Assembly: GCF_009765835.1 (NCBI RefSeq)
Contig: NZ_LMUS01000001.1
Coordinates: 982,198 to 1,046,197 of the forward strand
From: Granulicella sp. L56
GTDB lineage: Bacteria; Acidobacteriota; Terriglobia; Terriglobales; Acidobacteriaceae
Direction of reading: 5' to 3'
DNA: 64,000 nucleotides
Part shown: positions 1 to 64,000 of the stretch, one piece after another
Position numbering within the stretch: the first letter of the stretch is position 1
Layout of the letters: every line of letters begins with the position of its first letter
Notes under the pieces: generated by a model
Databases searched by the model: none
The model's input: only the letters and a program-made list of their open reading frames with translations
What the model was told of the DNA's origin: nothing
Program-made: the position numbers and the translations under genes

Positions 1-710
1 ACTGGAACGAGATCCCCGGCCTCCGTGAGCATGGCTCCGGCCCGCGCTGGCAGCCCGGCGCGGGCGGCATGTGCCTGCACACCATCCTCCTCGACCCCAG
101 CGATCCCCAGCGCATGTACATCGCCATCTCCGCCGCCGGAGCCTTCCGCACCGACGACGGCGGCAAGACCTGGCAGCCCATCAACCAGGGTCTCCACTCG
201 CAATACATCCCCGACCCCAAGGCCGACGTCGGACACTGCGTCCACCACATCGCCATGCACCCGACGCGTCCCACAACATTGTTCATGCAGAAGCACTGGG
301 ACGTCATGCGCTCCGACAACGCCGGAGACCACTGGCACGAGATCAGCGGCAACCTTCCCACTGACTTCGGCTTCGCCATCGACGTCCACGCCCACGAGCC
401 CGAGACCATCTACGTCGTTCCGATCAAGTCCGACTCCGAGCACTTCCCCCTCGACGGCCAGCTCCGCGTCTACCGCAGCCGCACCGGCGGCAACGAGTGG
501 GAGCCGCTCACCAAGGGTCTTCCGCAGTCCGACTGCTACGTCAACGTCCTGCGTGACGCCATGGCCGTCGACCAGCTCGACTCCTGCGGCGTCTACTTCG
601 GCACCACCGGCGGCCAGGTCTACGTCTCGCCCAATGCCGGAGATACCTGGTCGCCCATCGTCCGCGATCTTCCTGCCGTCCTTTCCGTCGAGGTCCAGAC
701 CATCGCATGA
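1..710 (+). CDS. Asp-box (BNR/VPS10-type) beta-propeller protein, 5' truncated
   Basis: The reading frame is open from the window edge (first full codon at base 3) to a TGA at 708-710, so only about 235 C-terminal residues are present. At least three Asp-box motifs of the S/T-x-D-x-G-x-x-W type are visible ([23 protein letters not shown]), spaced as in sialidase-like or sortilin/xyloglucanase-like propellers. Such proteins often bind or cleave glycans, but no catalytic residues can be judged from this fragment. The stop codon overlaps the start of the next gene (ATGA), so the two are translationally coupled. The function remains open: annotators usually call this family WD40/YVTN/BNR-like repeat protein or glycosyl hydrolase. 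Confidence 0.85.
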
Positions 711-1015
711 CAACGAACCGCATCCGCGTCGAGTTGCCCGCTCATCTCCGCACTCTCGCACAAGTGCACGGCGAAGTCACGCTCGACGTAGCGCCACCCA
801 TCACGCTGCGCTCCGTCCTCGACGCTCTCGAAGCCAGCTACCCCATGCTCGCCGGGACCATCCGCGACCACACCACCCAGCAGCGTCGCCCCTTCCTGCG
901 CTTCTTTGCCTGCGAAGAAGACCTCTCCCACCAATCCCCGGACACGCCACTCCCCGAAGCCGTCGTCACCGCCCGCGAACCGCTTCTCATCATAGGAGCC
1001 ATCGCAGGCGGTTGA
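707..1015 (+). CDS. MoaD/ThiS family sulfur-carrier-like protein
   Basis: 102 residues with a beta-grasp (ubiquitin-like) pattern and a C-terminal Gly-Gly (ends IGAIAGG), the residue pair that is adenylated and thiocarboxylated in MoaD and ThiS. It is slightly longer than classical MoaD (about 80 residues) because of an insertion around residues 55-85. Its ATG overlaps the TGA of the upstream propeller gene by 4 bases, so expression is coupled to that gene and not to molybdopterin or thiamine genes, none of which are nearby. Family membership is well supported. The pathway it serves is unknown: a sulfur carrier for another biosynthesis or a protein modifier are both possible. Confidence 0.85.
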
Positions 1016-1017
1016 GA

Positions 1018-1053
1018 TCTGCTGAAACCTACTGACGTAACGCTGTCAGCAGA
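1018..1053 (+). terminator. Possible weak hairpin after the MoaD-like gene
   Basis: TCTGCTGA (1018-1025) pairs with TCAGCAGA (1046-1053) across a 20-base loop that contains a second short stem (CTGAC/GTCAG). It begins three bases after the stop codon. No U-tract follows, so termination is only a guess. Confidence 0.25.
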
Positions 1054-1106
1054 CCCTGTTTAGGCTCTTGCAGTAACCCCAATTCACACCACAAAAAGGA
1101 GCAGCC

Positions 1107-1520
1107 ATGAAAGAGTTCAATACCTACCTCAACTTCAACGGAAACTGTCGTCAGGCCATGGAGTTCTACGCCAAATGCCTCGGCGCCGATCTGCAGGTCA
1201 TGCCGTTCTCGCAAGGCCCCATGGAAGTCACCCCGGAGACGAAGGACAAAGTCCTTCACGCCCGCCTCAGCAAAGGAACACAGGTCATCATGGCCTCCGA
1301 TTGCCCTCCCGGCGTGTCGCTCACCGAGGGCAATAACTTCTCCATCAGCATCAACTGCGAGAGCCGCGAAGAGGTCGACAAACTCTTTGCCTCGCTCGGC
1401 GAAAAGGGCAAAGTCGTTATGCCCGCACAAGACATGTTCTGGGGAGCCTACTTCGGCATGGTCACCGACCAGTTCGGCATCAACTGGATGTTCAACTTCG
1501 AGATCCCGAAGCAAAGCTGA
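1107..1520 (+). CDS. VOC family protein (PhnB/glyoxalase-like)
   Basis: 137 residues, the usual length for the PhnB-like branch of the vicinal-oxygen-chelate superfamily. The N-terminal pattern YLNFNGNCRQAMEFYAKCLG and the later 'WGAYFGMVTDQFGINWMFN' are hallmarks of the group often labelled 3-demethylubiquinone-9 methyltransferase-like or PhnB. No enzymatic activity is established for most members. The start is fixed by an AGGAG Shine-Dalgarno about six bases upstream of the ATG. It is a single-gene unit, followed by a strong hairpin. Cytoplasmic, no signal peptide. Confidence 0.88.
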   Translation: MKEFNTYLNFNGNCRQAMEFYAKCLGADLQVMPFSQGPMEVTPETKDKVLHARLSKGTQVIMASDCPPGVSLTEGNNFSISINCESREEVDKLFASLGEKGKVVMPAQDMFWGAYFGMVTDQFGINWMFNFEIPKQS

Positions 1521-1543
1521 GCAAAAGCTGGCTGCAACGAACC

Positions 1544-1571
1544 GCCTACGTTCCGTTAATGGAACGTAGGC
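1544..1571 (+). terminator. Rho-independent terminator after the VOC gene
   Basis: Perfect 11-bp stem GCCTACGTTCC (1544-1554) / GGAACGTAGGC (1561-1571) with a 6-base loop, followed by the T-rich stretch TTTGCTTTGCCACTTTTT. It lies 24 bases after the VOC stop codon. Confidence 0.7.
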
Positions 1572-1698
1572 TTTGCTTTGCCACTTTTTATCGCGTGCTT
1601 GATCCTCGGAACAAGCCATCGTTAAGCCACTCGACGATGCCACTGTGTAAAATGGCCTCGTACAAATAAACCGCAAAACGCACAGGAGAACTACAGCA

Positions 1699-2709
1699 AT
1701 GTCGAAGTTGACCCCAGGTAAGCTCGCCGGACTCAAATCCGTCTCCGATTCCCGCGGCGTCATCGCCGCAGCGGCGATGGACCAGCGCGGCTCCCTCCAG
1801 AAGTCCCTTGCCAAAGAGCGCGGAGCAGCAGCCGACTCCCACGATCTCGAAGTCTTCAAGACCCTCGTCACCGAGGTCCTCACCAAGCACGCCTCGGCCA
1901 TCCTGCTCGACCCCGAGTTCGGCCTGCCCGCCTCCAAGCACCGCAATGGCAAGGGCCTCCTGCTCGCCTACGAGAAGACCGGCTACGATGCGCAGACTGC
2001 TGGCCGTCTGCCCGACTTGCTCGATCTCTGGAGCGTTCGCCGTCTCAAGGAAGCCGGAGCCGACTGCATCAAGATCCTTCTCTACTACAGCCCCTTGGAG
2101 AAGTCGCACATCAACGATCACAAACACGCCTGGACGGAGCGCATCGGCGACGAGTGCCTCGCCCACGACATCCCCTTCTTCTTGGAATTAGTCGGCTATG
2201 ACGCCGATGGCGGCGACGAGAAGTCCTTGGGCTATGCCAAGAAGAAGCCCGACGTCGTCTCCGGCGGGATGGCCGAGTTCGGCAAGGCGCGCTACAACGT
2301 GGACGTGCTCAAGGTAGAAGTTCCCATCGTCATGGAGTTCGTCGAAGGCACCAAGGCGTTCAAGGGCGAAAAGGCCTACACTCGCGCCGAGGCTCTGCAG
2401 CACTTCCGCGACGCCGAGACGATGACTCACAAGCCTTACATCTACCTCTCTGCTGGCGTCTCGAACCCGGTCTTCATCGAGACGCTGGAGCTCGCAGGCG
2501 AGTCCGGCACCAAGTTCAACGGCGTTCTCTGCGGCCGCGCCACCTGGAAAGACGGCATCGCCATCTACGCCAAGCAGGGCGCAGATGCCTTCCGGCAGTG
2601 GCTCGAGACCGTCGGTGTCGAGAACATCAACAACGTCAACAACGCCCTCAAGACTGCCAGCCCCTGGTACCTCAAGTTCGGCGTCAAGAGCCTCGAAGAA
2701 CTCGGCTAA
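1699..2709 (+). CDS. lacD: Tagatose 1,6-diphosphate aldolase (LacD family, class I)
   Basis: 336 residues; N-terminus KLAGLKSVSDSRGVIAAAAMDQRGSL is characteristic of LacD, which cleaves tagatose 1,6-bisphosphate to DHAP and glyceraldehyde 3-phosphate by Schiff-base chemistry. The segment DCIKILLYYSP probably carries the active-site lysine region of the TIM barrel, and KVEVPIVMEFVEG is typical of the family. An AGGAG lies 11 bases before the ATG. No other lac or tagatose-pathway genes are nearby, so in this organism the enzyme may act more broadly on ketohexose bisphosphates (inference). It is transcribed alone and bounded by terminators on both sides. Confidence 0.9.
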   Translation: MSKLTPGKLAGLKSVSDSRGVIAAAAMDQRGSLQKSLAKERGAAADSHDLEVFKTLVTEVLTKHASAILLDPEFGLPASKHRNGKGLLLAYEKTGYDAQTAGRLPDLLDLWSVRRLKEAGADCIKILLYYSPLEKSHINDHKHAWTERIGDECLAHDIPFFLELVGYDADGGDEKSLGYAKKKPDVVSGGMAEFGKARYNVDVLKVEVPIVMEFVEGTKAFKGEKAYTRAEALQHFRDAETMTHKPYIYLSAGVSNPVFIETLELAGESGTKFNGVLCGRATWKDGIAIYAKQGADAFRQWLETVGVENINNVNNALKTASPWYLKFGVKSLEELG

Positions 2710-2728
2710 ACCATCACCATTCCAAAAT

Positions 2729-2760
2729 GACTACGCCGCGGCAAAAGCCGCGGCGTAGTC
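2729..2760. terminator. Bidirectional terminator between lacD and guaA
   Basis: Perfect 14-bp stem GACTACGCCGCGGC (2729-2742) / GCCGCGGCGTAGTC (2747-2760) with an AAAA loop. It lies between the convergent stops of lacD (2709) and guaA (2775). On the minus strand it is followed by a short T-rich stretch (CATTTTGG); on the plus strand by GTCTCTGG, so it is stronger for guaA. Confidence 0.7.
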
Positions 2761-2774
2761 GTCTCTGGGAGCGT

Positions 2775-4334
2775 TTACTCCCACTCAATCGTTCCCGGCG
2801 GCTTCGACGTGATGTCGTAGACCACACGGTTGATTCCTCGGACCTCGCTCACAATGCGACTTGAAATCGTTCGCAGCACCTCGTAAGGCAAAGGAGCCCA
2901 ATCCGCGGTCATGCCGTCCTCGGACTCCACCGCCCGCACCGCGCAGGTGTAGGCATACGTCCGCTGGTCGCCCATCACGCCAACGCTCTTCACCGGCAAC
3001 AGCACTGCAAACGACTGCCAGACCTTGCGGTAAAGTCCAGCCGCTTTGATCTCGGCAACGACAATCTCATCCGCCTCCTGCAATAAGGCGACGCGATCCG
3101 CAGTCACCTCGCCAAGAATCCTGACCGCAAGTCCCGGCCCAGGAAAAGGCTGCCGCTCAATAATGTCTTCGGGCATACCGAGATCGCGGCCGATGCGCCG
3201 AACCTCATCCTTGAAGAGATCACGCAGCGGCTCGATCAACTTCAGCTTCATGTTCTCGGGCAAACCGCCTACGTTGTGATGGCTCTTGATCGTATGCGAA
3301 GGTCCATGCACGCTCGAAGACTCAATCACATCGGGATAGAGCGTGCCTTGGACCAGCCACGCAACCTCTTCGCCAACATGCTTTTCTGCTTCAAAGATCT
3401 TCTTCGCCTCATCGTCGAAGACGGCAATAAACTCGTTGCCGATCACCTTCCGCTTCTTCTCCGGATCGGTCACACCTGCCAGCTTCGACAGGAAGCGTTC
3501 GCCAGCATCCACGGCCACGACATTCAGCCCAAGCTGCTCGCGCATCGTCTTCTGCACCTTGGCGAATTCGTCCTTGCGCAGCACACCATTGTTCACAAAG
3601 ATGCAGGTCAATCGGTCGCCAATCGCCTTCGCCACCAGAACTGCGGCTACCGACGAGTCAACGCCTCCGCTCAACCCACAGATCGCATGGCCATCGCCGA
3701 CCTGGGCCTTCACCCGAGCAACCGTAGCCTGAATAAAGTGTTCCGGTGTCCAGTCCTGCTTCGCTCCGCAGATGTCGAGGCAGAAGTTCTTCAGCAGCGC
3801 CATTCCCTGCTTCGTATGCGCGACCTCAGGATGAAACTGCACCGCCCAGATTCGCCGCGCCTCGTCGGCAATTCCGGCTACAGCATTGGCCGTCTTCGCC
3901 GTCAGGGAGAAGCCCTCGGGCAACTGCTCGGCATGATCGCCATGCGACATCCATACATCGAGCGTCTGCGGCAACCCACGAAACAGGGGAGTTTCAGCCA
4001 CGATCGATACCTCGGCATGGCCATACTCCCGCGCCGCAGCAGGTTGCACCTTGCCGCCAAGATGATGCACCACAAACTGCAGCCCGTAGCAGATGCCAAG
4101 GACAGGCACGCCCATCGCCAGCACGGCCGGGTCCGCCGCCGGAGCCTCCGCGTCGTAGACCGAGCAAGGGCCGCCCGAAAGAATCACGCCCTTCGGGTTC
4201 AGCTTGCGCACCTTTTCGAGCGAGGCCGTACAAGGCAGCACCACGGAGAAAACGTTGAACTCGCGAATACGCCGCGCGATGAGCTGCGTATACTGCGACC
4301 CAAAATCCAGAATGACTATCGTTGAAGTGTCCAC
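2775..4334 (-). CDS. guaA: GMP synthase (glutamine-hydrolysing)
   Basis: 519 residues; converts XMP to GMP using glutamine and ATP in purine synthesis. Order: class I glutamine amidotransferase domain (nucleophile Cys82 in GICYGLQ; His-Glu pair in QFHPEV), ATP pyrophosphatase domain with P-loop LSGGVDSS, and the C-terminal dimerization domain ending KPPGTIEWE. The chosen start is a GTG at 4334-4332 (VDTSTIVILDFGSQ), which gives the family's normal N-terminus. The open frame runs on upstream to 5216 but that extension overlaps the membrane-protein gene and has no GuaA similarity. It lies 26 bases downstream of that gene and forms one unit with leuS. Confidence 0.96.
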   Translation of the reverse strand: MDTSTIVILDFGSQYTQLIARRIREFNVFSVVLPCTASLEKVRKLNPKGVILSGGPCSVYDAEAPAADPAVLAMGVPVLGICYGLQFVVHHLGGKVQPAAAREYGHAEVSIVAETPLFRGLPQTLDVWMSHGDHAEQLPEGFSLTAKTANAVAGIADEARRIWAVQFHPEVAHTKQGMALLKNFCLDICGAKQDWTPEHFIQATVARVKAQVGDGHAICGLSGGVDSSVAAVLVAKAIGDRLTCIFVNNGVLRKDEFAKVQKTMREQLGLNVVAVDAGERFLSKLAGVTDPEKKRKVIGNEFIAVFDDEAKKIFEAEKHVGEEVAWLVQGTLYPDVIESSSVHGPSHTIKSHHNVGGLPENMKLKLIEPLRDLFKDEVRRIGRDLGMPEDIIERQPFPGPGLAVRILGEVTADRVALLQEADEIVVAEIKAAGLYRKVWQSFAVLLPVKSVGVMGDQRTYAYTCAVRAVESEDGMTADWAPLPYEVLRTISSRIVSEVRGINRVVYDITSKPPGTIEWE

Positions 4335-4360
4335 GTATCCAGTGTAAATGGCATCCGCTC

Positions 4361-5302
4361 CTACCCCAGCGAAGACCCCTCGTAGGCGCGCCAAAGCTCC
4401 AGATAAGCCACCAGACGGGCCACATGGAAGAAGTCCGAGGCCACAAAATAAATCACCGTTACTCCGACCCACCACCAGAACATGAACTGCGGCGTCGCCA
4501 CGGCCTCGAACGGCAGCGGACAGGCTGAAAGCACCATCGCCAGCACGATCAGCGCGATCTTCACAATCCCCATGACGAGATTGATCTCCATCAGCTTCGA
4601 TTTGAGCGGCCCCAGCCGGAATGCCGCAGCAAAACTTTTGCCGACACCAATGTCCCGCAGCATGGCCAGCAGCGGAGCCACACTCAGCCCCCAGCTCGCA
4701 ATCGCCCAAAGCGAAAACAGTCCCAGCGTGCCAACAATCGCCATCGCACAGTAGCCCACCAGGTTCGGCTCGCCGCCTGCAGCAATCGGTGCGTCTATAT
4801 TCACTCGTGCTGCCCACTGCATGCACCCGAACCACACGGCGAAGCTGCCCAGCAGAGCCACCACTCGCACTGCCTGCAACACGATCAGCGTGCCTACCCG
4901 CGCATGGAGCCTGCTGTCCACGCGCCGCAACACCACCGTCCGTCCAATAGAGGACACCACCACCCACACCAGCACCAACGCCGGTCCCAGCCACGCCAGC
5001 ACATGCGCCACTGACGGCAGCACCACCGCCATTGCCTGCGCCAGCGTCTTCGCCGATCCCATCGCGTCCAGAATCGACATCGACTTCAGCGCGGGCAGAT
5101 CCAGAGGAGCAGCCTTCAGAATTCTTGCCCCTTCGTACCAAAGCACCAGCAGTGCGGGAATGCCATACACCCATCGCCACAGTACCTCCAGCGCTGTCCA
5201 TGAAGGGTGTTTCCATCCCTGCAACAGCACATGCACAAAGGACTGTGTTCCGCGTACCGTCCCCGCAGCGATTACGACGCCATCCTGCGGCGTCGCCTCC
5301 AC
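4361..5302 (-). CDS. Polytopic membrane protein of unknown function (YIP1-like)
   Basis: 313 residues, very hydrophobic, with about five or six predicted membrane spans (for example around WRWVYGIPALLVLWY, HVLAWLGPALVLVWVVV, LIVLQAVRVVALLGSFAVW, YCAMAIVGTLGLFSLWAIA, IALIVLAMVLSACPLP, FMFWWWVGVTVIYFVA). The arrangement recalls YIP1-family or acidobacterial DUF proteins between leuS and other genes, but I cannot assign a family with certainty. The GTG start at 5302 overlaps the leuS TAG by one base (TAGTG), indicating coupling. The stop is 26 bases before guaA. No enzymatic motifs seen. Confidence 0.8.
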   Translation of the reverse strand: MEATPQDGVVIAAGTVRGTQSFVHVLLQGWKHPSWTALEVLWRWVYGIPALLVLWYEGARILKAAPLDLPALKSMSILDAMGSAKTLAQAMAVVLPSVAHVLAWLGPALVLVWVVVSSIGRTVVLRRVDSRLHARVGTLIVLQAVRVVALLGSFAVWFGCMQWAARVNIDAPIAAGGEPNLVGYCAMAIVGTLGLFSLWAIASWGLSVAPLLAMLRDIGVGKSFAAAFRLGPLKSKLMEINLVMGIVKIALIVLAMVLSACPLPFEAVATPQFMFWWWVGVTVIYFVASDFFHVARLVAYLELWRAYEGSSLG

Positions 5303-7830
5303 TACTTCACCACCAGATTCACCAGCTTGCCGGGCACCATAATTATCTTCACCACAGTCTTTCCAGCAACCCTGGAGACTACCTTCTCATCGGCCTGTGC
5401 AGCGGCCTTGATCGCATCTTCGTGAAGCCCCACCGGGAACTTCAGCACACTGACCAGCTTTCCATTCACCTGAACTGGAATCTCCATCTCGCTCTCACGA
5501 GCAAGATCTTCACTGGCTACAGGCCACGCCGTGCGGAAGGTTACACCGTCGCCGCCAATCTGATCCCACATCTCGGCAGCAAAAAACGGAGCGAAGGGAG
5601 CCAGCAGCAACACAAGATTGCGGAGCAGCTCACGGACCGCATCGCCTGAGATCTTGCCCGCATCAATCAGCGGCTCGGCAGCAGTAAATTCATTCACCAG
5701 TTCCATCACGGCAGCGATGCTGGTGTTGAAGTGCCAGCGCCCGCTGAAGTCCAGCGTAATTTTTGCGATCGTCTGATGCAGCTTGCGACGAAGCTGTGCC
5801 TCAGCCGCAGACGCTTCCTCAGGCGCGTTCCCCGAGATCGAAGCATACTTCGTCATCAACCGGTAGACCCTGCTCAAAAATCGGCTGATACCGGCAACGC
5901 CTTCTTCCTGCCACTCGAGATCACGGTCAGGCGGAGCCGCGAACAGTGCGTACATGCGCGTAGCATCCGCTCCATAGCGTGCGATCATGTCATCGGGCGA
6001 GACCACGTTGCCCTTCGACTTCGACATCTTCGCGCCGTCTTTGATGACCATGCCTTGCGTAAACAATCGCGTCGCAGGCTCATCGTTTTTGATCAACCCG
6101 AGATCGCGCATCACCTTCGTCCAGAACCGCGAATAGATCAGGTGGAGAATCGCATGTTCCACTCCGCCGATGTACTGATCGATCGGAAACCAGTAATTCG
6201 CCTTCTCGCTTGCAAACGGCGCGTCCGCGTTCTTCGAATCCGTGTAGCGGTAGAAGTACCAGCTCGAATCGACGAAGGTATCCATCGTGTCGGTCTCACG
6301 CCGCGCAGGGCCGCCGCACTTAGGGCAGATCGTATTCACAAACTCCGGCACGCGGCCCAGCGGAGATCCGCCCTGCTGCGTAATGTCTACCTGCGGCGGC
6401 AGCAGCACCGGCAATGCGCTCTCCGGCAGCGGAATCGGCTCTTCGCCGGAGCATTCGCAATAGACCATCGGGATCGGCGTTCCCCAATACCGTTGGCGGC
6501 TCACGCCCCAATCCTTCAGACGATATGTAACTGTAGCCGTGCCAAATCCATTCGCCTTGGCAAACCCGGCCATCTTCTGCTGCGCTTCCACGCAACTCTC
6601 ACCCGTCCATCCGCCCGAATCAATGAGCACAGCGTCGTCTTCCGCCGTATACGGAAGCACGATATTATCGGCGTCAATTTTGGGAGCAATCACCTTCTTG
6701 ATCGGCAGCCCATACTTCTGGGCAAACTCAAAGTCCCGCTCATCGTGCGCCGGAACGCTCATGATCGCACCGGTGCCGTAGTCCGCCAGAATATAGTTCG
6801 CCACCCAGATCGGCACGCGCTCGCCATTAAACGGGTTGATCGCAAATCGGCCTGTATCCACACCATGCTTCTCGATGGCGCCCACATCTCCGGCCTCACG
6901 CGCGAGCGTCTGCTGTGCCAGCAACTCGTCGATCTTCGCTGCGAGCGCGGCATCTTCAGCAGCAAAAGCCTTCGCCACTGCGTGTTCGGGAGCAAGCTGC
7001 ACTGAAGTCGCTCCGAAGATCGTATCCACTCGTGTCGTAAATACCGTGATCTTCGCGCAATCCGCCGCCTTCACCTCGCCATCGACGGCGAAGTCCACCA
7101 GCGTCCCCTCGCTGCGCCCGATCCAGTTGCGCTGCATGGTCCTGACCTTCTCCGGCCAGCCTTCCAGCTTGTCCAATCCATCCAGCAGTTCATCAGAATA
7201 TTTGGTGATCCGCAAGAACCACTGGGTCAGATCCCGCTGTTCGACGATGGTGTCCTCGTGCCGCCAGCAGCGACCATCGATCACCTGCTCGTTGGCCAGC
7301 ACCGTCTGGCAATCCGGACACCAGTTCACCTTGCTTTTCTTCCGGTAGGCCAGCCCGGCGTTATACATCTTCAAAAAGAACCACTGGTTCCAGCGGTAGT
7401 ACTCCGGCAGGCAGGTCGTGACCTCGGTGGCCCAGTCGTAGCTCAAACCAAGCCGCTGCATCTGCTTGCGCATCGCGGCGATGTTCGCCAGTGTCCACTC
7501 GCGCGGCGGAGTGTTGTTCTTCAGCGCGGCATTCTCCGCAGGCAGACCAAATGCGTCCCAGCCCATCGGATGCAGCACGTTATACCCACGCATCCACATG
7601 TGCCGAGCCAGCGCATCGCCAATCGCATAGTTGCGCACATGCCCCATATGCAACTGCCCGCTCGGATAGGGCAGCATCTCGATGCAGTAGTACTTCGGCT
7701 TACCCGCATCATGCCCTTCGGCGGCATAGAGCGCCGGATCGGCGTCCCATCGCTGCTGCCACTTCGGTTCAATCTCCGCCGGGCTATACCGCTCCTGCTT
7801 CTCCGTCTCGTTCGTCTGCATCTCTGGCAT
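5302..7830 (-). CDS. leuS: Leucyl-tRNA synthetase
   Basis: 842 residues, class Ia synthetase charging tRNA-Leu. The HIGH motif is HMGH at residues 61-64 (in YPSGQLHMGHVRNYAIGD) and the KMSKS motif is exact around residues 600-604 (KMSKSKGN). The CP1 editing domain lies between about 220 and 420, including the threonine-rich stretch TTRVDTIFGATS. C-terminal anticodon-binding domain ends VPGKLVNLVVK. The start used is the ATG at 7830; a second ATG at 7821 is possible and neither has a strong Shine-Dalgarno. First gene of a leuS-membrane protein-guaA unit. Confidence 0.97.
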   Translation of the reverse strand: MPEMQTNETEKQERYSPAEIEPKWQQRWDADPALYAAEGHDAGKPKYYCIEMLPYPSGQLHMGHVRNYAIGDALARHMWMRGYNVLHPMGWDAFGLPAENAALKNNTPPREWTLANIAAMRKQMQRLGLSYDWATEVTTCLPEYYRWNQWFFLKMYNAGLAYRKKSKVNWCPDCQTVLANEQVIDGRCWRHEDTIVEQRDLTQWFLRITKYSDELLDGLDKLEGWPEKVRTMQRNWIGRSEGTLVDFAVDGEVKAADCAKITVFTTRVDTIFGATSVQLAPEHAVAKAFAAEDAALAAKIDELLAQQTLAREAGDVGAIEKHGVDTGRFAINPFNGERVPIWVANYILADYGTGAIMSVPAHDERDFEFAQKYGLPIKKVIAPKIDADNIVLPYTAEDDAVLIDSGGWTGESCVEAQQKMAGFAKANGFGTATVTYRLKDWGVSRQRYWGTPIPMVYCECSGEEPIPLPESALPVLLPPQVDITQQGGSPLGRVPEFVNTICPKCGGPARRETDTMDTFVDSSWYFYRYTDSKNADAPFASEKANYWFPIDQYIGGVEHAILHLIYSRFWTKVMRDLGLIKNDEPATRLFTQGMVIKDGAKMSKSKGNVVSPDDMIARYGADATRMYALFAAPPDRDLEWQEEGVAGISRFLSRVYRLMTKYASISGNAPEEASAAEAQLRRKLHQTIAKITLDFSGRWHFNTSIAAVMELVNEFTAAEPLIDAGKISGDAVRELLRNLVLLLAPFAPFFAAEMWDQIGGDGVTFRTAWPVASEDLARESEMEIPVQVNGKLVSVLKFPVGLHEDAIKAAAQADEKVVSRVAGKTVVKIIMVPGKLVNLVVK

Positions 7831-7905
7831 ATATCTTTGATTGTAAAGAAAACCAAGCCAACGCTGCTTACGAACGCGTTCTTCCTCTCAAATTACAGCC
7901 GACGG

Positions 7906-9789
7906 CTAGGTTTGCGCGCCCCTGGACTTCCACGGAGCAAACGCGTTCTCCACCCCTTCCAGGGCCGGTGCGAGCGATGGATAGTGCCGCAGCAACACCG
8001 TAGAAAGCGTGCTGTCCCTGATCCAATCCATCCCGGCCTTGCTGTAGACATCTTCCGTAAAGTCGGTGGTGAAGAAGCGGTCGCTGTTCAGCCGCCGCGA
8101 CGCCATGAGGATAAAGATACGGAATGCCGTATCGCTGAAGCCGAAACCTTCGGGCGGCTTCTCCGCAAATAGCCCCACAATCAGGTCCACCGAATCGATG
8201 TCGTTGTTGTAGACGCGGCGTATCTCCTCGCGCCACTCCACATTTGGCGTCAGCTCTTCGAACGTCGTTACCGGCCGCAGGTTCAGCAGCTTACGAAACT
8301 TCGTATATCGCGGAACTCCCAGCTCGCGGCAGCGCATAATATCGTGCGCCGCAAGGTCCATCAAAATGCCGTCCGGCCTTACAAAGTGCTGCAACGTCTT
8401 CGGATAGTTGTGCAGTACGACCGCTCCGGGATTCATCAGCCCGAACGAGTAGAACAGGTCCTCGATGTGGATGCTGTCGCAGATATTCTGCGCATCATCA
8501 CCGGCAATCTGCTGAAAGTTGAGTTTTTGCAGCACATCGCCCGTCTCCCGTGACCAGAAGGTAATGTCATCGGGAATCAGTGGATGCATCCGGTACACAG
8601 CGACGAACTCCTCCGTGAGCGAATAAGGAACGCCAAAGTGGTCCGTCTCCGAGCCGGGTATCCCGCTGACCAGTTCACTCCCACTCAACCTGCCAAACAG
8701 ATTTTTGATGCGCTCTCCAGCCAGCCCCCACCAGTTTGCGCGCATGGCAATCTGCAATACCGGATGCCCCAGGATCGCCGTCGTCCATTCGACGGTATGA
8801 ATCTTGGCGATAATCGCGGCATTGATGAGCCTCGCGTGCTCAAACAGGTCGTCATCGCCCCACTCGGGATACTCCTGCTTGAGCCTGTCGCATATCGCGT
8901 TGTGCTCCAGCGTGAACAGCGTATAGAAGAGCTCAAGTCCCACCCACCATCCCACCAGCGCAGCCGATTGCAGTTGCACCAGCGCCGTCGGGTCAGGATG
9001 CACCAGATGGTCCTTGCCCACGAAGATCTTTCCATCTACTCCCGTGCGCACCTTCGCACGATAGTCCGCGGTGCTACCATAAAGCTGCGAGCCGTCCCAC
9101 CAGTGCGTCTCCGTGTTGACGTAGGTAAGCGGCTTGCCCTCATCCACAGCGGTCCGCGTTGGGTCTGGCATCGTGCGCAAAACCTGCATCGGGTTCTCGT
9201 GCCAGGTGTCATTCTGCGCCAGCGGCACTTGCCATGGGTCTTCCTTGATGCTCTTGCCGTGACTGAACCAGTCGCGAATCTGAAACTGCAGCCACGCCGC
9301 CGCCAGCAGGTTCAACGTCTTCGCCGGAGTAAATTCATTCCGCGTCATCAGCTCCAGGCTCACCACCCGCGGACTCGGCGTCATGAGGTTAGGCTGCTTC
9401 TCCTGCCAGGTCTCGTTCAGAGGAACATTCCGCCCGAACCGTGCGCCCGCGCTTCCCATGAACGGACACTTCATGTCATTGAATGTCCCATCCGGTGTGC
9501 GGGCCGTTACCACATTCGGATAGACCGGCGGCGTTCCCAGCACAGCGTCAGATGTATTGGTGTCGGTAAGGTTCTTCTCCCGTAGCGTGTTCCGGCCCCC
9601 GGCCAGCACCCCAAGCGCCAACGGAACAGGCAATGCAGGCCAGCCGATCTTCTGGTCCACTTGAACACAGGTCCGGTTGAACTTGTCGATGAGCGCCTGC
9701 TTGCACTGCGCGCTGCGAAGAATTTTTACCGCTGCAGCGGCCGCAAACGCACCCCCGGCCGCAATTCCAATTGCTTTCAGCACTTTCAT
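7906..9789 (-). CDS. Fatty-acid alpha-dioxygenase-like haem peroxidase
   Basis: 627 residues, animal-type haem peroxidase/cyclooxygenase superfamily, closest by recalled sequence to plant alpha-dioxygenases (PIOX), which add O2 to C-2 of fatty acids. Matching features: WWDGSQLYG (residues 230-238), LEHNAICDRLKQEYPEWGDD, IIAKIHTVEWT (His331), MRANWWGL, GVPYSLTEEFVAVYRMHPLIPD with the catalytic Tyr399 and proximal haem His402, and ASRRLNSDRFF near the C-terminus. At the distal-histidine position the sequence reads QFQIRDWFSHG, with Arg172 (CGC) where HDW is expected. The ATG at 9789 has an AGGA 7 bases upstream and starts a hydrophobic N-terminal segment, possibly a membrane anchor. Monocistronic, divergent from the hydrolase-like gene. 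Confidence 0.88.
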   Translation of the reverse strand: MKVLKAIGIAAGGAFAAAAAVKILRSAQCKQALIDKFNRTCVQVDQKIGWPALPVPLALGVLAGGRNTLREKNLTDTNTSDAVLGTPPVYPNVVTARTPDGTFNDMKCPFMGSAGARFGRNVPLNETWQEKQPNLMTPSPRVVSLELMTRNEFTPAKTLNLLAAAWLQFQIRDWFSHGKSIKEDPWQVPLAQNDTWHENPMQVLRTMPDPTRTAVDEGKPLTYVNTETHWWDGSQLYGSTADYRAKVRTGVDGKIFVGKDHLVHPDPTALVQLQSAALVGWWVGLELFYTLFTLEHNAICDRLKQEYPEWGDDDLFEHARLINAAIIAKIHTVEWTTAILGHPVLQIAMRANWWGLAGERIKNLFGRLSGSELVSGIPGSETDHFGVPYSLTEEFVAVYRMHPLIPDDITFWSRETGDVLQKLNFQQIAGDDAQNICDSIHIEDLFYSFGLMNPGAVVLHNYPKTLQHFVRPDGILMDLAAHDIMRCRELGVPRYTKFRKLLNLRPVTTFEELTPNVEWREEIRRVYNNDIDSVDLIVGLFAEKPPEGFGFSDTAFRIFILMASRRLNSDRFFTTDFTEDVYSKAGMDWIRDSTLSTVLLRHYPSLAPALEGVENAFAPWKSRGAQT

Positions 9790-10063
9790 GGCGGTGTCCT
9801 CGTGACGTAGAACGCTCCACAAGCGGGCCCGAAACTGCACGGCAATACTAGAACTGCCCACGCAGTGAAGCAAGAACATTGCGGCAGGACATGTGACACC
9901 AACAACACCCAAAAGGACTACACTTTACCGGAAGTCAGGCGTAAGCGCGTTATCGGTGTGATCTGCACCGGGGAGTCTTGTGTACTTGAGATTTGCCAAA
10001 TTCGTCCCAGCAAATTCAGGCCACCAGAAGCCGACACCCCCGTTTGAGATATTTCTACTCTCA

Positions 10064-10903
10064 ATGCTTACCTTCACACTTCTCGGTTCATTGCCATGCC
10101 TGGGAATGCCCTTCCAACAGCAGTCCGCCGAAGCCGTACCGCTGCCTGCAATCGCGGCAACGCTCCCTCCAGCATCGGCGCTGATGCCCCCTCAGGAGAG
10201 ACATCCCTCCCCCAGACCTGCGGTAAAAGAAGCCTCCGCAAATTCTCCTGTCATCGTGATCGGATTTCTTGGAGGCCGCGTCGGAAAAAATAACCTTATC
10301 CACCGCGAGGTCCAGCTCGCGATGCATCTCCGCCAGAACCACCCGGTTGGAGTCGATGCAGAAGTATTTCAAAACGCGCACGGCCAAAGGGCATTCCGGC
10401 GAATCCTGCACCTGCTCGACGCGAACCACGATGGAAACTTGACCCTTGCCGAAAAGCAACGCGCCCGCATCATCATCTACGGCCACAGTTGGGGAGCCTC
10501 GGAGACAGTCACCATGGCCAGGCAGCTTCAGGACAATAAAATTCCCGTCCTGCTGACCATTCTTGTAGACCGCGTATCGAAGATCGGAGAGGGAGACCCG
10601 CGCATTCCGACGAATGTAGCCGAGGCCGTCAACTTCTACCAACTCGACGGACTGCTCCACGGCCGTCCCACCATCCGCGCCGTCGATCCAGCCAGTACGC
10701 AGATCCTCGGCAACTATCAACTGGACTACAAGGACACCCACGTCTCCTGCGACAAATATCCCTGGTACGCTCGCCTCTTCATGGGGCCGCACATCGAGAT
10801 CGAAAACGATCCGCGCGTCTGGGACCAAGTGGAAGCGCTGATCAGCGCCAAACTACCACCGGAAGAAACCACAACTGCAACTTTGCTTGAACAATCGCAG
10901 TAA
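10064..10903 (+). CDS. Secreted alpha/beta-hydrolase-like protein with one EF-hand loop
   Basis: 279 residues from the ATG at 10064; the frame is open back to a GTG at 9980 but the ATG gives a conventional signal peptide (MLTFTLLGSLPCLG). A nucleophile-elbow motif GHSWGAS (residues 140-146) and the preceding beta-strand IVIGFLGGR suggest an alpha/beta hydrolase or lipase-like fold. Just before it, DANHDGNLTLAE (residues 119-130) is a textbook EF-hand calcium loop (D1, N3, D5, G6, E12). The likely catalytic Asp/His cannot be fixed; candidates are TILVDR and DTHVSC. Substrate unknown. It is divergently transcribed from the dioxygenase gene, so a shared lipid theme is possible but unproven. Confidence 0.75.
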   Translation: MLTFTLLGSLPCLGMPFQQQSAEAVPLPAIAATLPPASALMPPQERHPSPRPAVKEASANSPVIVIGFLGGRVGKNNLIHREVQLAMHLRQNHPVGVDAEVFQNAHGQRAFRRILHLLDANHDGNLTLAEKQRARIIIYGHSWGASETVTMARQLQDNKIPVLLTILVDRVSKIGEGDPRIPTNVAEAVNFYQLDGLLHGRPTIRAVDPASTQILGNYQLDYKDTHVSCDKYPWYARLFMGPHIEIENDPRVWDQVEALISAKLPPEETTTATLLEQSQ

Positions 10904-10969
10904 ATTGCACCGCAGTCTACGGCGAGTTCATTTTTTTACTGCAGCGAATGGAGTCTAATCAGGCTCAGC

Positions 10970-11668
10970 TCAGCACCCACGCGGTGGCCCGGCGGACTCC
11001 GAACAAGCTTTATCAGTCTTCCCTTTGTATTTGTACTCAACATATCCAGCCGGTATCTCGAATAGTTTAGCGTCCGGCTCCCCTAAACGAATCTGTTCAA
11101 TCTGTGTCTCGCTGTCGATATTTTTAGCAGGATCGTGCGATTTATTTTCAATATTTAAATCAAGTGCCGGTGAATACCAACGTTCGCTTGTTCGCCCGTC
11201 CGCTGCTTTCTCCGAAAATCCTATTGTTTCCACGCCTTCAATTTTGCGTCGGCCAATCGTCGTGATCTCCAGCCCGCCATCTACAACTCTCTTCGACCCC
11301 GGCGCTCTCGCTGACTCAAAGTACTGTTGCGCGTATCCCGCTGGACGCGCCTGCGCCTTCCAAGAGACTGGCCAAACAGAGAACATGTGACGATCCAGAT
11401 AAAGCTCGATTGTCTGATGACGGGCTACATCACGGATGACGACTATGCCCGTCCCATCTAAGTTCTTGAGTTCGAAGTAGGCGCTTCCGTCTGACCTTCG
11501 TGCCACGGTGCCTAATGTTGTGTGAACACCTGTGGCTAAGCTAGTGTTCATAATCTTTGCTGCTTCGAATGGCGCGCCAGTAATAGGCGTGGGCATCTGT
11601 GACACAGCCTTATAGGATGCTGAGGTCAGCAGCAAAAACAGGGCAAAGGAGTAAATCGTACGGGGCAT
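10970..11668 (-). CDS. Hypothetical secreted protein
   Basis: 232 residues with an N-terminal signal peptide (RTIYSFALFLLLTSASYKAVSQ) and no recognised catalytic motif. The middle part (beta-rich, with RWYSPALDLNIENKSHDP and LFEIPAGYVEYKY) resembles acidobacterial hypothetical proteins with a LolA/DUF4412-like beta fold; this is a weak recollection. Start ATG at 11668 has an AGGA 8 bases upstream. It follows nfo by 71 bases on the same strand. Two cysteines near the C-terminus (ACSE...RGC) could form a disulfide. Base composition is somewhat AT-richer than its neighbours. Confidence 0.72.
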   Translation of the reverse strand: MPRTIYSFALFLLLTSASYKAVSQMPTPITGAPFEAAKIMNTSLATGVHTTLGTVARRSDGSAYFELKNLDGTGIVVIRDVARHQTIELYLDRHMFSVWPVSWKAQARPAGYAQQYFESARAPGSKRVVDGGLEITTIGRRKIEGVETIGFSEKAADGRTSERWYSPALDLNIENKSHDPAKNIDSETQIEQIRLGEPDAKLFEIPAGYVEYKYKGKTDKACSESAGPPRGC

Positions 11669-11739
11669 ATCGATCCTCGCGGAACGCCTACAACGCCAGC
11701 CACCAACTCGGCGCTAAGGTTATCACACCTACTCTTCCC

Positions 11740-12609
11740 TCATCCGGCAGCCAGCGTCCTCAGTACCCCGACATTCCTCGCTTCATCCCCCGGAGCATCG
11801 ACCGGTGTCTCCGCGACAAATGTCGCGTGAGCAAACCGGGCATCATGCAACAGTCGCCGAAACGCCTCCGCTCCAATTGTTCCTTCGCCGATATGCTCAT
11901 GCCGGTCCAGCTTCGATCCCATCGCGGCCTTGGCGTCATTGCTGTGCCAAACCTTCACGGCATCGAACCCCACCGTCGACTCCACCAGCTTCATCGTCTC
12001 GATATATCCATCCGCTGAGACGATGTCATACCCCGCCACATGCACATGACACGTATCCAGGCACACCGCCACCGGAGCGCAGGCCTTCAACGTCTCCACC
12101 AGTTCCGCGACCTGCTCCAGCTTGCCGCCCAGCGAAAACTCCGCACCAGCCGTATTCTCGATCAAGATCTTGAAGTTCTTCCCCGCAAAATCAATCCCAT
12201 CAATCGCACGCTCAATCGACTGCGCCGCCAGCCGCAATCCTTCCTCTCGCGTCAGCCCCTTCCAACTCCCCGGATGCAGCACCAGATACTCCGCGCCCAG
12301 CGCCAACGCACGCTCCACCTCTCCGCGAAACGCTGTCGTCGAGTTCTCCCTTACGCTCTCGGTCTGGCTGCAAAGATTGATCAGATAGCTCGCGTGGACA
12401 GCCACCGGCCCCACATCATGCTGGGCCCGCAACGCCAGCATCTTCGCCGCATCTTCCGGCTTCACCGGCGCAGCCTTCCACATGCGTGGACTGGCCGAGA
12501 ATATCTGGAACGTGTTCGCCCCTGCTGCTACCGCCCTTTCCACCGCCGTCCAGCACCCACCCGACGTACCGACATGCACACCAATGCGCTTCTTCACGGA
12601 ATCTGCCAT
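11740..12609 (-). CDS. nfo: Deoxyribonuclease IV (endonuclease IV)
   Basis: 289 residues; AP endonuclease of base-excision repair with a tri-zinc TIM barrel. Visible ligand motifs: VHASYLINL, LVLHPGSWKG, ILIENTAG, VCLDTCHVHVAGYD, VKVWHSND and a final FVAETP. Length matches the family (about 280). The ATG at 12609 lies 9 bases after the stop of the acyl-CoA ligase gene, so the two are probably co-transcribed although functionally unrelated. Confidence 0.95.
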   Translation of the reverse strand: MADSVKKRIGVHVGTSGGCWTAVERAVAAGANTFQIFSASPRMWKAAPVKPEDAAKMLALRAQHDVGPVAVHASYLINLCSQTESVRENSTTAFRGEVERALALGAEYLVLHPGSWKGLTREEGLRLAAQSIERAIDGIDFAGKNFKILIENTAGAEFSLGGKLEQVAELVETLKACAPVAVCLDTCHVHVAGYDIVSADGYIETMKLVESTVGFDAVKVWHSNDAKAAMGSKLDRHEHIGEGTIGAEAFRRLLHDARFAHATFVAETPVDAPGDEARNVGVLRTLAAG

Positions 12610-12618
12610 CCTTCAAGC

Positions 12619-14409
12619 CTACCGCACCTTCGAAGTAGCCTCATCGGCATAGAACTCCGCAATCTGCTTCTCGTATTTCTTCTCCACCACCCGCCGCTTC
12701 AGCTTCATGCTCGGCGTCAACTCTCCGCCCTCGATCGACCACTCATCCGGCACCACGCACATCCGCTTCATGCTCTCGTAGCTGGCCAGATCAGCGTTCA
12801 CCTTATCCACGATCTCCTGATAGGCCTTCACCACCTTGGCATCTTTCACCAGCGCAGCATGGTCTCCCGCAGCGATGCCCTGCCCCTTGGCCCATCCCTC
12901 TAACGCAGCAAAATTAGGTGAAATCAGCACGCAGGCAAACTTGTGTTTGTCGCCCACCATCGCCGCGTGCGCCACCAGCGTATTAGCCTTCAGCTTGTTC
13001 TCTATCGGCTGCGGAGCAATAAATTTTCCACCACTTGTCTTCAGCAACTCTTTCTTCCTGTCCGTAATCGACAGAAATCCATCCTCATCTATTTTCCCGA
13101 TATCGCCTGTCTTGAACCACCCATCTGGCGTAAACACCTCCGCCGTCTCCTTCTCTTTCTTCCAATAGCCCGGAAATATCGAAGGCCCCTTCACCTCAAG
13201 CTCACCATCGGCGGCAAACCGGCACTGTACATTCGACATCGCCTTCCCCACGGTCCCGATCCTGTGCGCCTTGGGATAATTCAACCCGATCACCGGCGAT
13301 GTCTCCGTCAGCCCATATCCCTCAAAGATGCGAATCCCTGCATCGGCAAACCACCCTGCCGTGTCCATCCCCAGCGGAGCTCCGCCCGAGATAAATACCT
13401 CCACCTGGCCGCCAAACGCCTCGCGAATCTTGCCAAACACCAGCTTATCCGCCAGCTTCCACCCCACTCCCGACGGAGTCTTCCCCTCCAGCGTCTCCGG
13501 TCTATGCGTCTTTCCTGTCGCTATCGCCCATTTTAAAATTTTGGATTTAATTGGCGATGCAGCCGACTTCCCTTCCACCGCCTGCCGAATCTTCTCGTAG
13601 ACCCGCGGCACCGCCACAAAGATCGTCGGCTTCAGCGCCTTCATGGCCTCGGGCAGCAGATCGAACTTCGAGCAATAGGCCACCGTCGCCTCATTGCACA
13701 TCATGGCGTAGTCCAGGTGGCGCGCCGTCACATGCGACAGCGGCAAAAATGAGATGCAGCTATCCTTCTCCGTAAATCCAAACGGATCGGTTGAGACATT
13801 CAAATTGCTGGCCAGGTTGCCATGCGTGAGCATCGCGCCCTTCGGCTCGCCAGTCGTCCCCGACGTATAGATAATCGTTGCCAGGTCCTCGCCGCGCGCA
13901 CCCTTCACCAATGCATCGAAGGCCGCATCCCGCTGCTGCTTCGCCTGCGCACCCTCTATTAATTTGCTGAAGCTCTCCGCGCCGGAAAACTCCCCGGCAT
14001 CCATCACCACCACATGCTCCAGCTCCGGCATATCGCCGGCGGCGGCTAACTTCTCATACTGTTCCTTCGAGGAGACCACCGCCACCTTGGCCCCGGAATC
14101 GCGCACCATGTAGCCGATATGTTCCGCCGTCAGCGTCGGATAAAGCGGCACATCGGCCCCGCCAATCGCCAGCGTGGCAAAGTCCGTCACCGCCCACTCC
14201 CAGCGGTTCTCCGACAGAATCACAACCCGGTCACCTTTCCCCACGCCCCATCCGCGCAGCACGTCGGCGAGTGCCCGCACCCGCCCATAAAGCTCGACCG
14301 CAGAGATAGGCTTCCACTCTCCCGCCGCATCCTGCCACCGCATCACGGCCCGGTCGCCCCGCCCCGTAACCTTCACCAGAACATCGTTCAAAGTCTTCAG
14401 GTCGAACAT
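12619..14409 (-). CDS. Long-chain fatty acid-CoA ligase (AMP-binding, FadD15/Faa type)
   Basis: 596 residues; activates fatty acids to acyl-CoA through an acyl-AMP intermediate. The AMP-binding signature IIYTSGTTGEPKGAMLTHGN lies near residues 180-198, followed by the linker GYGLTETSPVIGLNYP, GWFKTGDIG and the catalytic-lysine domain DRKKELLKTSGGKFIAPQ typical of the bubblegum/FadD15 group rather than E. coli FadD. AGGTGG sits just upstream of the ATG. A TetR-family regulator is encoded nearby on the same strand and may control fatty-acid use (inference). Cytoplasmic, peripheral to the membrane. Confidence 0.93.
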   Translation of the reverse strand: MFDLKTLNDVLVKVTGRGDRAVMRWQDAAGEWKPISAVELYGRVRALADVLRGWGVGKGDRVVILSENRWEWAVTDFATLAIGGADVPLYPTLTAEHIGYMVRDSGAKVAVVSSKEQYEKLAAAGDMPELEHVVVMDAGEFSGAESFSKLIEGAQAKQQRDAAFDALVKGARGEDLATIIYTSGTTGEPKGAMLTHGNLASNLNVSTDPFGFTEKDSCISFLPLSHVTARHLDYAMMCNEATVAYCSKFDLLPEAMKALKPTIFVAVPRVYEKIRQAVEGKSAASPIKSKILKWAIATGKTHRPETLEGKTPSGVGWKLADKLVFGKIREAFGGQVEVFISGGAPLGMDTAGWFADAGIRIFEGYGLTETSPVIGLNYPKAHRIGTVGKAMSNVQCRFAADGELEVKGPSIFPGYWKKEKETAEVFTPDGWFKTGDIGKIDEDGFLSITDRKKELLKTSGGKFIAPQPIENKLKANTLVAHAAMVGDKHKFACVLISPNFAALEGWAKGQGIAAGDHAALVKDAKVVKAYQEIVDKVNADLASYESMKRMCVVPDEWSIEGGELTPSMKLKRRVVEKKYEKQIAEFYADEATSKVR

Positions 14410-14516
14410 CTCGCCACCTCGGCCGCTAAAAAGTCACACCCCACGATAAACCACCTGCTGTTTTGATGGCTCCGACAGAAATACTGCTGTCTCTTGTCCC
14501 TGACCGGTTTGCTCAA

Positions 14517-15314
14517 TTACCGAGAAAGCCGCGACAACGCATCATGGTAGGTGCGCCGAAGCGATCGCCACGGATCGACTCTCCGATACCACTGGGAGAA
14601 CGACCGGTGGACAAAGTGGAAACAGACAACAGGTTGTCCAAGAAACTCCTGCTCGACCGAACGCCGATCCATCTTCCGCAGCACATCGGCATACTTCCTG
14701 GCGAATGAGGGATGACAAAAGAACGTCTTATTCGCGCCAATCCCAAACGGGACGATTGCCCGCGCCTGAGAAAAATGTCGATGAACGCCATCGATCACGC
14801 CGGGCCAGGTCTCGTTGAAGCAGTCGTCAAGAATAATGATGCCCCCCTCGGCCAACGCACCTTCGCCGACGGCAAGATCATGCGCGGTAATGTCGGCCGT
14901 ATGTCCGCCATCGATGCTGATCATGCGCAACGGGCCTCGGCCAAACTGGAGCAGGTCTCCTGACGTGAGTTGCGTCGAGTCACCTTCATGAACGATGAGC
15001 CGGTCGGCATCTGCGTGCTTGCGAAGGTTTTGCTTAAAGCACTCAAGATCGCCTGCGCCGGAGTGATCCACGTTCAAATCCTGATGGGAGAACAGGTCGA
15101 TTGCCACCGCTGGTTCATCCACCGCGCCAAGCAGATACAGCAGGATGAAGAGCCTTCCGTGATGCACGCCAATCTCGGCCACTGCTCCCCGCACGTTGGC
15201 GCTGCGCTGCTCCTCGGACAAGAGGACAACGGCCTCCGCCGCTCCCGGTAAGAGCCACCCTTTTACTTGAAATTGGCCATGCTTGAGATAGGCGTTCAGA
15301 CGGTTTTTACTCAC
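14517..15314 (-). CDS. Class I SAM-dependent methyltransferase
   Basis: 265 residues. The SAM-binding motif I is VAEIGVHHGRLFILL, followed by the acidic loop PAVAIDLFSHQD and MISIDGGHTADITAHDL, a pattern of the Methyltransf_24 group that includes cephalosporin hydroxylase-like and glycan-linked methyltransferases. Substrate unknown. The start is a GTG at 15314 (VSKNRLNAYLKHGQF). It sits between the TetR regulator gene and the acyl-CoA ligase, separated from each by about 80-110 bases, so it could be in the same transcription unit. Confidence 0.82.
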   Translation of the reverse strand: MSKNRLNAYLKHGQFQVKGWLLPGAAEAVVLLSEEQRSANVRGAVAEIGVHHGRLFILLYLLGAVDEPAVAIDLFSHQDLNVDHSGAGDLECFKQNLRKHADADRLIVHEGDSTQLTSGDLLQFGRGPLRMISIDGGHTADITAHDLAVGEGALAEGGIIILDDCFNETWPGVIDGVHRHFSQARAIVPFGIGANKTFFCHPSFARKYADVLRKMDRRSVEQEFLGQPVVCFHFVHRSFSQWYRRVDPWRSLRRTYHDALSRLSR

Positions 15315-15394
15315 GTCGCAATTGTATTTGCTCCGGCCCGCCGGGCTGATAGCAGTTGCCGGTGCCAGCTACATCGTCTTGCTGTTTCTGAGCC

Positions 15395-16015
15395 CTATTC
15401 CCTGGCTTCCGTAATCCCATTCAGCAGCACATCCATCACCTGCGCCGCCGTGGCCTTCGCGTCATAAACTCGCCCGGTAAAGACTGCCGAACTCACCAGC
15501 TCGTCAATCGTCCCGAACATACAGTGCGCCACCACGCCATCGGAGAGGTCGCGCCGAAAGATCCCCGCTTCCTGCCCCCGCCGAACCACCTCGCGAACCG
15601 TCTGGATGTACCTTGCCAGATGGCGATGCGAGAACTCTGCAATGAACTTCGCGCTCTGCCGCATCTCGGTCTGCAGCAACACAGCCATGCTCCGGTTCAC
15701 CTGGTAGCTTTCCAGATGCACCTGCGCAATGTACTCAAGCTGCTCCCGCGGTCCCTCAATGGTCAAAAACGCTTCGGCAATCTGCTGATAGAACGTCTCG
15801 AATCTGCGGTCGATCGCCGTGCGCAGGACATCGTCTTTGCTCTTGAAGTAGAGATAGACCGTCCCGTCCGCCACCCCGGCGCGTTTCGCGATCTCGCTTA
15901 CAGGCGATTTGAAGTATCCCCGCTCGGCGATGACCTCCACCGCCGCGTCAAGGATGCGCTGATACTTTTTACAGGTGGCCAGCTCTTCTTCCGTCTTCTT
16001 CAAGCCCTCTCCCAC
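15395..16015 (-). CDS. TetR/AcrR family transcriptional regulator
   Basis: 206 residues. The N-terminal helix-turn-helix is clear (RILDAAVEVIAERGYFKSP, then EIAKRAGVADGTVYLYFKSKDDVL), with a longer all-helical ligand domain after residue 70. The HTH and the C-terminal region resemble FadR-type TetR repressors that respond to long-chain acyl-CoA, consistent with the acyl-CoA ligase gene downstream, but no FadR operator was recognised. The start is a GTG at 16015. A duplicated ATGCATTTT element about 100-125 bases upstream is a possible autoregulatory site (guess). Confidence 0.9.
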   Translation of the reverse strand: MGEGLKKTEEELATCKKYQRILDAAVEVIAERGYFKSPVSEIAKRAGVADGTVYLYFKSKDDVLRTAIDRRFETFYQQIAEAFLTIEGPREQLEYIAQVHLESYQVNRSMAVLLQTEMRQSAKFIAEFSHRHLARYIQTVREVVRRGQEAGIFRRDLSDGVVAHCMFGTIDELVSSAVFTGRVYDAKATAAQVMDVLLNGITEARE

Positions 16016-16116
16016 TTTGGTCCGCGCTTCGTAACGTGAATTTCGGCAAAAGGTTTAGTCTTGCAACTCTAATGAACCTGTACTGACTTGCCAACAGGCA
16101 AATTCATCCAGCATTC

Positions 16117-16138
16117 AAAATGCATTTTTATGCATTTT
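16117..16138. repeat. Short direct repeat ATGCATTTT upstream of the TetR gene
   Basis: AAAATGCATTTT (16117-16128, self-complementary) is followed by a second ATGCATTTT (16130-16138). It lies between the 3' end of gltB and the TetR gene start in an AT-rich 217-base gap that otherwise shows no gene. Could be an operator or promoter element for the TetR gene; function not established. Confidence 0.35.
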
Positions 16139-16232
16139 CCACTTTTCCACAGATTAAGGTTCCAAAGGGTGAGAGGCCAGTTCTCCCAGAAAGGAAAACT
16201 GACCCATAGAGCGTCAAAAACGCAGCAAAAAT

Positions 16233-19200
16233 CTACGCCTGCGGAACCGGGGTGAGCCGAACGAAGGCCGCAGCCTGCTTCGACCAATCCGCCAGCATGG
16301 CCTTCGCCAATCCGCTGGCAGACTCCTCCGCGTGAGCTACGATCATCGCCCTCAGAGCCTCCTGCGACTCCGGCTCGACCGAGCTAAACCCTTCCGCTGC
16401 AATGAATTCAGGGTGGTATCTTTGGCCTGATACGAAGGAGCCGTCAGCATCGTAAACCCACGCCAGACCGCCCGTCATGCCTGCTCCGAAGTTCATGCCG
16501 ACCCGACCCAGAACGGCCACCACGCCGCCGGTCATGTACTCGCAACCATGGTCGCCAACTCCTTCAACCACAGAAGTTGCGCCGGAATTACGAACAGCGA
16601 AGCGTTCTCCCGCCCGACCTGCGGCAAACAGCTTTCCAGACGTCGCGCCGTACAAGGCCACATTGCCCAGAATCACATGCTGTCCGCTGTCCTTCGCCGC
16701 CAGGCCACAGGCGCGGATCACGATCTCGCCACCGGACAGACCCTTGCCAACAAAGTCGTTAGCCTGTCCATCCAGCACCAGCTTCATGCCATCGACCGCG
16801 AAGGCGCCAAACGATTGCCCCGCCGTGCCATTCAGGTTGAAGGTCACATCCGAGGAGAAATCAGCCTGCGCCCGACGCAGCACCAGCTCTCCGGCAAGCC
16901 GGGATCCGATCGCACGGTCGCAGTTAGCAATTTTAGATTCAACGACATAGGGCAATCCCTGTTCACTCGCTTCAAGCGCCGGTTCAACCCACGCCTCATC
17001 CAGCGGCAAACCAACGACAGGCTGGTCGTTGCGACCGCCCATCCACCGGCTCGCGCCTTCAGACACCTTCGCCAGCATCGGCTGAAGGTCGAGATTGCCG
17101 TCAAACCTGACCTGTTCGAGCAGGTCTGTCCGACCTATCGCTTGATCGAGCGAGGCGAATCCATACTTCGCCAACAACTGTTGCAAGTCAGCCGAAAGCT
17201 CCTCAAAGAACCGGACCACATGCTCCGGCTTGCCGCGGAATTTCGCCCGCAACTCCGGCCTCTGCGTCGCAATTCCCGTGGGACAGGTGTTCAGGTGGCA
17301 TTGACGGGCCATATCGCAACCCAGAACCACCAGCACCGCAGTGCCGAACGCATACTCATCCGCGCCAAGCAAGGCTGCAATGAGAATGTCGTGAGCCGTC
17401 GCCAGACCACCGTCCGTACGCAGACGAACACGACCGCGCATTCCATTCTGCATCAGCACCTGCTGCACCTCGGCCAAACCAAGCTCCCACGGATTGCCCG
17501 CATACTTGATGCTCGACAGGGCCGCCGCGCCAGTTCCACCGACGTTGCCGGCAATCACGATGAAGTCCGCATACGCCTTGGCCACACCCGCAGCAACCGT
17601 GCCGACGCCACAGCCGGAGACCAACTTCACGCCCACCGCAGCCTTCGGATTCACGCGCTTTAGATCGTAGATGAGCTGCGCGAGGTCTTCGATGGAGTAG
17701 ATGTCGTGATGCGGCGGAGGCGAGATCAGCGGAACGCCCGGCTGAGCATGGCGCAGACGCGCAATCATCCCGCTTACCTTGTGACCGGGCAACTGTCCTC
17801 CCTCACCGGGCTTCGCACCCTGGGCGACTTTGATCTCAATCTCTTCGGCATGGGCCAGATATTCAGCAGTCACGCCGAAACGTCCGGAGGCGATCTGCTT
17901 GATCTTGTTGTTCAGAGAAGTATGCACCGCCGGAGCTTCGATCACGGGCTCTGCCACCGCTGCGCCGCCGCCGGAGCGAGCGCGCATGATCAACTCTTCG
18001 TCCTGATGGATCCTGCCGCCGTCAACCGAATTGAGCTTGTAAACTGCTCGGTCTTCGCCGCCTTCGCCAGTGTTCGAACGTGCTCCCAGCATGTTCATGC
18101 CGGCAGTAATCGTCTGATGCGCCTCCGGACTCAACGAGCCGAGGGACATTGCGCTGGCAATGAACCGCTTGACCAGGCTCGACGGAGCCTCGACACTGCC
18201 CACCGGCAGCTCTGGCCCCGACGGGCGAATCTTCAACAGATCGCGCAGCACCGCCGGATCGTGCTCCAGAACTTCCTGAGTAAAGATGGCAAACGCTCCC
18301 GCCGGATCGGTCGGCTGCGGAACATTGCGCGCCGTGCCAACCACAGACTGCAACGCCTTCACGTTGGGAGGCTGCCAGGCGTGAGGCTCAGAGACATTGG
18401 TCTTGCGGAAACGAACCCATCCATAATCCGGCAGGTCTGCGGTCGCCGGGACGGCTCCTTCCCCCACCAGCCACGTCTGCCGAAGCTGACGCTCCACCTC
18501 GGCAAATCCGATGCCCGAGAGAGGTGCCGGTGTATCGACAAAACAGCGGTCGACCACGCTGGAGTGCAGGCCGAGAATATCGAACAGATGTCCGCCGCGA
18601 TAGCTGTGAACGACGGAGATGCCCATCTTCGACATCACCTTCGCGAGTCCGGCATCGAGCGCCTTCAGCATCTTGTGCTCGTAAACCTCTGCATCCGTAC
18701 CGGCAGGAGCTACGCTCAAAGCAGTCTCAAGTGCAAGCCACGGGCAAACCACGCCAGCGCCATAGCCGATGAGGACGGCAGCATGGTGGATATCGCGGCA
18801 ATCGCCAGCTTCGACAGCGATTCCTGCGAGTGTACGCAGACCAGCTCCGACCAGCGCCTGATGCACCGCTCCGGTAGCCATCGCCATTGGGACCGGCAGC
18901 CGCTCCGGGCTCGCCGAACGGTCAGAAAGCATCAGAATGCGCGCGCCATTGCGCACCAGTTGGATGGCCTGCATACAGATATCGTCAAGCCCTTGAATCA
19001 GGGTGGTCTCCGGCTTGAAGACGCACTGCAGTTCCGCAAACTTCAACTCCGCCGCGTGTGGATATTGGCGGCTCCGCAGAGCTTCGACCTGCCCCAACGA
19101 CAGGAATGGAGAAGCCAACGAAAGACCCGGCAACGGCGAATTTTTGTCCAGCAGATGGGCCCATGGGCCGAGGCGTGTATGCAGCGAGACCACGCAGGCC

Positions 19201-20792
19201 TCGCGCAGAGGATCGATCGCGGGATTGGTCACCTGCGCGAACCGCTGCCGGAAGTAGGCGTACAAAGGCCGGGGAGAGCGAGCCAGAAAAGCCAGCGGAG
19301 TGTCATCGCCCATCGACCACACCGGGTCCTTGCCCTCGGTTGCCATCGGCTGCAGAATCATCTTCACGTCTTCGCGCGTGTAGCCAAATCCGCGGTGTGT
19401 CGCCGAAAGGATAGCCGCTTCAATCGGCTGGAACGACACAGGGTCCAGCGGAGTATCTTCGACGAGCTTCGCGTATGTCGCTCCGGCATCGAAAAGCTGC
19501 AACAGCTCCTCATTTTCATAGATCTTGTGGCTTTCGAGATCGACCAGGAACATCTCGCCGGGCCCAAGGCGACCGCTATGCACAACCTCTTCGGGATCGA
19601 GATCGACCAGACCAATCTCCGATCCGGCAACTACTAAACCATCCTTCGTTACAGCAAAACGACAGGGACGAAGGCCGTTGCGGTCCAAGGCTGCACCCAC
19701 GACTTTGCCGTCGCTGAAGGCCAGCGCAGCCGGGCCATCCCACGGCTCCGCACAATCGATGTGGTAACGCAGGAATGAAGATTTCTCATGTCCCTCGGAC
19801 GCAGGCGGCAGCAGCATTCGAACCGCCTCGGCCAGCGTTCTGCCATTCTGCGAGAGCAACTCAATCGCCTCATCCAAACTTGTAGAATCGGTGCCGCCCT
19901 CGGTCAGGACCGGCTTGCATTCCACCGGAAGCGTTGCATCGCGGGCCGTCATGCGCGCGCGATTTCCCCAGATGGTGTTGATCTCGCCGTTGTGACCCAG
20001 ATTGCGGCCCGGCTGCGCACGATGCCACGTCGGCAGAGTGTTCGTGGCATACCGCTGATGAAAGACCGCGAACGGCGTGACAAACTCTTCCGACGCCAGA
20101 TCGGGAAAGAAATTGGCCAGAAAACTTCCGGCAACCATTGCTTTATAGGTAATCGTCTGCGACGACAGCGAACAGATATAGCCAGTCACATCCCCACGTT
20201 CGTGCGACCGCTCAAATTGCTTCCGTGCCAGATAGAGCCTCCGCTCCATCGTTCCTGCTTCAGCATTCGCTGAATCCACCACTAATACCTGCCGAATCTT
20301 CGGCATCGTTCCGAGGGCCTCTTCACCCAGCCACTCCGTACAGATAGGAACGTCGCGCCAACAAAGCACCTTAAAATCATGTGAGAGCAGACAACGCTCC
20401 AGCAGCGCCTCTGCCCGCGTCTCTTCGAGCGGCAGCAGCAACATGCCCACACCCAACGCCTGCTGGGCATCCAGCTCAATATTCGTAGCGCGCAACAACA
20501 AGGCACGCGGAACGGCGGTCAATACACCCACGCCGTCGCTGCTCTTTCCATCGGCGGCGGTCGCGCCGCGATGCGCCAGGCGGCCAAGAGCGGTCAAAGC
20601 CTGGTCAAGAATCTTATGGGTCGGCACGGCATCCACGGCGGCCACAAAGCCGACGCCGCAGGAATCATGCTCAAATTTTTCATCAATCAAAGATGTCGGA
20701 ATACGCGGAGACACACGCATAAAGCTCTGGGCAGACTGGGAGGCAGGGGTCAGGGCAGCGGGGTTTAACGCATTTGTAAAAAACCGTTCCAT
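16233..20792 (-). CDS. gltB: Glutamate synthase large subunit
   Basis: 1519 residues, full length. Makes two glutamates from glutamine and 2-oxoglutarate. The Ntn-type amidotransferase nucleophile is Cys45 (HDSCGVGF), so residues 1-44 would be a cleaved propeptide if the ATG at 20792 is used; Met25 would give a shorter one. Then central domain, FMN-binding synthase domain (NTGEGGEDR, GVKLVSGCGVGTVAAGVAKA, GGTGAAALSS), 3Fe-4S cysteines in CDMARQCHLNTCPTG (around residues 1157-1172) and a C-terminal beta-helix with repeated G-x-G motifs. No gltD small subunit is encoded next to it in this window, so the partner must lie elsewhere or the enzyme be ferredoxin-like. Divergent from argR. Confidence 0.96.
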   Translation of the reverse strand: MERFFTNALNPAALTPASQSAQSFMRVSPRIPTSLIDEKFEHDSCGVGFVAAVDAVPTHKILDQALTALGRLAHRGATAADGKSSDGVGVLTAVPRALLLRATNIELDAQQALGVGMLLLPLEETRAEALLERCLLSHDFKVLCWRDVPICTEWLGEEALGTMPKIRQVLVVDSANAEAGTMERRLYLARKQFERSHERGDVTGYICSLSSQTITYKAMVAGSFLANFFPDLASEEFVTPFAVFHQRYATNTLPTWHRAQPGRNLGHNGEINTIWGNRARMTARDATLPVECKPVLTEGGTDSTSLDEAIELLSQNGRTLAEAVRMLLPPASEGHEKSSFLRYHIDCAEPWDGPAALAFSDGKVVGAALDRNGLRPCRFAVTKDGLVVAGSEIGLVDLDPEEVVHSGRLGPGEMFLVDLESHKIYENEELLQLFDAGATYAKLVEDTPLDPVSFQPIEAAILSATHRGFGYTREDVKMILQPMATEGKDPVWSMGDDTPLAFLARSPRPLYAYFRQRFAQVTNPAIDPLREACVVSLHTRLGPWAHLLDKNSPLPGLSLASPFLSLGQVEALRSRQYPHAAELKFAELQCVFKPETTLIQGLDDICMQAIQLVRNGARILMLSDRSASPERLPVPMAMATGAVHQALVGAGLRTLAGIAVEAGDCRDIHHAAVLIGYGAGVVCPWLALETALSVAPAGTDAEVYEHKMLKALDAGLAKVMSKMGISVVHSYRGGHLFDILGLHSSVVDRCFVDTPAPLSGIGFAEVERQLRQTWLVGEGAVPATADLPDYGWVRFRKTNVSEPHAWQPPNVKALQSVVGTARNVPQPTDPAGAFAIFTQEVLEHDPAVLRDLLKIRPSGPELPVGSVEAPSSLVKRFIASAMSLGSLSPEAHQTITAGMNMLGARSNTGEGGEDRAVYKLNSVDGGRIHQDEELIMRARSGGGAAVAEPVIEAPAVHTSLNNKIKQIASGRFGVTAEYLAHAEEIEIKVAQGAKPGEGGQLPGHKVSGMIARLRHAQPGVPLISPPPHHDIYSIEDLAQLIYDLKRVNPKAAVGVKLVSGCGVGTVAAGVAKAYADFIVIAGNVGGTGAAALSSIKYAGNPWELGLAEVQQVLMQNGMRGRVRLRTDGGLATAHDILIAALLGADEYAFGTAVLVVLGCDMARQCHLNTCPTGIATQRPELRAKFRGKPEHVVRFFEELSADLQQLLAKYGFASLDQAIGRTDLLEQVRFDGNLDLQPMLAKVSEGASRWMGGRNDQPVVGLPLDEAWVEPALEASEQGLPYVVESKIANCDRAIGSRLAGELVLRRAQADFSSDVTFNLNGTAGQSFGAFAVDGMKLVLDGQANDFVGKGLSGGEIVIRACGLAAKDSGQHVILGNVALYGATSGKLFAAGRAGERFAVRNSGATSVVEGVGDHGCEYMTGGVVAVLGRVGMNFGAGMTGGLAWVYDADGSFVSGQRYHPEFIAAEGFSSVEPESQEALRAMIVAHAEESASGLAKAMLADWSKQAAAFVRLTPVPQA

Positions 20793-20879
20793 GCTTCACT
20801 ATACGTCGGGCGATGCTCAAGTGTCGCCAGAGGTACCTTCCTTTTTTTTGATACGCTTCATAAGCAGAACAAGCGGACT

Positions 20880-20915
20880 ATGTATAAATATACACGATGC
20901 TGTATATTTATACAT
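20880..20915. promoter_or_regulatory. Twin ARG-box-like palindrome (ArgR operator)
   Basis: Two 14-bp imperfect palindromes, TGTATAAATATACA (20881-20894) and TGTATATTTATACA (20901-20914), are exact reverse complements of each other (extended to 15 bp with the flanking A/T) and have centres 20 bp apart. Paired boxes on the same helix face are typical of ArgR hexamer binding. They lie 88 bases upstream of gltB and 138 bases upstream of argR, so they may control both directions. The match to known ARG consensus (TGAAT...ATTCA type) is approximate. Confidence 0.72.
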
Positions 20916-20981
20916 GTAATACCGCTACGCTTGAGGCTGGCATCGAGTGTCGACCTTTTCCATGAATGCAATGCAATCTTT

Positions 20982-21027
20982 ACTTCAATTAAGACTGCAT
21001 TGCGACTTCAATTAAAAATGCATCGCG
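20982..21027. repeat. Tandem 23-bp direct repeat in the argR leader
   Basis: Two adjacent copies beginning ACTTCAATTAA (20982-21004 and 21005-21027) agree at 20 of 23 positions and end 25 bases before the argR ATG. The two copies differ at G/A, C/A and T/C positions. Spacing of about two helical turns suggests a second protein-binding site or an overlap with the argR promoter. Confidence 0.6.
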
Positions 21028-21052
21028 GTCTTTTAATAGGTAAATCACCGGC

Positions 21053-21493
21053 ATGAAACAACAACGCCATACCGTAATTCGAGAGCTGCTGGTATCGGCC
21101 TCCGTTGCCAACCAGGACGAATTGCGGCAAAAACTTGCAGGGCGAGGCTTTCATGTCACTCAGGCTACCCTCTCACGGGACATCCATGAGCTGCGGCTCT
21201 CCAAAGGCCCGGCGGGCTATTCCCTGCCCGGCGGAGAGGACGCAGCCGAAGATGCGTTGCCGGGAATCCGCGACATCCTCCATAGCTTTGGCCTCGAAGT
21301 GCGTCCGGCGGCAAACCTCCTTGTTCTGGTCACAACCACCGGCGGAGCCCAGCCAGTCGCTGCCGGAATCGATTACGAAGACTGGCCGGAGGTCGTCGGC
21401 ACCATCGCCGGAGACGACACCATCCTTATCATCTGCCCTGACGAGCAACAGGCAAAGACACTAAAAACGAGAATTGAAGGTTACATTGGCTAA
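21053..21493 (+). CDS. argR: Arginine repressor
   Basis: 146 residues, near the normal 150. N-terminal winged helix with the conserved recognition segment QATLSRDIHELRLSK; C-terminal arginine-binding and hexamerization domain with GTIAGDDTILIICPD. It is the first gene of the arginine operon and so probably represses its own operon when arginine is plentiful, through the palindromic boxes upstream. The Shine-Dalgarno is weak (AGG 12 bases before the ATG). The 3' end overlaps argC. Confidence 0.95.
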   Translation: MKQQRHTVIRELLVSASVANQDELRQKLAGRGFHVTQATLSRDIHELRLSKGPAGYSLPGGEDAAEDALPGIRDILHSFGLEVRPAANLLVLVTTTGGAQPVAAGIDYEDWPEVVGTIAGDDTILIICPDEQQAKTLKTRIEGYIG

Positions 21494-22610
21494 TCTCGAA
21501 GCACTGCAAACATCGACCGAAAGTGTTGGAACTTTGACCGCCAGCTCCCATCCACCACGGATCGCCGTAGCAGGCGTCAGCGGCTATGCTGGCGGCGAGC
21601 TGGCACGTCTGCTGCTGCGCCATCCCGCTCTCGAAGGAACGAAGCCGACCTTTCTGGGCCGCGCCGGCGAGGCCGAGGTTGGCCCCTCCACTTCGCTTGA
21701 GGCGCTACATCCTTATCTCACCGGCCCGGGCGCAGCCGAGTCGACTCCCGTCTTTTCCTTTAGCTGGGATCGGATCGTGGGCGAAGGAATCGAGGTGCTG
21801 TTTCTGGCCACACCGCATGAGCAATCGCGCGAGTGGGTCCCCGAAGCCATCGAGCGCGGCATCAAGGTCATCGACCTGAGTGGCGCGTGGCGGTTGCAGG
21901 AGACGCGCAATCGGGACGTCTACCGTCTGAAGGATGCCAACCCCGAACTCGCGGCAGCGCTGCAGGCCGAGGCAGTCTACGGATGCCCCGAACTACACCG
22001 CGACGCGATCAAGAGCGCTCGTCTGGTTGCGAACCCCGGCTGCTATTCCACGTCCATGATTCTGGCGCTCGCTCCTCTGGTTCAGGCCGGGCTGGTCGAT
22101 CTTGATCATGGCATCGTCTGCGATGCGAAGTCGGGAGTAAGCGGAGCCGGAAAGGCAGCGACGACAAAGACTCATTTCATGTATGCCGCCGACAATCTTT
22201 CGGCCTATAACGTCTTTGGCCATCGGCATACGGGCGAACTGCTTGAACAGCTTCATCTGAGTTCAGATCAGATTCAGTTCACGCCTCATCTGCTGCCAAT
22301 TCCACGAGGAATTCTCGCGACCAACTATCTACGGCTTAAGCAATCGACTGACTCTGCAACGATCAGTGCCGTGTTCTCAAACTTTTATCGAGACAGTCCC
22401 ATGGTCCGCCTCTACCCAACGCCACAGTTGCCGCAGATTCAGCATATTGTTCGTACTAACTTCTGCGACATCGGCTTTGAGCTTGCGGCGGATGGAAAGC
22501 GGCTGGTCATCGTCTCCTGCCTGGACAACCTGTTGAAGGGTGCATCCGGCCAGGCAGTTCAAAATCTAAACCTGATGTGTGGCTGGAATGAACAGGAGGG
22601 CTTGCTGTGA
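21486..22610 (+). CDS. argC: N-acetyl-gamma-glutamyl-phosphate reductase
   Basis: 374 residues; NADPH-dependent reduction of acetylglutamyl phosphate to the semialdehyde, third step of arginine synthesis. NADP-binding GVSGYAGGELARLLLRHP near residues 30-47, active-site Cys186 in VANPGCYSTS, and a conserved HRHTGE segment. The start chosen is TTG at 21486, overlapping the argR stop by 8 bases, because GAAGG is 7 bases upstream; an in-frame TTG at 21474 lacks such a signal. Residues before about 25 are not family-conserved. Confidence 0.94.
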   Translation: MANLEALQTSTESVGTLTASSHPPRIAVAGVSGYAGGELARLLLRHPALEGTKPTFLGRAGEAEVGPSTSLEALHPYLTGPGAAESTPVFSFSWDRIVGEGIEVLFLATPHEQSREWVPEAIERGIKVIDLSGAWRLQETRNRDVYRLKDANPELAAALQAEAVYGCPELHRDAIKSARLVANPGCYSTSMILALAPLVQAGLVDLDHGIVCDAKSGVSGAGKAATTKTHFMYAADNLSAYNVFGHRHTGELLEQLHLSSDQIQFTPHLLPIPRGILATNYLRLKQSTDSATISAVFSNFYRDSPMVRLYPTPQLPQIQHIVRTNFCDIGFELAADGKRLVIVSCLDNLLKGASGQAVQNLNLMCGWNEQEGLL

Positions 22611-23389
22611 GATTTGTCGTCAAACTAGGCGGTGCGGCCCTTGAAAACAAGGAGATCCTTCACGGCTGCGGCAAGGCAATCGCCGAGCTTGTCGCCGACG
22701 GAAACCAGGTTGCCGTCGTCCACGGTGGCGGCGTTCAGCTAACGCGCACGCTCGCGCTGATGGGCAAGAAGAGCGAGTTCGTCTCCGGCCTGCGTATCAC
22801 CGATGCCGAGACGCGCGATGCCGCGATCATGGTTCTGGCGGGCCGCGTCAATAAGGCGCTGGTCGCTGCCATCGGCTCGCACGGTCAGGCTGCAGTTGGC
22901 CTCTCTGGTGGCGATGGTCACGTCTTTCGCGCCCGCAAGAAGAAGACGAACCCCGACCTCGGCTTTGTCGGCGAAATCGCCGGAACTGATCCCCGCTGGC
23001 TCGAAGCCATCTGGACCATGGGCGCGGTTCCCGTCATCTCGTCGATTGCTCTGGGCTTCGACGGCGAATACTACAACATCAACGCCGACGAGATGGCCGC
23101 TGCCTGCGCGATCTGCACCAAGGCAGACACCCTTGTCTTTCTCACCGACGTCCCCGGAGTCAAAGGCGCGGACGGAAATGTCATGCGATGGCTAACGCTG
23201 TCGCAGATTCCGGCGCTCGAAAAGCAGCAGGTCGTCTCCGGCGGCATGTTGCCAAAGCTCAACGCCTGCCGCAATGCCCTCACGCACGGCGTCAAGCGTG
23301 TACGAATTCTGCCTGCGGAGGCTGCAGCGCTGCTGCCCGATCTCTGCTCGACCCGGGTGAACGATGGAACGGAGGTAATGGTCGCATGA
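22607..23389 (+). CDS. argB: Acetylglutamate kinase
   Basis: 260 residues; phosphorylates N-acetylglutamate with ATP. Amino-acid kinase fold with KLGGAAL at the start, HGGGVQLTR phosphate loop, NINADEMAAACA and LVFLTDVPGVK. It is the short form (E. coli-like length) without the N-terminal helix of arginine-inhibited hexameric enzymes, so feedback inhibition by arginine at this step is less likely (inference from length). Start is GTG, overlapping the argC stop as GTGA. Confidence 0.95.
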   Translation: MRFVVKLGGAALENKEILHGCGKAIAELVADGNQVAVVHGGGVQLTRTLALMGKKSEFVSGLRITDAETRDAAIMVLAGRVNKALVAAIGSHGQAAVGLSGGDGHVFRARKKKTNPDLGFVGEIAGTDPRWLEAIWTMGAVPVISSIALGFDGEYYNINADEMAAACAICTKADTLVFLTDVPGVKGADGNVMRWLTLSQIPALEKQQVVSGGMLPKLNACRNALTHGVKRVRILPAEAAALLPDLCSTRVNDGTEVMVA

Positions 23390-24631
23390 AGCTGGCATCC
23401 ATACAGGCAGCGGAGAGCAAACTGCTTCTCCATACCTATGAGCGCAATCCTTATCTCTTCGTCAGCGGACAGGGCGTCTACCTGCGCGACGAGAATGGCA
23501 ACGACTTTCTCGACCTGTTGAGCGGCATCGGTGTCTCCGCCCTCGGCTACGCTCATCCGGCCATCGAAGCGGCCATTCAGGATCAGAGCAAGCGCCTGCT
23601 ACACACCTCGAACCTCTTCTTTCACGAGGGCACGGCGAACCTCGCGCTTCGCCTCACCGAGATTAGCGGCCTCGATCGCGTCTTCTTCTGCAACAGCGGC
23701 ACCGAGGCCTGGGAGGCCGCGTTGAAGCTCGCACGCTCCCACGCGCTTCTGCTGCGCGAGAAAGGCCGCAAGATCGGCACGAAGTTCCTTGCCATGGAAC
23801 ACAGCTTCCACGGGCGCACCATGGGTTCGGTCTCGACCACGCACAAAGAAAAATACCGCGAGCCATTCGGTCCAGTCATGCCCGGCGTCGAGTTTGTGCG
23901 CTTCAACGATGTCGACGATCTCCGCGCGAAGTTTTCACAAGATGTCTGCGGCATCTGCATCGAACCGCTTCAAGGAGAAGGCGGCATCCATCCCGTCTCG
24001 CAGGAGTTCTTCGCCGCCGCACGCGAGCTGTGCGATTCTACCGGAGCCTTGCTGCTCGCCGACGAGATCCAGAGCGGCCTTGGCCGTACCGGCAAATGGT
24101 TTGCCTACCAGCACTACGGCATCCTGCCCGACATCACCACCGTCGCCAAGCCCATTGCCAACGGAATTCCCATGGGAGCCATGCTCTGCACCGACGAAGC
24201 CGCTCTCGGCTTCACCCCCGGCCAGCATGGCACAACCTTCGGTGGTGGTCCTCTCGCATGCGCAGTCGCCATTGCCGTTCTCGACACGATGCAGCGCGAA
24301 AACATACTGAAGCATATTCAGGACACCGGAGACTTCTTCAAATCGAAACTTCAGGAGTTGGCGACGCACCACGACTGCATCATCGACGTTCGCGGCATGG
24401 GCTTGATGCTTGGCATCGAATTGAATTCCGCCGAGTTGGCCAAGCAGGTGGCCGCACAGATGATGGAGCGCCGCATCATCATCAACCGCACCAGCGAGAC
24501 CGTGCTTCGCTTCCTGCCACCGTTCATTCTGGAGCGGAAGCATGTTGAGATTGCCGTCAACGCGCTCGACGAAATCCTGAAAGATCTTGCAGCAGCATAC
24601 GCCGGGACCGCACCGGCAGGAGAAAAAGCCC

Positions 24632-24639
<8 letters not shown>
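23386..24639 (+). CDS. argD: Acetylornithine aminotransferase
   Basis: 417 residues; PLP-dependent class III transaminase converting N-acetylglutamate semialdehyde to N-acetylornithine. PLP-contact motifs NSGTEAWEAALKLAR, LLADEIQSGLGRTG, and Schiff-base Lys255 in ITTVAKPIANG, then TTFGGGPLAC. The ATG at 23386 overlaps the argB TGA (ATGA); the frame is open further upstream, but that part is inside argB. In many bacteria the same enzyme also serves lysine synthesis (DapC), which may apply here. Confidence 0.95.
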
Positions 24640-27104
<2,465 letters not shown>

Positions 27105-27123
27105 TAGCGGATCGAACTTAACA

Positions 27124-27630
27124 ATGGATATGCCAGAAGATCAATACGCTCTCTATGCTGAATTCGGTATAACCGCCGAAAAGGCACAGGTATTGGAGAC
27201 TGAGGCCGGAAATGTGGCTCTCTCATACGTCACGCTTTTCGTAAACACCGATGAAATCACGCCTGAATTGACGGAGATATTTCGCAGCGTTAATGATGAC
27301 GTGAATCGAAAGACACTAGGGGCACTCCTGAAGCACCTAAAGACACGACTAAATTTCGACGACAGTATCACAAACGTCATAGATGAAGCACTTAAACAGA
27401 GGAACTACCTTACTCACCACTTTTTTCGAACACATAATTTCGCATTATTCAGCGAAGATGGCCGAAAACTGATGCTTGCTGAACTAAAAGAAATTCAACC
27501 CATACTCGACAAGGCCCACACAACCCTACATCTCATATGTCAAATATTAGAACAAATAGCAGGCCGGGAAGGCCTCTCTAATGAACAAGCCTTACATTTT
27601 CAAAACAGTGGAAAGAAAGTCAATATCTAG
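27124..27630 (+). CDS. Small all-helical protein with a HEPN-like RX4H motif
   Basis: 168 residues, mostly helical by eye, no signal peptide. RNYLTH at residues 93-98 is an R-N-x3-H (RX4H) signature of HEPN domains, which are often RNases in toxin or defence systems; the surrounding pattern VIDEALKQRNYLTHHFFRTHN fits. There is no MNT nucleotidyltransferase or antitoxin gene next to it. Base composition is clearly AT-richer than argG and argH, suggesting transfer. It sits inside the arginine operon, 20 bases after argG. Function not known; HEPN assignment is an inference from motif and helicity. Confidence 0.72.
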   Translation: MDMPEDQYALYAEFGITAEKAQVLETEAGNVALSYVTLFVNTDEITPELTEIFRSVNDDVNRKTLGALLKHLKTRLNFDDSITNVIDEALKQRNYLTHHFFRTHNFALFSEDGRKLMLAELKEIQPILDKAHTTLHLICQILEQIAGREGLSNEQALHFQNSGKKVNI

Positions 27631-27666
27631 ATTGTCTTGGGAATGCATTGCTGAAAGGGGAATACC

Positions 27667-28092
27667 GTGAATTATCTTGCCGTCCTTTTCTTCCTGTCTG
27701 CCACTATCCTCAGTTTCGGACAAGCTCCTGCGCCCGACGGAACAAAAGGAATTCCCATCACCTTCCATGCCACATCGGTTCGCCAAGAAGACTCCACCAA
27801 TTGTGATCCGGACAAATGCAGTACGAAAAAATTTACGATTGAGGGTTATACAGACGGTGCGCACAAAAATAGTCGAGTCTCATATGTGTTGACCTGCGAC
27901 GAAACAGTGGCATACAAACCCACTCCGCACGTTGCTATGGCTTGCGCCAGAGTCCATGCAAATGATGACTATGCTGCAAAAATATTTAGCGATTCGATTA
28001 GCTTCTGGCCTGCCGAAAAATACACTCCACCACCATATCGAGCTCTTTTTACTATCTTGTCTGAAACGGAAGTCAGCAAGCCTAACAAGTAA
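27667..28092 (+). CDS. Hypothetical secreted protein in the arginine operon
   Basis: 141 residues beginning with a GTG at 27667. Signal peptide NYLAVLFFLSATILSFGQA; the mature part contains four cysteines (NCDPDKC, LTCDE, MACAR), consistent with two disulfides in the periplasm. No recognised domain. AT-richer than the flanking arg genes and not obviously related to arginine synthesis. Lies 36 bases after the HEPN-like gene and 57 before argH, so likely co-transcribed. Confidence 0.65.
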   Translation: MNYLAVLFFLSATILSFGQAPAPDGTKGIPITFHATSVRQEDSTNCDPDKCSTKKFTIEGYTDGAHKNSRVSYVLTCDETVAYKPTPHVAMACARVHANDDYAAKIFSDSISFWPAEKYTPPPYRALFTILSETEVSKPNK

Positions 28093-28149
28093 GGAATTTC
28101 TATCTGTCCGCGAAAGCCTTTGCTTTTGGATCTATAGAACCGAGGAAAG

Positions 28150-29565
28150 ATGGCTAATACCCAGCAACCCGCAAAGATGTGGTCCGGCCGCTTCCGCGAG
28201 CCCCTCAACAAGACCTTCGAAGAGTGGCAGCGCAGCTTCCCTTTCGACTGGCGTCTCCTCCCGCAAGAGGTCGCCGCCTCGAAGGCGCACGCCCGCGCCA
28301 TCGCCGCCGCCGGCATCCTCACCGACGCCGAACTGGCCACCATGCTCGACGGCCTCGACCAAGTCCTCGCCCAAACCACCCTCATCCCCGCCGTTGTCGC
28401 CTCCGCGCCCGAAGCCGAGGACATCCACCACTTCACCGAGCTGCAACTAACCAAGATCATCGGCAATCTCGCCCTCAAGCTCCACACCGGCCGCAGCCGC
28501 AACGAGCAGATCGCCACCGACATGCGCCTCTTCGTGCGCGACGCCATCGACGCCACCCTCCTCGGCCTCCGCAACTGGCGCGAAGCTCTCATCACCCTCG
28601 CCGAAGCCGCAGACGAGCACGTCATGCCCAGCTACACCCACCTCCAGCGCGCCGAGCCGGTCCTCGTCGCCCACTGGCTGCTCACCTATGTCAGCCAACT
28701 CGAGCGCGACTCCAGCCGCCTCGTCGACGCTCGCAAGCGCATGAATCTCTGCCCCCTCGGCTCCGGGGCCATCGCCGGAGCCACCCTTGCGCTCGACCGC
28801 ACCATCGCCGCAAAGGCACTGGGTTTCGACGCCCCCACTCCGAACAGCATGGACGCCACAAGCGACCGCGACTTCGCCCTCGAGTTCACGCAAGCGCTCT
28901 CCATCTTTGGCCTGCACGCCTCCCGCTTCGCCGAGGAGCTTACGCTTTTCTCCACTGCGGAGTTCGGCTTTCTCGACCTTCCTGAAGCCTTTTCGACTGG
29001 ATCGAGCGCCATGCCGCAGAAGAAGAACCCCGACCTCACCGAGCTGGTCCGCGGCAAATCCGGCCGTCTCTTCGGCGCGGCTGCGACGCTGTCCATGCTC
29101 ATCAAGGGCCTGCCGCTCGCCTATAACAAGGACCTTCAGGAGGGGCAGGAGCCGGTCTTCGACGCAGCGGACACGGCGCTTGGAATCCTCCAGGTACTTC
29201 CTGCCTTTACCAGCTCACTCAAGTTCCGCCAAGACCGCATGAAAGCGGCGGCAACCACCGGCTACCTCAACGCGATGGCCGCCGCCACCTATCTCTCGAA
29301 CAAGGGAGTTCCCTTCCGCAAGGCCCACGAGAAGATCGGCAACGCCGTCCGCCTGGGCCTCGAGACAGGCCGTGAGCTTGGCGAGCTTACGCTCGAAGAA
29401 CTGAGGCAGTTCGGACCAGAGTTCAGCGAAGATTTCTACGCATCAATTACTCTAGAAGCAACGCTGGACTGCCACGATGTCGTTGGCGGCACAGCCCGGC
29501 ACCAAGTCAAACAAGCTCTTGTGGAAGCTCGCAAGCGGCTTGAAACCGAGGCTGGAAAGGTTTAA
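28150..29565 (+). CDS. argH: Argininosuccinate lyase
   Basis: 471 residues; splits argininosuccinate into arginine and fumarate. Fumarase/aspartase superfamily signature GSSAMPQKKNPD at residues 284-295 carries the catalytic serine; upstream signatures KLHTGRSRNEQIATD and TPSYTHLQ-type (MPSYTHLQRAEP) are present. GAGGAAAG lies immediately before the ATG. Final step of the pathway, placed after the two inserted genes and 10 bases before the GNAT gene. Confidence 0.96.
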   Translation: MANTQQPAKMWSGRFREPLNKTFEEWQRSFPFDWRLLPQEVAASKAHARAIAAAGILTDAELATMLDGLDQVLAQTTLIPAVVASAPEAEDIHHFTELQLTKIIGNLALKLHTGRSRNEQIATDMRLFVRDAIDATLLGLRNWREALITLAEAADEHVMPSYTHLQRAEPVLVAHWLLTYVSQLERDSSRLVDARKRMNLCPLGSGAIAGATLALDRTIAAKALGFDAPTPNSMDATSDRDFALEFTQALSIFGLHASRFAEELTLFSTAEFGFLDLPEAFSTGSSAMPQKKNPDLTELVRGKSGRLFGAAATLSMLIKGLPLAYNKDLQEGQEPVFDAADTALGILQVLPAFTSSLKFRQDRMKAAATTGYLNAMAAATYLSNKGVPFRKAHEKIGNAVRLGLETGRELGELTLEELRQFGPEFSEDFYASITLEATLDCHDVVGGTARHQVKQALVEARKRLETEAGKV

Positions 29566-29575
29566 GACGGCTGTT

Positions 29576-30193
29576 ATGTCAGTGTTTAGCTCACTGTCGC
29601 CAGTAAGTGAATCGACTGCATCGTCGCGCCCTCGCGTGGGCGGCGCTACCGTGCGGACGGCGAAGTTGCAGGACGCCGTGAACATCTTCGATCTGGTCAA
29701 CTCTCTCTCCGGCGACGGCACGCTGCTGCGCCGGAACTACTCCGAGATCTGCGAGAACGTCAGGGACTTCAAAGTCGCTGAATCCGAGAGCGGCGTCTTC
29801 CTGGGCTGCGGTGCGCTGCATCTCTATGGGCCGCATCTGGCCGAGGTTCGTTCCATCGTGGTGAAGCCCGAGGCCAAGGGACAGGGCGCCGGCGGCAAGC
29901 TGCTGCGCGCGCTGCTCGAAGAGGCGGAGAGCCAGGGCGTAAGCGGCGTCAGCCTGTTCACGCGAATCCCGGACTTCTTCTTTCACTTCGGGTTCAGAGT
30001 AGTGGACCGCACCGCTCTGCCGGACAAGATCTACAAAGACTGCCAGAACTGCCCACGCCTGTACGCCTGCGACGAAGTGGCGATGGTTCGCGGCTCGCTG
30101 CCGAAGATCGCCGTGCTTGGGCCAAGCAAGTTCGACCAGCCTGAACTGGTGAAGTTGCAGGCTGGCACGATTACTTCCAATTCCGGGCAGTAA
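29576..30193 (+). CDS. GNAT N-acetyltransferase, probable short N-acetylglutamate synthase
   Basis: 205 residues. GNAT acetyl-CoA loop VKPEAKGQGAGGKLL and FYFHFGFRVVDR-type C-terminal segment (FFFHFGFRVVDRTALPDKIYKDCQNCPRLYACDEVAMV). This cysteine-bearing tail (KDCQNCPRLYACDE) is characteristic of the short, kinase-less N-acetylglutamate synthases encoded in arg clusters, so it probably catalyses the first step of the pathway. Start ATG at 29576; the frame extends upstream into argH but without similarity. Last gene of the operon, 22 bases from the convergent VWFA gene. Confidence 0.85.
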   Translation: MSVFSSLSPVSESTASSRPRVGGATVRTAKLQDAVNIFDLVNSLSGDGTLLRRNYSEICENVRDFKVAESESGVFLGCGALHLYGPHLAEVRSIVVKPEAKGQGAGGKLLRALLEEAESQGVSGVSLFTRIPDFFFHFGFRVVDRTALPDKIYKDCQNCPRLYACDEVAMVRGSLPKIAVLGPSKFDQPELVKLQAGTITSNSGQ

Positions 30194-30215
30194 GACTCTT
30201 CAAACGGAAAATTTT

Positions 30216-31139
30216 CTATTGTTGTATCTGTGTGCCGGGATTCACATACGCAGGTGCGTGAAGTTTCGTCTTGGGCAGCTTGGTGGAGACCTTGAGCTGC
30301 ACCAGACCTTTGCCACCAGGAGCCACGAAGCTCGCGATGTAAGTCTCAGAGATAGCCTGCTGGAACTGCTTGAGGTACGGCTCCATGGAGACGGGATTGC
30401 CGTTGCCCTGGTAGTAGGCCGTCCCTCCCGTGCCCTCCGCTATCTGGGCGAGGTAGCTTTGACCACTGAAGCTGGCGCGGCCTCCACGCATGCCTGCGTC
30501 AGAGTAGTACATGGAGTAGACGGCAACGCCGGCGCGCTGGGCATCCTTAACGGCGGAGTCGACGTAGGGGCTGTTCTGGTTCATGATGCTGGTGCTGCCG
30601 TTGTAGGGATCGACGCCGTTGGTAATCATGAGCACGAACCGGGCCTTCGGAGCTGAACCGGAGCTTGTGTTCTCAGGCCATCTCTTCACGAAGTCGGAGA
30701 GGCAGAAGTAAGGGCTGGCGCTGAGGCCGGGAGAGCCCATGGGAATGCGCAGATCTTTGGCGGCGGCATCGAGATTGGTCGTGAAACCCTGGCCGGTAAT
30801 AACCCGGCCGTTCTGCATGTATCCCACAAAGGCTTCGGTTCCGGGACGGAGGCCTTTGATGAAGTCGCGCAGCGCAGGAAGTTCGCGGCTCATGCTCATA
30901 CGAAGACCGTCATCGATGAGGATGGCGACCTGAGCTCCGGAAGCTTCGACCGGCGTGAGATTGGTGAGCTCAGTCGTGCGATTATTGACCTTGATGGTGA
31001 CATCGGGGATGGTCGGGGTGACGGGACTTTTCGAATCGACAGCTATCAGAGCCTGCGTCGGGGTGGGACCTTCCTGCTGGGCTTGTACTGCAAAGGTAGT
31101 GGCAGTCAGGAGAGTCAGGGCCAGAAGATAGCGGTTCAT
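30216..31139 (-). CDS. Secreted VWFA-domain protein
   Basis: 307 residues with a signal peptide (MNRYLLALTLLTATTFAVQAQ). The von Willebrand A-like fold is suggested by GAQVAILIDDGLRMS (strand 1), FVLMITNGVDPY and AGVAVYSMYYSDAG, a pattern common in acidobacterial VWFA-related proteins. The metal site motif D-x-S-x-S is degenerate: the sequence reads DDGLRMS, so metal-dependent adhesion is doubtful. Start ATG at 31139 has GGAAGGG 8 bases upstream. Function unknown, periplasmic or secreted. Convergent with the arginine operon. Confidence 0.82.
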   Translation of the reverse strand: MNRYLLALTLLTATTFAVQAQQEGPTPTQALIAVDSKSPVTPTIPDVTIKVNNRTTELTNLTPVEASGAQVAILIDDGLRMSMSRELPALRDFIKGLRPGTEAFVGYMQNGRVITGQGFTTNLDAAAKDLRIPMGSPGLSASPYFCLSDFVKRWPENTSSGSAPKARFVLMITNGVDPYNGSTSIMNQNSPYVDSAVKDAQRAGVAVYSMYYSDAGMRGGRASFSGQSYLAQIAEGTGGTAYYQGNGNPVSMEPYLKQFQQAISETYIASFVAPGGKGLVQLKVSTKLPKTKLHAPAYVNPGTQIQQ

Positions 31140-31507
31140 TTGTGTTTCCCTTCCAATCGTTAGACGGGTGAGCTGAGGATATTGCAACTAGGTCGAACGA
31201 CTTATCTTAGAGGCTTCAGCGCTCTTTCTGTGATGCGAATGTTCCGTTTTTTGGAATATCCCGCGTGGCATCTCCTCCTCAATATCTCGCTGCAACCACG
31301 CGGCGCGGCTTTGCCCAATCTAACATACTGAATAAATTAGAGTTATAGCGATCTGCGAGAAATTTCCAACAGCCAAATCATTTTATTTTCGTTCGGCGAA
31401 TTCAATATATTCTTATATAGGTATATATTGAATTCGTGCCACAAGCTGAACCACAACGATGTCTTCAGCGTTATGGCTCAGCCGTCACCCAAAAGGAGAA
31501 AGAAGCA
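31140..31507. other. Intergenic region between the VWFA and DinB genes
   Basis: 368 bases without a credible gene. It is AT-richer than the surroundings and contains an 8-bp inverted repeat (CCGCGTGG 31261-31268 / CCACGCGG 31296-31303), GTTCC/GGAAT around a T-run near 31241-31255, and the long palindrome listed separately. It must hold divergent promoters for the two flanking genes. Confidence 0.6.
31397..31436. promoter_or_regulatory. 40-bp palindrome upstream of the DinB gene, likely operator
   Basis: Perfect 14-bp arms CGAATTCAATATAT (31397-31410) and ATATATTGAATTCG (31423-31436) around a 12-base AT-rich spacer (TCTTATATAGGT). It ends 71 bases before the DinB ATG. The form suits a dimeric repressor, for example a PadR or MarR-type protein, but no such gene is adjacent, so the regulator is unknown. 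Confidence 0.6.
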
Positions 31508-32050
31508 ATGTCACTCGCGGAATCCCTCTTTACTGAATTTGAAACACAGGCACCGATCACCCGTATGTTTCTTGAGCGTTTACCGGAGAACAAGTTGACC
31601 TGGAAGCCGCATGAGCGGTCCATGACGGCCGGGCAACTCGCCCTGCATCTCGCGCGTGTGCCGGAAGGCGTTGTCCGGGGCGTTCAGCAGAACCCGGCGC
31701 AGGCTCCCGATTTCAACACCGTGCCAGAGCCACGCGACCTTCAGGAGATCCTCCAGGCATTCGAGCAGAGCATCGTCACGGTCCAAAGTGTATTGCTGCA
31801 GTTCGACGATGACAGCATGAGAGAGACGTGGCGTCTGATGCACGGCGATCAGGAACTTATCGCTATGCCCAGAGCACAATTCCTGCGGGAGATCATGCTG
31901 AATCACTGGTATCAGCATCGCGGCCAGTTCAGCGTTTATCTTCGTATGCTCAACGTTGCGGTTCCGGCAAGCTGGGGACCGAGCGCCGACGAAACAGACC
32001 CGGCCCAGGGCTTTCGCTGGGTGCAACGGCTCGAACCAGTCGCCGGGTGA
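31508..32050 (+). CDS. DinB family protein (YfiT/DinB four-helix metalloprotein)
   Basis: 180 residues. DinB-type four-helix bundle with the three-histidine metal site: H in LALHLARVP and two in MLNHWYQHRGQFSVYL. Members are thiol transferases (bacillithiol or mycothiol S-transferase) or uncharacterised stress proteins. Start ATG at 31508 is supported by AAAAGGAG upstream; a longer frame from 31436 is unlikely. Likely controlled by the palindrome upstream. Ends before a strong terminator. Confidence 0.86.
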   Translation: MSLAESLFTEFETQAPITRMFLERLPENKLTWKPHERSMTAGQLALHLARVPEGVVRGVQQNPAQAPDFNTVPEPRDLQEILQAFEQSIVTVQSVLLQFDDDSMRETWRLMHGDQELIAMPRAQFLREIMLNHWYQHRGQFSVYLRMLNVAVPASWGPSADETDPAQGFRWVQRLEPVAG

Positions 32051-32064
32051 GCTTCTTCCCTGCA

Positions 32065-32104
32065 ATAAACGGCCTTTGGGTTCAGTCACCCAAAGGCCGT
32101 TTAT
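32065..32104. terminator. Strong bidirectional terminator between dinB-like gene and btuB
   Basis: Perfect 17-bp stem ATAAACGGCCTTTGGGT (32065-32081) / ACCCAAAGGCCGTTTAT (32088-32104) with a 6-base loop, followed by TTTTGC on the plus strand. It serves the plus-strand DinB gene and the minus-strand receptor gene ending at 32124. Confidence 0.85.
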
Positions 32105-32123
32105 TTTTGCTTGTTCGCGACGG

Positions 32124-34589
32124 TTAGTTGCCGCCGATCCTGATCTTGAGGCCGCTGCGGAAGGTGAAGGGCAGGCTTGGATAACCGATCGGCCCAATGT
32201 GCTGCTGGCTGAGGAGGTTGTCCAACTGGGTGAAGACCGTGACGTGGTTCGTAACAGCGTAGAGAAAGTTGGCGTCGAGCTTGGCGTAGCCATAGTCGAG
32301 GTTGTGGTTGGGAAGCAGGAGCGTGTTGTCTCCGTTGATGTCGGAGTAGGAGAGGAAGGTTGAATCGTCGGAACGGCCTGAGAATGCCCCTTTGAGCGCC
32401 GCGCTGAAATGGGACGTGGTGTACTGGGCGGTCATGAAGCCGGTATGGGGGGGACGACGGAACGGATGTGCCCCGACGAGCGGGTAGCTGGAGCCGATGG
32501 GAATGCCGGGGAGGTTGGGGTTCTCGGCCGAGGTGCCGTTATAGGCAGCGTCGGTGGAGAAGGACTGCTCCACCAACGTGGCGAGGTAGGTGTAGCCACC
32601 ACGGAGGAAGATGTGGCGGGTGGGCTCGTACTGCAGCTCGGTCTCGAGGCCCTGAGCACGGAAGGCTAGGGTGTTCAACTCGGCTCCGTAGAGTTGGGCG
32701 GTGCTGGTATTGATGCCGAAGACATTGAGCAGCGTGCCGGAGTCGATGTAGTCGATCTGGTGATTGAACTGGTTGTGGAAGTAGCCAGCCTTGAAGATGA
32801 GCTTCTGGCTGAAGATGTTCTGGTCGATGCCAAGGTCATAGGTGCGCGAGCGCAGCGCCTGGGCTGGCTTGACGTTGTAGGCCTCGATGTCGGCGGTGTC
32901 ACCGGCATCGAGAAGCTGCTGGTAGAGCGAGGTGAACTGCACGCTGAGCGATGGCTCCTGCACGCCGGTCGCGACGTTCGCGCGGAGCTTGGTGCCTCGG
33001 AACCACCCGGCGCGGGGACGGACGGGAACGTAGGAGAGACCGATGCGCGGAGTTCCGGCTACGCCATAGAGGTGGTTTTTTTCGACGGCTCCGCCAGCGG
33101 AGTAGAAGAGGCGATTTTTGATGTCGCCCTGGAACTGGAGAGTGTACTCGAAGTTGTTGCGGTCGATCTTCTCAAACTCGAAATAGGATGGGTTGTTGAA
33201 GGAACCGCGCTCGTTCTCGTAACGGAAGCCGAAGAGAGCGATGATGTGCGGGGAGAAGGTGTAGTCGGACTGGAAGTAAAGCTCGTCGCGGTTGGAGTCC
33301 TGATCATTGGCTGCGGGATAGGTGCCGGGATAATTGATGGCGGCCCGGCCGGTGGCGGTGTACCCGTTGGCTCCGCGGATGGTGACGTTGTTGCCGAAGT
33401 AAGCGATGTCGCCGTATTGGTCGTAAACGATAGGCTGGCCGACGGGATAGAACTGGACGAGCTGTTCACGCTTGCGGGCGATGCCGTAGCGGACGAGGTT
33501 ATGCCACTTCTTGATGCGGTTTTCGACGGTGGCTCCGGAGTAGAGGTCCTGATTGCCCTGCTTGCCTGCGGCGGAGATGCCGAAGAAGTCGTGCGCGTTG
33601 GGAACGCCGCTGGCCGAGACAGCGTTGCGAAGGGTGAAGCGCGCCTGAGTGTTGGCGGTGATGTTATAGCCGATATTGGCGGCGCTGGTGGAGGAGTGGT
33701 ACCGGTCGAGGGGAAGCGCGTTGGAGCTGTCGAAGCGAGAGAAGGCTCCGTAGTAGTCGAAGCGGTTGTAGGCCCCGCTGAGGATGGCCTCGTTGCGATA
33801 GGTGTGGAAGTTGCCGGCGTCCCCGGAGTAGTTGAGCACGGGGCGAAGGGAGCTGCCACGAGGAGTCGAGAGATTGATGACCGAAGCCCCGGCGTCGGAG
33901 CCGTAGAGGACACTGTCGGGGCCACGGTAGAACTCGAGGCCATTGAGTGCGGTGGTGGAGACGTTGCCGAAGTCGAAGACTCCGCCGACGTCTTCGGCGG
34001 GAATGCCGTCGATGAGGACCTTGTTGGCGTCGGAGTTGCCGCCACGGACAAAGAGCGAGGCGACTCCGCCGTACTGGCCGGTCTGCACAGCGACGGCGCC
34101 TGGCGACTGGCGCAGGTCGTCGACGATGCCAACCTGGGTGACGAAATCGGATTGAGGGATGACAGTAACTGGTGAGCTGATCTGCTGGATGGGCGTAGGG
34201 ATTCCGGTGGCCGTGACGGTGATGGCGGAGGTAACGGAGGCGACTTCAAGGGTGACGTTGCGGGTGACGACGTCGGTGCGGCCGCCGTAGAAGTCCTGGC
34301 CGATGTTGGGCGTGAAGGTACGCGCGGAGGTGAGCAGGATGAAGCGTCCGGGCGCGGTGCTGCGGATCTCGAAGGAGCCGTCGGGGCCGGTGAGCGAGGC
34401 GGCGATGGCGCTCTTGCCCTGGACGAGCTGGACGCGGGCTCCGGCGACAGCTGCGCCGAGCGGGTCGGTGACGGTGCCGCGAACGATGACGGCGCGGGCG
34501 CAGGGTGCGGCAAGAAATGAGATAGCGGCGAGTGCGGCGAGCGTTCGAAGAGATGACGCGACCGCGGAACGGTGCAGAGGTGCAGGCAT
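32124..34589 (-). CDS. btuB: TonB-dependent vitamin B12 receptor (BtuB-like)
   Basis: 821 residues from the ATG at 34589 (GGAGGAG 9 bases upstream). Signal peptide ending in AAPCARA, an N-terminal carboxypeptidase-regulatory-like beta-sandwich (GTVTDPLGAAVAGARVQLV ... GRFIL), a plug domain (GGVASLFVRGGNSDANKVL, GIPAEDVGG, YRGPDSVLYGSDA), and a 22-strand barrel ending with an aromatic/basic C-terminus FTFRSGLKIRIGGN. Outer membrane importer driven by TonB-ExbBD. Specificity for cobalamin is indicated by the riboswitch in its leader rather than by the protein sequence. The open frame runs 81 codons further upstream, but those overlap the riboswitch. Confidence 0.92.
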   Translation of the reverse strand: MPAPLHRSAVASSLRTLAALAAISFLAAPCARAVIVRGTVTDPLGAAVAGARVQLVQGKSAIAASLTGPDGSFEIRSTAPGRFILLTSARTFTPNIGQDFYGGRTDVVTRNVTLEVASVTSAITVTATGIPTPIQQISSPVTVIPQSDFVTQVGIVDDLRQSPGAVAVQTGQYGGVASLFVRGGNSDANKVLIDGIPAEDVGGVFDFGNVSTTALNGLEFYRGPDSVLYGSDAGASVINLSTPRGSSLRPVLNYSGDAGNFHTYRNEAILSGAYNRFDYYGAFSRFDSSNALPLDRYHSSTSAANIGYNITANTQARFTLRNAVSASGVPNAHDFFGISAAGKQGNQDLYSGATVENRIKKWHNLVRYGIARKREQLVQFYPVGQPIVYDQYGDIAYFGNNVTIRGANGYTATGRAAINYPGTYPAANDQDSNRDELYFQSDYTFSPHIIALFGFRYENERGSFNNPSYFEFEKIDRNNFEYTLQFQGDIKNRLFYSAGGAVEKNHLYGVAGTPRIGLSYVPVRPRAGWFRGTKLRANVATGVQEPSLSVQFTSLYQQLLDAGDTADIEAYNVKPAQALRSRTYDLGIDQNIFSQKLIFKAGYFHNQFNHQIDYIDSGTLLNVFGINTSTAQLYGAELNTLAFRAQGLETELQYEPTRHIFLRGGYTYLATLVEQSFSTDAAYNGTSAENPNLPGIPIGSSYPLVGAHPFRRPPHTGFMTAQYTTSHFSAALKGAFSGRSDDSTFLSYSDINGDNTLLLPNHNLDYGYAKLDANFLYAVTNHVTVFTQLDNLLSQQHIGPIGYPSLPFTFRSGLKIRIGGN

Positions 34590-34624
34590 GAGTGAAGCTC
34601 CTCCATTCCCCCCTCGGGAATGTG

Positions 34625-34815
34625 GTTGATGTACGCAGACGGAACCGGTCTCCTGACTGACGCGATGCATGATGGCCGTAGGACTTGGCTGCTTCCCTTC
34701 CCAATGCGTTGGCATCAGTGGGAGCGGCTGGCTGGCATTCACGCAGCGGTGGTGCGGCTGCGTGCGCGAATCACAGTTGCGGGGCAGTGGCGGAGTCTCA
34801 CCGCGCTTCCCGAGC
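34625..34815 (-). promoter_or_regulatory. Cobalamin riboswitch upstream of btuB
   Basis: Read on the minus strand, the leader carries the conserved core of the B12 element: GGGAAGCGCGGTGAGACTCC, then GCCACTGCCCCGCAACTGTGA, internal AAGCAGCCAAGTC, and the B12 box GTCAGGAGACCGGTTCC near 34659-34643. The order and spacing match cobalamin riboswitches. The element ends about 35 bases before the btuB start, so it probably acts on translation or early termination. Outer limits are approximate. Confidence 0.93.
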
Positions 34816-34989
34816 ATTCCGAATCGGGACAAAGGGTTTAAGTGGAACGGCCGGAGGTACGATGCCAGGCCGCAGGGGAAAAAGGGTGAGGCTTAAGTTT
34901 GAGGCATGGGTTGATGGAAGTCAAAAATGAATGCGTAGATCAATGCGTAGATCGAATGTGGACTGACAAGGCCCTGTTGTTTGCGGCCT

Positions 34990-35475
34990 TCAGGATTCAG
35001 GGGTATCGGGCTGATAGGGGCCGCCAGGAACACCCCAGTTCCAGGCGGGCATGGGCGCATCGGCGATAGGGGTATCAGCGGGGAGCGCTGAGTTGATGAC
35101 GGCAAGACGAGAGCCCCACTCGAGGTAGGCTACGAGGGCAGAGCGGAACTCGGGATCGGAGGGCAGTTCCAGTTCGTCTGCGGTTTCAAGGAGAAGAACA
35201 ACCCAACGTTGGCGTTGCTGCTCGGTGATGCCTCGACCGAGGTGATGACGGATCATAGCAGCGTGTCCGCCATGAAGTTTGGAGTAATCATCGGGGCCAC
35301 CCAGCACTTCAGCGATGAACTGGGCCACATGCTGGAAGTGCTCCTTCGGCATCTGAGCAAAGAGAGGCTCAAGAATAGGGTCGGAAGGAACCTTCTGGTA
35401 GAAACGGTCGATAAGGCGGTCGATGGGTTCTGAGCCGCCTAGCCATTCAAAGAGCGTGGGGACTTTGGGAGCCAT
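34990..35475 (-). CDS. Group II truncated haemoglobin
   Basis: 161 residues; globin fold of the 2/2 type. Features: FEWLGGSEPIDRLIDRFYQ, LGGPDDYSKLHGGHAAM, the proximal-histidine region IRHHLGRGIT (His78 is the likely F8 ligand) and Trp91 at G8 in QQRQRWV, all typical of group II. Usual roles are oxygen or NO chemistry. It has an extended C-terminus of about 25 residues (PADTPIADAPMPAWNWGVP...). Only 39 bases separate it from the upstream quinone oxidoreductase gene, suggesting a common transcript. Confidence 0.92.
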   Translation of the reverse strand: MAPKVPTLFEWLGGSEPIDRLIDRFYQKVPSDPILEPLFAQMPKEHFQHVAQFIAEVLGGPDDYSKLHGGHAAMIRHHLGRGITEQQRQRWVVLLLETADELELPSDPEFRSALVAYLEWGSRLAVINSALPADTPIADAPMPAWNWGVPGGPYQPDTPES

Positions 35476-35514
35476 GAGTGGAATTTTAGCGCGAACCAGA
35501 TCGGTGCGCGATTC

Positions 35515-36480
35515 TTATGGGATGAGGAGGAGCTTGCCGGTGGTGATGCGGGCTTCGAGGTCACGGTGAGCGTGGGCAGCATCGGCAAGAGGATAGGTGT
35601 GCTCGAGGCGTAGCTTGAGCGTGCCGTCGGCGACGGCATTGAGGACGGCGTTGGCTCGAAGTTCAAGCTCTGCGCGGGTGGCGATGTAGTCCTTGAGCGT
35701 GGGCCGGGTGATGTAGAGCGAGCCGAGGCCGGAGAGCTTGATCAGGTCAAAGGGCGGGACGGGACCGCTGGAACCGCCGAAGAGAACCATGGTTCCGCGC
35801 GGACGAAGCACTTCGAGCGATTTGTCGAAGGTGGATTTGCCTACCGAATCGTAGACGGCGTGCAGACCGGAGGGGCTCGATTTTTTGATCTTCGCGGCAA
35901 AGTCCTCCCTGGTGTAGAGGATCACCTCATCGGCCCCGGCGGCACGGGCGAGATCTGCTTTCTCGTCGCTGGAGACGGTGGTATAGACGCGAGCTCCGAG
36001 CGACTTGGCCATCTGGATAAAGAGAAGACCGACACCACCGGCTCCGGCATGGATAAGGACCTCGTCGCCGCTGCGGATGGGATAGGTAGAGTGCGCGAGG
36101 TAGTGGGCGGTCATGCCCTGCAGCATGGCTCCGGCGGCCTGCTGAAAACTGATAGCTTCGGGAATTTTAACCAGGCGATCGGCGGGGGCTACGGCCAACT
36201 GAGCGTAGGTTCCCGGAATAGAACACCAGGCGACGCGGTCGCCAACGTCTACAGTGGTGACGTTATCTCCAATGGCCACAACGGTCCCCGCAGCCTCCTG
36301 ACCGAGAGTGTAAGGAAGTTTGGCCGGATAGCGCCCTTCCCGAAAGTAAACGTCGATGAAGTTGACACCGGAGGCTTCGAGCCGGACGAGAGCTTCACCG
36401 GGGCCGGGAGTTGGCGTGGGGAGATCGCGGAGGAGGAGAGCGTCGGGGCCGCCGGGAGCGAGAATCTGAATGGCTTGCAT
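35515..36480 (-). CDS. Quinone oxidoreductase (zinc-independent MDR, QOR family)
   Basis: 321 residues; NADPH-dependent one-electron reduction of quinones. N-terminal GroES-like part (GVNFIDVYFREGRYP), LGQEAAGTVVAIGDNV, Rossmann motif IHAGAGGVGLLFIQMAKSLGARV and PRGTMVLFGGSSGP are standard for QOR. Catalytic zinc ligands are absent, as expected. No clear Shine-Dalgarno before the ATG at 36480. Followed by the truncated-globin gene. Confidence 0.93.
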   Translation of the reverse strand: MQAIQILAPGGPDALLLRDLPTPTPGPGEALVRLEASGVNFIDVYFREGRYPAKLPYTLGQEAAGTVVAIGDNVTTVDVGDRVAWCSIPGTYAQLAVAPADRLVKIPEAISFQQAAGAMLQGMTAHYLAHSTYPIRSGDEVLIHAGAGGVGLLFIQMAKSLGARVYTTVSSDEKADLARAAGADEVILYTREDFAAKIKKSSPSGLHAVYDSVGKSTFDKSLEVLRPRGTMVLFGGSSGPVPPFDLIKLSGLGSLYITRPTLKDYIATRAELELRANAVLNAVADGTLKLRLEHTYPLADAAHAHRDLEARITTGKLLLIP

Positions 36481-36731
36481 TCTGGATTGGATGCGAGTGG
36501 GGAGCGATTTGCCGTGTCTTTTTTGAGGACGATGGCGACGGCTGACAGTACGATTTATTCGAGGGATTTTTTTGAGCTTTACGTGGCTTTTGCTCTTCGC
36601 GAATGATAGTTTGCATGGTACTCGTAAACTGCAGCATTACGTTTTCCAGGTGCCAGAGAGTGGCTCGTGGAGTTTTGAACTTTATTTGTGGATTTGCGCA
36701 TAACAGGAATGGTCTTTTTTGAGGTGTACGG

Positions 36732-37259
36732 ATGCGGTATGGGCTGAGTTGTAGTCAGGCACACGGGCTGTGGGCCGGATTGGTGGCTGTCGGGCTGGCG
36801 GTAGCACTCGTGGGATGCCATGGGCAGAAGGAGCCATCCATCGCCGGTGTCCCCGTGGAGCAGTCAGCGGCGCTGGCCGACCGGGGGGCAGCCGCGATTG
36901 CGGCGGTCTGTTCCCGACAGTCGTTCGCGACGGCAAAGGTGGGACTGATCGCGGGCGAGACGAGGCTGAGCGAGGACGTGTTCGAGATGCGCGACCCGGT
37001 GTCGTATACGGTCGTTCCCTATCGGCTGGCGACGACAGTGAGGCTGGAGACGACACTGCGGAGGGGAGCAGCGGCTGCCGGGCGTCCTGAGGCGCAGGCG
37101 CAGTGCATGAAGGATTTTGCCGATCACCTGAAAGAGTTGACCGATCCGCTGGTGGCGGAGGCAAAGAACCAGAGCCAGGAAGACCTGCTCGCCTTTAAGG
37201 ACGCCGAGAAAGAGGCCCAGCAGGAGATCGAGGCGCAGGAAGAGAAAGATTCCCGGTAA
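36732..37259 (+). CDS. Hypothetical lipoprotein
   Basis: 175 residues. Lipobox LVGCHG with Cys29 after a hydrophobic signal (LWAGLVAVGLAVALVGC) indicates a lipoprotein. The rest is mainly helical with a charged, coiled C-terminal half (KDAEKEAQQEIEAQEEKDSR). No known domain. GAGG 8 bases upstream of the ATG. It stands alone between convergent neighbours. Confidence 0.72.
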   Translation: MRYGLSCSQAHGLWAGLVAVGLAVALVGCHGQKEPSIAGVPVEQSAALADRGAAAIAAVCSRQSFATAKVGLIAGETRLSEDVFEMRDPVSYTVVPYRLATTVRLETTLRRGAAAAGRPEAQAQCMKDFADHLKELTDPLVAEAKNQSQEDLLAFKDAEKEAQQEIEAQEEKDSR

Positions 37260-37295
37260 GAGTTAACGCCTGCACTGGCTTTGCGGCTTTACTGC

Positions 37296-38318
37296 TTACT
37301 GAAGAAGGCTCTCTTCCGAGCGCAGACGGATGACCCGGTCTACAGCGTAGGGAGCGCGATGGGCTGCGGTGAAGAAATGGCGGACCTGTAGTTCGCCGAG
37401 CAGGCCGATCCCCATCATCTGGATGCCGGCGAGGATGAGAATGCCCGCGATGACGAAGATGGGGCCATGCTGGTCCATGACGGGCTGGCCGCTAAGAAGC
37501 TTCAGGATAAAAAGCCAGATGGCCAGGCCCGAGCCGGTGGCCATGCCCAGCGCGCCGATGGTGCCGAAGAAGTGCAGCGGGCGGGTCATGTACTTCAACA
37601 GGAAGCGGATGGTCAGCAGGTCGAAGAAGACGCGGAAGGTCCGCGAGATGCCGTAGTGGCTCTTGCCGAACTCGCGCGCCGGGTTGGTAATGGGAATCTC
37701 ACAGATGCTCGCCCCGTACCAAGAGGCAAGCGCCGGGATGAAGCGGTGCATCTCGCCGTAGAGGGGGATGTTCTGGATGACCTCGCGGCGATAGGCCTTG
37801 AAGGTGGTGCCGAAGTCGTGGATGTTGACGCCGCTGAGGGTCGCCATCAGCCAGTTGGCCGCGCGCGAGGGGATGCGGCGCATGATGAAGTTGTCGCCGC
37901 GATGGGAACGCCAGCCGCTGACCACGTCGTAGCCCTCTTCGAGCTTGGCGAGGAAGTTGGGAATCTCGTCGGGATTGTGCTGCAGGTCGCCGTCCATGGC
38001 GAGGATGAAGTCGCCGGTAGCATGATCGAAACCGGCGGCGAGCGCCGAGGTCTGGCCGAAGTTGCGGCGCAGCTTGACGACCAGAACGCGGCTGTCGACA
38101 GCGGCGATCTCTTCGAGCAGGCGGTAGGTACGGTCGCGGGAGCCGTCGTCGACGAAGACCAGTTCGAAGGTGTCGCCGACATGCTCCATGACGGCCTTCA
38201 GGCGGTCGTAGAGAGTGGTGACATTCTCTTCTTCGTTATGAAAAGGGACGACGATGGAATATTTCGACACGAGGTTAATGATACTCCCGAGGTGCAGCAG
38301 ACTGTGTTGTTTAGACAT
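37296..38318 (-). CDS. Family 2 glycosyltransferase with C-terminal membrane anchor (DPM1/GtrB/ArnC-like)
   Basis: 340 residues. GT2 motifs: YSIVVPFHNEEENV, VFVDDGSRDRT, AMDGDLQHNP (DxD-type metal site), and DFGTTFKAYRREV. The C-terminus has two membrane spans (LHFFGTIGALGMATGSGLAIWLFIL and PIFVIAGILILAGIQMMGIGLLGEL), a layout typical of undecaprenyl-phosphate sugar transferases that feed cell-envelope glycan modification. An internal GTG at 38267 (VSKYSIVVPF) would give a cleaner N-terminus than the ATG at 38318. Confidence 0.9.
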   Translation of the reverse strand: MSKQHSLLHLGSIINLVSKYSIVVPFHNEEENVTTLYDRLKAVMEHVGDTFELVFVDDGSRDRTYRLLEEIAAVDSRVLVVKLRRNFGQTSALAAGFDHATGDFILAMDGDLQHNPDEIPNFLAKLEEGYDVVSGWRSHRGDNFIMRRIPSRAANWLMATLSGVNIHDFGTTFKAYRREVIQNIPLYGEMHRFIPALASWYGASICEIPITNPAREFGKSHYGISRTFRVFFDLLTIRFLLKYMTRPLHFFGTIGALGMATGSGLAIWLFILKLLSGQPVMDQHGPIFVIAGILILAGIQMMGIGLLGELQVRHFFTAAHRAPYAVDRVIRLRSEESLLQ

Positions 38319-38495
38319 ATTCGAAGGGGAAGGGGTTGCAGATTTTTTAGATGGTAAGGAATTTTATTGATAGGGGCAAAATTGAGGTTTCTGAGGCAGG
38401 AAAAGCGGCAAAGCCCCCGACGACTGAACCTACGTCTATTTTACAGAACAAAGGCGGGACCGAAGCCCCGCCCTTTCAATCAGAGTTGCCTTGCA

Positions 38496-41378
38496 CTATT
38501 GAACGGTTAGCGTGATGTTCACGGGCTGAGACGAAATGGACGATGCGCTGTCCGCCCCGCTTAAGGTGAGGACGTAGGTTCCTGCTGCCAGATTGCTGGT
38601 TGTAGTGGAACCGCCGGTGGTAGTGGAGCTGCTGCTGCCGCAACCAAAGGTCGAGAGCGTCGCCACCGAGATGACGCCGAGCGCGAGGAAGAGGCGCAGC
38701 TTGCGGGAACGGCCTCCCAGAAGACCGCAGAAAAGGAGACCGGCCAAAGCGACGCCCGCTCCTGTCCCCGGAGAGAAGGGCGTGGCTGGAGCCTTCCCAC
38801 GGCTAGCCTGGGGAGTGGAAGTGCCAAGTCTCCGCTTTGCTCCACTTCCTGAAGCCGCCAGATTGGCGCCGGAGCACTGTGAGGTAGAGGTATAGAGGGT
38901 CAGCGTTACGGGCACGGGAGCCGTGCCCGTGACCGTGGTGGTGCTGTTCGTACCGGTGCCGATGGCGTAGCAGAAGGAGGAGGTGGTGGACAGCGCCGTG
39001 GGGCCACTGAGTGACCAGTCGACGGTTCCCGTGTAGCCATTCACCGGGGTCACGTTGATCGTCGACGTACCAGTACCACCGGCGGCGACGCTAACGGTGG
39101 CGGGGGCGGCAGCGATGGAGAAGTTAGGCCCGATGTTGATGGTCACCGTATTGGTCGATGGCGCATAAGTTCCATCGCCCGAATAGGTTACGCGGACGAC
39201 ATGTGAGCCGTCGGTGGTGGAAGAGAAGCTATAGCTGGCAGTTCCGCTCGACAGAACCGGGGCAGGCGATACCGGCGCGCCATCGACCAGAACCGTAACC
39301 GTACCCGTAGGCGTTCCCGCACCAGTCGCAGGAGCGACGGCGATGCTGATTACGTCCGCAGCGCCCGAGGCAGGAGCAGTGCTGGCCGCCGTGACGGTTG
39401 TGATGGTGGCGAGCAGCGATGAGGTACCGGGAGCGGCGGCTGCCTTCCATGCGGTGAGCAGATTGTTGAAGTCAAGCGAACCGAGACCGGTGGCTTCGTC
39501 GTATCCAGTGGTCGCCGCGTAGAGCGATGGGTTTGCCGCTGCGGTGGTGCAATAGGCTGTTCCGGCGGTGCAGGCGTTGTTGCCGGTGGTGATGTCATGA
39601 AAGGCCGAGGCGTAGGTTGTGGGATTGGTAGCGAGCGCGTAAAGCGTTGGGTTGACGACGCCCTGCCCTGCCGAACCGGTCGCCTGATTGATCATGGCCA
39701 CCATGCCCGCGAAGATGGGAACAGTAAAGCTGGTGCCTCCAGCGACGGTCAGGTTGGTGTTGCTGCTGTCGCGGAAGCCGTTCGAGCAACTACCGGTGAT
39801 GCCGGTTCCATCAAAGTCGCTGGAGCAATAGAGATAGCCTGCGTTGTTGGGCGAAGCATCGAGAGAGATGTCGGGCACAAGACGGGTGGTGCCGGAGGGA
39901 ATGTTGGGCACGCCGGTCTGCCAGGTGGGCCGCGTGGTAGTGAGGACGCTGGCGCCGCCGCCGCCTGCTGAGATACCGGCAGTCGACGAATCGTCGTTCC
40001 AGACCTGCTCAGGGATGTAGGACTGCGCGGAGCTGATAACGTCACTGCCACTGGCCGCAGCCCAATAGCTGCTGCCAGCGGCGACGTTAGCGGCGGGGAA
40101 TTCAGTGCCCCCCATCCCGGTGACATATTGGCTGCTGGCAGGAAAGTCTACAGAGAGAGCCTGCTGCTGGGCAGTCGTAAGACCGCTGACCCCATAGCAG
40201 TCAGTCGAGCCGTCGTCTCCGCTGGCCGCGATCACAGTCTGGCCCTGGGCCGCCGCCTGCGCGAGCACACTATTCTCGGCGTTATATTCAGTCGTCGAGT
40301 ACTCGGTCTCGCAACCGCCGTAGCTGGTGCTGATGATGGGCGCGATGTCGTTGGTGACGGCGTATGCAATCGCGTCGGTCACACTGGCGTTGGTGTTGTC
40401 GCCGGTGTAGACGAAGTAGATGGTCGCACCAGGTGCGATGGCACCCGAGTATTCGAGGTCGAGGTCAGACTCTGATTCGTCTCCCGTAAAGACGGCGGTG
40501 CTGCCGGAGTTCGGCACGAGGACGAGGGTGGGATCTTTTTTGGGGAGACCTGCTGCGCTCTGGAAGTTCTCGATATCAGAGAGGACGATGGCGGACTGCC
40601 CCATGATGGCAATCGACTGGCCAGCGCCGTTGAGGCCTGTGCTCTGGGCGGCTTTGATGTCGTAGATGGTCTCGATATCGGCAGGGGTCAGAAAGTAGCT
40701 GCCGGTCTGGCTGGAGGTGAATTTGGCGGTGGGGACGACCTGGGGTCGCTGGACCCGCATGTGCGAGTGAGGACGGAAGTTCGAAAGATTGGTGACCGCC
40801 TGGACGACGGGAGAGAGGGCAGCGGGAAGGCTGATGTCGCCGGCAGGAGCGAAGTGGGTGGTGCCGTCGGTCTGATAGTTATGCAACTCGACGCCAAAGG
40901 CGGCTTCGGCTTGCGCCGCCGTTCCCGAGAAGGTGATGCTGTTCTTGCTGCGCGACACTGCTTCGACGGCAAAGCCCTGCTGCTCGAGCCAGGCCTCGGC
41001 CTTGGCGATATCGGCGTCGGACATGCCGAAGCGGGTGGCGAACTGGTCTGGGGTGAGCCAGGCGTGATATTGCGGCGAGGCAGGGCTCTGCTGGGCGGCG
41101 ATCAGGGCCTGAAGGTCGGCCTCCTGCGCGGCGGAGCGGCTGAAGACGAGGCTCATGCTGCCGAGCCGGGTCTGGGGCGCGAGGCTTCCCTTGTCTTCGG
41201 CAAATTTGGCGAGCGGAGGCTGGGATTTGGGCATCTCGACGCGCTCGGAGGTGATCTCTCCGGCGATCCGTGACTGAGGCTTCTGCGCGAGTGAGGAGAT
41301 CGTGGACCCGAAAATGAGCGAAGCGGATGCTGTCAGCCCTAACAAACTACGCCTGGAGAGGTAAAACTTTCTTGTCAT
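38496..41378 (-). CDS. S53 family (sedolisin-type) peptidase with Ig-like region and C-terminal twin-TM tail
   Basis: 960 residues. Tat-like signal (SRRSLLGL, residues 8-15), an activation-domain propeptide (about 35-210, QYHAWLTPDQFATRFG), then the catalytic domain with Glu303 and Asp307 (ESDLDLEYSG), oxyanion Asp388 (ASGDDGS), and Ser550 in GGTSFTVPIFAG. The calcium-site segment TGYDEATGLGSLD closes it. A Big_3-like Ig domain follows (TPTGTVTVLVDGAPV), then two hydrophobic spans (GAGVALAGLLFCGLLGG, LRLFLALGVISVATLSTFGCG), a Ser/Thr/Gly linker and a short extracellular beta segment. Acid-active endopeptidase, membrane-tethered outside the cytoplasm by inference. Confidence 0.9.
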   Translation of the reverse strand: MTRKFYLSRRSLLGLTASASLIFGSTISSLAQKPQSRIAGEITSERVEMPKSQPPLAKFAEDKGSLAPQTRLGSMSLVFSRSAAQEADLQALIAAQQSPASPQYHAWLTPDQFATRFGMSDADIAKAEAWLEQQGFAVEAVSRSKNSITFSGTAAQAEAAFGVELHNYQTDGTTHFAPAGDISLPAALSPVVQAVTNLSNFRPHSHMRVQRPQVVPTAKFTSSQTGSYFLTPADIETIYDIKAAQSTGLNGAGQSIAIMGQSAIVLSDIENFQSAAGLPKKDPTLVLVPNSGSTAVFTGDESESDLDLEYSGAIAPGATIYFVYTGDNTNASVTDAIAYAVTNDIAPIISTSYGGCETEYSTTEYNAENSVLAQAAAQGQTVIAASGDDGSTDCYGVSGLTTAQQQALSVDFPASSQYVTGMGGTEFPAANVAAGSSYWAAASGSDVISSAQSYIPEQVWNDDSSTAGISAGGGGASVLTTTRPTWQTGVPNIPSGTTRLVPDISLDASPNNAGYLYCSSDFDGTGITGSCSNGFRDSSNTNLTVAGGTSFTVPIFAGMVAMINQATGSAGQGVVNPTLYALATNPTTYASAFHDITTGNNACTAGTAYCTTAAANPSLYAATTGYDEATGLGSLDFNNLLTAWKAAAAPGTSSLLATITTVTAASTAPASGAADVISIAVAPATGAGTPTGTVTVLVDGAPVSPAPVLSSGTASYSFSSTTDGSHVVRVTYSGDGTYAPSTNTVTINIGPNFSIAAAPATVSVAAGGTGTSTINVTPVNGYTGTVDWSLSGPTALSTTSSFCYAIGTGTNSTTTVTGTAPVPVTLTLYTSTSQCSGANLAASGSGAKRRLGTSTPQASRGKAPATPFSPGTGAGVALAGLLFCGLLGGRSRKLRLFLALGVISVATLSTFGCGSSSSTTTGGSTTTSNLAAGTYVLTLSGADSASSISSQPVNITLTVQ

Positions 41379-41468
41379 CGTCGTCCCTGAGTGCAGCAGA
41401 ATGAGTTGAACACAGTTTGCCTGAGGTAGTTGCGACAGAAGATCATTTTCGGGAGATTTGGGGGAGGG

Positions 41469-41545
41469 TGGTGGCCCGGGCAGGAGTCCAACCTGCGACC
41501 TTCGCGTTAGGAGTGCGCTGCTCTATGCAACTGAGCTACCGGGCC
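41469..41545 (-). tRNA. tRNA-Arg (anticodon CCU) with unusual tertiary positions
   Basis: Cloverleaf of 77 nt read on the minus strand: acceptor GGCCCGG/CCGGGCC, D-arm GCTC...GAGC, anticodon loop CTCCTAA (CCU, Arg AGG codon), T-arm GCAGG...CCTGC, discriminator A and encoded CCA. Oddities: D-loop has G18-C19 instead of GG, and the T-loop reads TTGGACT so position 56 is G; 19:56 would be a swapped C:G. The anticodon stem has two end mismatches (27 G/43 A and 31 A/39 C). Functional status uncertain but the covarying pair argues for it. Confidence 0.88.
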
Positions 41546-41666
41546 AAAATAAAAAGAGCAAGATCAAGATAAATAGATATCAAGATAGGTGTTTAGACGG
41601 CTTTAGATGACAGTGTACCGTGAGGTTCCAGTCCGGCGCGGTGATAAACTTGGGGGTGGAGACTTT

Positions 41667-42899
<1,233 letters not shown>

Positions 42900-42905
42900 A
42901 CTTCG

Positions 42906-43253
42906 ATGACCGATATAAGTCGACTTTCTGAACAATTTGACGAAGCCATGTTTGACATTTACCGTCGAGCAAAATCAGAAGCACATTACACCGCAACCAT
43001 ATTTCTTGGAATGCTCAATGCCGAACGCGGATTGATGACCGCACGAAAGTTAATCAACGCACCAAAAGAATCTGACGGGTACACGGCTCTCTGGCTCAAG
43101 AAAAGACTCGATCTAACGGTCGAAGCTGTGGTACTCGAAAATGAGAAATGGCATCAACTGTTCACACCCGAAGAAATAGAAAAGTGTAAAACTCGATTGC
43201 ACAGATGCGGGTATATCTCCAAGCAGCATACGAGCACAGAAGACTCTATTTAG
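42906..43253 (+). CDS. Small conserved hypothetical protein
   Basis: 115 residues, helical, soluble. Motifs AMFDIYRRAKSEAHYTATIFL, RKLINAPKESDGYTALW and RLDLTVEAVVLENEKWHQLFTPEE recall a widespread family of short hypothetical proteins seen in accessory DNA of many bacteria (from memory, no domain name certain). AT-rich compared with ispG, which ends 6 bases upstream. No catalytic motif recognised. Convergent with the GT2 gene; the two stops are 2 bases apart. Confidence 0.72.
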   Translation: MTDISRLSEQFDEAMFDIYRRAKSEAHYTATIFLGMLNAERGLMTARKLINAPKESDGYTALWLKKRLDLTVEAVVLENEKWHQLFTPEEIEKCKTRLHRCGYISKQHTSTEDSI

Positions 43254-43255
43254 AT

Positions 43256-44431
43256 TTAGCGAAGAGACGTAGATTTATTGTTGCGAAGTTCGGCGAGAGG
43301 ATAGAAGGTGCCTCGCCAGGTGACTCCGCCTTGCCTGAGCGTGACGAACATGGAGCACAGCAGGCTGTAGATAAAGAGCATCGCGCTGATAGGAAAAAGA
43401 GCGGCGTACCACGCGGAGATTCCGCTGAGTCGTCCCGCAACGCGATACAACAACGCGATGGCTGCGATGGTGACGATGGCTGCAATGCGTGTCGCGGGCG
43501 ATGCCAGAAATGCGACGGGCGCGAGGTAGAAGAGAGTCAGCCAACCGCAGGCAATCAGTAAAAATGAGATGTGAAACTGGAAGACGGCGAAGAGGTTTTT
43601 CGTCATGACGCCGACTACGCCCATCGCTCCGGGTGCCCAGTGCACCCGCACGAGGCCGGGGGAGACAGCGACACGTTGGCGCAGCTCCATCAACTTGACG
43701 CGGCGGGCGAGGGTCAGGTCTTCGAGGATCTCCATGCGAAAGGCCTCGAAGCCGCCAAGCTCCTGATAGGCGGAGGAGCGAAGCAAGCAGAAGGCGCCGA
43801 TGCCTACGAAGTCACGCGTAGCACGAGGATTGTCGGCTCGCCATGGTCGCGTGGCCCAGAGACCGAGGACCTGAAGGAAGCCGAGCAGCATTCCTTCGCC
43901 GTGAGTCTTGATGATGGGAGTAGGCAGTGTGACGAAGTGGTCAGCGTTGGTGGCAACGGCTTGCGCGAGGCAGCGGCGAATGGCGTCGGGGCGGAAGAGA
44001 ATGTCGGCGTCAGTGAAGAGGAGATAATCCGAGCTTGCGTGGAGTGCGGCAAAGGCCATGGCGTGCGGCTTGCCCAGCCAGTTTGATGGAAGTTCGGTGA
44101 TGTGCAAGACGTGAAGCTTATCTGGATGTTTGGCGGCGAGGGCTTCCATGATCGCTCCGGTTTGGTCGGTGGAGCGGTCGTCGACGGCGATGATCTGGAG
44201 GTTTGCGTAGTCCTGTTCGAGCAGCGATTGCAGGCAGGCCGCGACATCGGCAGCTTCGTTGCGAGCGGGGACGATGACGGTGAGGGATGGATTGCCTTCA
44301 GGAGCAACGTCATACTGCGGCAAGGTGATATCTGGAATACCGGGAAGGCCGCGCGCGGCGGCGATGGCCTTCCATACCCAGAAAACAGCGATGAGCCACG
44401 CCAGATAAGAAAGAAGATGCGAGAGGCTCAT
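43256..44431 (-). CDS. Membrane-bound family 2 glycosyltransferase
   Basis: 391 residues. GT2 motifs: VIVPARNEAADV, AVDDRSTDQT, LLFTDADILFRPDA (DxD) and MEILEDLTLARRV (the ED-type processive motif). One N-terminal and about three C-terminal membrane spans. The pattern suits carotenoid/hopanoid-linked or exopolysaccharide transferases (CrtQ/HpnB-like); exact substrate unknown. Its ATG overlaps the MFS stop as ATGA, so the two are coupled. Confidence 0.88.
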   Translation of the reverse strand: MSLSHLLSYLAWLIAVFWVWKAIAAARGLPGIPDITLPQYDVAPEGNPSLTVIVPARNEAADVAACLQSLLEQDYANLQIIAVDDRSTDQTGAIMEALAAKHPDKLHVLHITELPSNWLGKPHAMAFAALHASSDYLLFTDADILFRPDAIRRCLAQAVATNADHFVTLPTPIIKTHGEGMLLGFLQVLGLWATRPWRADNPRATRDFVGIGAFCLLRSSAYQELGGFEAFRMEILEDLTLARRVKLMELRQRVAVSPGLVRVHWAPGAMGVVGVMTKNLFAVFQFHISFLLIACGWLTLFYLAPVAFLASPATRIAAIVTIAAIALLYRVAGRLSGISAWYAALFPISAMLFIYSLLCSMFVTLRQGGVTWRGTFYPLAELRNNKSTSLR

Positions 44432-45684
44432 GCTGTTTGGACTTCGGACGAGTGCAGCTCTGGAGCATATCTTGATCCGACGAAGAAGATGATGGCCGCG
44501 AGGACAAGGGTAATGAGCGTAGCTCCGAGGCCGGTGTTGAGATTGCTGCGGTCACTGATGCTGCCGATGATGCGCGGCGAGATGGCGTCGCCGAGCGCGT
44601 GAATGATGAAGAGCTGTCCAGCGAGCGCAGTGGCGCGAATCTCCGGGCGCACGGCGTTGACCGTGGCCGCATTCACCGGGCCGGTGCCGAGGAAGATGAG
44701 AAAGATCGCAACGGCGAGGGCGGGCAGCGTGAACGCCTTGGGGCCGAAGAAGCAGACCAGCGCGGGAGGTACGGCAAGGATGGAGCCGATGGCCGGAATG
44801 TAATAGAGGGCCTTCGGAGTGCGATAAGACCACTTCTGCGCGATGGTGCCGCCGACGATCGTGCCACCGAGACCGGTGACGACTGTGATAGCTCCCATAA
44901 GAAATGCTGCGGAAGATTCGCTGCGGCCATCGACGCGCTGGAGGAACGAGGGCATCCACCACGAGATGCCACCGAGCGAGAAGGTGACAGCGGCATAGCC
45001 AAGGATGGAAGCGAGGTAAGCCTTGTTCTTGAGCAGCGTAAGGACCGTATCCTTCTTCAGCTTGGCCTTGTCCTGCTGGCTGGCTCCGCGGGCTGGCTCC
45101 TTCATGAAGAAGGCGATGAGCAGCGCAATGATGACGCCGGGAACGGCGGAGACGATGAAGGACATGCGCCAGCCGTGATGCTCGCCTACGGTGCCCCCAA
45201 TGAGATAGCCGAGCGCCGCGCCTACAGGGATGGCGATGTTGAAGATGGTCAGGACGCGGTTGCGCTGGTCTTCGGGGTAGAAGTCGGCAAGGATCGCGGG
45301 AGCAAAGATGCCGAAGCTGGCTTCACCGACTCCGAGTGCGGCGTGGCGGATGTTGAGCGAGTCGTAGGAGTGAACGGTTGCAGTGAGAAAGTTGATGCCG
45401 CTCCAAAAGAGAGCGGCGATGACGATCATGGGCTTGCGTGGAAAGCGGTCGCCCAGCCAGCCGGTGATCGGCGACGTGAGCATGTAGGCGAGCATGAACC
45501 AGAGGGTGAGCGAGCCGATCTGCGCGTCGGTGGTGTGAAACTCTCCCTTGATCTGCTCCTGCACGCCGGGCAGGATGTAGCGGTCGATGTAGTTGACGAA
45601 GTTGAGCGCGGTGAGCAGAACGAGCGCTGTGGTGGCTCCGACGACGGAGGCAGCAGAGGGATTCGGTTTAGTCGCGGAGGCCAT
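44428..45684 (-). CDS. MFS transporter (spinster-like)
   Basis: 418 residues from the ATG at 45684; an upstream TTG at 45723 is possible and no Shine-Dalgarno is clear for either. Twelve predicted membrane helices, the MFS loop motif GWLGDRFPRKPM between helices 2 and 3, and NFVNYIDRYILPGV at the start typical of spinster-like (Spns) sugar/lipid transporters. Substrate unknown. Translationally coupled to the downstream GT2 gene, which suggests the pair acts on a shared lipid or glycan (inference). Confidence 0.88.
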   Translation of the reverse strand: MASATKPNPSAASVVGATTALVLLTALNFVNYIDRYILPGVQEQIKGEFHTTDAQIGSLTLWFMLAYMLTSPITGWLGDRFPRKPMIVIAALFWSGINFLTATVHSYDSLNIRHAALGVGEASFGIFAPAILADFYPEDQRNRVLTIFNIAIPVGAALGYLIGGTVGEHHGWRMSFIVSAVPGVIIALLIAFFMKEPARGASQQDKAKLKKDTVLTLLKNKAYLASILGYAAVTFSLGGISWWMPSFLQRVDGRSESSAAFLMGAITVVTGLGGTIVGGTIAQKWSYRTPKALYYIPAIGSILAVPPALVCFFGPKAFTLPALAVAIFLIFLGTGPVNAATVNAVRPEIRATALAGQLFIIHALGDAISPRIIGSISDRSNLNTGLGATLITLVLAAIIFFVGSRYAPELHSSEVQTA

Positions 45685-45764
45685 GTGGGGAAGGATAGCA
45701 GCGGATGGTGGTTGTTTGGTCAACGCATTTGCAGGTACCCCTACCCCGCAAGGCTGCAGCGAGA

Positions 45765-46187
45765 TTAATTGCCTGAGTTGGAGAAGAGGACAAGATCTTT
45801 GGGCGGCCTTGCCTTCATGGTCCGAATCCGATCCTGCAGAGTCTCGGTGTGGATCTCCAGCTTGTGACCGTCAGGATCGAGAAAATAAAAGGAGTCGCCG
45901 GGACTGTGGTTCTCCTGCCAACTGATTGCGTTCGCGTCACGAAGCCGCTCGACTGCGGCAGAGAAATCTTCTGCGGAGACGGTGAAGGCTGTGTGCGTGT
46001 ATTCAGGGAGACTGGCGGAACGGGTTTCAGTATCGAGGCTGAGGCATACCCAGATGTTGCCCGCTTCGAGATAGGCGCCCTTGTACCATTTTGCGACTGG
46101 CCGCAGACCAAGGACATTTGTATAGAAGTCGAAAGACGCTTCCAGGTTTCGAACGGAGAGTGTGAGGTGGTTGATGCCGCGAATCAC
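45765..46187 (-). CDS. FosA-like VOC metalloenzyme (fosfomycin thiol transferase family)
   Basis: 140 residues, matching FosA length. Predicted metal ligands His7 (INHLTLSV), His65 (EYTHTAF) and Glu111 (HKLEIH); Thr9, Ser99 and Tyr101 of the substrate site (PGDSFYFLDPDGHKLE) are also present. The FosA lysine that contacts fosfomycin phosphonate is replaced by Gln91 (SWQENH), so activity on fosfomycin is uncertain. Start is GTG at 46187, with AGAGGA 8 bases upstream; a longer frame to 46250 would cross the hairpin. Not proven to give resistance. Confidence 0.85.
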   Translation of the reverse strand: MIRGINHLTLSVRNLEASFDFYTNVLGLRPVAKWYKGAYLEAGNIWVCLSLDTETRSASLPEYTHTAFTVSAEDFSAAVERLRDANAISWQENHSPGDSFYFLDPDGHKLEIHTETLQDRIRTMKARPPKDLVLFSNSGN

Positions 46188-46196
46188 AAGTAAGTC

Positions 46197-46227
46197 CTCT
46201 GTGAGTAGCGTACCGCTACTCACAGAG
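46197..46227. terminator. Long hairpin before the fosA-like gene, overlapping its SD
   Basis: Perfect 14-bp stem CTCTGTGAGTAGCG (46197-46210) / CGCTACTCACAGAG (46214-46227) with a 3-base loop. On the minus strand its last bases (AGAG) are part of the AGAGGA Shine-Dalgarno of the FosA-like gene. It could end transcription from upstream or restrict translation of that gene; no U-tract is present. Confidence 0.55.
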
Positions 46228-46276
46228 ATGATGCAGAGGGCGAAGAACAAATAACAGCAAAAGCAAAATGCGGGGG

Positions 46277-46307
46277 TTCTGCCCCTTCGACAAGCTCAGG
46301 GGCAGAA
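46277..46307. repeat. Intergenic hairpin repeat of CCTTCGACAAGCTCAGG type
   Basis: TTCTGCCCC (46277-46285) and GGGGCAGAA (46299-46307) flank the core CTTCGACAAGCTCAGG. Elements of this kind recur between genes in many bacteria (REP-like), here between the GH109 gene and the fosA-like gene. Whether it is multicopy in this genome cannot be told from the window. Confidence 0.5.
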
Positions 46308-46328
46308 TGACATGCATTTTTGATGACT

Positions 46329-47690
46329 CTAGGTTTGCGTGGCGATCTGCGATACGGAGCGTTCCTTCCAGCGGTCGCGGGTGAAGTCGGGAAATTTGGC
46401 CGGTGCACTGCCGTCGGCTACCGAGAGCCTGCTGAGTGGCCCGGGTGCCGACCAGGTAGCGGCGTCGTAGACATCCATGTCCGGTGCCAGACCATTGCGC
46501 ATGCACTCGAGCAGACGATACAGCATGATGTAATCCATGCCGCCGTGGCCTCCGAGCTTCTGCGCGATCTCGCCTTCGCGTTTCCATAGCGGATGCTGGT
46601 GATCTTTCCACGAGTCGATCGTGGCCCACTCTTCGCCGCCTGCCTGTCCATCAAGATAGATGCGCGGCGGATAGTCGGCGAAGAGGCCCTTGGTGCCGGC
46701 GATCAGATTGGTGCGGCTGTAGGGGTGGGGATTGACGGTGCCGTTCTGGAGGGTGATCGTGCGGCCGTTCGCGGTCTTGATGAGCGACGTGCTCATGTCT
46801 CCGGTGATGTAGCGCTCGGACCAGCGGGGATCGGAAGACGGCAGGTGCGCCTTGCGATAGGCGTCGAGCCCGAGTTGCGGCGTGCTCATGGAGACGATGT
46901 AGTCGAACCGGTCGCCGCGCTGGATGCCCATGTAGTTCGCCACCGGACCCAGCCCATGCGTCGGATAAAGATTGCCATTGCGTTCGGTGTGAACGGTGCG
47001 GCGCCACAGGCCCTCGCCCTTATTGGAGAAGAGCTCTTCGCGAAGGTCGTGAAGATAGGCACCTTCACCGTAGAGCAGGTCGCCAAAGAGACCTTCGTGG
47101 GTCATGCGCAGGATGAGGGTTTCGTTATAGCCGTAGCAACAGTTTTCGAGCATCATGCAGTGACGCTGGGTGCGCTCGGAGGTGTTGACGAGCTTCCAGC
47201 AATCCTCGATAGTGGCCGCAGCCGGCACTTCGACGGCGACGTGCTTGCCGTGCGTCATGGCAGCGACGGCCATCGGTACATGCCAGTCCCAGGGGGTCGC
47301 GATGATGACGAGGTCGAGATCGTCGCGGGCGACGAGCGATTCGAAGGCGTGATCGCCCTTGGTGTAGAGCTCTGGAGAGGGCTGACCGGCCTTCACGACG
47401 AGTGACTGTGCGTGCTCGGCGTGCTCTTGCGCGATGTCGCAGACGGCGAGGATCTGCGCATCGGCGGCGAGCAGGTTGCCAAGCAGGCTGGTACCTCTGC
47501 CGCCAACTCCAATGATGCCGATCTTTGGATTTTTCGCCGCAAACTTCATGCCGATCACGCTGGACCCCTGCGGCTTTGCGGCCTCGGCGTGAAGCTGCGG
47601 AACGCTCATGCCTACAGCGGTGATGCCGCCAAGGCGAAGGAAGTTCCTTCTTGAAAGATCATCCAATACGCCACGCAATTCGTCGCTCAT
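46329..47690 (-). CDS. GH109-type Gfo/Idh/MocA protein (NAD-dependent glycosidase-like)
   Basis: 453 residues. Tat signal (SRRNFLRLGG, residues 13-22), then the Rossmann fold IGIIGVGGRGTSLL. Segments KHVAVEVPAAATIEDCWKL, HCMMLENCCYGYNE, GAYLHDLREELF and NLYPTHGLGPVANYMGI closely fit GH109 NAD-dependent alpha-N-acetylgalactosaminidases, which use NAD transiently to cleave terminal GalNAc. Exported to the periplasm by the Tat system. Divergent from a NagX-like acyltransferase, supporting an amino-sugar role. The match to GH109 is from recalled family features. Confidence 0.88.
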   Translation of the reverse strand: MSDELRGVLDDLSRRNFLRLGGITAVGMSVPQLHAEAAKPQGSSVIGMKFAAKNPKIGIIGVGGRGTSLLGNLLAADAQILAVCDIAQEHAEHAQSLVVKAGQPSPELYTKGDHAFESLVARDDLDLVIIATPWDWHVPMAVAAMTHGKHVAVEVPAAATIEDCWKLVNTSERTQRHCMMLENCCYGYNETLILRMTHEGLFGDLLYGEGAYLHDLREELFSNKGEGLWRRTVHTERNGNLYPTHGLGPVANYMGIQRGDRFDYIVSMSTPQLGLDAYRKAHLPSSDPRWSERYITGDMSTSLIKTANGRTITLQNGTVNPHPYSRTNLIAGTKGLFADYPPRIYLDGQAGGEEWATIDSWKDHQHPLWKREGEIAQKLGGHGGMDYIMLYRLLECMRNGLAPDMDVYDAATWSAPGPLSRLSVADGSAPAKFPDFTRDRWKERSVSQIATQT

Positions 47691-47969
47691 CTCTTCTCTT
47701 CCCCCTTGAATCTCGATGCATTCGATATACAGAGTTAGCTTGCAGCAGTCTCAGACGGCACTTTGTCGATCGTTTCGTTATACTACGTTTTTACTTTTAT
47801 GCGATACGCTTTTGCTTCGTTATAACTCATTTTTATTTCGTACTGTTGAGATTTCGTAGGCATATCCAGATTCCATGTGCTACCTTACGGAGACCCTAAA
47901 GCTCTACAGATTCAAGTCGTAACGCCTATTTTGAGACAGGCACGAGATAAGCCATCGGAGCGAAATGCC
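47691..47969. other. AT-rich divergent promoter region
   Basis: 279 bases without a gene between the GH109 and NagX-like genes. Rich in T-tracts with a repeated TTCGTTATA (47774-47782 and 47816-47824, 42 bp apart) and a related TTTCGTACT further on; possible binding sites or promoters for either side. The GGAGAC-type upstream stretch at 47888 is not part of a gene I can support. Confidence 0.5.
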
Positions 47970-49211
47970 ATGCAAGCGACGGTCAGCGAAGTACACACTA
48001 ACCCACAGGCCAACTTAGCCCAGCCGACAGCACTGCGGACCGCGACGCCTCCGCGCAACGTTGCCGTCGATGCCTATCGCGGCCTGGTGATGCTGCTGAT
48101 GATGGGCGAGGTGTTGAGCTTCGCCGTCGTCGCGCGGGCGTTTCCGCACAGCCTCTTCTGGCATGTATTGGCCTACAACCAGACACATGTGGAGTGGGCA
48201 GGCGTGGGTCTTCATGACATGATCCAGCCGTCGTTTACGTTTCTGGTTGGCGTTGCGCTTCCCTACTCCATCCATAGCCGCATTCGCAAAGGACAGAGCT
48301 TTCAAAAGCAACTGGCGCATACGCTGTGGCGAAGTCTGGTCCTGATTGCGCTGGGGATCTTTCTGCGCTCCACCCATAGCACGCAGACCAACTTCACTTT
48401 TGAAGACACGCTGACGCAGATTGGCATGGGATACACGTTTGCGTTCCTGCTGGCGCGTTGCCGACCGAAGTGGCAGTGGATTGCGCTGGCCACGGTTCTC
48501 TTCGGATACTGGCTGGCGTGGGCGCTCTATCCTGCTCCCGGAGCGAACTTCAACTATGCGGCGGTTGGCGTTCCCGCGGACTGGCAGCACAACTTCAGCG
48601 GGTTCGCCTCGCACTGGAACAAGAACAGCAACCTCGGGCAGGCCTTCGACGTCTGGTTCCTGAATCTCTTGCCTCGCGCATCACGCTTCGTCTTCAACGA
48701 GGGCGGCTATCTTACGTTGAGCTTCATTCCAACGCTGGGCACGATGCTGCTTGGGCTGCGGGCGGGCGAGTGGTTTCGCGCGGCTGCGCCGAAGATTCCG
48801 GTGAAGCGGTTTTTGATTGCAGGGACGCTGCTTGTCGCGGCGGCGCTGCTGCTGCATCTGACGGGAGTGTGCCCTATCGTGAAGCGCGTCTGGACACCGG
48901 CCTGGACGCTGTTCAGCGGCGGCCTTTGCTTCTACTTCCTTGCAGTGTTCTCTTGGGTGATCGACGTGAAGGCGTATCGCCGATGGGCGTTTCCGCTGGT
49001 GGTGGTCGGCATGAACTCGATTGCAGCGTACCTGATCGCCGATCTGTTCGGAGAGTCCATCGAGCGCAACCTGCATATCCACCTGGGCTACCGCATCTTC
49101 CAGTTATTTGGAACGGCGCTGGAGCCGCTGATGTTCGGCATCGTAGCGCTGCTGCTCTACTGGTCGATCCTGTTCTGGATGTACCGCAGAAGTCTTTTCC
49201 TGCGCATCTGA
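47970..49211 (+). CDS. NagX-like membrane acyltransferase (DUF5009/HGSNAT family)
   Basis: 413 residues from the ATG at 47970 (CGGAG upstream); the frame opens at 47877. About ten membrane helices. N-terminal DAYRGLVMLLMMGEV and HDMIQPSFTFLVGVALPYSI match the conserved start of the NagX/heparan alpha-glucosaminide N-acetyltransferase family, in which a His acts in acetyl transfer across the membrane. In Bacteroidota and Acidobacteriota these sit with amino-sugar catabolic genes, consistent with the GH109-type enzyme opposite. Substrate inferred, not shown. Confidence 0.87.
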   Translation: MQATVSEVHTNPQANLAQPTALRTATPPRNVAVDAYRGLVMLLMMGEVLSFAVVARAFPHSLFWHVLAYNQTHVEWAGVGLHDMIQPSFTFLVGVALPYSIHSRIRKGQSFQKQLAHTLWRSLVLIALGIFLRSTHSTQTNFTFEDTLTQIGMGYTFAFLLARCRPKWQWIALATVLFGYWLAWALYPAPGANFNYAAVGVPADWQHNFSGFASHWNKNSNLGQAFDVWFLNLLPRASRFVFNEGGYLTLSFIPTLGTMLLGLRAGEWFRAAAPKIPVKRFLIAGTLLVAAALLLHLTGVCPIVKRVWTPAWTLFSGGLCFYFLAVFSWVIDVKAYRRWAFPLVVVGMNSIAAYLIADLFGESIERNLHIHLGYRIFQLFGTALEPLMFGIVALLLYWSILFWMYRRSLFLRI

Positions 49212-49233
49212 ACTCGCACGAACCACTCCGCGA

Positions 49234-49653
49234 TTACATCGGGCCTTTAGAGTTTTTGGGGCGTGGGTAGAAGGCTTCGACGACGGTGGAGATGCCGCCG
49301 CGCGGGCGGAAGTCGCCGACTACCTTGGCCCATACCGGATCGCAGGCTTTGACCACATCGTCGAGCACCTGGTTGACGATGTTCTCCTGAAAGATGCCGA
49401 GGTTGCGGTAGGTGAAAAGATATTCCTTCAGCGACTTGAGCTCGAGGCAGGTCTTGCGGGGCATGTAGCGGATGGTGATGCGGCCGAAGTCGGGCAGGCC
49501 GGTCTTGGGGCAGACGCTGGTGAACTCGGGATCGTCGACGAGGATCTCGTAGGCCTTGAACTGGTTCTTCCATGTCTCGATGGCGGGAAATTTAATGTCG
49601 AGGCCGGATGCGGCGTGGTCGTCGGTGTAGCCCGTGGTCTTCTTGGTGGTCAT
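49234..49653 (-). CDS. queF: NADPH-dependent preQ0 reductase
   Basis: 139 residues, unimodular (type I) QueF of the tunnel-fold family; reduces preQ0 nitrile to preQ1 for queuosine in tRNA. Active-site Cys48 (FTSVCPKTG) and Asp55 (GLPDFG), and the NADPH motif ELKSLKEYLFTYRN. Other que genes are not nearby. Ends 23 bases from the convergent NagX-like gene stop. Confidence 0.95.
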   Translation of the reverse strand: MTTKKTTGYTDDHAASGLDIKFPAIETWKNQFKAYEILVDDPEFTSVCPKTGLPDFGRITIRYMPRKTCLELKSLKEYLFTYRNLGIFQENIVNQVLDDVVKACDPVWAKVVGDFRPRGGISTVVEAFYPRPKNSKGPM

Positions 49654-49779
49654 GCATCTATTTTATCGCGGCGCCCCTTGCCGGGCGCTGCATCGAGTTT
49701 GAATGCAAAATTCGGAGTGTTGTGTTGCGCGGATTTTCTTATGGTCGAGAGAATCTCATCTCGCAAAGGAAATCACACA

Positions 49780-50460
49780 ATGCACCGTACCGTTCACCCT
49801 TCGATTCTTTATGTTGGCACTCCCGTTGTTCTTATCGGCACGTTGAATGAGGACGGCTCGCCGAACCTTGCGCCCATCTCTTCGGCATGGTGGCTGGGAT
49901 GGAACTGCATGCTCGGCTTTGGAGCGAATTCCAAAACGCCACAGAATCTGCAACGCACACGACAGTGCACCATTAATCTTCCGTCGGTGGCAGAGGTGTC
50001 GCAGGTGAATGGGCTGGCGCGGCTTACGGGTTCCGATCCGGTGCCTCCGCACAAACAGGCTCGCGGATATACCTTCTGTGCAGACAAGTTTGGTGCATCG
50101 GGATTTACGCCGGAGAATGCCGAGCTTGTCGATGCGCCGCTGGTCCGCGAATGCCCGTTGCAGATGGAGGCGGAGTTGACGGCGGCCCATCCCTTCGCTC
50201 CGGAGACGAACGGGAGCCTGATTGCGCTTGAAGTTCGCATCCTGCGCGTGCATGCGCATCCGGAGATTTTAATGGGGGTAGATGGAAATCGCATCGACCC
50301 AAACAAGTGGCGGCCGTTGATTATGAGCTTCTGCGAGTTCTATGGGCTGGGAGAGCAGGTGCATCGTTCACGGCTGGCGGAGATCTCTGAAGATCTCTAT
50401 CGGCCGGTGCGAGTGAAGGAGATGATGACGGAGTCCATGCAGGAAACGCCGGTCTCCTGA
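49780..50460 (+). CDS. Flavin reductase family protein
   Basis: 226 residues, split-barrel FMN-binding fold. N-terminal segment YVGTPVVLIGTLNEDGSPNLAPISSAWW and RTRQCTINLPSV are typical of the flavin reductase-like/FMN-binding family with unknown electron acceptor. The ATG at 49780 follows AAAGGA by 8 bases; an earlier in-frame start is not supported. Monocistronic. Confidence 0.86.
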   Translation: MHRTVHPSILYVGTPVVLIGTLNEDGSPNLAPISSAWWLGWNCMLGFGANSKTPQNLQRTRQCTINLPSVAEVSQVNGLARLTGSDPVPPHKQARGYTFCADKFGASGFTPENAELVDAPLVRECPLQMEAELTAAHPFAPETNGSLIALEVRILRVHAHPEILMGVDGNRIDPNKWRPLIMSFCEFYGLGEQVHRSRLAEISEDLYRPVRVKEMMTESMQETPVS

Positions 50461-50500
50461 GAGAGCGGCGTTTCGTGTGGGTTTATACCTTGTGTTCAGG

Positions 50501-51661
50501 CTAATCGCGGCGGCTGAGGGTTGGACGGTCGTCGCCGGAGTTGGCTGGGTTATTGGGGCTATTGGGATCGTTGTTGGTGCCGCCTACGCGACGCAGGGTC
50601 GGCTTGCTGCCGCCATTCTTGTCGTTGAGCTTGCGTTTGTTTTCGAGGCGCGCGAGGCGGGCCTTGACGTCGTCGAACTCGCTTGTAGTGACGATGTAGT
50701 CGAGCCGCGGCGGCATGATGGTGGCAATCTCGTCTTCGGAGCGGCCGATGCGGTCGGGCGTCTGCGGATGGTCGGAGAAGACCTTGGCCAGCGTGCCGGG
50801 CTTGTGCTTCTCGAGAGCGTCGAGCTTTTCAAAGAACTGGATGAAGGCCTGCGGATCGTAGCCGGCCTTGTACATGTACTGAAGGCCGAGCCAGTCGGCC
50901 TCTGCCTCGAAGTTGCGGGAGAACTGGAGGAAGGTGACGGGGATGGCGAGCTGCGAGGCCTCGTAGATGCCGTAGCCCGTCCACGAACCCTGGGTGAAGA
51001 TGATGAGCGGGACCGAGCCGATTTGCATGTAGTTCAGCCGCGTCATTTCGCGGGCGGCATGGTGGGCGCAGACGTGGGCGGTCTCGTGGGCCATCACACC
51101 CGCAAGCTCGGCCTCTTCGTCGGCGGCGAGGATGAGGCCGCTGTTGACGTAGAAGAAACCGCCGGGAAGCGCCATGGCGTTGATCTCGTCGGAGTCGATG
51201 ACCTTGATGGTGAAGGGAACCTTGCAGTCAGAGTTTTTGACGATGTTCTGACCGATGCGGTTGACGTACTCGTTGATGACGGGATCGGTGACCATGTGGG
51301 CCGACTTCTCGATCTCCATGGAGTACTGCTTGCCGGTGCGGATCTCCCAGTCGGTGGAGTACCAGTTGCCCATGCCGCGGCCGCCGATGTTGCGGTCGCC
51401 TACAGCGCTGACATCGTCTTCGCTGCCCTTTTTAATGTGGGGATCGAGGTCTTCACCGGGCGATGGCAGGGAGTCGGTCTTGGCGGCAGCTTTTGCCGCA
51501 GCGGCCTTGCTCTCTTCAGGAGTCGCAGTGGGCTTGCCGGGGATGGGTGACTCGGTCGGCATCTTCGAGGACGGCGACGGTGTCTGGGTTTGAACCTGGG
51601 CAAAAGCTGCTGGGGCGACGACGAGAAGGGCGGCCAGGGCAAGTTGCATGACGGGTCGCAT
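50501..51661 (-). CDS. M48 family zinc metalloprotease (BepA/LoiP-like)
   Basis: 386 residues. Signal peptide RPVMQLALAALLVVAPAAFA, then a Pro/Ala-rich linker. Zinc motif HETAH at residues 192-196 with the third ligand in NFEAEADWLG. Resembles periplasmic M48 proteases that handle outer-membrane proteins (BepA). C-terminal tail is Asn/Pro-rich and low complexity (NNDPNSPNNPANSGDD). ATG at 51661 has AGGAG 11 bases upstream; the 5' region forms a hairpin (51680-51706). Confidence 0.9.
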   Translation of the reverse strand: MRPVMQLALAALLVVAPAAFAQVQTQTPSPSSKMPTESPIPGKPTATPEESKAAAAKAAAKTDSLPSPGEDLDPHIKKGSEDDVSAVGDRNIGGRGMGNWYSTDWEIRTGKQYSMEIEKSAHMVTDPVINEYVNRIGQNIVKNSDCKVPFTIKVIDSDEINAMALPGGFFYVNSGLILAADEEAELAGVMAHETAHVCAHHAAREMTRLNYMQIGSVPLIIFTQGSWTGYGIYEASQLAIPVTFLQFSRNFEAEADWLGLQYMYKAGYDPQAFIQFFEKLDALEKHKPGTLAKVFSDHPQTPDRIGRSEDEIATIMPPRLDYIVTTSEFDDVKARLARLENKRKLNDKNGGSKPTLRRVGGTNNDPNSPNNPANSGDDRPTLSRRD

Positions 51662-51679
51662 GGGGGGGTCTCCTGATGG

Positions 51680-51706
51680 GTTGCCTCCCTGCAGGGAGAC
51701 GCAACT
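51680..51706. other. Hairpin in the leader of the M48 gene
   Basis: GTTGCCTCCCTGCAGGGAGACGCAAC can fold with CTCCC/GGGAG and GTTGC/GCAAC arms, just upstream of the Shine-Dalgarno of the protease gene on the minus strand. Possible translational control; function not known. Confidence 0.4.
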
Positions 51707-51867
51707 CAACACTTCATTTGACGTAGTATGCGCCTTTTAAGGGAGCAATGGATAGTGGGTGGCCACCTGTGAAAGAACCCTGAAATTTCACCAAAGGAAG
51801 AATTTACAGAGACACAACGAGAAAGGACGCGTAATTTTGTAACGCGGAATATTGGAAGGAGCTTTGG

Positions 51868-54594
51868 ATGCGTGGATTCTGGTTGCGGGTGGTGGTGTGT
51901 GCGTTGTTCGCAGGGCTGCAATGTAGTGCAGGACACGCCGAGGGACGGCTGCTGGCGGCAGCGAAATTGCAATGCGATGCGACGACGCAACCGCTGGCCG
52001 TGGAAGAGGTTGCACCGCAGTTGGAGTGGAGGCTGGCGGCGTCAAGCAACAATATGCGCGGCGTTGGGCAAAGTGCCTACCGCGTGCTGGTGGCTTCTTC
52101 GCAGAAGGCACTGGACGCGGGACAAGGCGATATGTGGGACAGCGGACGGGTAGCATCGGGCGACAGCTTTGGAGTCGTCTACGGGGGAAAGCCGTTGGCG
52201 GCAGAGAAGACTTATCTCTGGAAGGTGATGGTCTGGGACGAACACGGGGATGCTGCGCCGTGGAGCGCGGTGGCGCGTTGGACGATGGCTCCGACAGAGT
52301 GGACGGGCAAATGGATTGCACAGGCTGGCGCAACCAACGAGACAGCAGAGATGCCGCTGTTTCGGCAACAGTTCGCGGTGAAGCGCAAGCTGGCGCGGGC
52401 GATGTTGTATGTCTCCGCACTGGGGCAGGGCGAAGTGCATCTGAACGGCAGCAAGGTGGGCGATGCCGAACTGGCTCCGTCGTGGACGGACTATCGCAAG
52501 ACGGTTCGGTACGAGGCTTATGACGTGACCTCGATGCTGCGGCAGGGCAAGAATGCCGTCGGCGTGATGGTGGGCAATGGGATGTTCAACGTGGTGAAGA
52601 CTCCGAAGCGCTACACGAAGCTGGTGAACAGCTTTGGGCAGCCCATGGTGATGTTGCAGATACGCTTGACCTACGCCGATGGGAAGACGGAGACCATCGC
52701 CAGCGATGGCTCATGGAAGGCGGCAGCGGGGCCGATCACTTTTTCTTCGACCTACGGCGGGGAGGACTACGACGCGACGCAGGAACAGGCTGGGTGGGAC
52801 TCGGCCAACTTTAAAGACAAGGGATGGCAGGCGGTCAGCGTGGTGGATGGGCCGGGAGGCAAGCTGGAGTCGGAGGTAGCTCCGCCGATTGAAGTGATGA
52901 AGACGTATCCGCCGGTGAAGACGACGGAGGTAAAGCCGGGAGTGACGGTCTATGACCTCGGCCAGAACTTTGCCGGATGGCCCGATATAAAAGTTCGCGG
53001 TGCGAAGGGCGCTGTGGTGAAGATGGTCCCCGGCGAATTGCTGAATGAGGATGGGACGGTCTCGCAGCGGAGTTCGGGGAGCCCGCAATGGTTCAGCTAC
53101 ACGCTGAAGGGCGATGGAATCGAGGAGTGGCATCCGCGATTCAGCTACTACGGCTTTCGCTATGTGCAGGTGGAGTGGACCTCGGGAAAAGGTGAGGTGG
53201 CTTCGCTGACCGGCGATGCGGTTCATACCTCTTCGCAGGTGGTAGGAGAGTTCGCAAGCTCGAATGAACAACTGAACCGCATCCATCACCTCATCGTGAT
53301 GGCGATGCAGAACAACTCGGTCAGCCTGTTCACCGATTGTCCGCATCGCGAGAAACTGGGCTGGCTGGAGGAGACGCATCTGGTGGCTCCGGGGCTGATC
53401 TTCAACAGCAACCTGCAAGGGCTGTTCGCCGCGACTGAAAAAAATATGGCGGACGCGCAGAAGGCAGATGGGATGGTTCCGACGATTGCGCCGGAGTACA
53501 CCGTGTTTGGGGAGCACGGCTATGGAGTATTTGACGACTCACCCGAGTGGGGATCGGCCAGTGTGCTGGCGGAGTGGTCGGCCTATCGTGCCTATGGCGA
53601 TATCGGCGAGTTACAGCAGTCTTACCCTGTGATGCAGCGGTATGTGAAGTTTCTTGAGAGCAAGGCGAAGGACGGCATCGTCGCCTATGGACTTGGCGAC
53701 TGGTACGACATCGGCCCCGGCGGCCCGGGGCTTGGCAAGCAGACGACGCTGGGCGTGACTGCGACGCTAATGCTCTATCAGGACGCGGTGACGATGGCGA
53801 AGATTGCCAAGCTGCTCGACAAGCCGCAGGATGCGGCAGGCTATGACGCGCTGGCTTCGCGTGTGGGTGCGGCATTCAATGCGCGGTTCTGGAATGCAGC
53901 GACGCAACAGTACGACAAGGGCAGCCAGACGGCGAATGCGATGCCGCTATCGCTTGGGTTGGTGCCGGAGGCGCAACACGCAGCGGTGCTGGAGCATATC
54001 GTGGCCGATATCCACGCACACAACGACCATGTGACGACGGGAGAGATCGGCTATCCATACATGTTGCGGGCATTGATGGCGGCTGGTCGCAGCGATGTGG
54101 AGATGGCGATGATGATGCGGAAAGATCCGCCGAGCTACGGCTCGCAGCTTGAGGCAGGAGCGACTTCATTGACGGAGGCATGGGACGCCAATCCGCATAG
54201 CTCGCAGGACCACTTCATGCTGGGCGGCGCGGAGGAGTGGTTCTATCGCGGGCTGGGCGGGATCGATTTCGATCTCTCGCGGCCTGAGAAGGCAGAGCGA
54301 ATCACGATTCGTCCGGCGGTCGTCGATGGCGTGGACTGGGTGCGGTGCTCGTACGATTCGAAGCTGGGAAAGATTGACAGCGGCTGGAAGAAAGAGGGCG
54401 GCACGCTTGCAATGGACGTGACTATTCCGGTGGGAGAGACCGGCACGGTCTGGGTTCCGGCCACCAATGGTGCTGCAGTGATGGAAGGCGCGACGTCAGC
54501 AGAGAAGACTGCGGGAGTTGTGTTCGTGCGTCGAGAAAATGGCGCGGCGGAGTATCGCGTGGCGTCGGGCAGCTATCACTTTACCGTGAAGTAA
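51868..54594 (+). CDS. Alpha-L-rhamnosidase (GH78)
   Basis: 908 residues with a signal peptide (LRVVVCALFAGLQCSAGHA). Bacterial rhamnosidase N-terminal domains (WTGKWIAQAG; YVSALGQGEVHLNGSKVG), then the (alpha/alpha)6 barrel with TDCPHREKLGWLEETH around residues 489-504 (general-acid region) and PTIAPEYTVFGEHGYGVFDDSPEWGSA-type stretch, and a C-terminal beta domain. Hydrolyses terminal alpha-rhamnose from plant or bacterial glycans outside the cytoplasm. SD GGAAGGAG. Belongs with the following GH43-like, regulator and second GH78-like genes. Confidence 0.93.
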   Translation: MRGFWLRVVVCALFAGLQCSAGHAEGRLLAAAKLQCDATTQPLAVEEVAPQLEWRLAASSNNMRGVGQSAYRVLVASSQKALDAGQGDMWDSGRVASGDSFGVVYGGKPLAAEKTYLWKVMVWDEHGDAAPWSAVARWTMAPTEWTGKWIAQAGATNETAEMPLFRQQFAVKRKLARAMLYVSALGQGEVHLNGSKVGDAELAPSWTDYRKTVRYEAYDVTSMLRQGKNAVGVMVGNGMFNVVKTPKRYTKLVNSFGQPMVMLQIRLTYADGKTETIASDGSWKAAAGPITFSSTYGGEDYDATQEQAGWDSANFKDKGWQAVSVVDGPGGKLESEVAPPIEVMKTYPPVKTTEVKPGVTVYDLGQNFAGWPDIKVRGAKGAVVKMVPGELLNEDGTVSQRSSGSPQWFSYTLKGDGIEEWHPRFSYYGFRYVQVEWTSGKGEVASLTGDAVHTSSQVVGEFASSNEQLNRIHHLIVMAMQNNSVSLFTDCPHREKLGWLEETHLVAPGLIFNSNLQGLFAATEKNMADAQKADGMVPTIAPEYTVFGEHGYGVFDDSPEWGSASVLAEWSAYRAYGDIGELQQSYPVMQRYVKFLESKAKDGIVAYGLGDWYDIGPGGPGLGKQTTLGVTATLMLYQDAVTMAKIAKLLDKPQDAAGYDALASRVGAAFNARFWNAATQQYDKGSQTANAMPLSLGLVPEAQHAAVLEHIVADIHAHNDHVTTGEIGYPYMLRALMAAGRSDVEMAMMMRKDPPSYGSQLEAGATSLTEAWDANPHSSQDHFMLGGAEEWFYRGLGGIDFDLSRPEKAERITIRPAVVDGVDWVRCSYDSKLGKIDSGWKKEGGTLAMDVTIPVGETGTVWVPATNGAAVMEGATSAEKTAGVVFVRRENGAAEYRVASGSYHFTVK

Positions 54595-54597
54595 TCG

Positions 54598-55731
54598 CTA
54601 CCAGGGCTTGGAGCGGCCCACGGCGATGGCTCGGGTCTCGTTCGGATACTTGCCGGAGACCACGCAGTAGAAGTGATACAGCACGCCATCGTGAGTAATG
54701 ACGGACGGCTTGTGCGCGAACGTCTCGTCGATCGTGCCCGGCGCTCCGGTGTCGATCAGCACCTCCGGCACTTTGACGAAGGTGTAAGGATCGACGCTGA
54801 GCGCCAGCAGCTCGCAGGCGCGGCCGGGGCGCTCATAGTTAAAGCCGAAGTAGAACATGGCGAAGTCGCAGCCGTTTTGCACGACGAAGGGGTTCGAGGC
54901 AAAGCGGCTGTCGCGCGCGTCCGGAGTGGGAGGCTGCGTGGCGTGGATGGGATTCGAAGCCGGATAAGTTGCGCTGCCCCGGGAGCCATTGCGAAGCACG
55001 GGATTTCCTTCGTAACGCTTCCACGTCTTGAGATCGGTGGAGGTCGCTACTCCGGTCTGCTCGTGCCAGCCTCCGCCGACGGATTCAGGCAGCGTGTCGG
55101 TCTTGGCGTTGTAGTAGAGGTAGTAGGTTCCGCGGTCGAGCATGAGATCGGGACGATAGAGACCGCCATGCTCCCACGGCGCGCCCTCCTGCGGATAGAG
55201 GATGGGGTCGGTAAGTTGCCAGTGCAGGAGATCGTCTGACCATGCAAGACCGATAACTGCCGCACCCTCTTCATAGCCAGCGCCGGGATAGGCATTCCAT
55301 GCGCCGAGATAGCGTCCGTTGATCTTGATCGCCTCGCCGTCGGAGCGAAGCTGCTTGTTGCGAAGAATGGAACTGAGCGCGAGGTTGTACTTTGTGAACT
55401 TTGACGACGGATCGCGCGGAGCCACCAGCGCAACACGCTCCCAGTGGAGAAGATCGGTCGAGGTGGCGAGGCCGGTCTGGTAGCCGATGCCGTCCCATCC
55501 GATGTAAAGCATGTAGAAAGCGTCGTTGGCTCGGAAGACGATGGGGTCGTCTACGCTGCGCTCATCGAAATCACCTTTTTTGCCGGTAGCTTTGAGAATG
55601 AGATTTGGGTACTTGTACGGCGTGCGGAAGGGCGCAACCTCATCCTTCGATGCGAACGAAAGATGAGGCGCCGCAGCGGCAGTGGCGGCGATGGCAGAGT
55701 TGCGGAGAAACTGACGGCGCGTGTTCTTCAT
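54598..55731 (-). CDS. Secreted five-bladed beta-propeller glycosidase-like protein (GH43/GH117-like)
   Basis: 377 residues. Tat signal (RRQFLRNSAIAATAAAA). Repeated blade motifs: DPIVFRANDAFYMLYIGWDG, GLATSTDLLHWERV, RPDLMLDRGTYYLYYNAK, GVATSTDLKTWKRYEGNP, SDPYTFVK-type, fitting a GH43/GH32/GH117 propeller. The exact family and catalytic residues are not certain; Asp in DDPIVF is a candidate. Convergent with the GH78 gene and followed on the same strand by the regulator gene, suggesting that all act on the same glycan. Confidence 0.83.
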   Translation of the reverse strand: MKNTRRQFLRNSAIAATAAAAPHLSFASKDEVAPFRTPYKYPNLILKATGKKGDFDERSVDDPIVFRANDAFYMLYIGWDGIGYQTGLATSTDLLHWERVALVAPRDPSSKFTKYNLALSSILRNKQLRSDGEAIKINGRYLGAWNAYPGAGYEEGAAVIGLAWSDDLLHWQLTDPILYPQEGAPWEHGGLYRPDLMLDRGTYYLYYNAKTDTLPESVGGGWHEQTGVATSTDLKTWKRYEGNPVLRNGSRGSATYPASNPIHATQPPTPDARDSRFASNPFVVQNGCDFAMFYFGFNYERPGRACELLALSVDPYTFVKVPEVLIDTGAPGTIDETFAHKPSVITHDGVLYHFYCVVSGKYPNETRAIAVGRSKPW

Positions 55732-55741
55732 GCCTGCCGTT

Positions 55742-56851
55742 CTATCTTGATACGACTTCGGCAGAGGCTGCGACGGTAGCGCGGCTGAAGATCTTGTGGT
55801 CGATGTAGTTATAGGGCGGCACCGTGTTGCCGGTTACGAGCAGCACGCCGAGATGAATGAGGCCGGGGCCATACTGCTGAACGTCGGGAGCGATCGAGGC
55901 CAGCACCGGGCTGGTGGGATCTTCGAGTTCGGCGAGCATCTCGGGGATACCGTCGTGACCGATGATGACGGTGTCGTGCTGCCGGTTAAGCTCGCGGATG
56001 GCGTCGAGCGAGCCGAGAGCACTGGAGTCGTTGGCCGCCGCGATGAGGATGCGCTTGTCGTTTGGATGACGATGCAGAAAGTCGCTGATCAGGCGATGGC
56101 TCTCGTCGCGGAGGCCACGGCCATCCATGCGGACGAGAGACTCGATAGGAAGCGACGGCAGCAGAGTGCGGACGGCTTCGAAGGCGCCGGTGGTGCGGCT
56201 CTGGACGAGCGTGCCTGCCTCTTCGATGTCGAGGCCGAGCACCCAGTCTGCCTGTCCGCCCCAATGGTCGATGGCGTAGTTGGCGAGAAATTCGCCACCC
56301 TGAAAGCCGATGCGATAGTTGTCGACGCCAAAGTAAGTCGCGTTGGGATGGGGGATGTCGATGGCCATCAATGGGATGCCGGCTGCTGCGAGCCGAGCGG
56401 CGATGATCGGTGCCGCGTGGTCTTCCACCTGAAACTCGATGACCAGCTCGACGCGCTCGCGGATGAACTCCTCGGCATTGGCGAGGGCGGTAGAGGCATC
56501 GTAACGGTTGTCGAGGACGAGCAGATCGACGCCCGAGGCCGCCGCAGCGGAACGCAGGCTCTCGGTGACGGCCTGCGAAAAAGGCTGGTCGCCGCTTTGG
56601 CCGGCAAAGCCGAAGCGCATCTTGCGCGGGCGGCTGGCGCTGCGATAGTGGCCGTCGGGCGACTGCGACACATAGCCGCGATGGACGAAGGTCTTGAGGA
56701 TGCGGTAGACGCTGGTCTTGGAGTGGCCTGTGTTGCGATAGATCTGCTCCAGAGGCAGGGAGCGGTTCTCGCGCTGGAGATACTCGAGAACGTCGAGCGA
56801 GGCGGACAGGATAGGGATGAGGTAGAGGTGGTTCGAGGTCTTGGTCGACAA
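55742..56851 (-). CDS. Chimeric regulator: IclR-type HTH fused to a sugar-binding periplasmic-like domain
   Basis: 369 residues. N-terminal winged HTH (residues about 15-70: ILSASLDVLEYLQRENRSL, TSVYRILKTFVHRGYV) is of the IclR/MarR type, not the LacI type. Residues 77-350 form a periplasmic-binding-protein (type 1) domain like RbsB/LacI effector domains (FGFAGQSGDQPFSQAV, NRYDASTALANAEEF, AANDSSALGSLDAI, ASIAPDVQQYGPGLI). The TTG start at 56851 follows AAGGAG by 7 bases. Probably senses a sugar and controls the neighbouring glycosidases, by inference from context. Confidence 0.87.
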   Translation of the reverse strand: MSTKTSNHLYLIPILSASLDVLEYLQRENRSLPLEQIYRNTGHSKTSVYRILKTFVHRGYVSQSPDGHYRSASRPRKMRFGFAGQSGDQPFSQAVTESLRSAAAASGVDLLVLDNRYDASTALANAEEFIRERVELVIEFQVEDHAAPIIAARLAAAGIPLMAIDIPHPNATYFGVDNYRIGFQGGEFLANYAIDHWGGQADWVLGLDIEEAGTLVQSRTTGAFEAVRTLLPSLPIESLVRMDGRGLRDESHRLISDFLHRHPNDKRILIAAANDSSALGSLDAIRELNRQHDTVIIGHDGIPEMLAELEDPTSPVLASIAPDVQQYGPGLIHLGVLLVTGNTVPPYNYIDHKIFSRATVAASAEVVSR

Positions 56852-56927
56852 GATACATCTCCTTCGTGCAGCAGCGGCTGGGCTTATGCCTCAACGATTG
56901 AAACAAGCATAGCGTAGTCGATGATTC

Positions 56928-56985
56928 GAGTTGAACCCTCAACTCCGGGATTTTCCGCGAAGCGGAACCTGAAAGTCGCGGAAAA
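56928..56985. promoter_or_regulatory. Candidate operator palindromes upstream of the chimeric regulator
   Basis: GAGTTGA (56928-56934) / TCAACTC (56939-56945), and 10-bp arms TTTTCCGCGA (56951-56960) / TCGCGGAAAA (56976-56985) spaced 15 bases apart. They lie between the regulator gene (minus) and the MliC-like gene (plus), in a 293-base gap with no other gene. Likely binding sites for the regulator or for IclR-type dimers; not tested. Confidence 0.5.
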
Positions 56986-57144
56986 CGATATCTTGGCAGG
57001 CGAAGAGACGAACGAGAGCGCCAATCGTCTAAAACGGAGAGCGTTGATGGATCGCGGTGGAGAGTCAGCACCGATGCCAGGCCGCTGTTATTTGTGGCGA
57101 GGCGGACGATTTCGGCATAGCATGGTGCGCGCGGGAGATTGCAC

Positions 57145-57531
57145 ATGCAACCCATGGCTGTGATTGCCGGTGTGATGTTGATAGCGGCGACAGGTGCGTC
57201 CGCCGCTGCGGAGAACCTCTCCGTGCAATTGCCCGGCGTTCCGGTCACGCGAATTCAAGCCAGCTTCGAATGCGGTGCCGACGGCGTTGCGCTGGGACTG
57301 CCTGCAGGGCCTTTCACGGTCGAATACCTGAATGCCGGAAAGAACCATCTGGCAATCCTTCCTGTTCACGGCCAGGCGCTGATCTTTTCGAATGTGATCT
57401 CCGGTTCGGGCGCGCGCTATGCCGCCGGTCGCTATATCTGGTGGGACGCCGGAGCTCATGGCGTGACCCTCTATGCCGAAGGTGTCGACGGACATCCCAA
57501 GGCCGAATGCCATCTGGTGAAGAAGCAATGA
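57145..57531 (+). CDS. MliC/PliC-like secreted protein (lysozyme-inhibitor fold)
   Basis: 128 residues; signal peptide PMAVIAGVMLIAATGASAAA. The pattern FECGADG...FTVEYLNAG...LAILPVHG...ISGSGARYAAGRYIWWDAGAHGVTLY...AECHL fits the MliC domain of c-type lysozyme inhibitors, including two cysteines that may form a disulfide. Start ATG 57145 has GGGAG upstream; TTG at 57139 is less likely. Role could be protection against host/predator lysozyme or another beta-barrel binding role. Confidence 0.8.
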   Translation: MQPMAVIAGVMLIAATGASAAAENLSVQLPGVPVTRIQASFECGADGVALGLPAGPFTVEYLNAGKNHLAILPVHGQALIFSNVISGSGARYAAGRYIWWDAGAHGVTLYAEGVDGHPKAECHLVKKQ

Positions 57532-57559
57532 AAGACACGCTCCCAAAGGAGGTTGAAAG

Positions 57560-57775
57560 ATGACGAGGAGTACATGGCGCATAGTGCTGACGATCCTTAT
57601 GTACAGTGGGGTTGTTGTCTTCCTCCTTCCTTACTTCAGGGGCAAGATGATGACCAGCTCGGGCATATGGTTCATGATCATCGGCGTGGGAATGGCGGTC
57701 GTGTGCGGCCTTCTGCGCTGCTATCTCACCGAGGGCGACTGCGCACGAATCCCTCATATCGGACGTGACTGGTAA
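57560..57775 (+). CDS. Small two-TM membrane protein
   Basis: 71 residues with two hydrophobic spans (WRIVLTILMYSGVVVFLLP and IWFMIIGVGMAVVCGLL) and a cysteine-bearing tail. Perfect Shine-Dalgarno AAAGGAGG about 6 bases before the ATG. Follows the MliC-like gene by 28 bases, so probably co-transcribed. Unknown function. Confidence 0.7.
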   Translation: MTRSTWRIVLTILMYSGVVVFLLPYFRGKMMTSSGIWFMIIGVGMAVVCGLLRCYLTEGDCARIPHIGRDW

Positions 57776-57899
57776 AGAGGGCTGCGCCTGCTACCGCGGC
57801 CTGTTCGACTCCATTGCCGATGACCTCGGCATGCGCATCGGCACGGGTGGTCAGTCCTCTTCAACATTGCCAACTGCACCCCATCACGGTATAACCTGA
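57765..57899 (+). pseudogene. Possible gene remnant or small ORF (44 aa)
   Basis: An open frame from GTG 57765 to TGA 57899 reads KEGCACYRGLFDSIADDLGM and then a Ser/Thr-rich end. It overlaps the previous gene by 11 bases, has no good Shine-Dalgarno, and the mixed character suggests a decayed gene. Low confidence; may be non-coding. Confidence 0.25.
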
Positions 57900-57933
57900 A
57901 ACTGTTTCCATACTGAAGTGATTGGGCGGTTTC

Positions 57934-60426
57934 GTGAAAAATAGGATAGGTGTGCGTTTCGCGTGTGGGGTTCTGGCAGCTTCGATATTTGGCATAGGCG
58001 CGATGGCGCAGGACCTTCCACCAACAACAGGGTCCGCACAGAATGGGCAATCGTCATTGGATCCGACGCGAGGCATCACAGATCCGGTGTTGGAATCGAG
58101 CCTGCACAAACCGCTGCCGGAGGAGTACATCTGGGTTGCTGCGGATGCTGAAACTCCGAAAACCGACGCAGCCAAGCCATATTTCTTCCGCCATCAATTT
58201 TCCGTCACGACGATACCTTCTGAGGCGACGCTCTATCTCGCGGGGCCGCACAACGTAAAGGTATGGCTCAACGGAAAGATGGCTGGACACGCGGAACGCG
58301 ACGCATCGTCACCCCTGAGTACGCATGTGTTCGCCATGCCGATAAAGAAATTTCTACGCTCCGGCGAGAACACCATTGCCATCGAAGCTACACGCGGAGA
58401 TGGAGTGAGTGGCACGGGGCAGGCGCTTGTCGTGAAGCTTCTGCCGCTCACACCATGGGTGAACGAGAGCAACACAACACCGCTGATGATGAGCGATGGC
58501 AGTTGGAAGGCTTCCACCGAGGTCGCGACAGACTGGCAGAGCCCGGACTTCAAAGAAGCTGACTGGCAGCCAGCCCATAGCTTCGGCGGCATCGAAAGCT
58601 CGATCGAATTCTTCCAGCGCAACTCCGACGCCGGACTCTACAACTGGCCTGGCTACGATGGCATCTCCAACTTTCTCGCGCACCTCAAGGTTCCCGCACA
58701 AAAGATCATCGATCAATATCCGGGGCAGGGACAGTTCATCCATCTCAACGCAATCACCTCGGAGGTCGGACAGGACGAGTTGGAGGTGAAGCTGCCCGCA
58801 ACCACGCTGACCAATGAAGAAGCACCTAGCCTCTTTCTCGACTTCGGCAAAGAGCTTGTTGGCCACGTGGAGATCGTCTCCGACAGCGACTCGCCCGCCA
58901 CGGTAACGGTTCAGATGGGAGAGTCCGAGGCCGAGGCGCTGCATGAGCCATACCTTGGAGTTGACCAGCTCACCATTCCCGCACATGGCACAGCGTATGG
59001 ACCGAAGTCGGCGTTTCGCTATGTGAAGCTGCGGTTCGTCGGCGGCGGTCCCAGCCTGCGCTTCAAGGCCATCCATGTAGACGACATCTACTACCCGGTG
59101 AAGTATGCAGGCTCGTTCGAGTCGTCCGATCCCATGCTCAACAAGATTTGGGAGACCGGGGCCTATACCGCGCACCTGTGCATGCAGGACGACATCTGGG
59201 ACGCCTCCAAGCGTGACCGCGCGCGCTGGATGGGCGACACCGATGTCAGCGGTCGCGTCATCGAAGACGTCTTCGGCGACAAGCCGCTGATGGAAGACAC
59301 GCTGGATCGCCTGATGGGGCCCGCGCCGATCGAAAATCACGTCAACGGCATTCCTGGATACAGCTCGTTCTGGTTTACCGAGGTCGCCGACTACTACAGG
59401 CACACCGGCTCCAAAGAATTTCTCGAGAGCGAGCACGCGCGGCTGCTGCAGTTACTGAACTACGTCGATGGCGAATTCGATGCACGCGGAGTCTTTGCGA
59501 ATACGCGGAAGCAGTGGCTCTACGTGGACTGGTCTCCTGATCTGAACGGCGACACGCCGGAGACGCGCCGCGCAACTACGCTTGAGTTCTACCGTGCCTA
59601 TCGCGAAGCAGTATGGCTGCTGCGCCAGCTTGGCGATAACGCCAACGCAGATAAATATCAGGCACGCGCCGCGGCCATCGAGGCCGGCACGCAGAAGTAT
59701 CTTCTCGATCCCGCAACCGAAACCTACGGCCCACGCTGGCAGACCAATGCTGCGGCAATCATCAGCGGCACAGCGGGGCCGCAGCAGTATCCGGCGATCT
59801 GGAACCATGTGCTCTCGAACGTCGGCCACATCAAGTACAACGCACTCATCATCACGCCGTATTACAACTACTACGTCATCAGCGCGATGGCGGAGATGAA
59901 CCATCGCAAGGATGCACTCGCATGGATTCGCCAGTACTGGGGCGGCATGATCGACGAGGGCGCTACCAGCTTCTGGGAAGGCTACGACCCAAGCTGGTAC
60001 AAGGGCAACTTCCACGCCGCGTTGCAGGCCGACGACGGCTCGGGCTACTTTGTAAGCCTCGCGCATGGGTGGTCGAGCGGACCGACGGCGTGGCTGATGG
60101 AACAGATCCTTGGCATCGAACCGACCGGCCCCGGCTTCAGCACCGTGAACATTCGTCCCGACCTCGCCGATCTCAGTTGGGCGAAGGGCGCAGAGCCGAC
60201 ACCGCACGGCTTGCTGAAGGTTGACGTCCGCCGCGACGCCACCAAGGTGGCGCTTGCGATCGATGTGCCTGAAGGCGTCGTCGCCAAGGTAGCCGTACCC
60301 GTAATCTCTGCCAGCGCACACGTTCTGGTGAATGGAAAGGCGCAAAAAGCTGTCGCCGCAGAAAACGGAACGCGCTTGATCGTTACGCTCGATTCGCCCG
60401 GCCACTACACGCTTGGCAGCAAATAG
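57934..60426 (+). CDS. GH78-like alpha-L-rhamnosidase (second)
   Basis: 830 residues from the GTG at 57934 (an earlier TTG at 57922 is possible). Signal peptide FACGVLAASIFGIGAMA. Beta-sandwich N-terminal domain (HNVKVWLNGKMAGH), then the (alpha/alpha)6 barrel with DDIWDASKRDRARWMGDTDVSG (split here) around residues 420-436 as the catalytic signature, and GYDPSWYKGNFHAALQADDG. C-terminal beta domain (GPGFSTVNIRPDL). GH78-like but more divergent from the first; substrate could be rhamnose or another deoxy sugar. Confidence 0.87.
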   Translation: MKNRIGVRFACGVLAASIFGIGAMAQDLPPTTGSAQNGQSSLDPTRGITDPVLESSLHKPLPEEYIWVAADAETPKTDAAKPYFFRHQFSVTTIPSEATLYLAGPHNVKVWLNGKMAGHAERDASSPLSTHVFAMPIKKFLRSGENTIAIEATRGDGVSGTGQALVVKLLPLTPWVNESNTTPLMMSDGSWKASTEVATDWQSPDFKEADWQPAHSFGGIESSIEFFQRNSDAGLYNWPGYDGISNFLAHLKVPAQKIIDQYPGQGQFIHLNAITSEVGQDELEVKLPATTLTNEEAPSLFLDFGKELVGHVEIVSDSDSPATVTVQMGESEAEALHEPYLGVDQLTIPAHGTAYGPKSAFRYVKLRFVGGGPSLRFKAIHVDDIYYPVKYAGSFESSDPMLNKIWETGAYTAHLCMQDDIWDASKRDRARWMGDTDVSGRVIEDVFGDKPLMEDTLDRLMGPAPIENHVNGIPGYSSFWFTEVADYYRHTGSKEFLESEHARLLQLLNYVDGEFDARGVFANTRKQWLYVDWSPDLNGDTPETRRATTLEFYRAYREAVWLLRQLGDNANADKYQARAAAIEAGTQKYLLDPATETYGPRWQTNAAAIISGTAGPQQYPAIWNHVLSNVGHIKYNALIITPYYNYYVISAMAEMNHRKDALAWIRQYWGGMIDEGATSFWEGYDPSWYKGNFHAALQADDGSGYFVSLAHGWSSGPTAWLMEQILGIEPTGPGFSTVNIRPDLADLSWAKGAEPTPHGLLKVDVRRDATKVALAIDVPEGVVAKVAVPVISASAHVLVNGKAQKAVAAENGTRLIVTLDSPGHYTLGSK

Positions 60427-60447
60427 GCATTTCACCGACAGACGCAG

Positions 60448-60517
60448 CATAGCGAAGCTATGGCCACAGCAAACGATGGTACTCGCACCCTTTGCTGTGG
60501 CCGTAGCGAATGCTACG
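60448..60517. terminator. Three-hairpin structure after the second GH78-like gene
   Basis: A long stem GGCCACAGCAAA (60462-60473) / TTTGCTGTGGCC (60491-60502) is flanked by two small hairpins: CATAGC-GAA-GCTATG (60448-60462) and CGTAGC-GAAT-GCTACG (60502-60517), sharing end bases. Position after the gene suggests a terminator or a REP-type element; no T-tail follows. Confidence 0.55.
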
Positions 60518-60630
60518 AGATAACTGTTCTCGCGCAAAAACCGCAAAGATCAATCCTGACTTAAAATGATCGGAGGCAACGCGGCAACAGGCGATGATCG
60601 AATTCCACGCGCCGCATCAATGGAGACAGC

Positions 60631-62514
60631 TTGACTCGATGGCACCAGCTTCCGCAGCAGTTGCATACCCTGGTTGCCTGTAGTCCAGGTTCTGTCCTGC
60701 TCCAGACTGCACGGTTCGATCCATCCAACCAGCGAAGCCTTCTCTTCCTCGACCCTGTTCAAATAATAGCGGCCCATACCCTTGAAGAAGTCCCCGATAT
60801 CTTTCGGCGCATCGAGCAGGCGCTTGCCGAGGGCTTCTACACAGCGGGCTTTCTCAGTTACGAATGTGGATACCACTTCGAACGTTTCAAGGATGTCATT
60901 CTCACTGAGCAGAGTCTGCCGTTAGCATGGTTCGGAATCTATCGAAAGCCACTCATCTTCGATCACGAAACCGGCCGCTTCGATGACGACCCGCCACTAC
61001 CTCTGACCGATGAGCCAATAAAAAAACCTGCGTCCACATTTGCCGAGAGCGTTACGCTGGCGATCTCGCAAGAGGACTACACCGCGAAGATTGAGCGCAT
61101 CAAGGAATACATCGCCGCTGGGGAGACCTACCAGGTCAACTTCACCAGTAAGGTCTCCGTGCCTGCTGAAATCAGCTCCGACGCGGCATTTGCGACCCTG
61201 CTGCATCAGCAGCCCGTAGCTTACAGCGCATTGCTCAACGTAGCCGGGCATCAGATTCTCTCTCTTTCACCAGAGCTGTTTTTCAGGATCGAACAAGGCA
61301 AAATCATCACTCGCCCCATGAAGGGCACCATGCCTCGCGGCCTCGACTCTGTTGAAGATGAGCGGGCCGCCATCCGCTTGCAGGACGATGAAAAAAATCG
61401 CTGCGAGCATGTGATGATCGTTGACCTTCTGCGCAACGACATTGGCCGCATCTGCGAGATGGGCAGCGTGCAGGTCGACGATATCTTCTCCGTCGAAACG
61501 TATCAGACACTGTTACAGATGACCTCAACAGTCTCGGGCACGCTTCGCCATGGGCTCAGGTACTACGACATCTTCAAAAGCGTGTTCCCCAGCGGCTCCA
61601 TCACCGGCGCTCCCAAAATTCGCACCATGGAGATCATTCACGAACTAGAAGCATCTCCCCGCGGAATCTACACCGGCTCCATCGGCTACATGGCTCCCGA
61701 CGGAAGCGCTGCTTTCAATGTGGCCATTCGCACACTCGATCTGCACACAGGCAAAGCGCAGATGGGAGTAGGTGGCGGAATCGTCGCCGACTCCGACCCC
61801 GAGGACGAGTACAGCGAATGCCTGCTAAAGGCGGAGTTCCTCATCCGCCCGCGCCGCGACTTTCAGTTGATCGAGACGATGCTCTGGAACGAAGAATTTC
61901 GCCTGCTCTCCATGCACCTTGATCGCATGGAGTCCTCTGCCAGCTACTTCGGCTATACCTTTGACCGCACCGAAATCACGCAGAGACTAATTGTCGAATC
62001 ACTATCATTTGAACCTGAAGTTTTGTATCGTGTGCGCCTGCTGCTCGCCGAAGATGGAGAACTAACGATTAGCCACGCGAAGCATACCGCAAACTCAGCT
62101 TCGCAGACGGGACATATCTGTCTTTCCTCGGAACACACTTCATCGGCAGATGTATTTCTTCGTCATAAAACGACGCTGCGCAAGTTATACGATTCGCAAT
62201 ACGCGAAGTGCCGCGACGATGGATTTGACGAAGTTATTTTTCTCAACGAAAGAGACGAGGTTACCGAGGGAGCCATCAGCAACATCTTCATACGCAGAGC
62301 AGGCGAGCTGTTCACTCCTCCGCTTCGCGCTGGCGTACTCCCCGGAGTCTTCCGCCGCCACATCCTCGAAACCGATGCCACCGCGAAAGAAAAAGTCTTG
62401 ACGCTCAAAGATCTGGAATCAGCAGATGCCATCTATCTCTGCAACTCTCTGCGCGGAATGCGCGAGGTCAAACTCTCTTCCGCTGCTAGTGCATTGCATA
62501 CGGCAGCGCACTAG
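60631..62514 (+). CDS. pabB: PabB-PabC fusion: aminodeoxychorismate synthase component I / aminodeoxychorismate lyase
   Basis: 627 residues. N-terminal chorismate-binding domain (about 1-410): GETYQVNFTSKV, SPELFFRI, RPMKGTMPRGLD, LLRNDIGRICEMG, SITGAPKIRTMEIIHELE, YTGSIGYMAPDG. C-terminal PLP fold-type IV domain (about 415-627): FQLIETMLWNEEF, LRHKTTLRKLYD (likely PLP lysine), DEVTEGAISNIFI, GVLPGVFRRHILE. Together they make 4-aminobenzoate for folate from chorismate, with a separate PabA amidotransferase. Start TTG at 60631 with GGAG 5 bases upstream. Convergent with xseB. Confidence 0.93.
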   Translation: MTRWHQLPQQLHTLVACSPGSVLLQTARFDPSNQRSLLFLDPVQIIAAHTLEEVPDIFRRIEQALAEGFYTAGFLSYECGYHFERFKDVILTEQSLPLAWFGIYRKPLIFDHETGRFDDDPPLPLTDEPIKKPASTFAESVTLAISQEDYTAKIERIKEYIAAGETYQVNFTSKVSVPAEISSDAAFATLLHQQPVAYSALLNVAGHQILSLSPELFFRIEQGKIITRPMKGTMPRGLDSVEDERAAIRLQDDEKNRCEHVMIVDLLRNDIGRICEMGSVQVDDIFSVETYQTLLQMTSTVSGTLRHGLRYYDIFKSVFPSGSITGAPKIRTMEIIHELEASPRGIYTGSIGYMAPDGSAAFNVAIRTLDLHTGKAQMGVGGGIVADSDPEDEYSECLLKAEFLIRPRRDFQLIETMLWNEEFRLLSMHLDRMESSASYFGYTFDRTEITQRLIVESLSFEPEVLYRVRLLLAEDGELTISHAKHTANSASQTGHICLSSEHTSSADVFLRHKTTLRKLYDSQYAKCRDDGFDEVIFLNERDEVTEGAISNIFIRRAGELFTPPLRAGVLPGVFRRHILETDATAKEKVLTLKDLESADAIYLCNSLRGMREVKLSSAASALHTAAH

Positions 62515-62515
62515 C
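62485..62515. terminator. Possible hairpin at the pabB/xseB convergent junction
   Basis: GCTAGTGC (62485-62492) / GCACTAGC (62508-62515) with a 15-base loop spans the end of the PabB-PabC gene including its stop. Only two bases separate this stop from that of xseB. It may act as a bidirectional terminator. Confidence 0.35.
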
Positions 62516-62516
62516 G

Positions 62517-62750
62517 CTACTCGTCATCCTCTTCCACTTCAACATCCAGATCGGTCGCCACCATGCGGCTTCCCCGGTCGACCAGCACCTGAATCCTGCC
62601 CTCAGCGGCCTCCAGCTCTTTTTTGCAGGCGTCCGATAGTTTGACGCCCTCTTCAAACAGCCGCACCGACTCATCGAGCGACAGGTCTCCGCGCTCAAGC
62701 TTCTCGACCACTGCCTCCAGCGCTGTCAGCTTCTGCTCAAAGTCCGCCAT
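62517..62750 (-). CDS. xseB: Exodeoxyribonuclease VII small subunit
   Basis: 77 residues, full length for XseB. Motif FEQKLTALEAVVEKLERGDLSLDESVRLFEEGVKL (shown split: EKLERGDLSLDESV) is the family signature; acidic C-terminus DVEVEEDDE. Partner of XseA in single-strand DNA degradation; xseA is not in the window. Start overlaps the stop of the upstream methyltransferase/reductase gene by one base (TGATG). Confidence 0.95.
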   Translation of the reverse strand: MADFEQKLTALEAVVEKLERGDLSLDESVRLFEEGVKLSDACKKELEAAEGRIQVLVDRGSRMVATDLDVEVEEDDE

Positions 62751-64000
62751 CAGGCCACCCCCACTTCCACCAGCCCCAACACCTGCGCCGCTGCCGCATA
62801 CTTGCCGAACGGCGCGCTTACCTGGACCCCTTGCACCATGGGCCGTGCCTCGGCCAGCATCTCCTGGGCGATCTTCACGCCCTCAGCCCGCGCCGCCTCG
62901 GGCGAAGTTGCCGCAGCCATCCGCGCCATGATCTCCTCCGGCATACTTACTCGCAGATCGTTCTTCATAAACTCCGCGTTGCGCAGGTTCGTCAGCGGCC
63001 AGATCCCCGCAATCACCGGGATGCGGAAGCCCTCAATCCGCTTCAGGAAAGCCTCCAGCAATCGCAGATCAAAGACCGGCTGCGTAATCGCATACTCCGC
63101 GCCCGCCTCCACCTTATAGGCAAACCGCCGGACCTCCTGATCGATGTCCGGTACCCCCGGATTCGCTGCGACCGCAACCGTAAACCCAGTGGATTCGCCA
63201 ATCGAGTTCTTGCCGATATCGAGACCGCAGTTAAGGTTGCGAACGATGTTCACTAGCCCGATCGCGTCCACATCGAAGACCGCCGTCGCATCGGGATAGT
63301 TCCCCAGCTTCGGCGGATCGCCGGTCAGGCAAAGAACATTTTTCAAACCAATCGACGATGCCCCCAGCAGATCGCTCTGAATGCTCAGCACGTTCCGGTC
63401 GCGGCAGGTGTAGTGCAGAATCGTCTCGATGCCGACGTTCTGCTGGATCTGCACGCACAGGCTCTGTGCGCTCATCCTCGCGCTGGCCCGCGGCGAATCC
63501 GGCACATTGATCGCGTCCACTCCCAGACGGTGCATCTCGGCCGCGCCGTTGACCTCTTTGCTGCAATCGATCCCCTTGGGCGGCACAATCTCCACCATGG
63601 TGACGAACTCGCCCGCAGCCACCATCGATCCGATCTTCGACCGCTGCGCCAACGGTGGCGGCTCTACCTTGTTCTTCACAACAGCGGTTGCCCCGGAATC
63701 GCTGCTCTCCATCACCTGAGCGCCCGTCTCCATTGCGCCCAGAGCACGCAACGCGCTCTTCATCGCCCGCGTATAGCTCGGAGTGGTGCCGCAACAGCCG
63801 CCCACAAAGGTCGCGCCCGCCTTGACCAGCTTGCGGGTAAAGCTCGCCATATACTCAGGCGAAGTCAGGTAGAGCGTCCGCCCCTCGACCGCTCGCGGAA
63901 TCCCCGCATTCGGCATCGCCGCCAATGGCAACGAGCTTACCTTCCGCATCCGTTCGATCACGCTCAGTACCGTCGCTGGCCCGGCACTACAGTTACATCC
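62750..64000 (-). CDS. Homocysteine S-methyltransferase / methylenetetrahydrofolate reductase fusion, 5' truncated
   Basis: The frame continues past the window edge (first residues read CNCSAGPATVLSVIERM), so the N-terminus is missing. The N-terminal part is the homocysteine methyltransferase domain with zinc Cys ligands in NCS and GGCCGTTP. The C-terminal part, from about 63600 down, is the MTHFR TIM barrel (VEIVPPKGID, HYTCRDRN, LCLTGDPPK, EAGAEYAITQPVFD, PVIAGIWPLTN). B. subtilis YitJ has the same domain order. Couples 5-methyl-THF formation with methionine synthesis. Overlaps xseB by one base. Confidence 0.94.
   Translation of the reverse strand, partial: GCNCSAGPATVLSVIERMRKVSSLPLAAMPNAGIPRAVEGRTLYLTSPEYMASFTRKLVKAGATFVGGCCGTTPSYTRAMKSALRALGAMETGAQVMESSDSGATAVVKNKVEPPPLAQRSKIGSMVAAGEFVTMVEIVPPKGIDCSKEVNGAAEMHRLGVDAINVPDSPRASARMSAQSLCVQIQQNVGIETILHYTCRDRNVLSIQSDLLGASSIGLKNVLCLTGDPPKLGNYPDATAVFDVDAIGLVNIVRNLNCGLDIGKNSIGESTGFTVAVAANPGVPDIDQEVRRFAYKVEAGAEYAITQPVFDLRLLEAFLKRIEGFRIPVIAGIWPLTNLRNAEFMKNDLRVSMPEEIMARMAAATSPEAARAEGVKIAQEMLAEARPMVQGVQVSAPFGKYAAAAQVLGLVEVGVA

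Follow-up and report, generated by a model that had tools for sequence, protein, structure and literature searches.

The locus and its arginine tRNA gene

The window, that is the whole 64,000-nucleotide stretch of DNA from Granulicella sp. L56 analysed here, contains a single tRNA gene, 77 nt in length with its CCA encoded, at positions 41469-41545 on the minus strand. ARAGORN calls this gene tRNA-Arg(cct), the identity already proposed in a sequence-only reading of the region, and Rfam RF00005 scores it at 56.5 bits against a cut-off of 29, with all four arms present. It is flanked by a pro-kumamolisin-type peptidase gene (38496-41378, minus strand) and by the divergent ispG (GcpE; 41607-42899, plus strand; Pfam GcpE E=6e-113), which we used as a marker of the orthologous locus. 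No consensus promoter or terminator was found at the tRNA gene. The window also contains a cobalamin riboswitch at 34626-34845 on the minus strand (60.7 bits).

On its own strand the gene reads GGCCCGG TA GCTC AGTTGCATA GAGC A GCGCA CTCCTAA CGCGA AGGTC GCAGG TTGGACT CCTGC CCGGGCC A CCA. The G19-C56 pair is regarded as almost invariant in cytosolic tRNAs. Direct reading of the D-loop (A14 G15 T16 T17 G18 C19 A20 T20a A21) and the T-loop (T54 T55 G56 G57 A58 C59 T60) bears out the earlier observation that both positions differ here, with C19 at 41527 in place of the usual G and G56 at 41489 in place of the usual C (both minus strand). The usual bases, near-universal though not strictly defining, are absent, and C19 and G56 retain the capacity to pair. 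The framework contacts G18-U55, U8-A14, G15-C48, U54-A58 and G53-C61 are all present. The anticodon CCU (41509-41511, minus strand) reads AGG and supplies C35 and U36, which together with A20 (41526, minus strand) and A73 leave the arginine identity bases intact; A20 is the main arginine determinant in bacteria and is read directly by ArgRS (PMC9976931). In the open reading frames of the window AGG occurs at a frequency of 3.1 per 1000 codons.

The anticodon arm (41502-41518, minus strand) carries two mismatches at the ends of its stem, G27-A43 and A31-C39, just as the sequence-only reading had noted. The first of these is also found in relatives with G19/C56, and the 31-39 mismatch (A31-C39 or A31-G39) is specific to the clade with the swapped pair. 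The mismatches weaken the anticodon stem and count against a working tRNA. Folding by minimum free energy gave a structure other than the cloverleaf (z -1.3), which by itself says little either way. Taken with two changes at near-invariant sites, the mismatched stem would favour a decaying gene in which both changes are random, one of the two possibilities that had been raised for this locus.

Conservation of the gene and covariation of positions 19 and 56

An Rfam search of the genome gathered 48 tRNAs, 47 of which have G19/C56, leaving tRNA-Arg(CCU) as the sole exception. It is the only CCU gene in the set, and the second, standard copy that had been named as a potential objection to a functional tRNA is not among the 48. 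The genome also encodes tRNA-Arg(UCU). A weak additional tRNA-Glu(UUC) with a long D-loop, AGCCCGGCCCA, was observed at 44 bits (G000:C1:401243-401317, L077).

All 77 nt of the tRNA-Arg(CCU) gene are the same in 27 further species of the genus (100% identity). The flanks compared, 120 nt on the upstream side and 100 nt on the downstream side, have identities of 0.49 and 0.51 across these congeners, where shuffled DNA gives 0.50. A pseudogene would be marked by purifying selection that is relaxed or absent, which an identical gene between flanks at the shuffled level does not show. Among relatives the changes in the T-stem are compensated (GCAGG/CCTGC to GGCAG/CTGCC or GCCGG/CCGGC) with C19 and G56 constant. 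The gene is shown, at the level of sequence comparison, to be under strong purifying selection. Decay is refuted by this conservation, with the compensated stems and the status of sole CCU gene also standing against it, and we consider it exceedingly improbable.

The CCU/G56 signature recurs in 101 of the 397 genomes of the order, in six genera, and every fully read copy that bears it has C19. Because of this recurrence the C19/G56 combination cannot be put down to chance or to a sequencing error, a concern of the earlier reading that is further excluded by the G19/C56 of the remaining tRNAs in the genome. The plasmid and phage GenBank collections gave no close match, the best places being 76-84% identical.

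In 65 distinct 77-nt CCU tRNAs the 19:56 combination is C:G in 33, G:C in 29 and U:A in 3, with pairing possible in 65 of 65 and no mismatches; these sequences are related rather than independent events and many were fetched for being swapped, although the swap still spans unrelated groups. By corrected mutual information 19:56 ranks 5 of 2926 column pairs, with only stem pairs placed higher, and none of 20000 shuffles matched the observed pairing. The 8:14, 15:48, 18:55 and 54:58 contacts are invariant across the 65 sequences. We also surveyed 247 Acidobacteriota genomes with fixed patterns (a GCTC/GAGC D-stem and two bases between 19 and A21, tRNAs of other builds being uncounted), in which 22 of the 23 matches to C19 with any anticodon were tRNA-Arg(CCU) with G56. 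The remaining match was a G18-G19 histidine tRNA in shifted register, and G19 with a non-C56 gave no match in these genomes at any anticodon. In these tRNAs the covariation shows selection acting on the predicted pairing capacity at 19:56, not on base identity.

We consider it very probable that the gene encodes a working, arginine-accepting and AGG-decoding tRNA whose elbow pair was reversed by two compensating changes in an ancestor of the clade and has been kept since. Function and pairing, as read from the compared genes, are well supported because positions 19 and 56 covary perfectly in the tRNA-Arg(CCU) of relatives, the CCU gene is single and purifying selection is strong; the suggestion that the tRNA functions with its elbow pair inverted is upheld, and that of a decaying gene is rejected. 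In an ancestor that several Acidobacteriaceae genera share, the two changes would have converted 19:56 from G:C to C:G, the new pair being maintained from then on, and C19 and G56 would pair in the folded RNA. Passages of PMC4810234 describe the 19:56 pair as offering a flat face that is engaged by the ribosome, RNase P and other partners. It is possible that the ribosome and RNase P tolerate the reversed pair because they stack on this face without reading the bases. The flat face is a likeness to the present case; these passages describe stacking on G19-C56 alone, whereas in the present tRNAs other Watson-Crick pairs seem to take that role.

Origin of the swap and use of the gene by mobile elements

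Sister genera carry a tRNA-Arg(CCU) with G19/C56, in several cases near ispG as in Granulicella sp. L56, and a CCU tRNA lies near ispG in many genomes, in both its G19/C56 and its C19/G56 forms. The sequence-only reading had held that G19/C56 orthologues together with random changes in this copy would speak for decay; the orthologues do exist, in the sister genera, but the Granulicella copy shows no random changes. Compared with canonical bacterial tRNA-Arg(CCU), the gene has the same cloverleaf, A20, C35, U36, A73 and 8:14, 15:48, 18:55 and 54:58 contacts, and shares the locus near ispG with several G19/C56 relatives. It differs in having C19:G56 rather than G19:C56 and in the A31-C39 or A31-G39 mismatch of the swapped clade.

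In a tree of IspG the swapped genomes form one group, with support of 94/89, except for G126 of genus g82. The tRNA of this genome shares the odd anticodon arm of the swapped clade, and this makes a transfer likelier than a separate second origin. On this tree the swap in the clade has a single origin, with one probable transfer. A further apparent carrier, G346 (g25), was set aside as probably misbinned, since over 2.7 kb its contig matches the g80 genome G280 at 92.8% identity. Three genomes with U19:A56 belong to genus g126, the other members shown being G19:C56.

tRNA genes commonly serve as integration sites, and such use alone leaves the swap unexplained. In many genomes 3'-half copies bearing G56 lie downstream of the intact tRNA-Arg(CCU) gene, and in two related species (L334 and L335) a tyrosine recombinase adjoins the copy, one belonging to a TrwC-relaxase element and one to a prophage. 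The gene of these related species is an integration site. Integrases attaching at the tRNA and rewriting its 3' half could have introduced G56, with C19 selected afterwards. However, the copies in the clade already have G56, and therefore testify to how the site is used today, not to how the swap arose. The intermediate that such a route requires, G19 with G56, was not seen in the 247 Acidobacteriota genomes, and all three swaps are displayed by arginine tRNAs of other anticodons and by phage tRNAs. We regard mobile elements as an improbable driver of the change.

Recurrence in other bacteria and viruses and the bias towards arginine

About 85,000 species were also scanned with a fixed pattern, from which the swapped Acidobacteriaceae clade was left out via base 31, and this gave at least 119 matches. 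The 119 listed comprise 103 with CCU, 6 with CCG, 5 with UCU and 5 with non-arginine anticodons. Among the matches listed, C19:G56 occurs for example in many named species of Brevundimonas, in Pyrinomonadaceae and further Blastocatellia, of which the cultured Pyrinomonas methylaliphatogenes is one, in a Marinicaulis and a bacterium of the Oscillospiraceae, in cyanobacteria (UCU) and in large tRNA arrays. Judging from taxonomy and sequence, we put the separate origins of the swap at no fewer than four or five among CCU tRNAs alone. In eight genomes reached from the matched loci the C19:G56 CCU tRNA lies outside arrays and is the sole CCU match in each, and two Acidobacteriaceae genomes with tRNA arrays have an ordinary CCU gene plus the array copy.

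The large arrays (L306, L339 on G299:C5, and L321), which consist of odd tRNAs and lie on contigs of Acidobacteriaceae and deltaproteobacteria, each contain a C19:G56 tRNA-Arg(CCU), with a tRNA-Thr bearing A56 in L306 and L339; they resemble tRNA islands of mobile elements or phages. Several odd tRNAs were also observed on a verrucomicrobial contig (L226), including an Ala(CGC) tRNA bearing C19:G56 and an Arg(GCG) tRNA bearing A19:U56. The cyanobacterial C19:G56 tRNAs (L222, L249 and L282) are Pyl(cta) according to ARAGORN; their stem and loop read tRNA-Arg(UCU).

C19:G56 CCU tRNAs in the arrays L306, L339 and L321 and on viral contigs could plausibly evade host tRNA nucleases there, and their occurrence would suit a specialised tRNA shielded from a process that reads the elbow, whether that process is cleavage by a toxin, modification by an enzyme or translation. 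The cell-wall glycine tRNAs of staphylococci are an example of specialised tRNAs of that kind. However, no partner gene of such a process was identified, and the chromosomal gene is the sole CCU tRNA in a genome where AGG is in use, so we give this explanation a slim chance.

Among the matches listed for viral contigs, counted with one fixed tRNA build as samples and not totals, arginine tRNAs account for 33 of 42 with C19:G56 (79%), 72 of 79 with U19:A56 (91%) and 88 of 114 with A19:U56 (77%). Pooled, these Watson-Crick swaps are arginine tRNAs in 193 of 235 matches listed (82%), compared with 134 of 317 (42%) for ordinary G:C viral tRNAs of the same build (Fisher p = 7e-22). Clustering at up to 6 mismatches gives arginine shares of 37% for G:C against 75% for C:G, 88% for U:A and 71% for A:U. 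Arginine tRNAs with CCG, UCU, ACG and UCG anticodons are swapped too. Neither the recurrence of the swap nor its concentration in arginine tRNAs was visible to the sequence-only reading.

These counts bear on whether relaxed constraint alone could account for the swap. If AGG is wobble-read by tRNA-Arg(UCU), a spare CCU tRNA may have drifted through a weak intermediate and been compensated later, with nothing special about arginine. The genome does encode tRNA-Arg(UCU), and most cellular cases are CCU, with 103 of the 119 matches listed. However, phage tRNAs are accessory and yet their swaps are 82% arginine against 42% for ordinary tRNAs of the same build; redundancy alone is therefore insufficient for the arginine bias, and the other arginine anticodons are affected as well. 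Relaxed constraint alone appears rather unlikely.

For the working tRNA with a reversed pair that we prefer, the bias suggests that arginine tRNAs may tolerate or favour swaps above other tRNAs, perhaps because ArgRS holds the elbow through the neighbouring A20. We infer this cause of their permissiveness, and no result here explains the preference. It is possible, and we offer this tentatively, that base identity at the elbow does not bind arginine tRNAs as a class, any Watson-Crick pair at 19:56 working through the grip of ArgRS on A20, with most other tRNAs held to G19:C56 by a base-reading partner and phages and some bacteria exploiting the freedom.

Other departures from G19/C56 are found in tRNA-Pyl and type II mitochondrial tRNAs, where the D-loop/T-loop motif is lost, whereas here the pair is retained and its bases are changed (PMC7609411). 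The R15-A48 and A54-A58 pairs of eukaryotic tRNA-Ala are likewise isoacceptor-specific departures at tertiary pairs that came from a sequence survey, but they concern other positions, are non-Watson-Crick and are restricted to eukaryotes; 19:56 swaps are not among the passages found of that paper (PMC7566577). In an open-access library we found no report of natural bacterial tRNAs with C19-G56, U19-A56 or A19-U56, and an earlier notice elsewhere is possible. The term 'C19-G56' appears once in the text searched there, as a passing phrase on tRNA-Ala in a ribosome structure, and in that passage the normal pair is probably meant (PMC10944890). Natural tRNAs with all four Watson-Crick pairs at 19:56, available in cultured Brevundimonas and Pyrinomonas and in phages, make it directly testable whether partners read the bases or stack only, and open the peculiarity of arginine tRNAs to test in the same way. 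tRNA gene finding and tRNA engineering often assume G19 and C56, and the swaps matter for both.

Pairing in the viral tRNAs is not absolute, as a base other than C56 accompanies G19 in at least 45 distinct tRNAs; of these, 37 form a G19:U56 wobble (loci L891-L956), 20 of the 37 being arginine tRNAs. Viral matches listed with C19/non-G56 (103) and U19/non-A56 (91) proved to be mostly register variants with a GCG, GGC or GGT D-loop, not mismatches of the arginine type. At the viral loci L537-L652 many non-arginine tRNAs (Lys, Val, Phe, Asn and Asp) have a G-C-G D-loop with C56 unchanged, as if a C had been inserted between G18 and G19.
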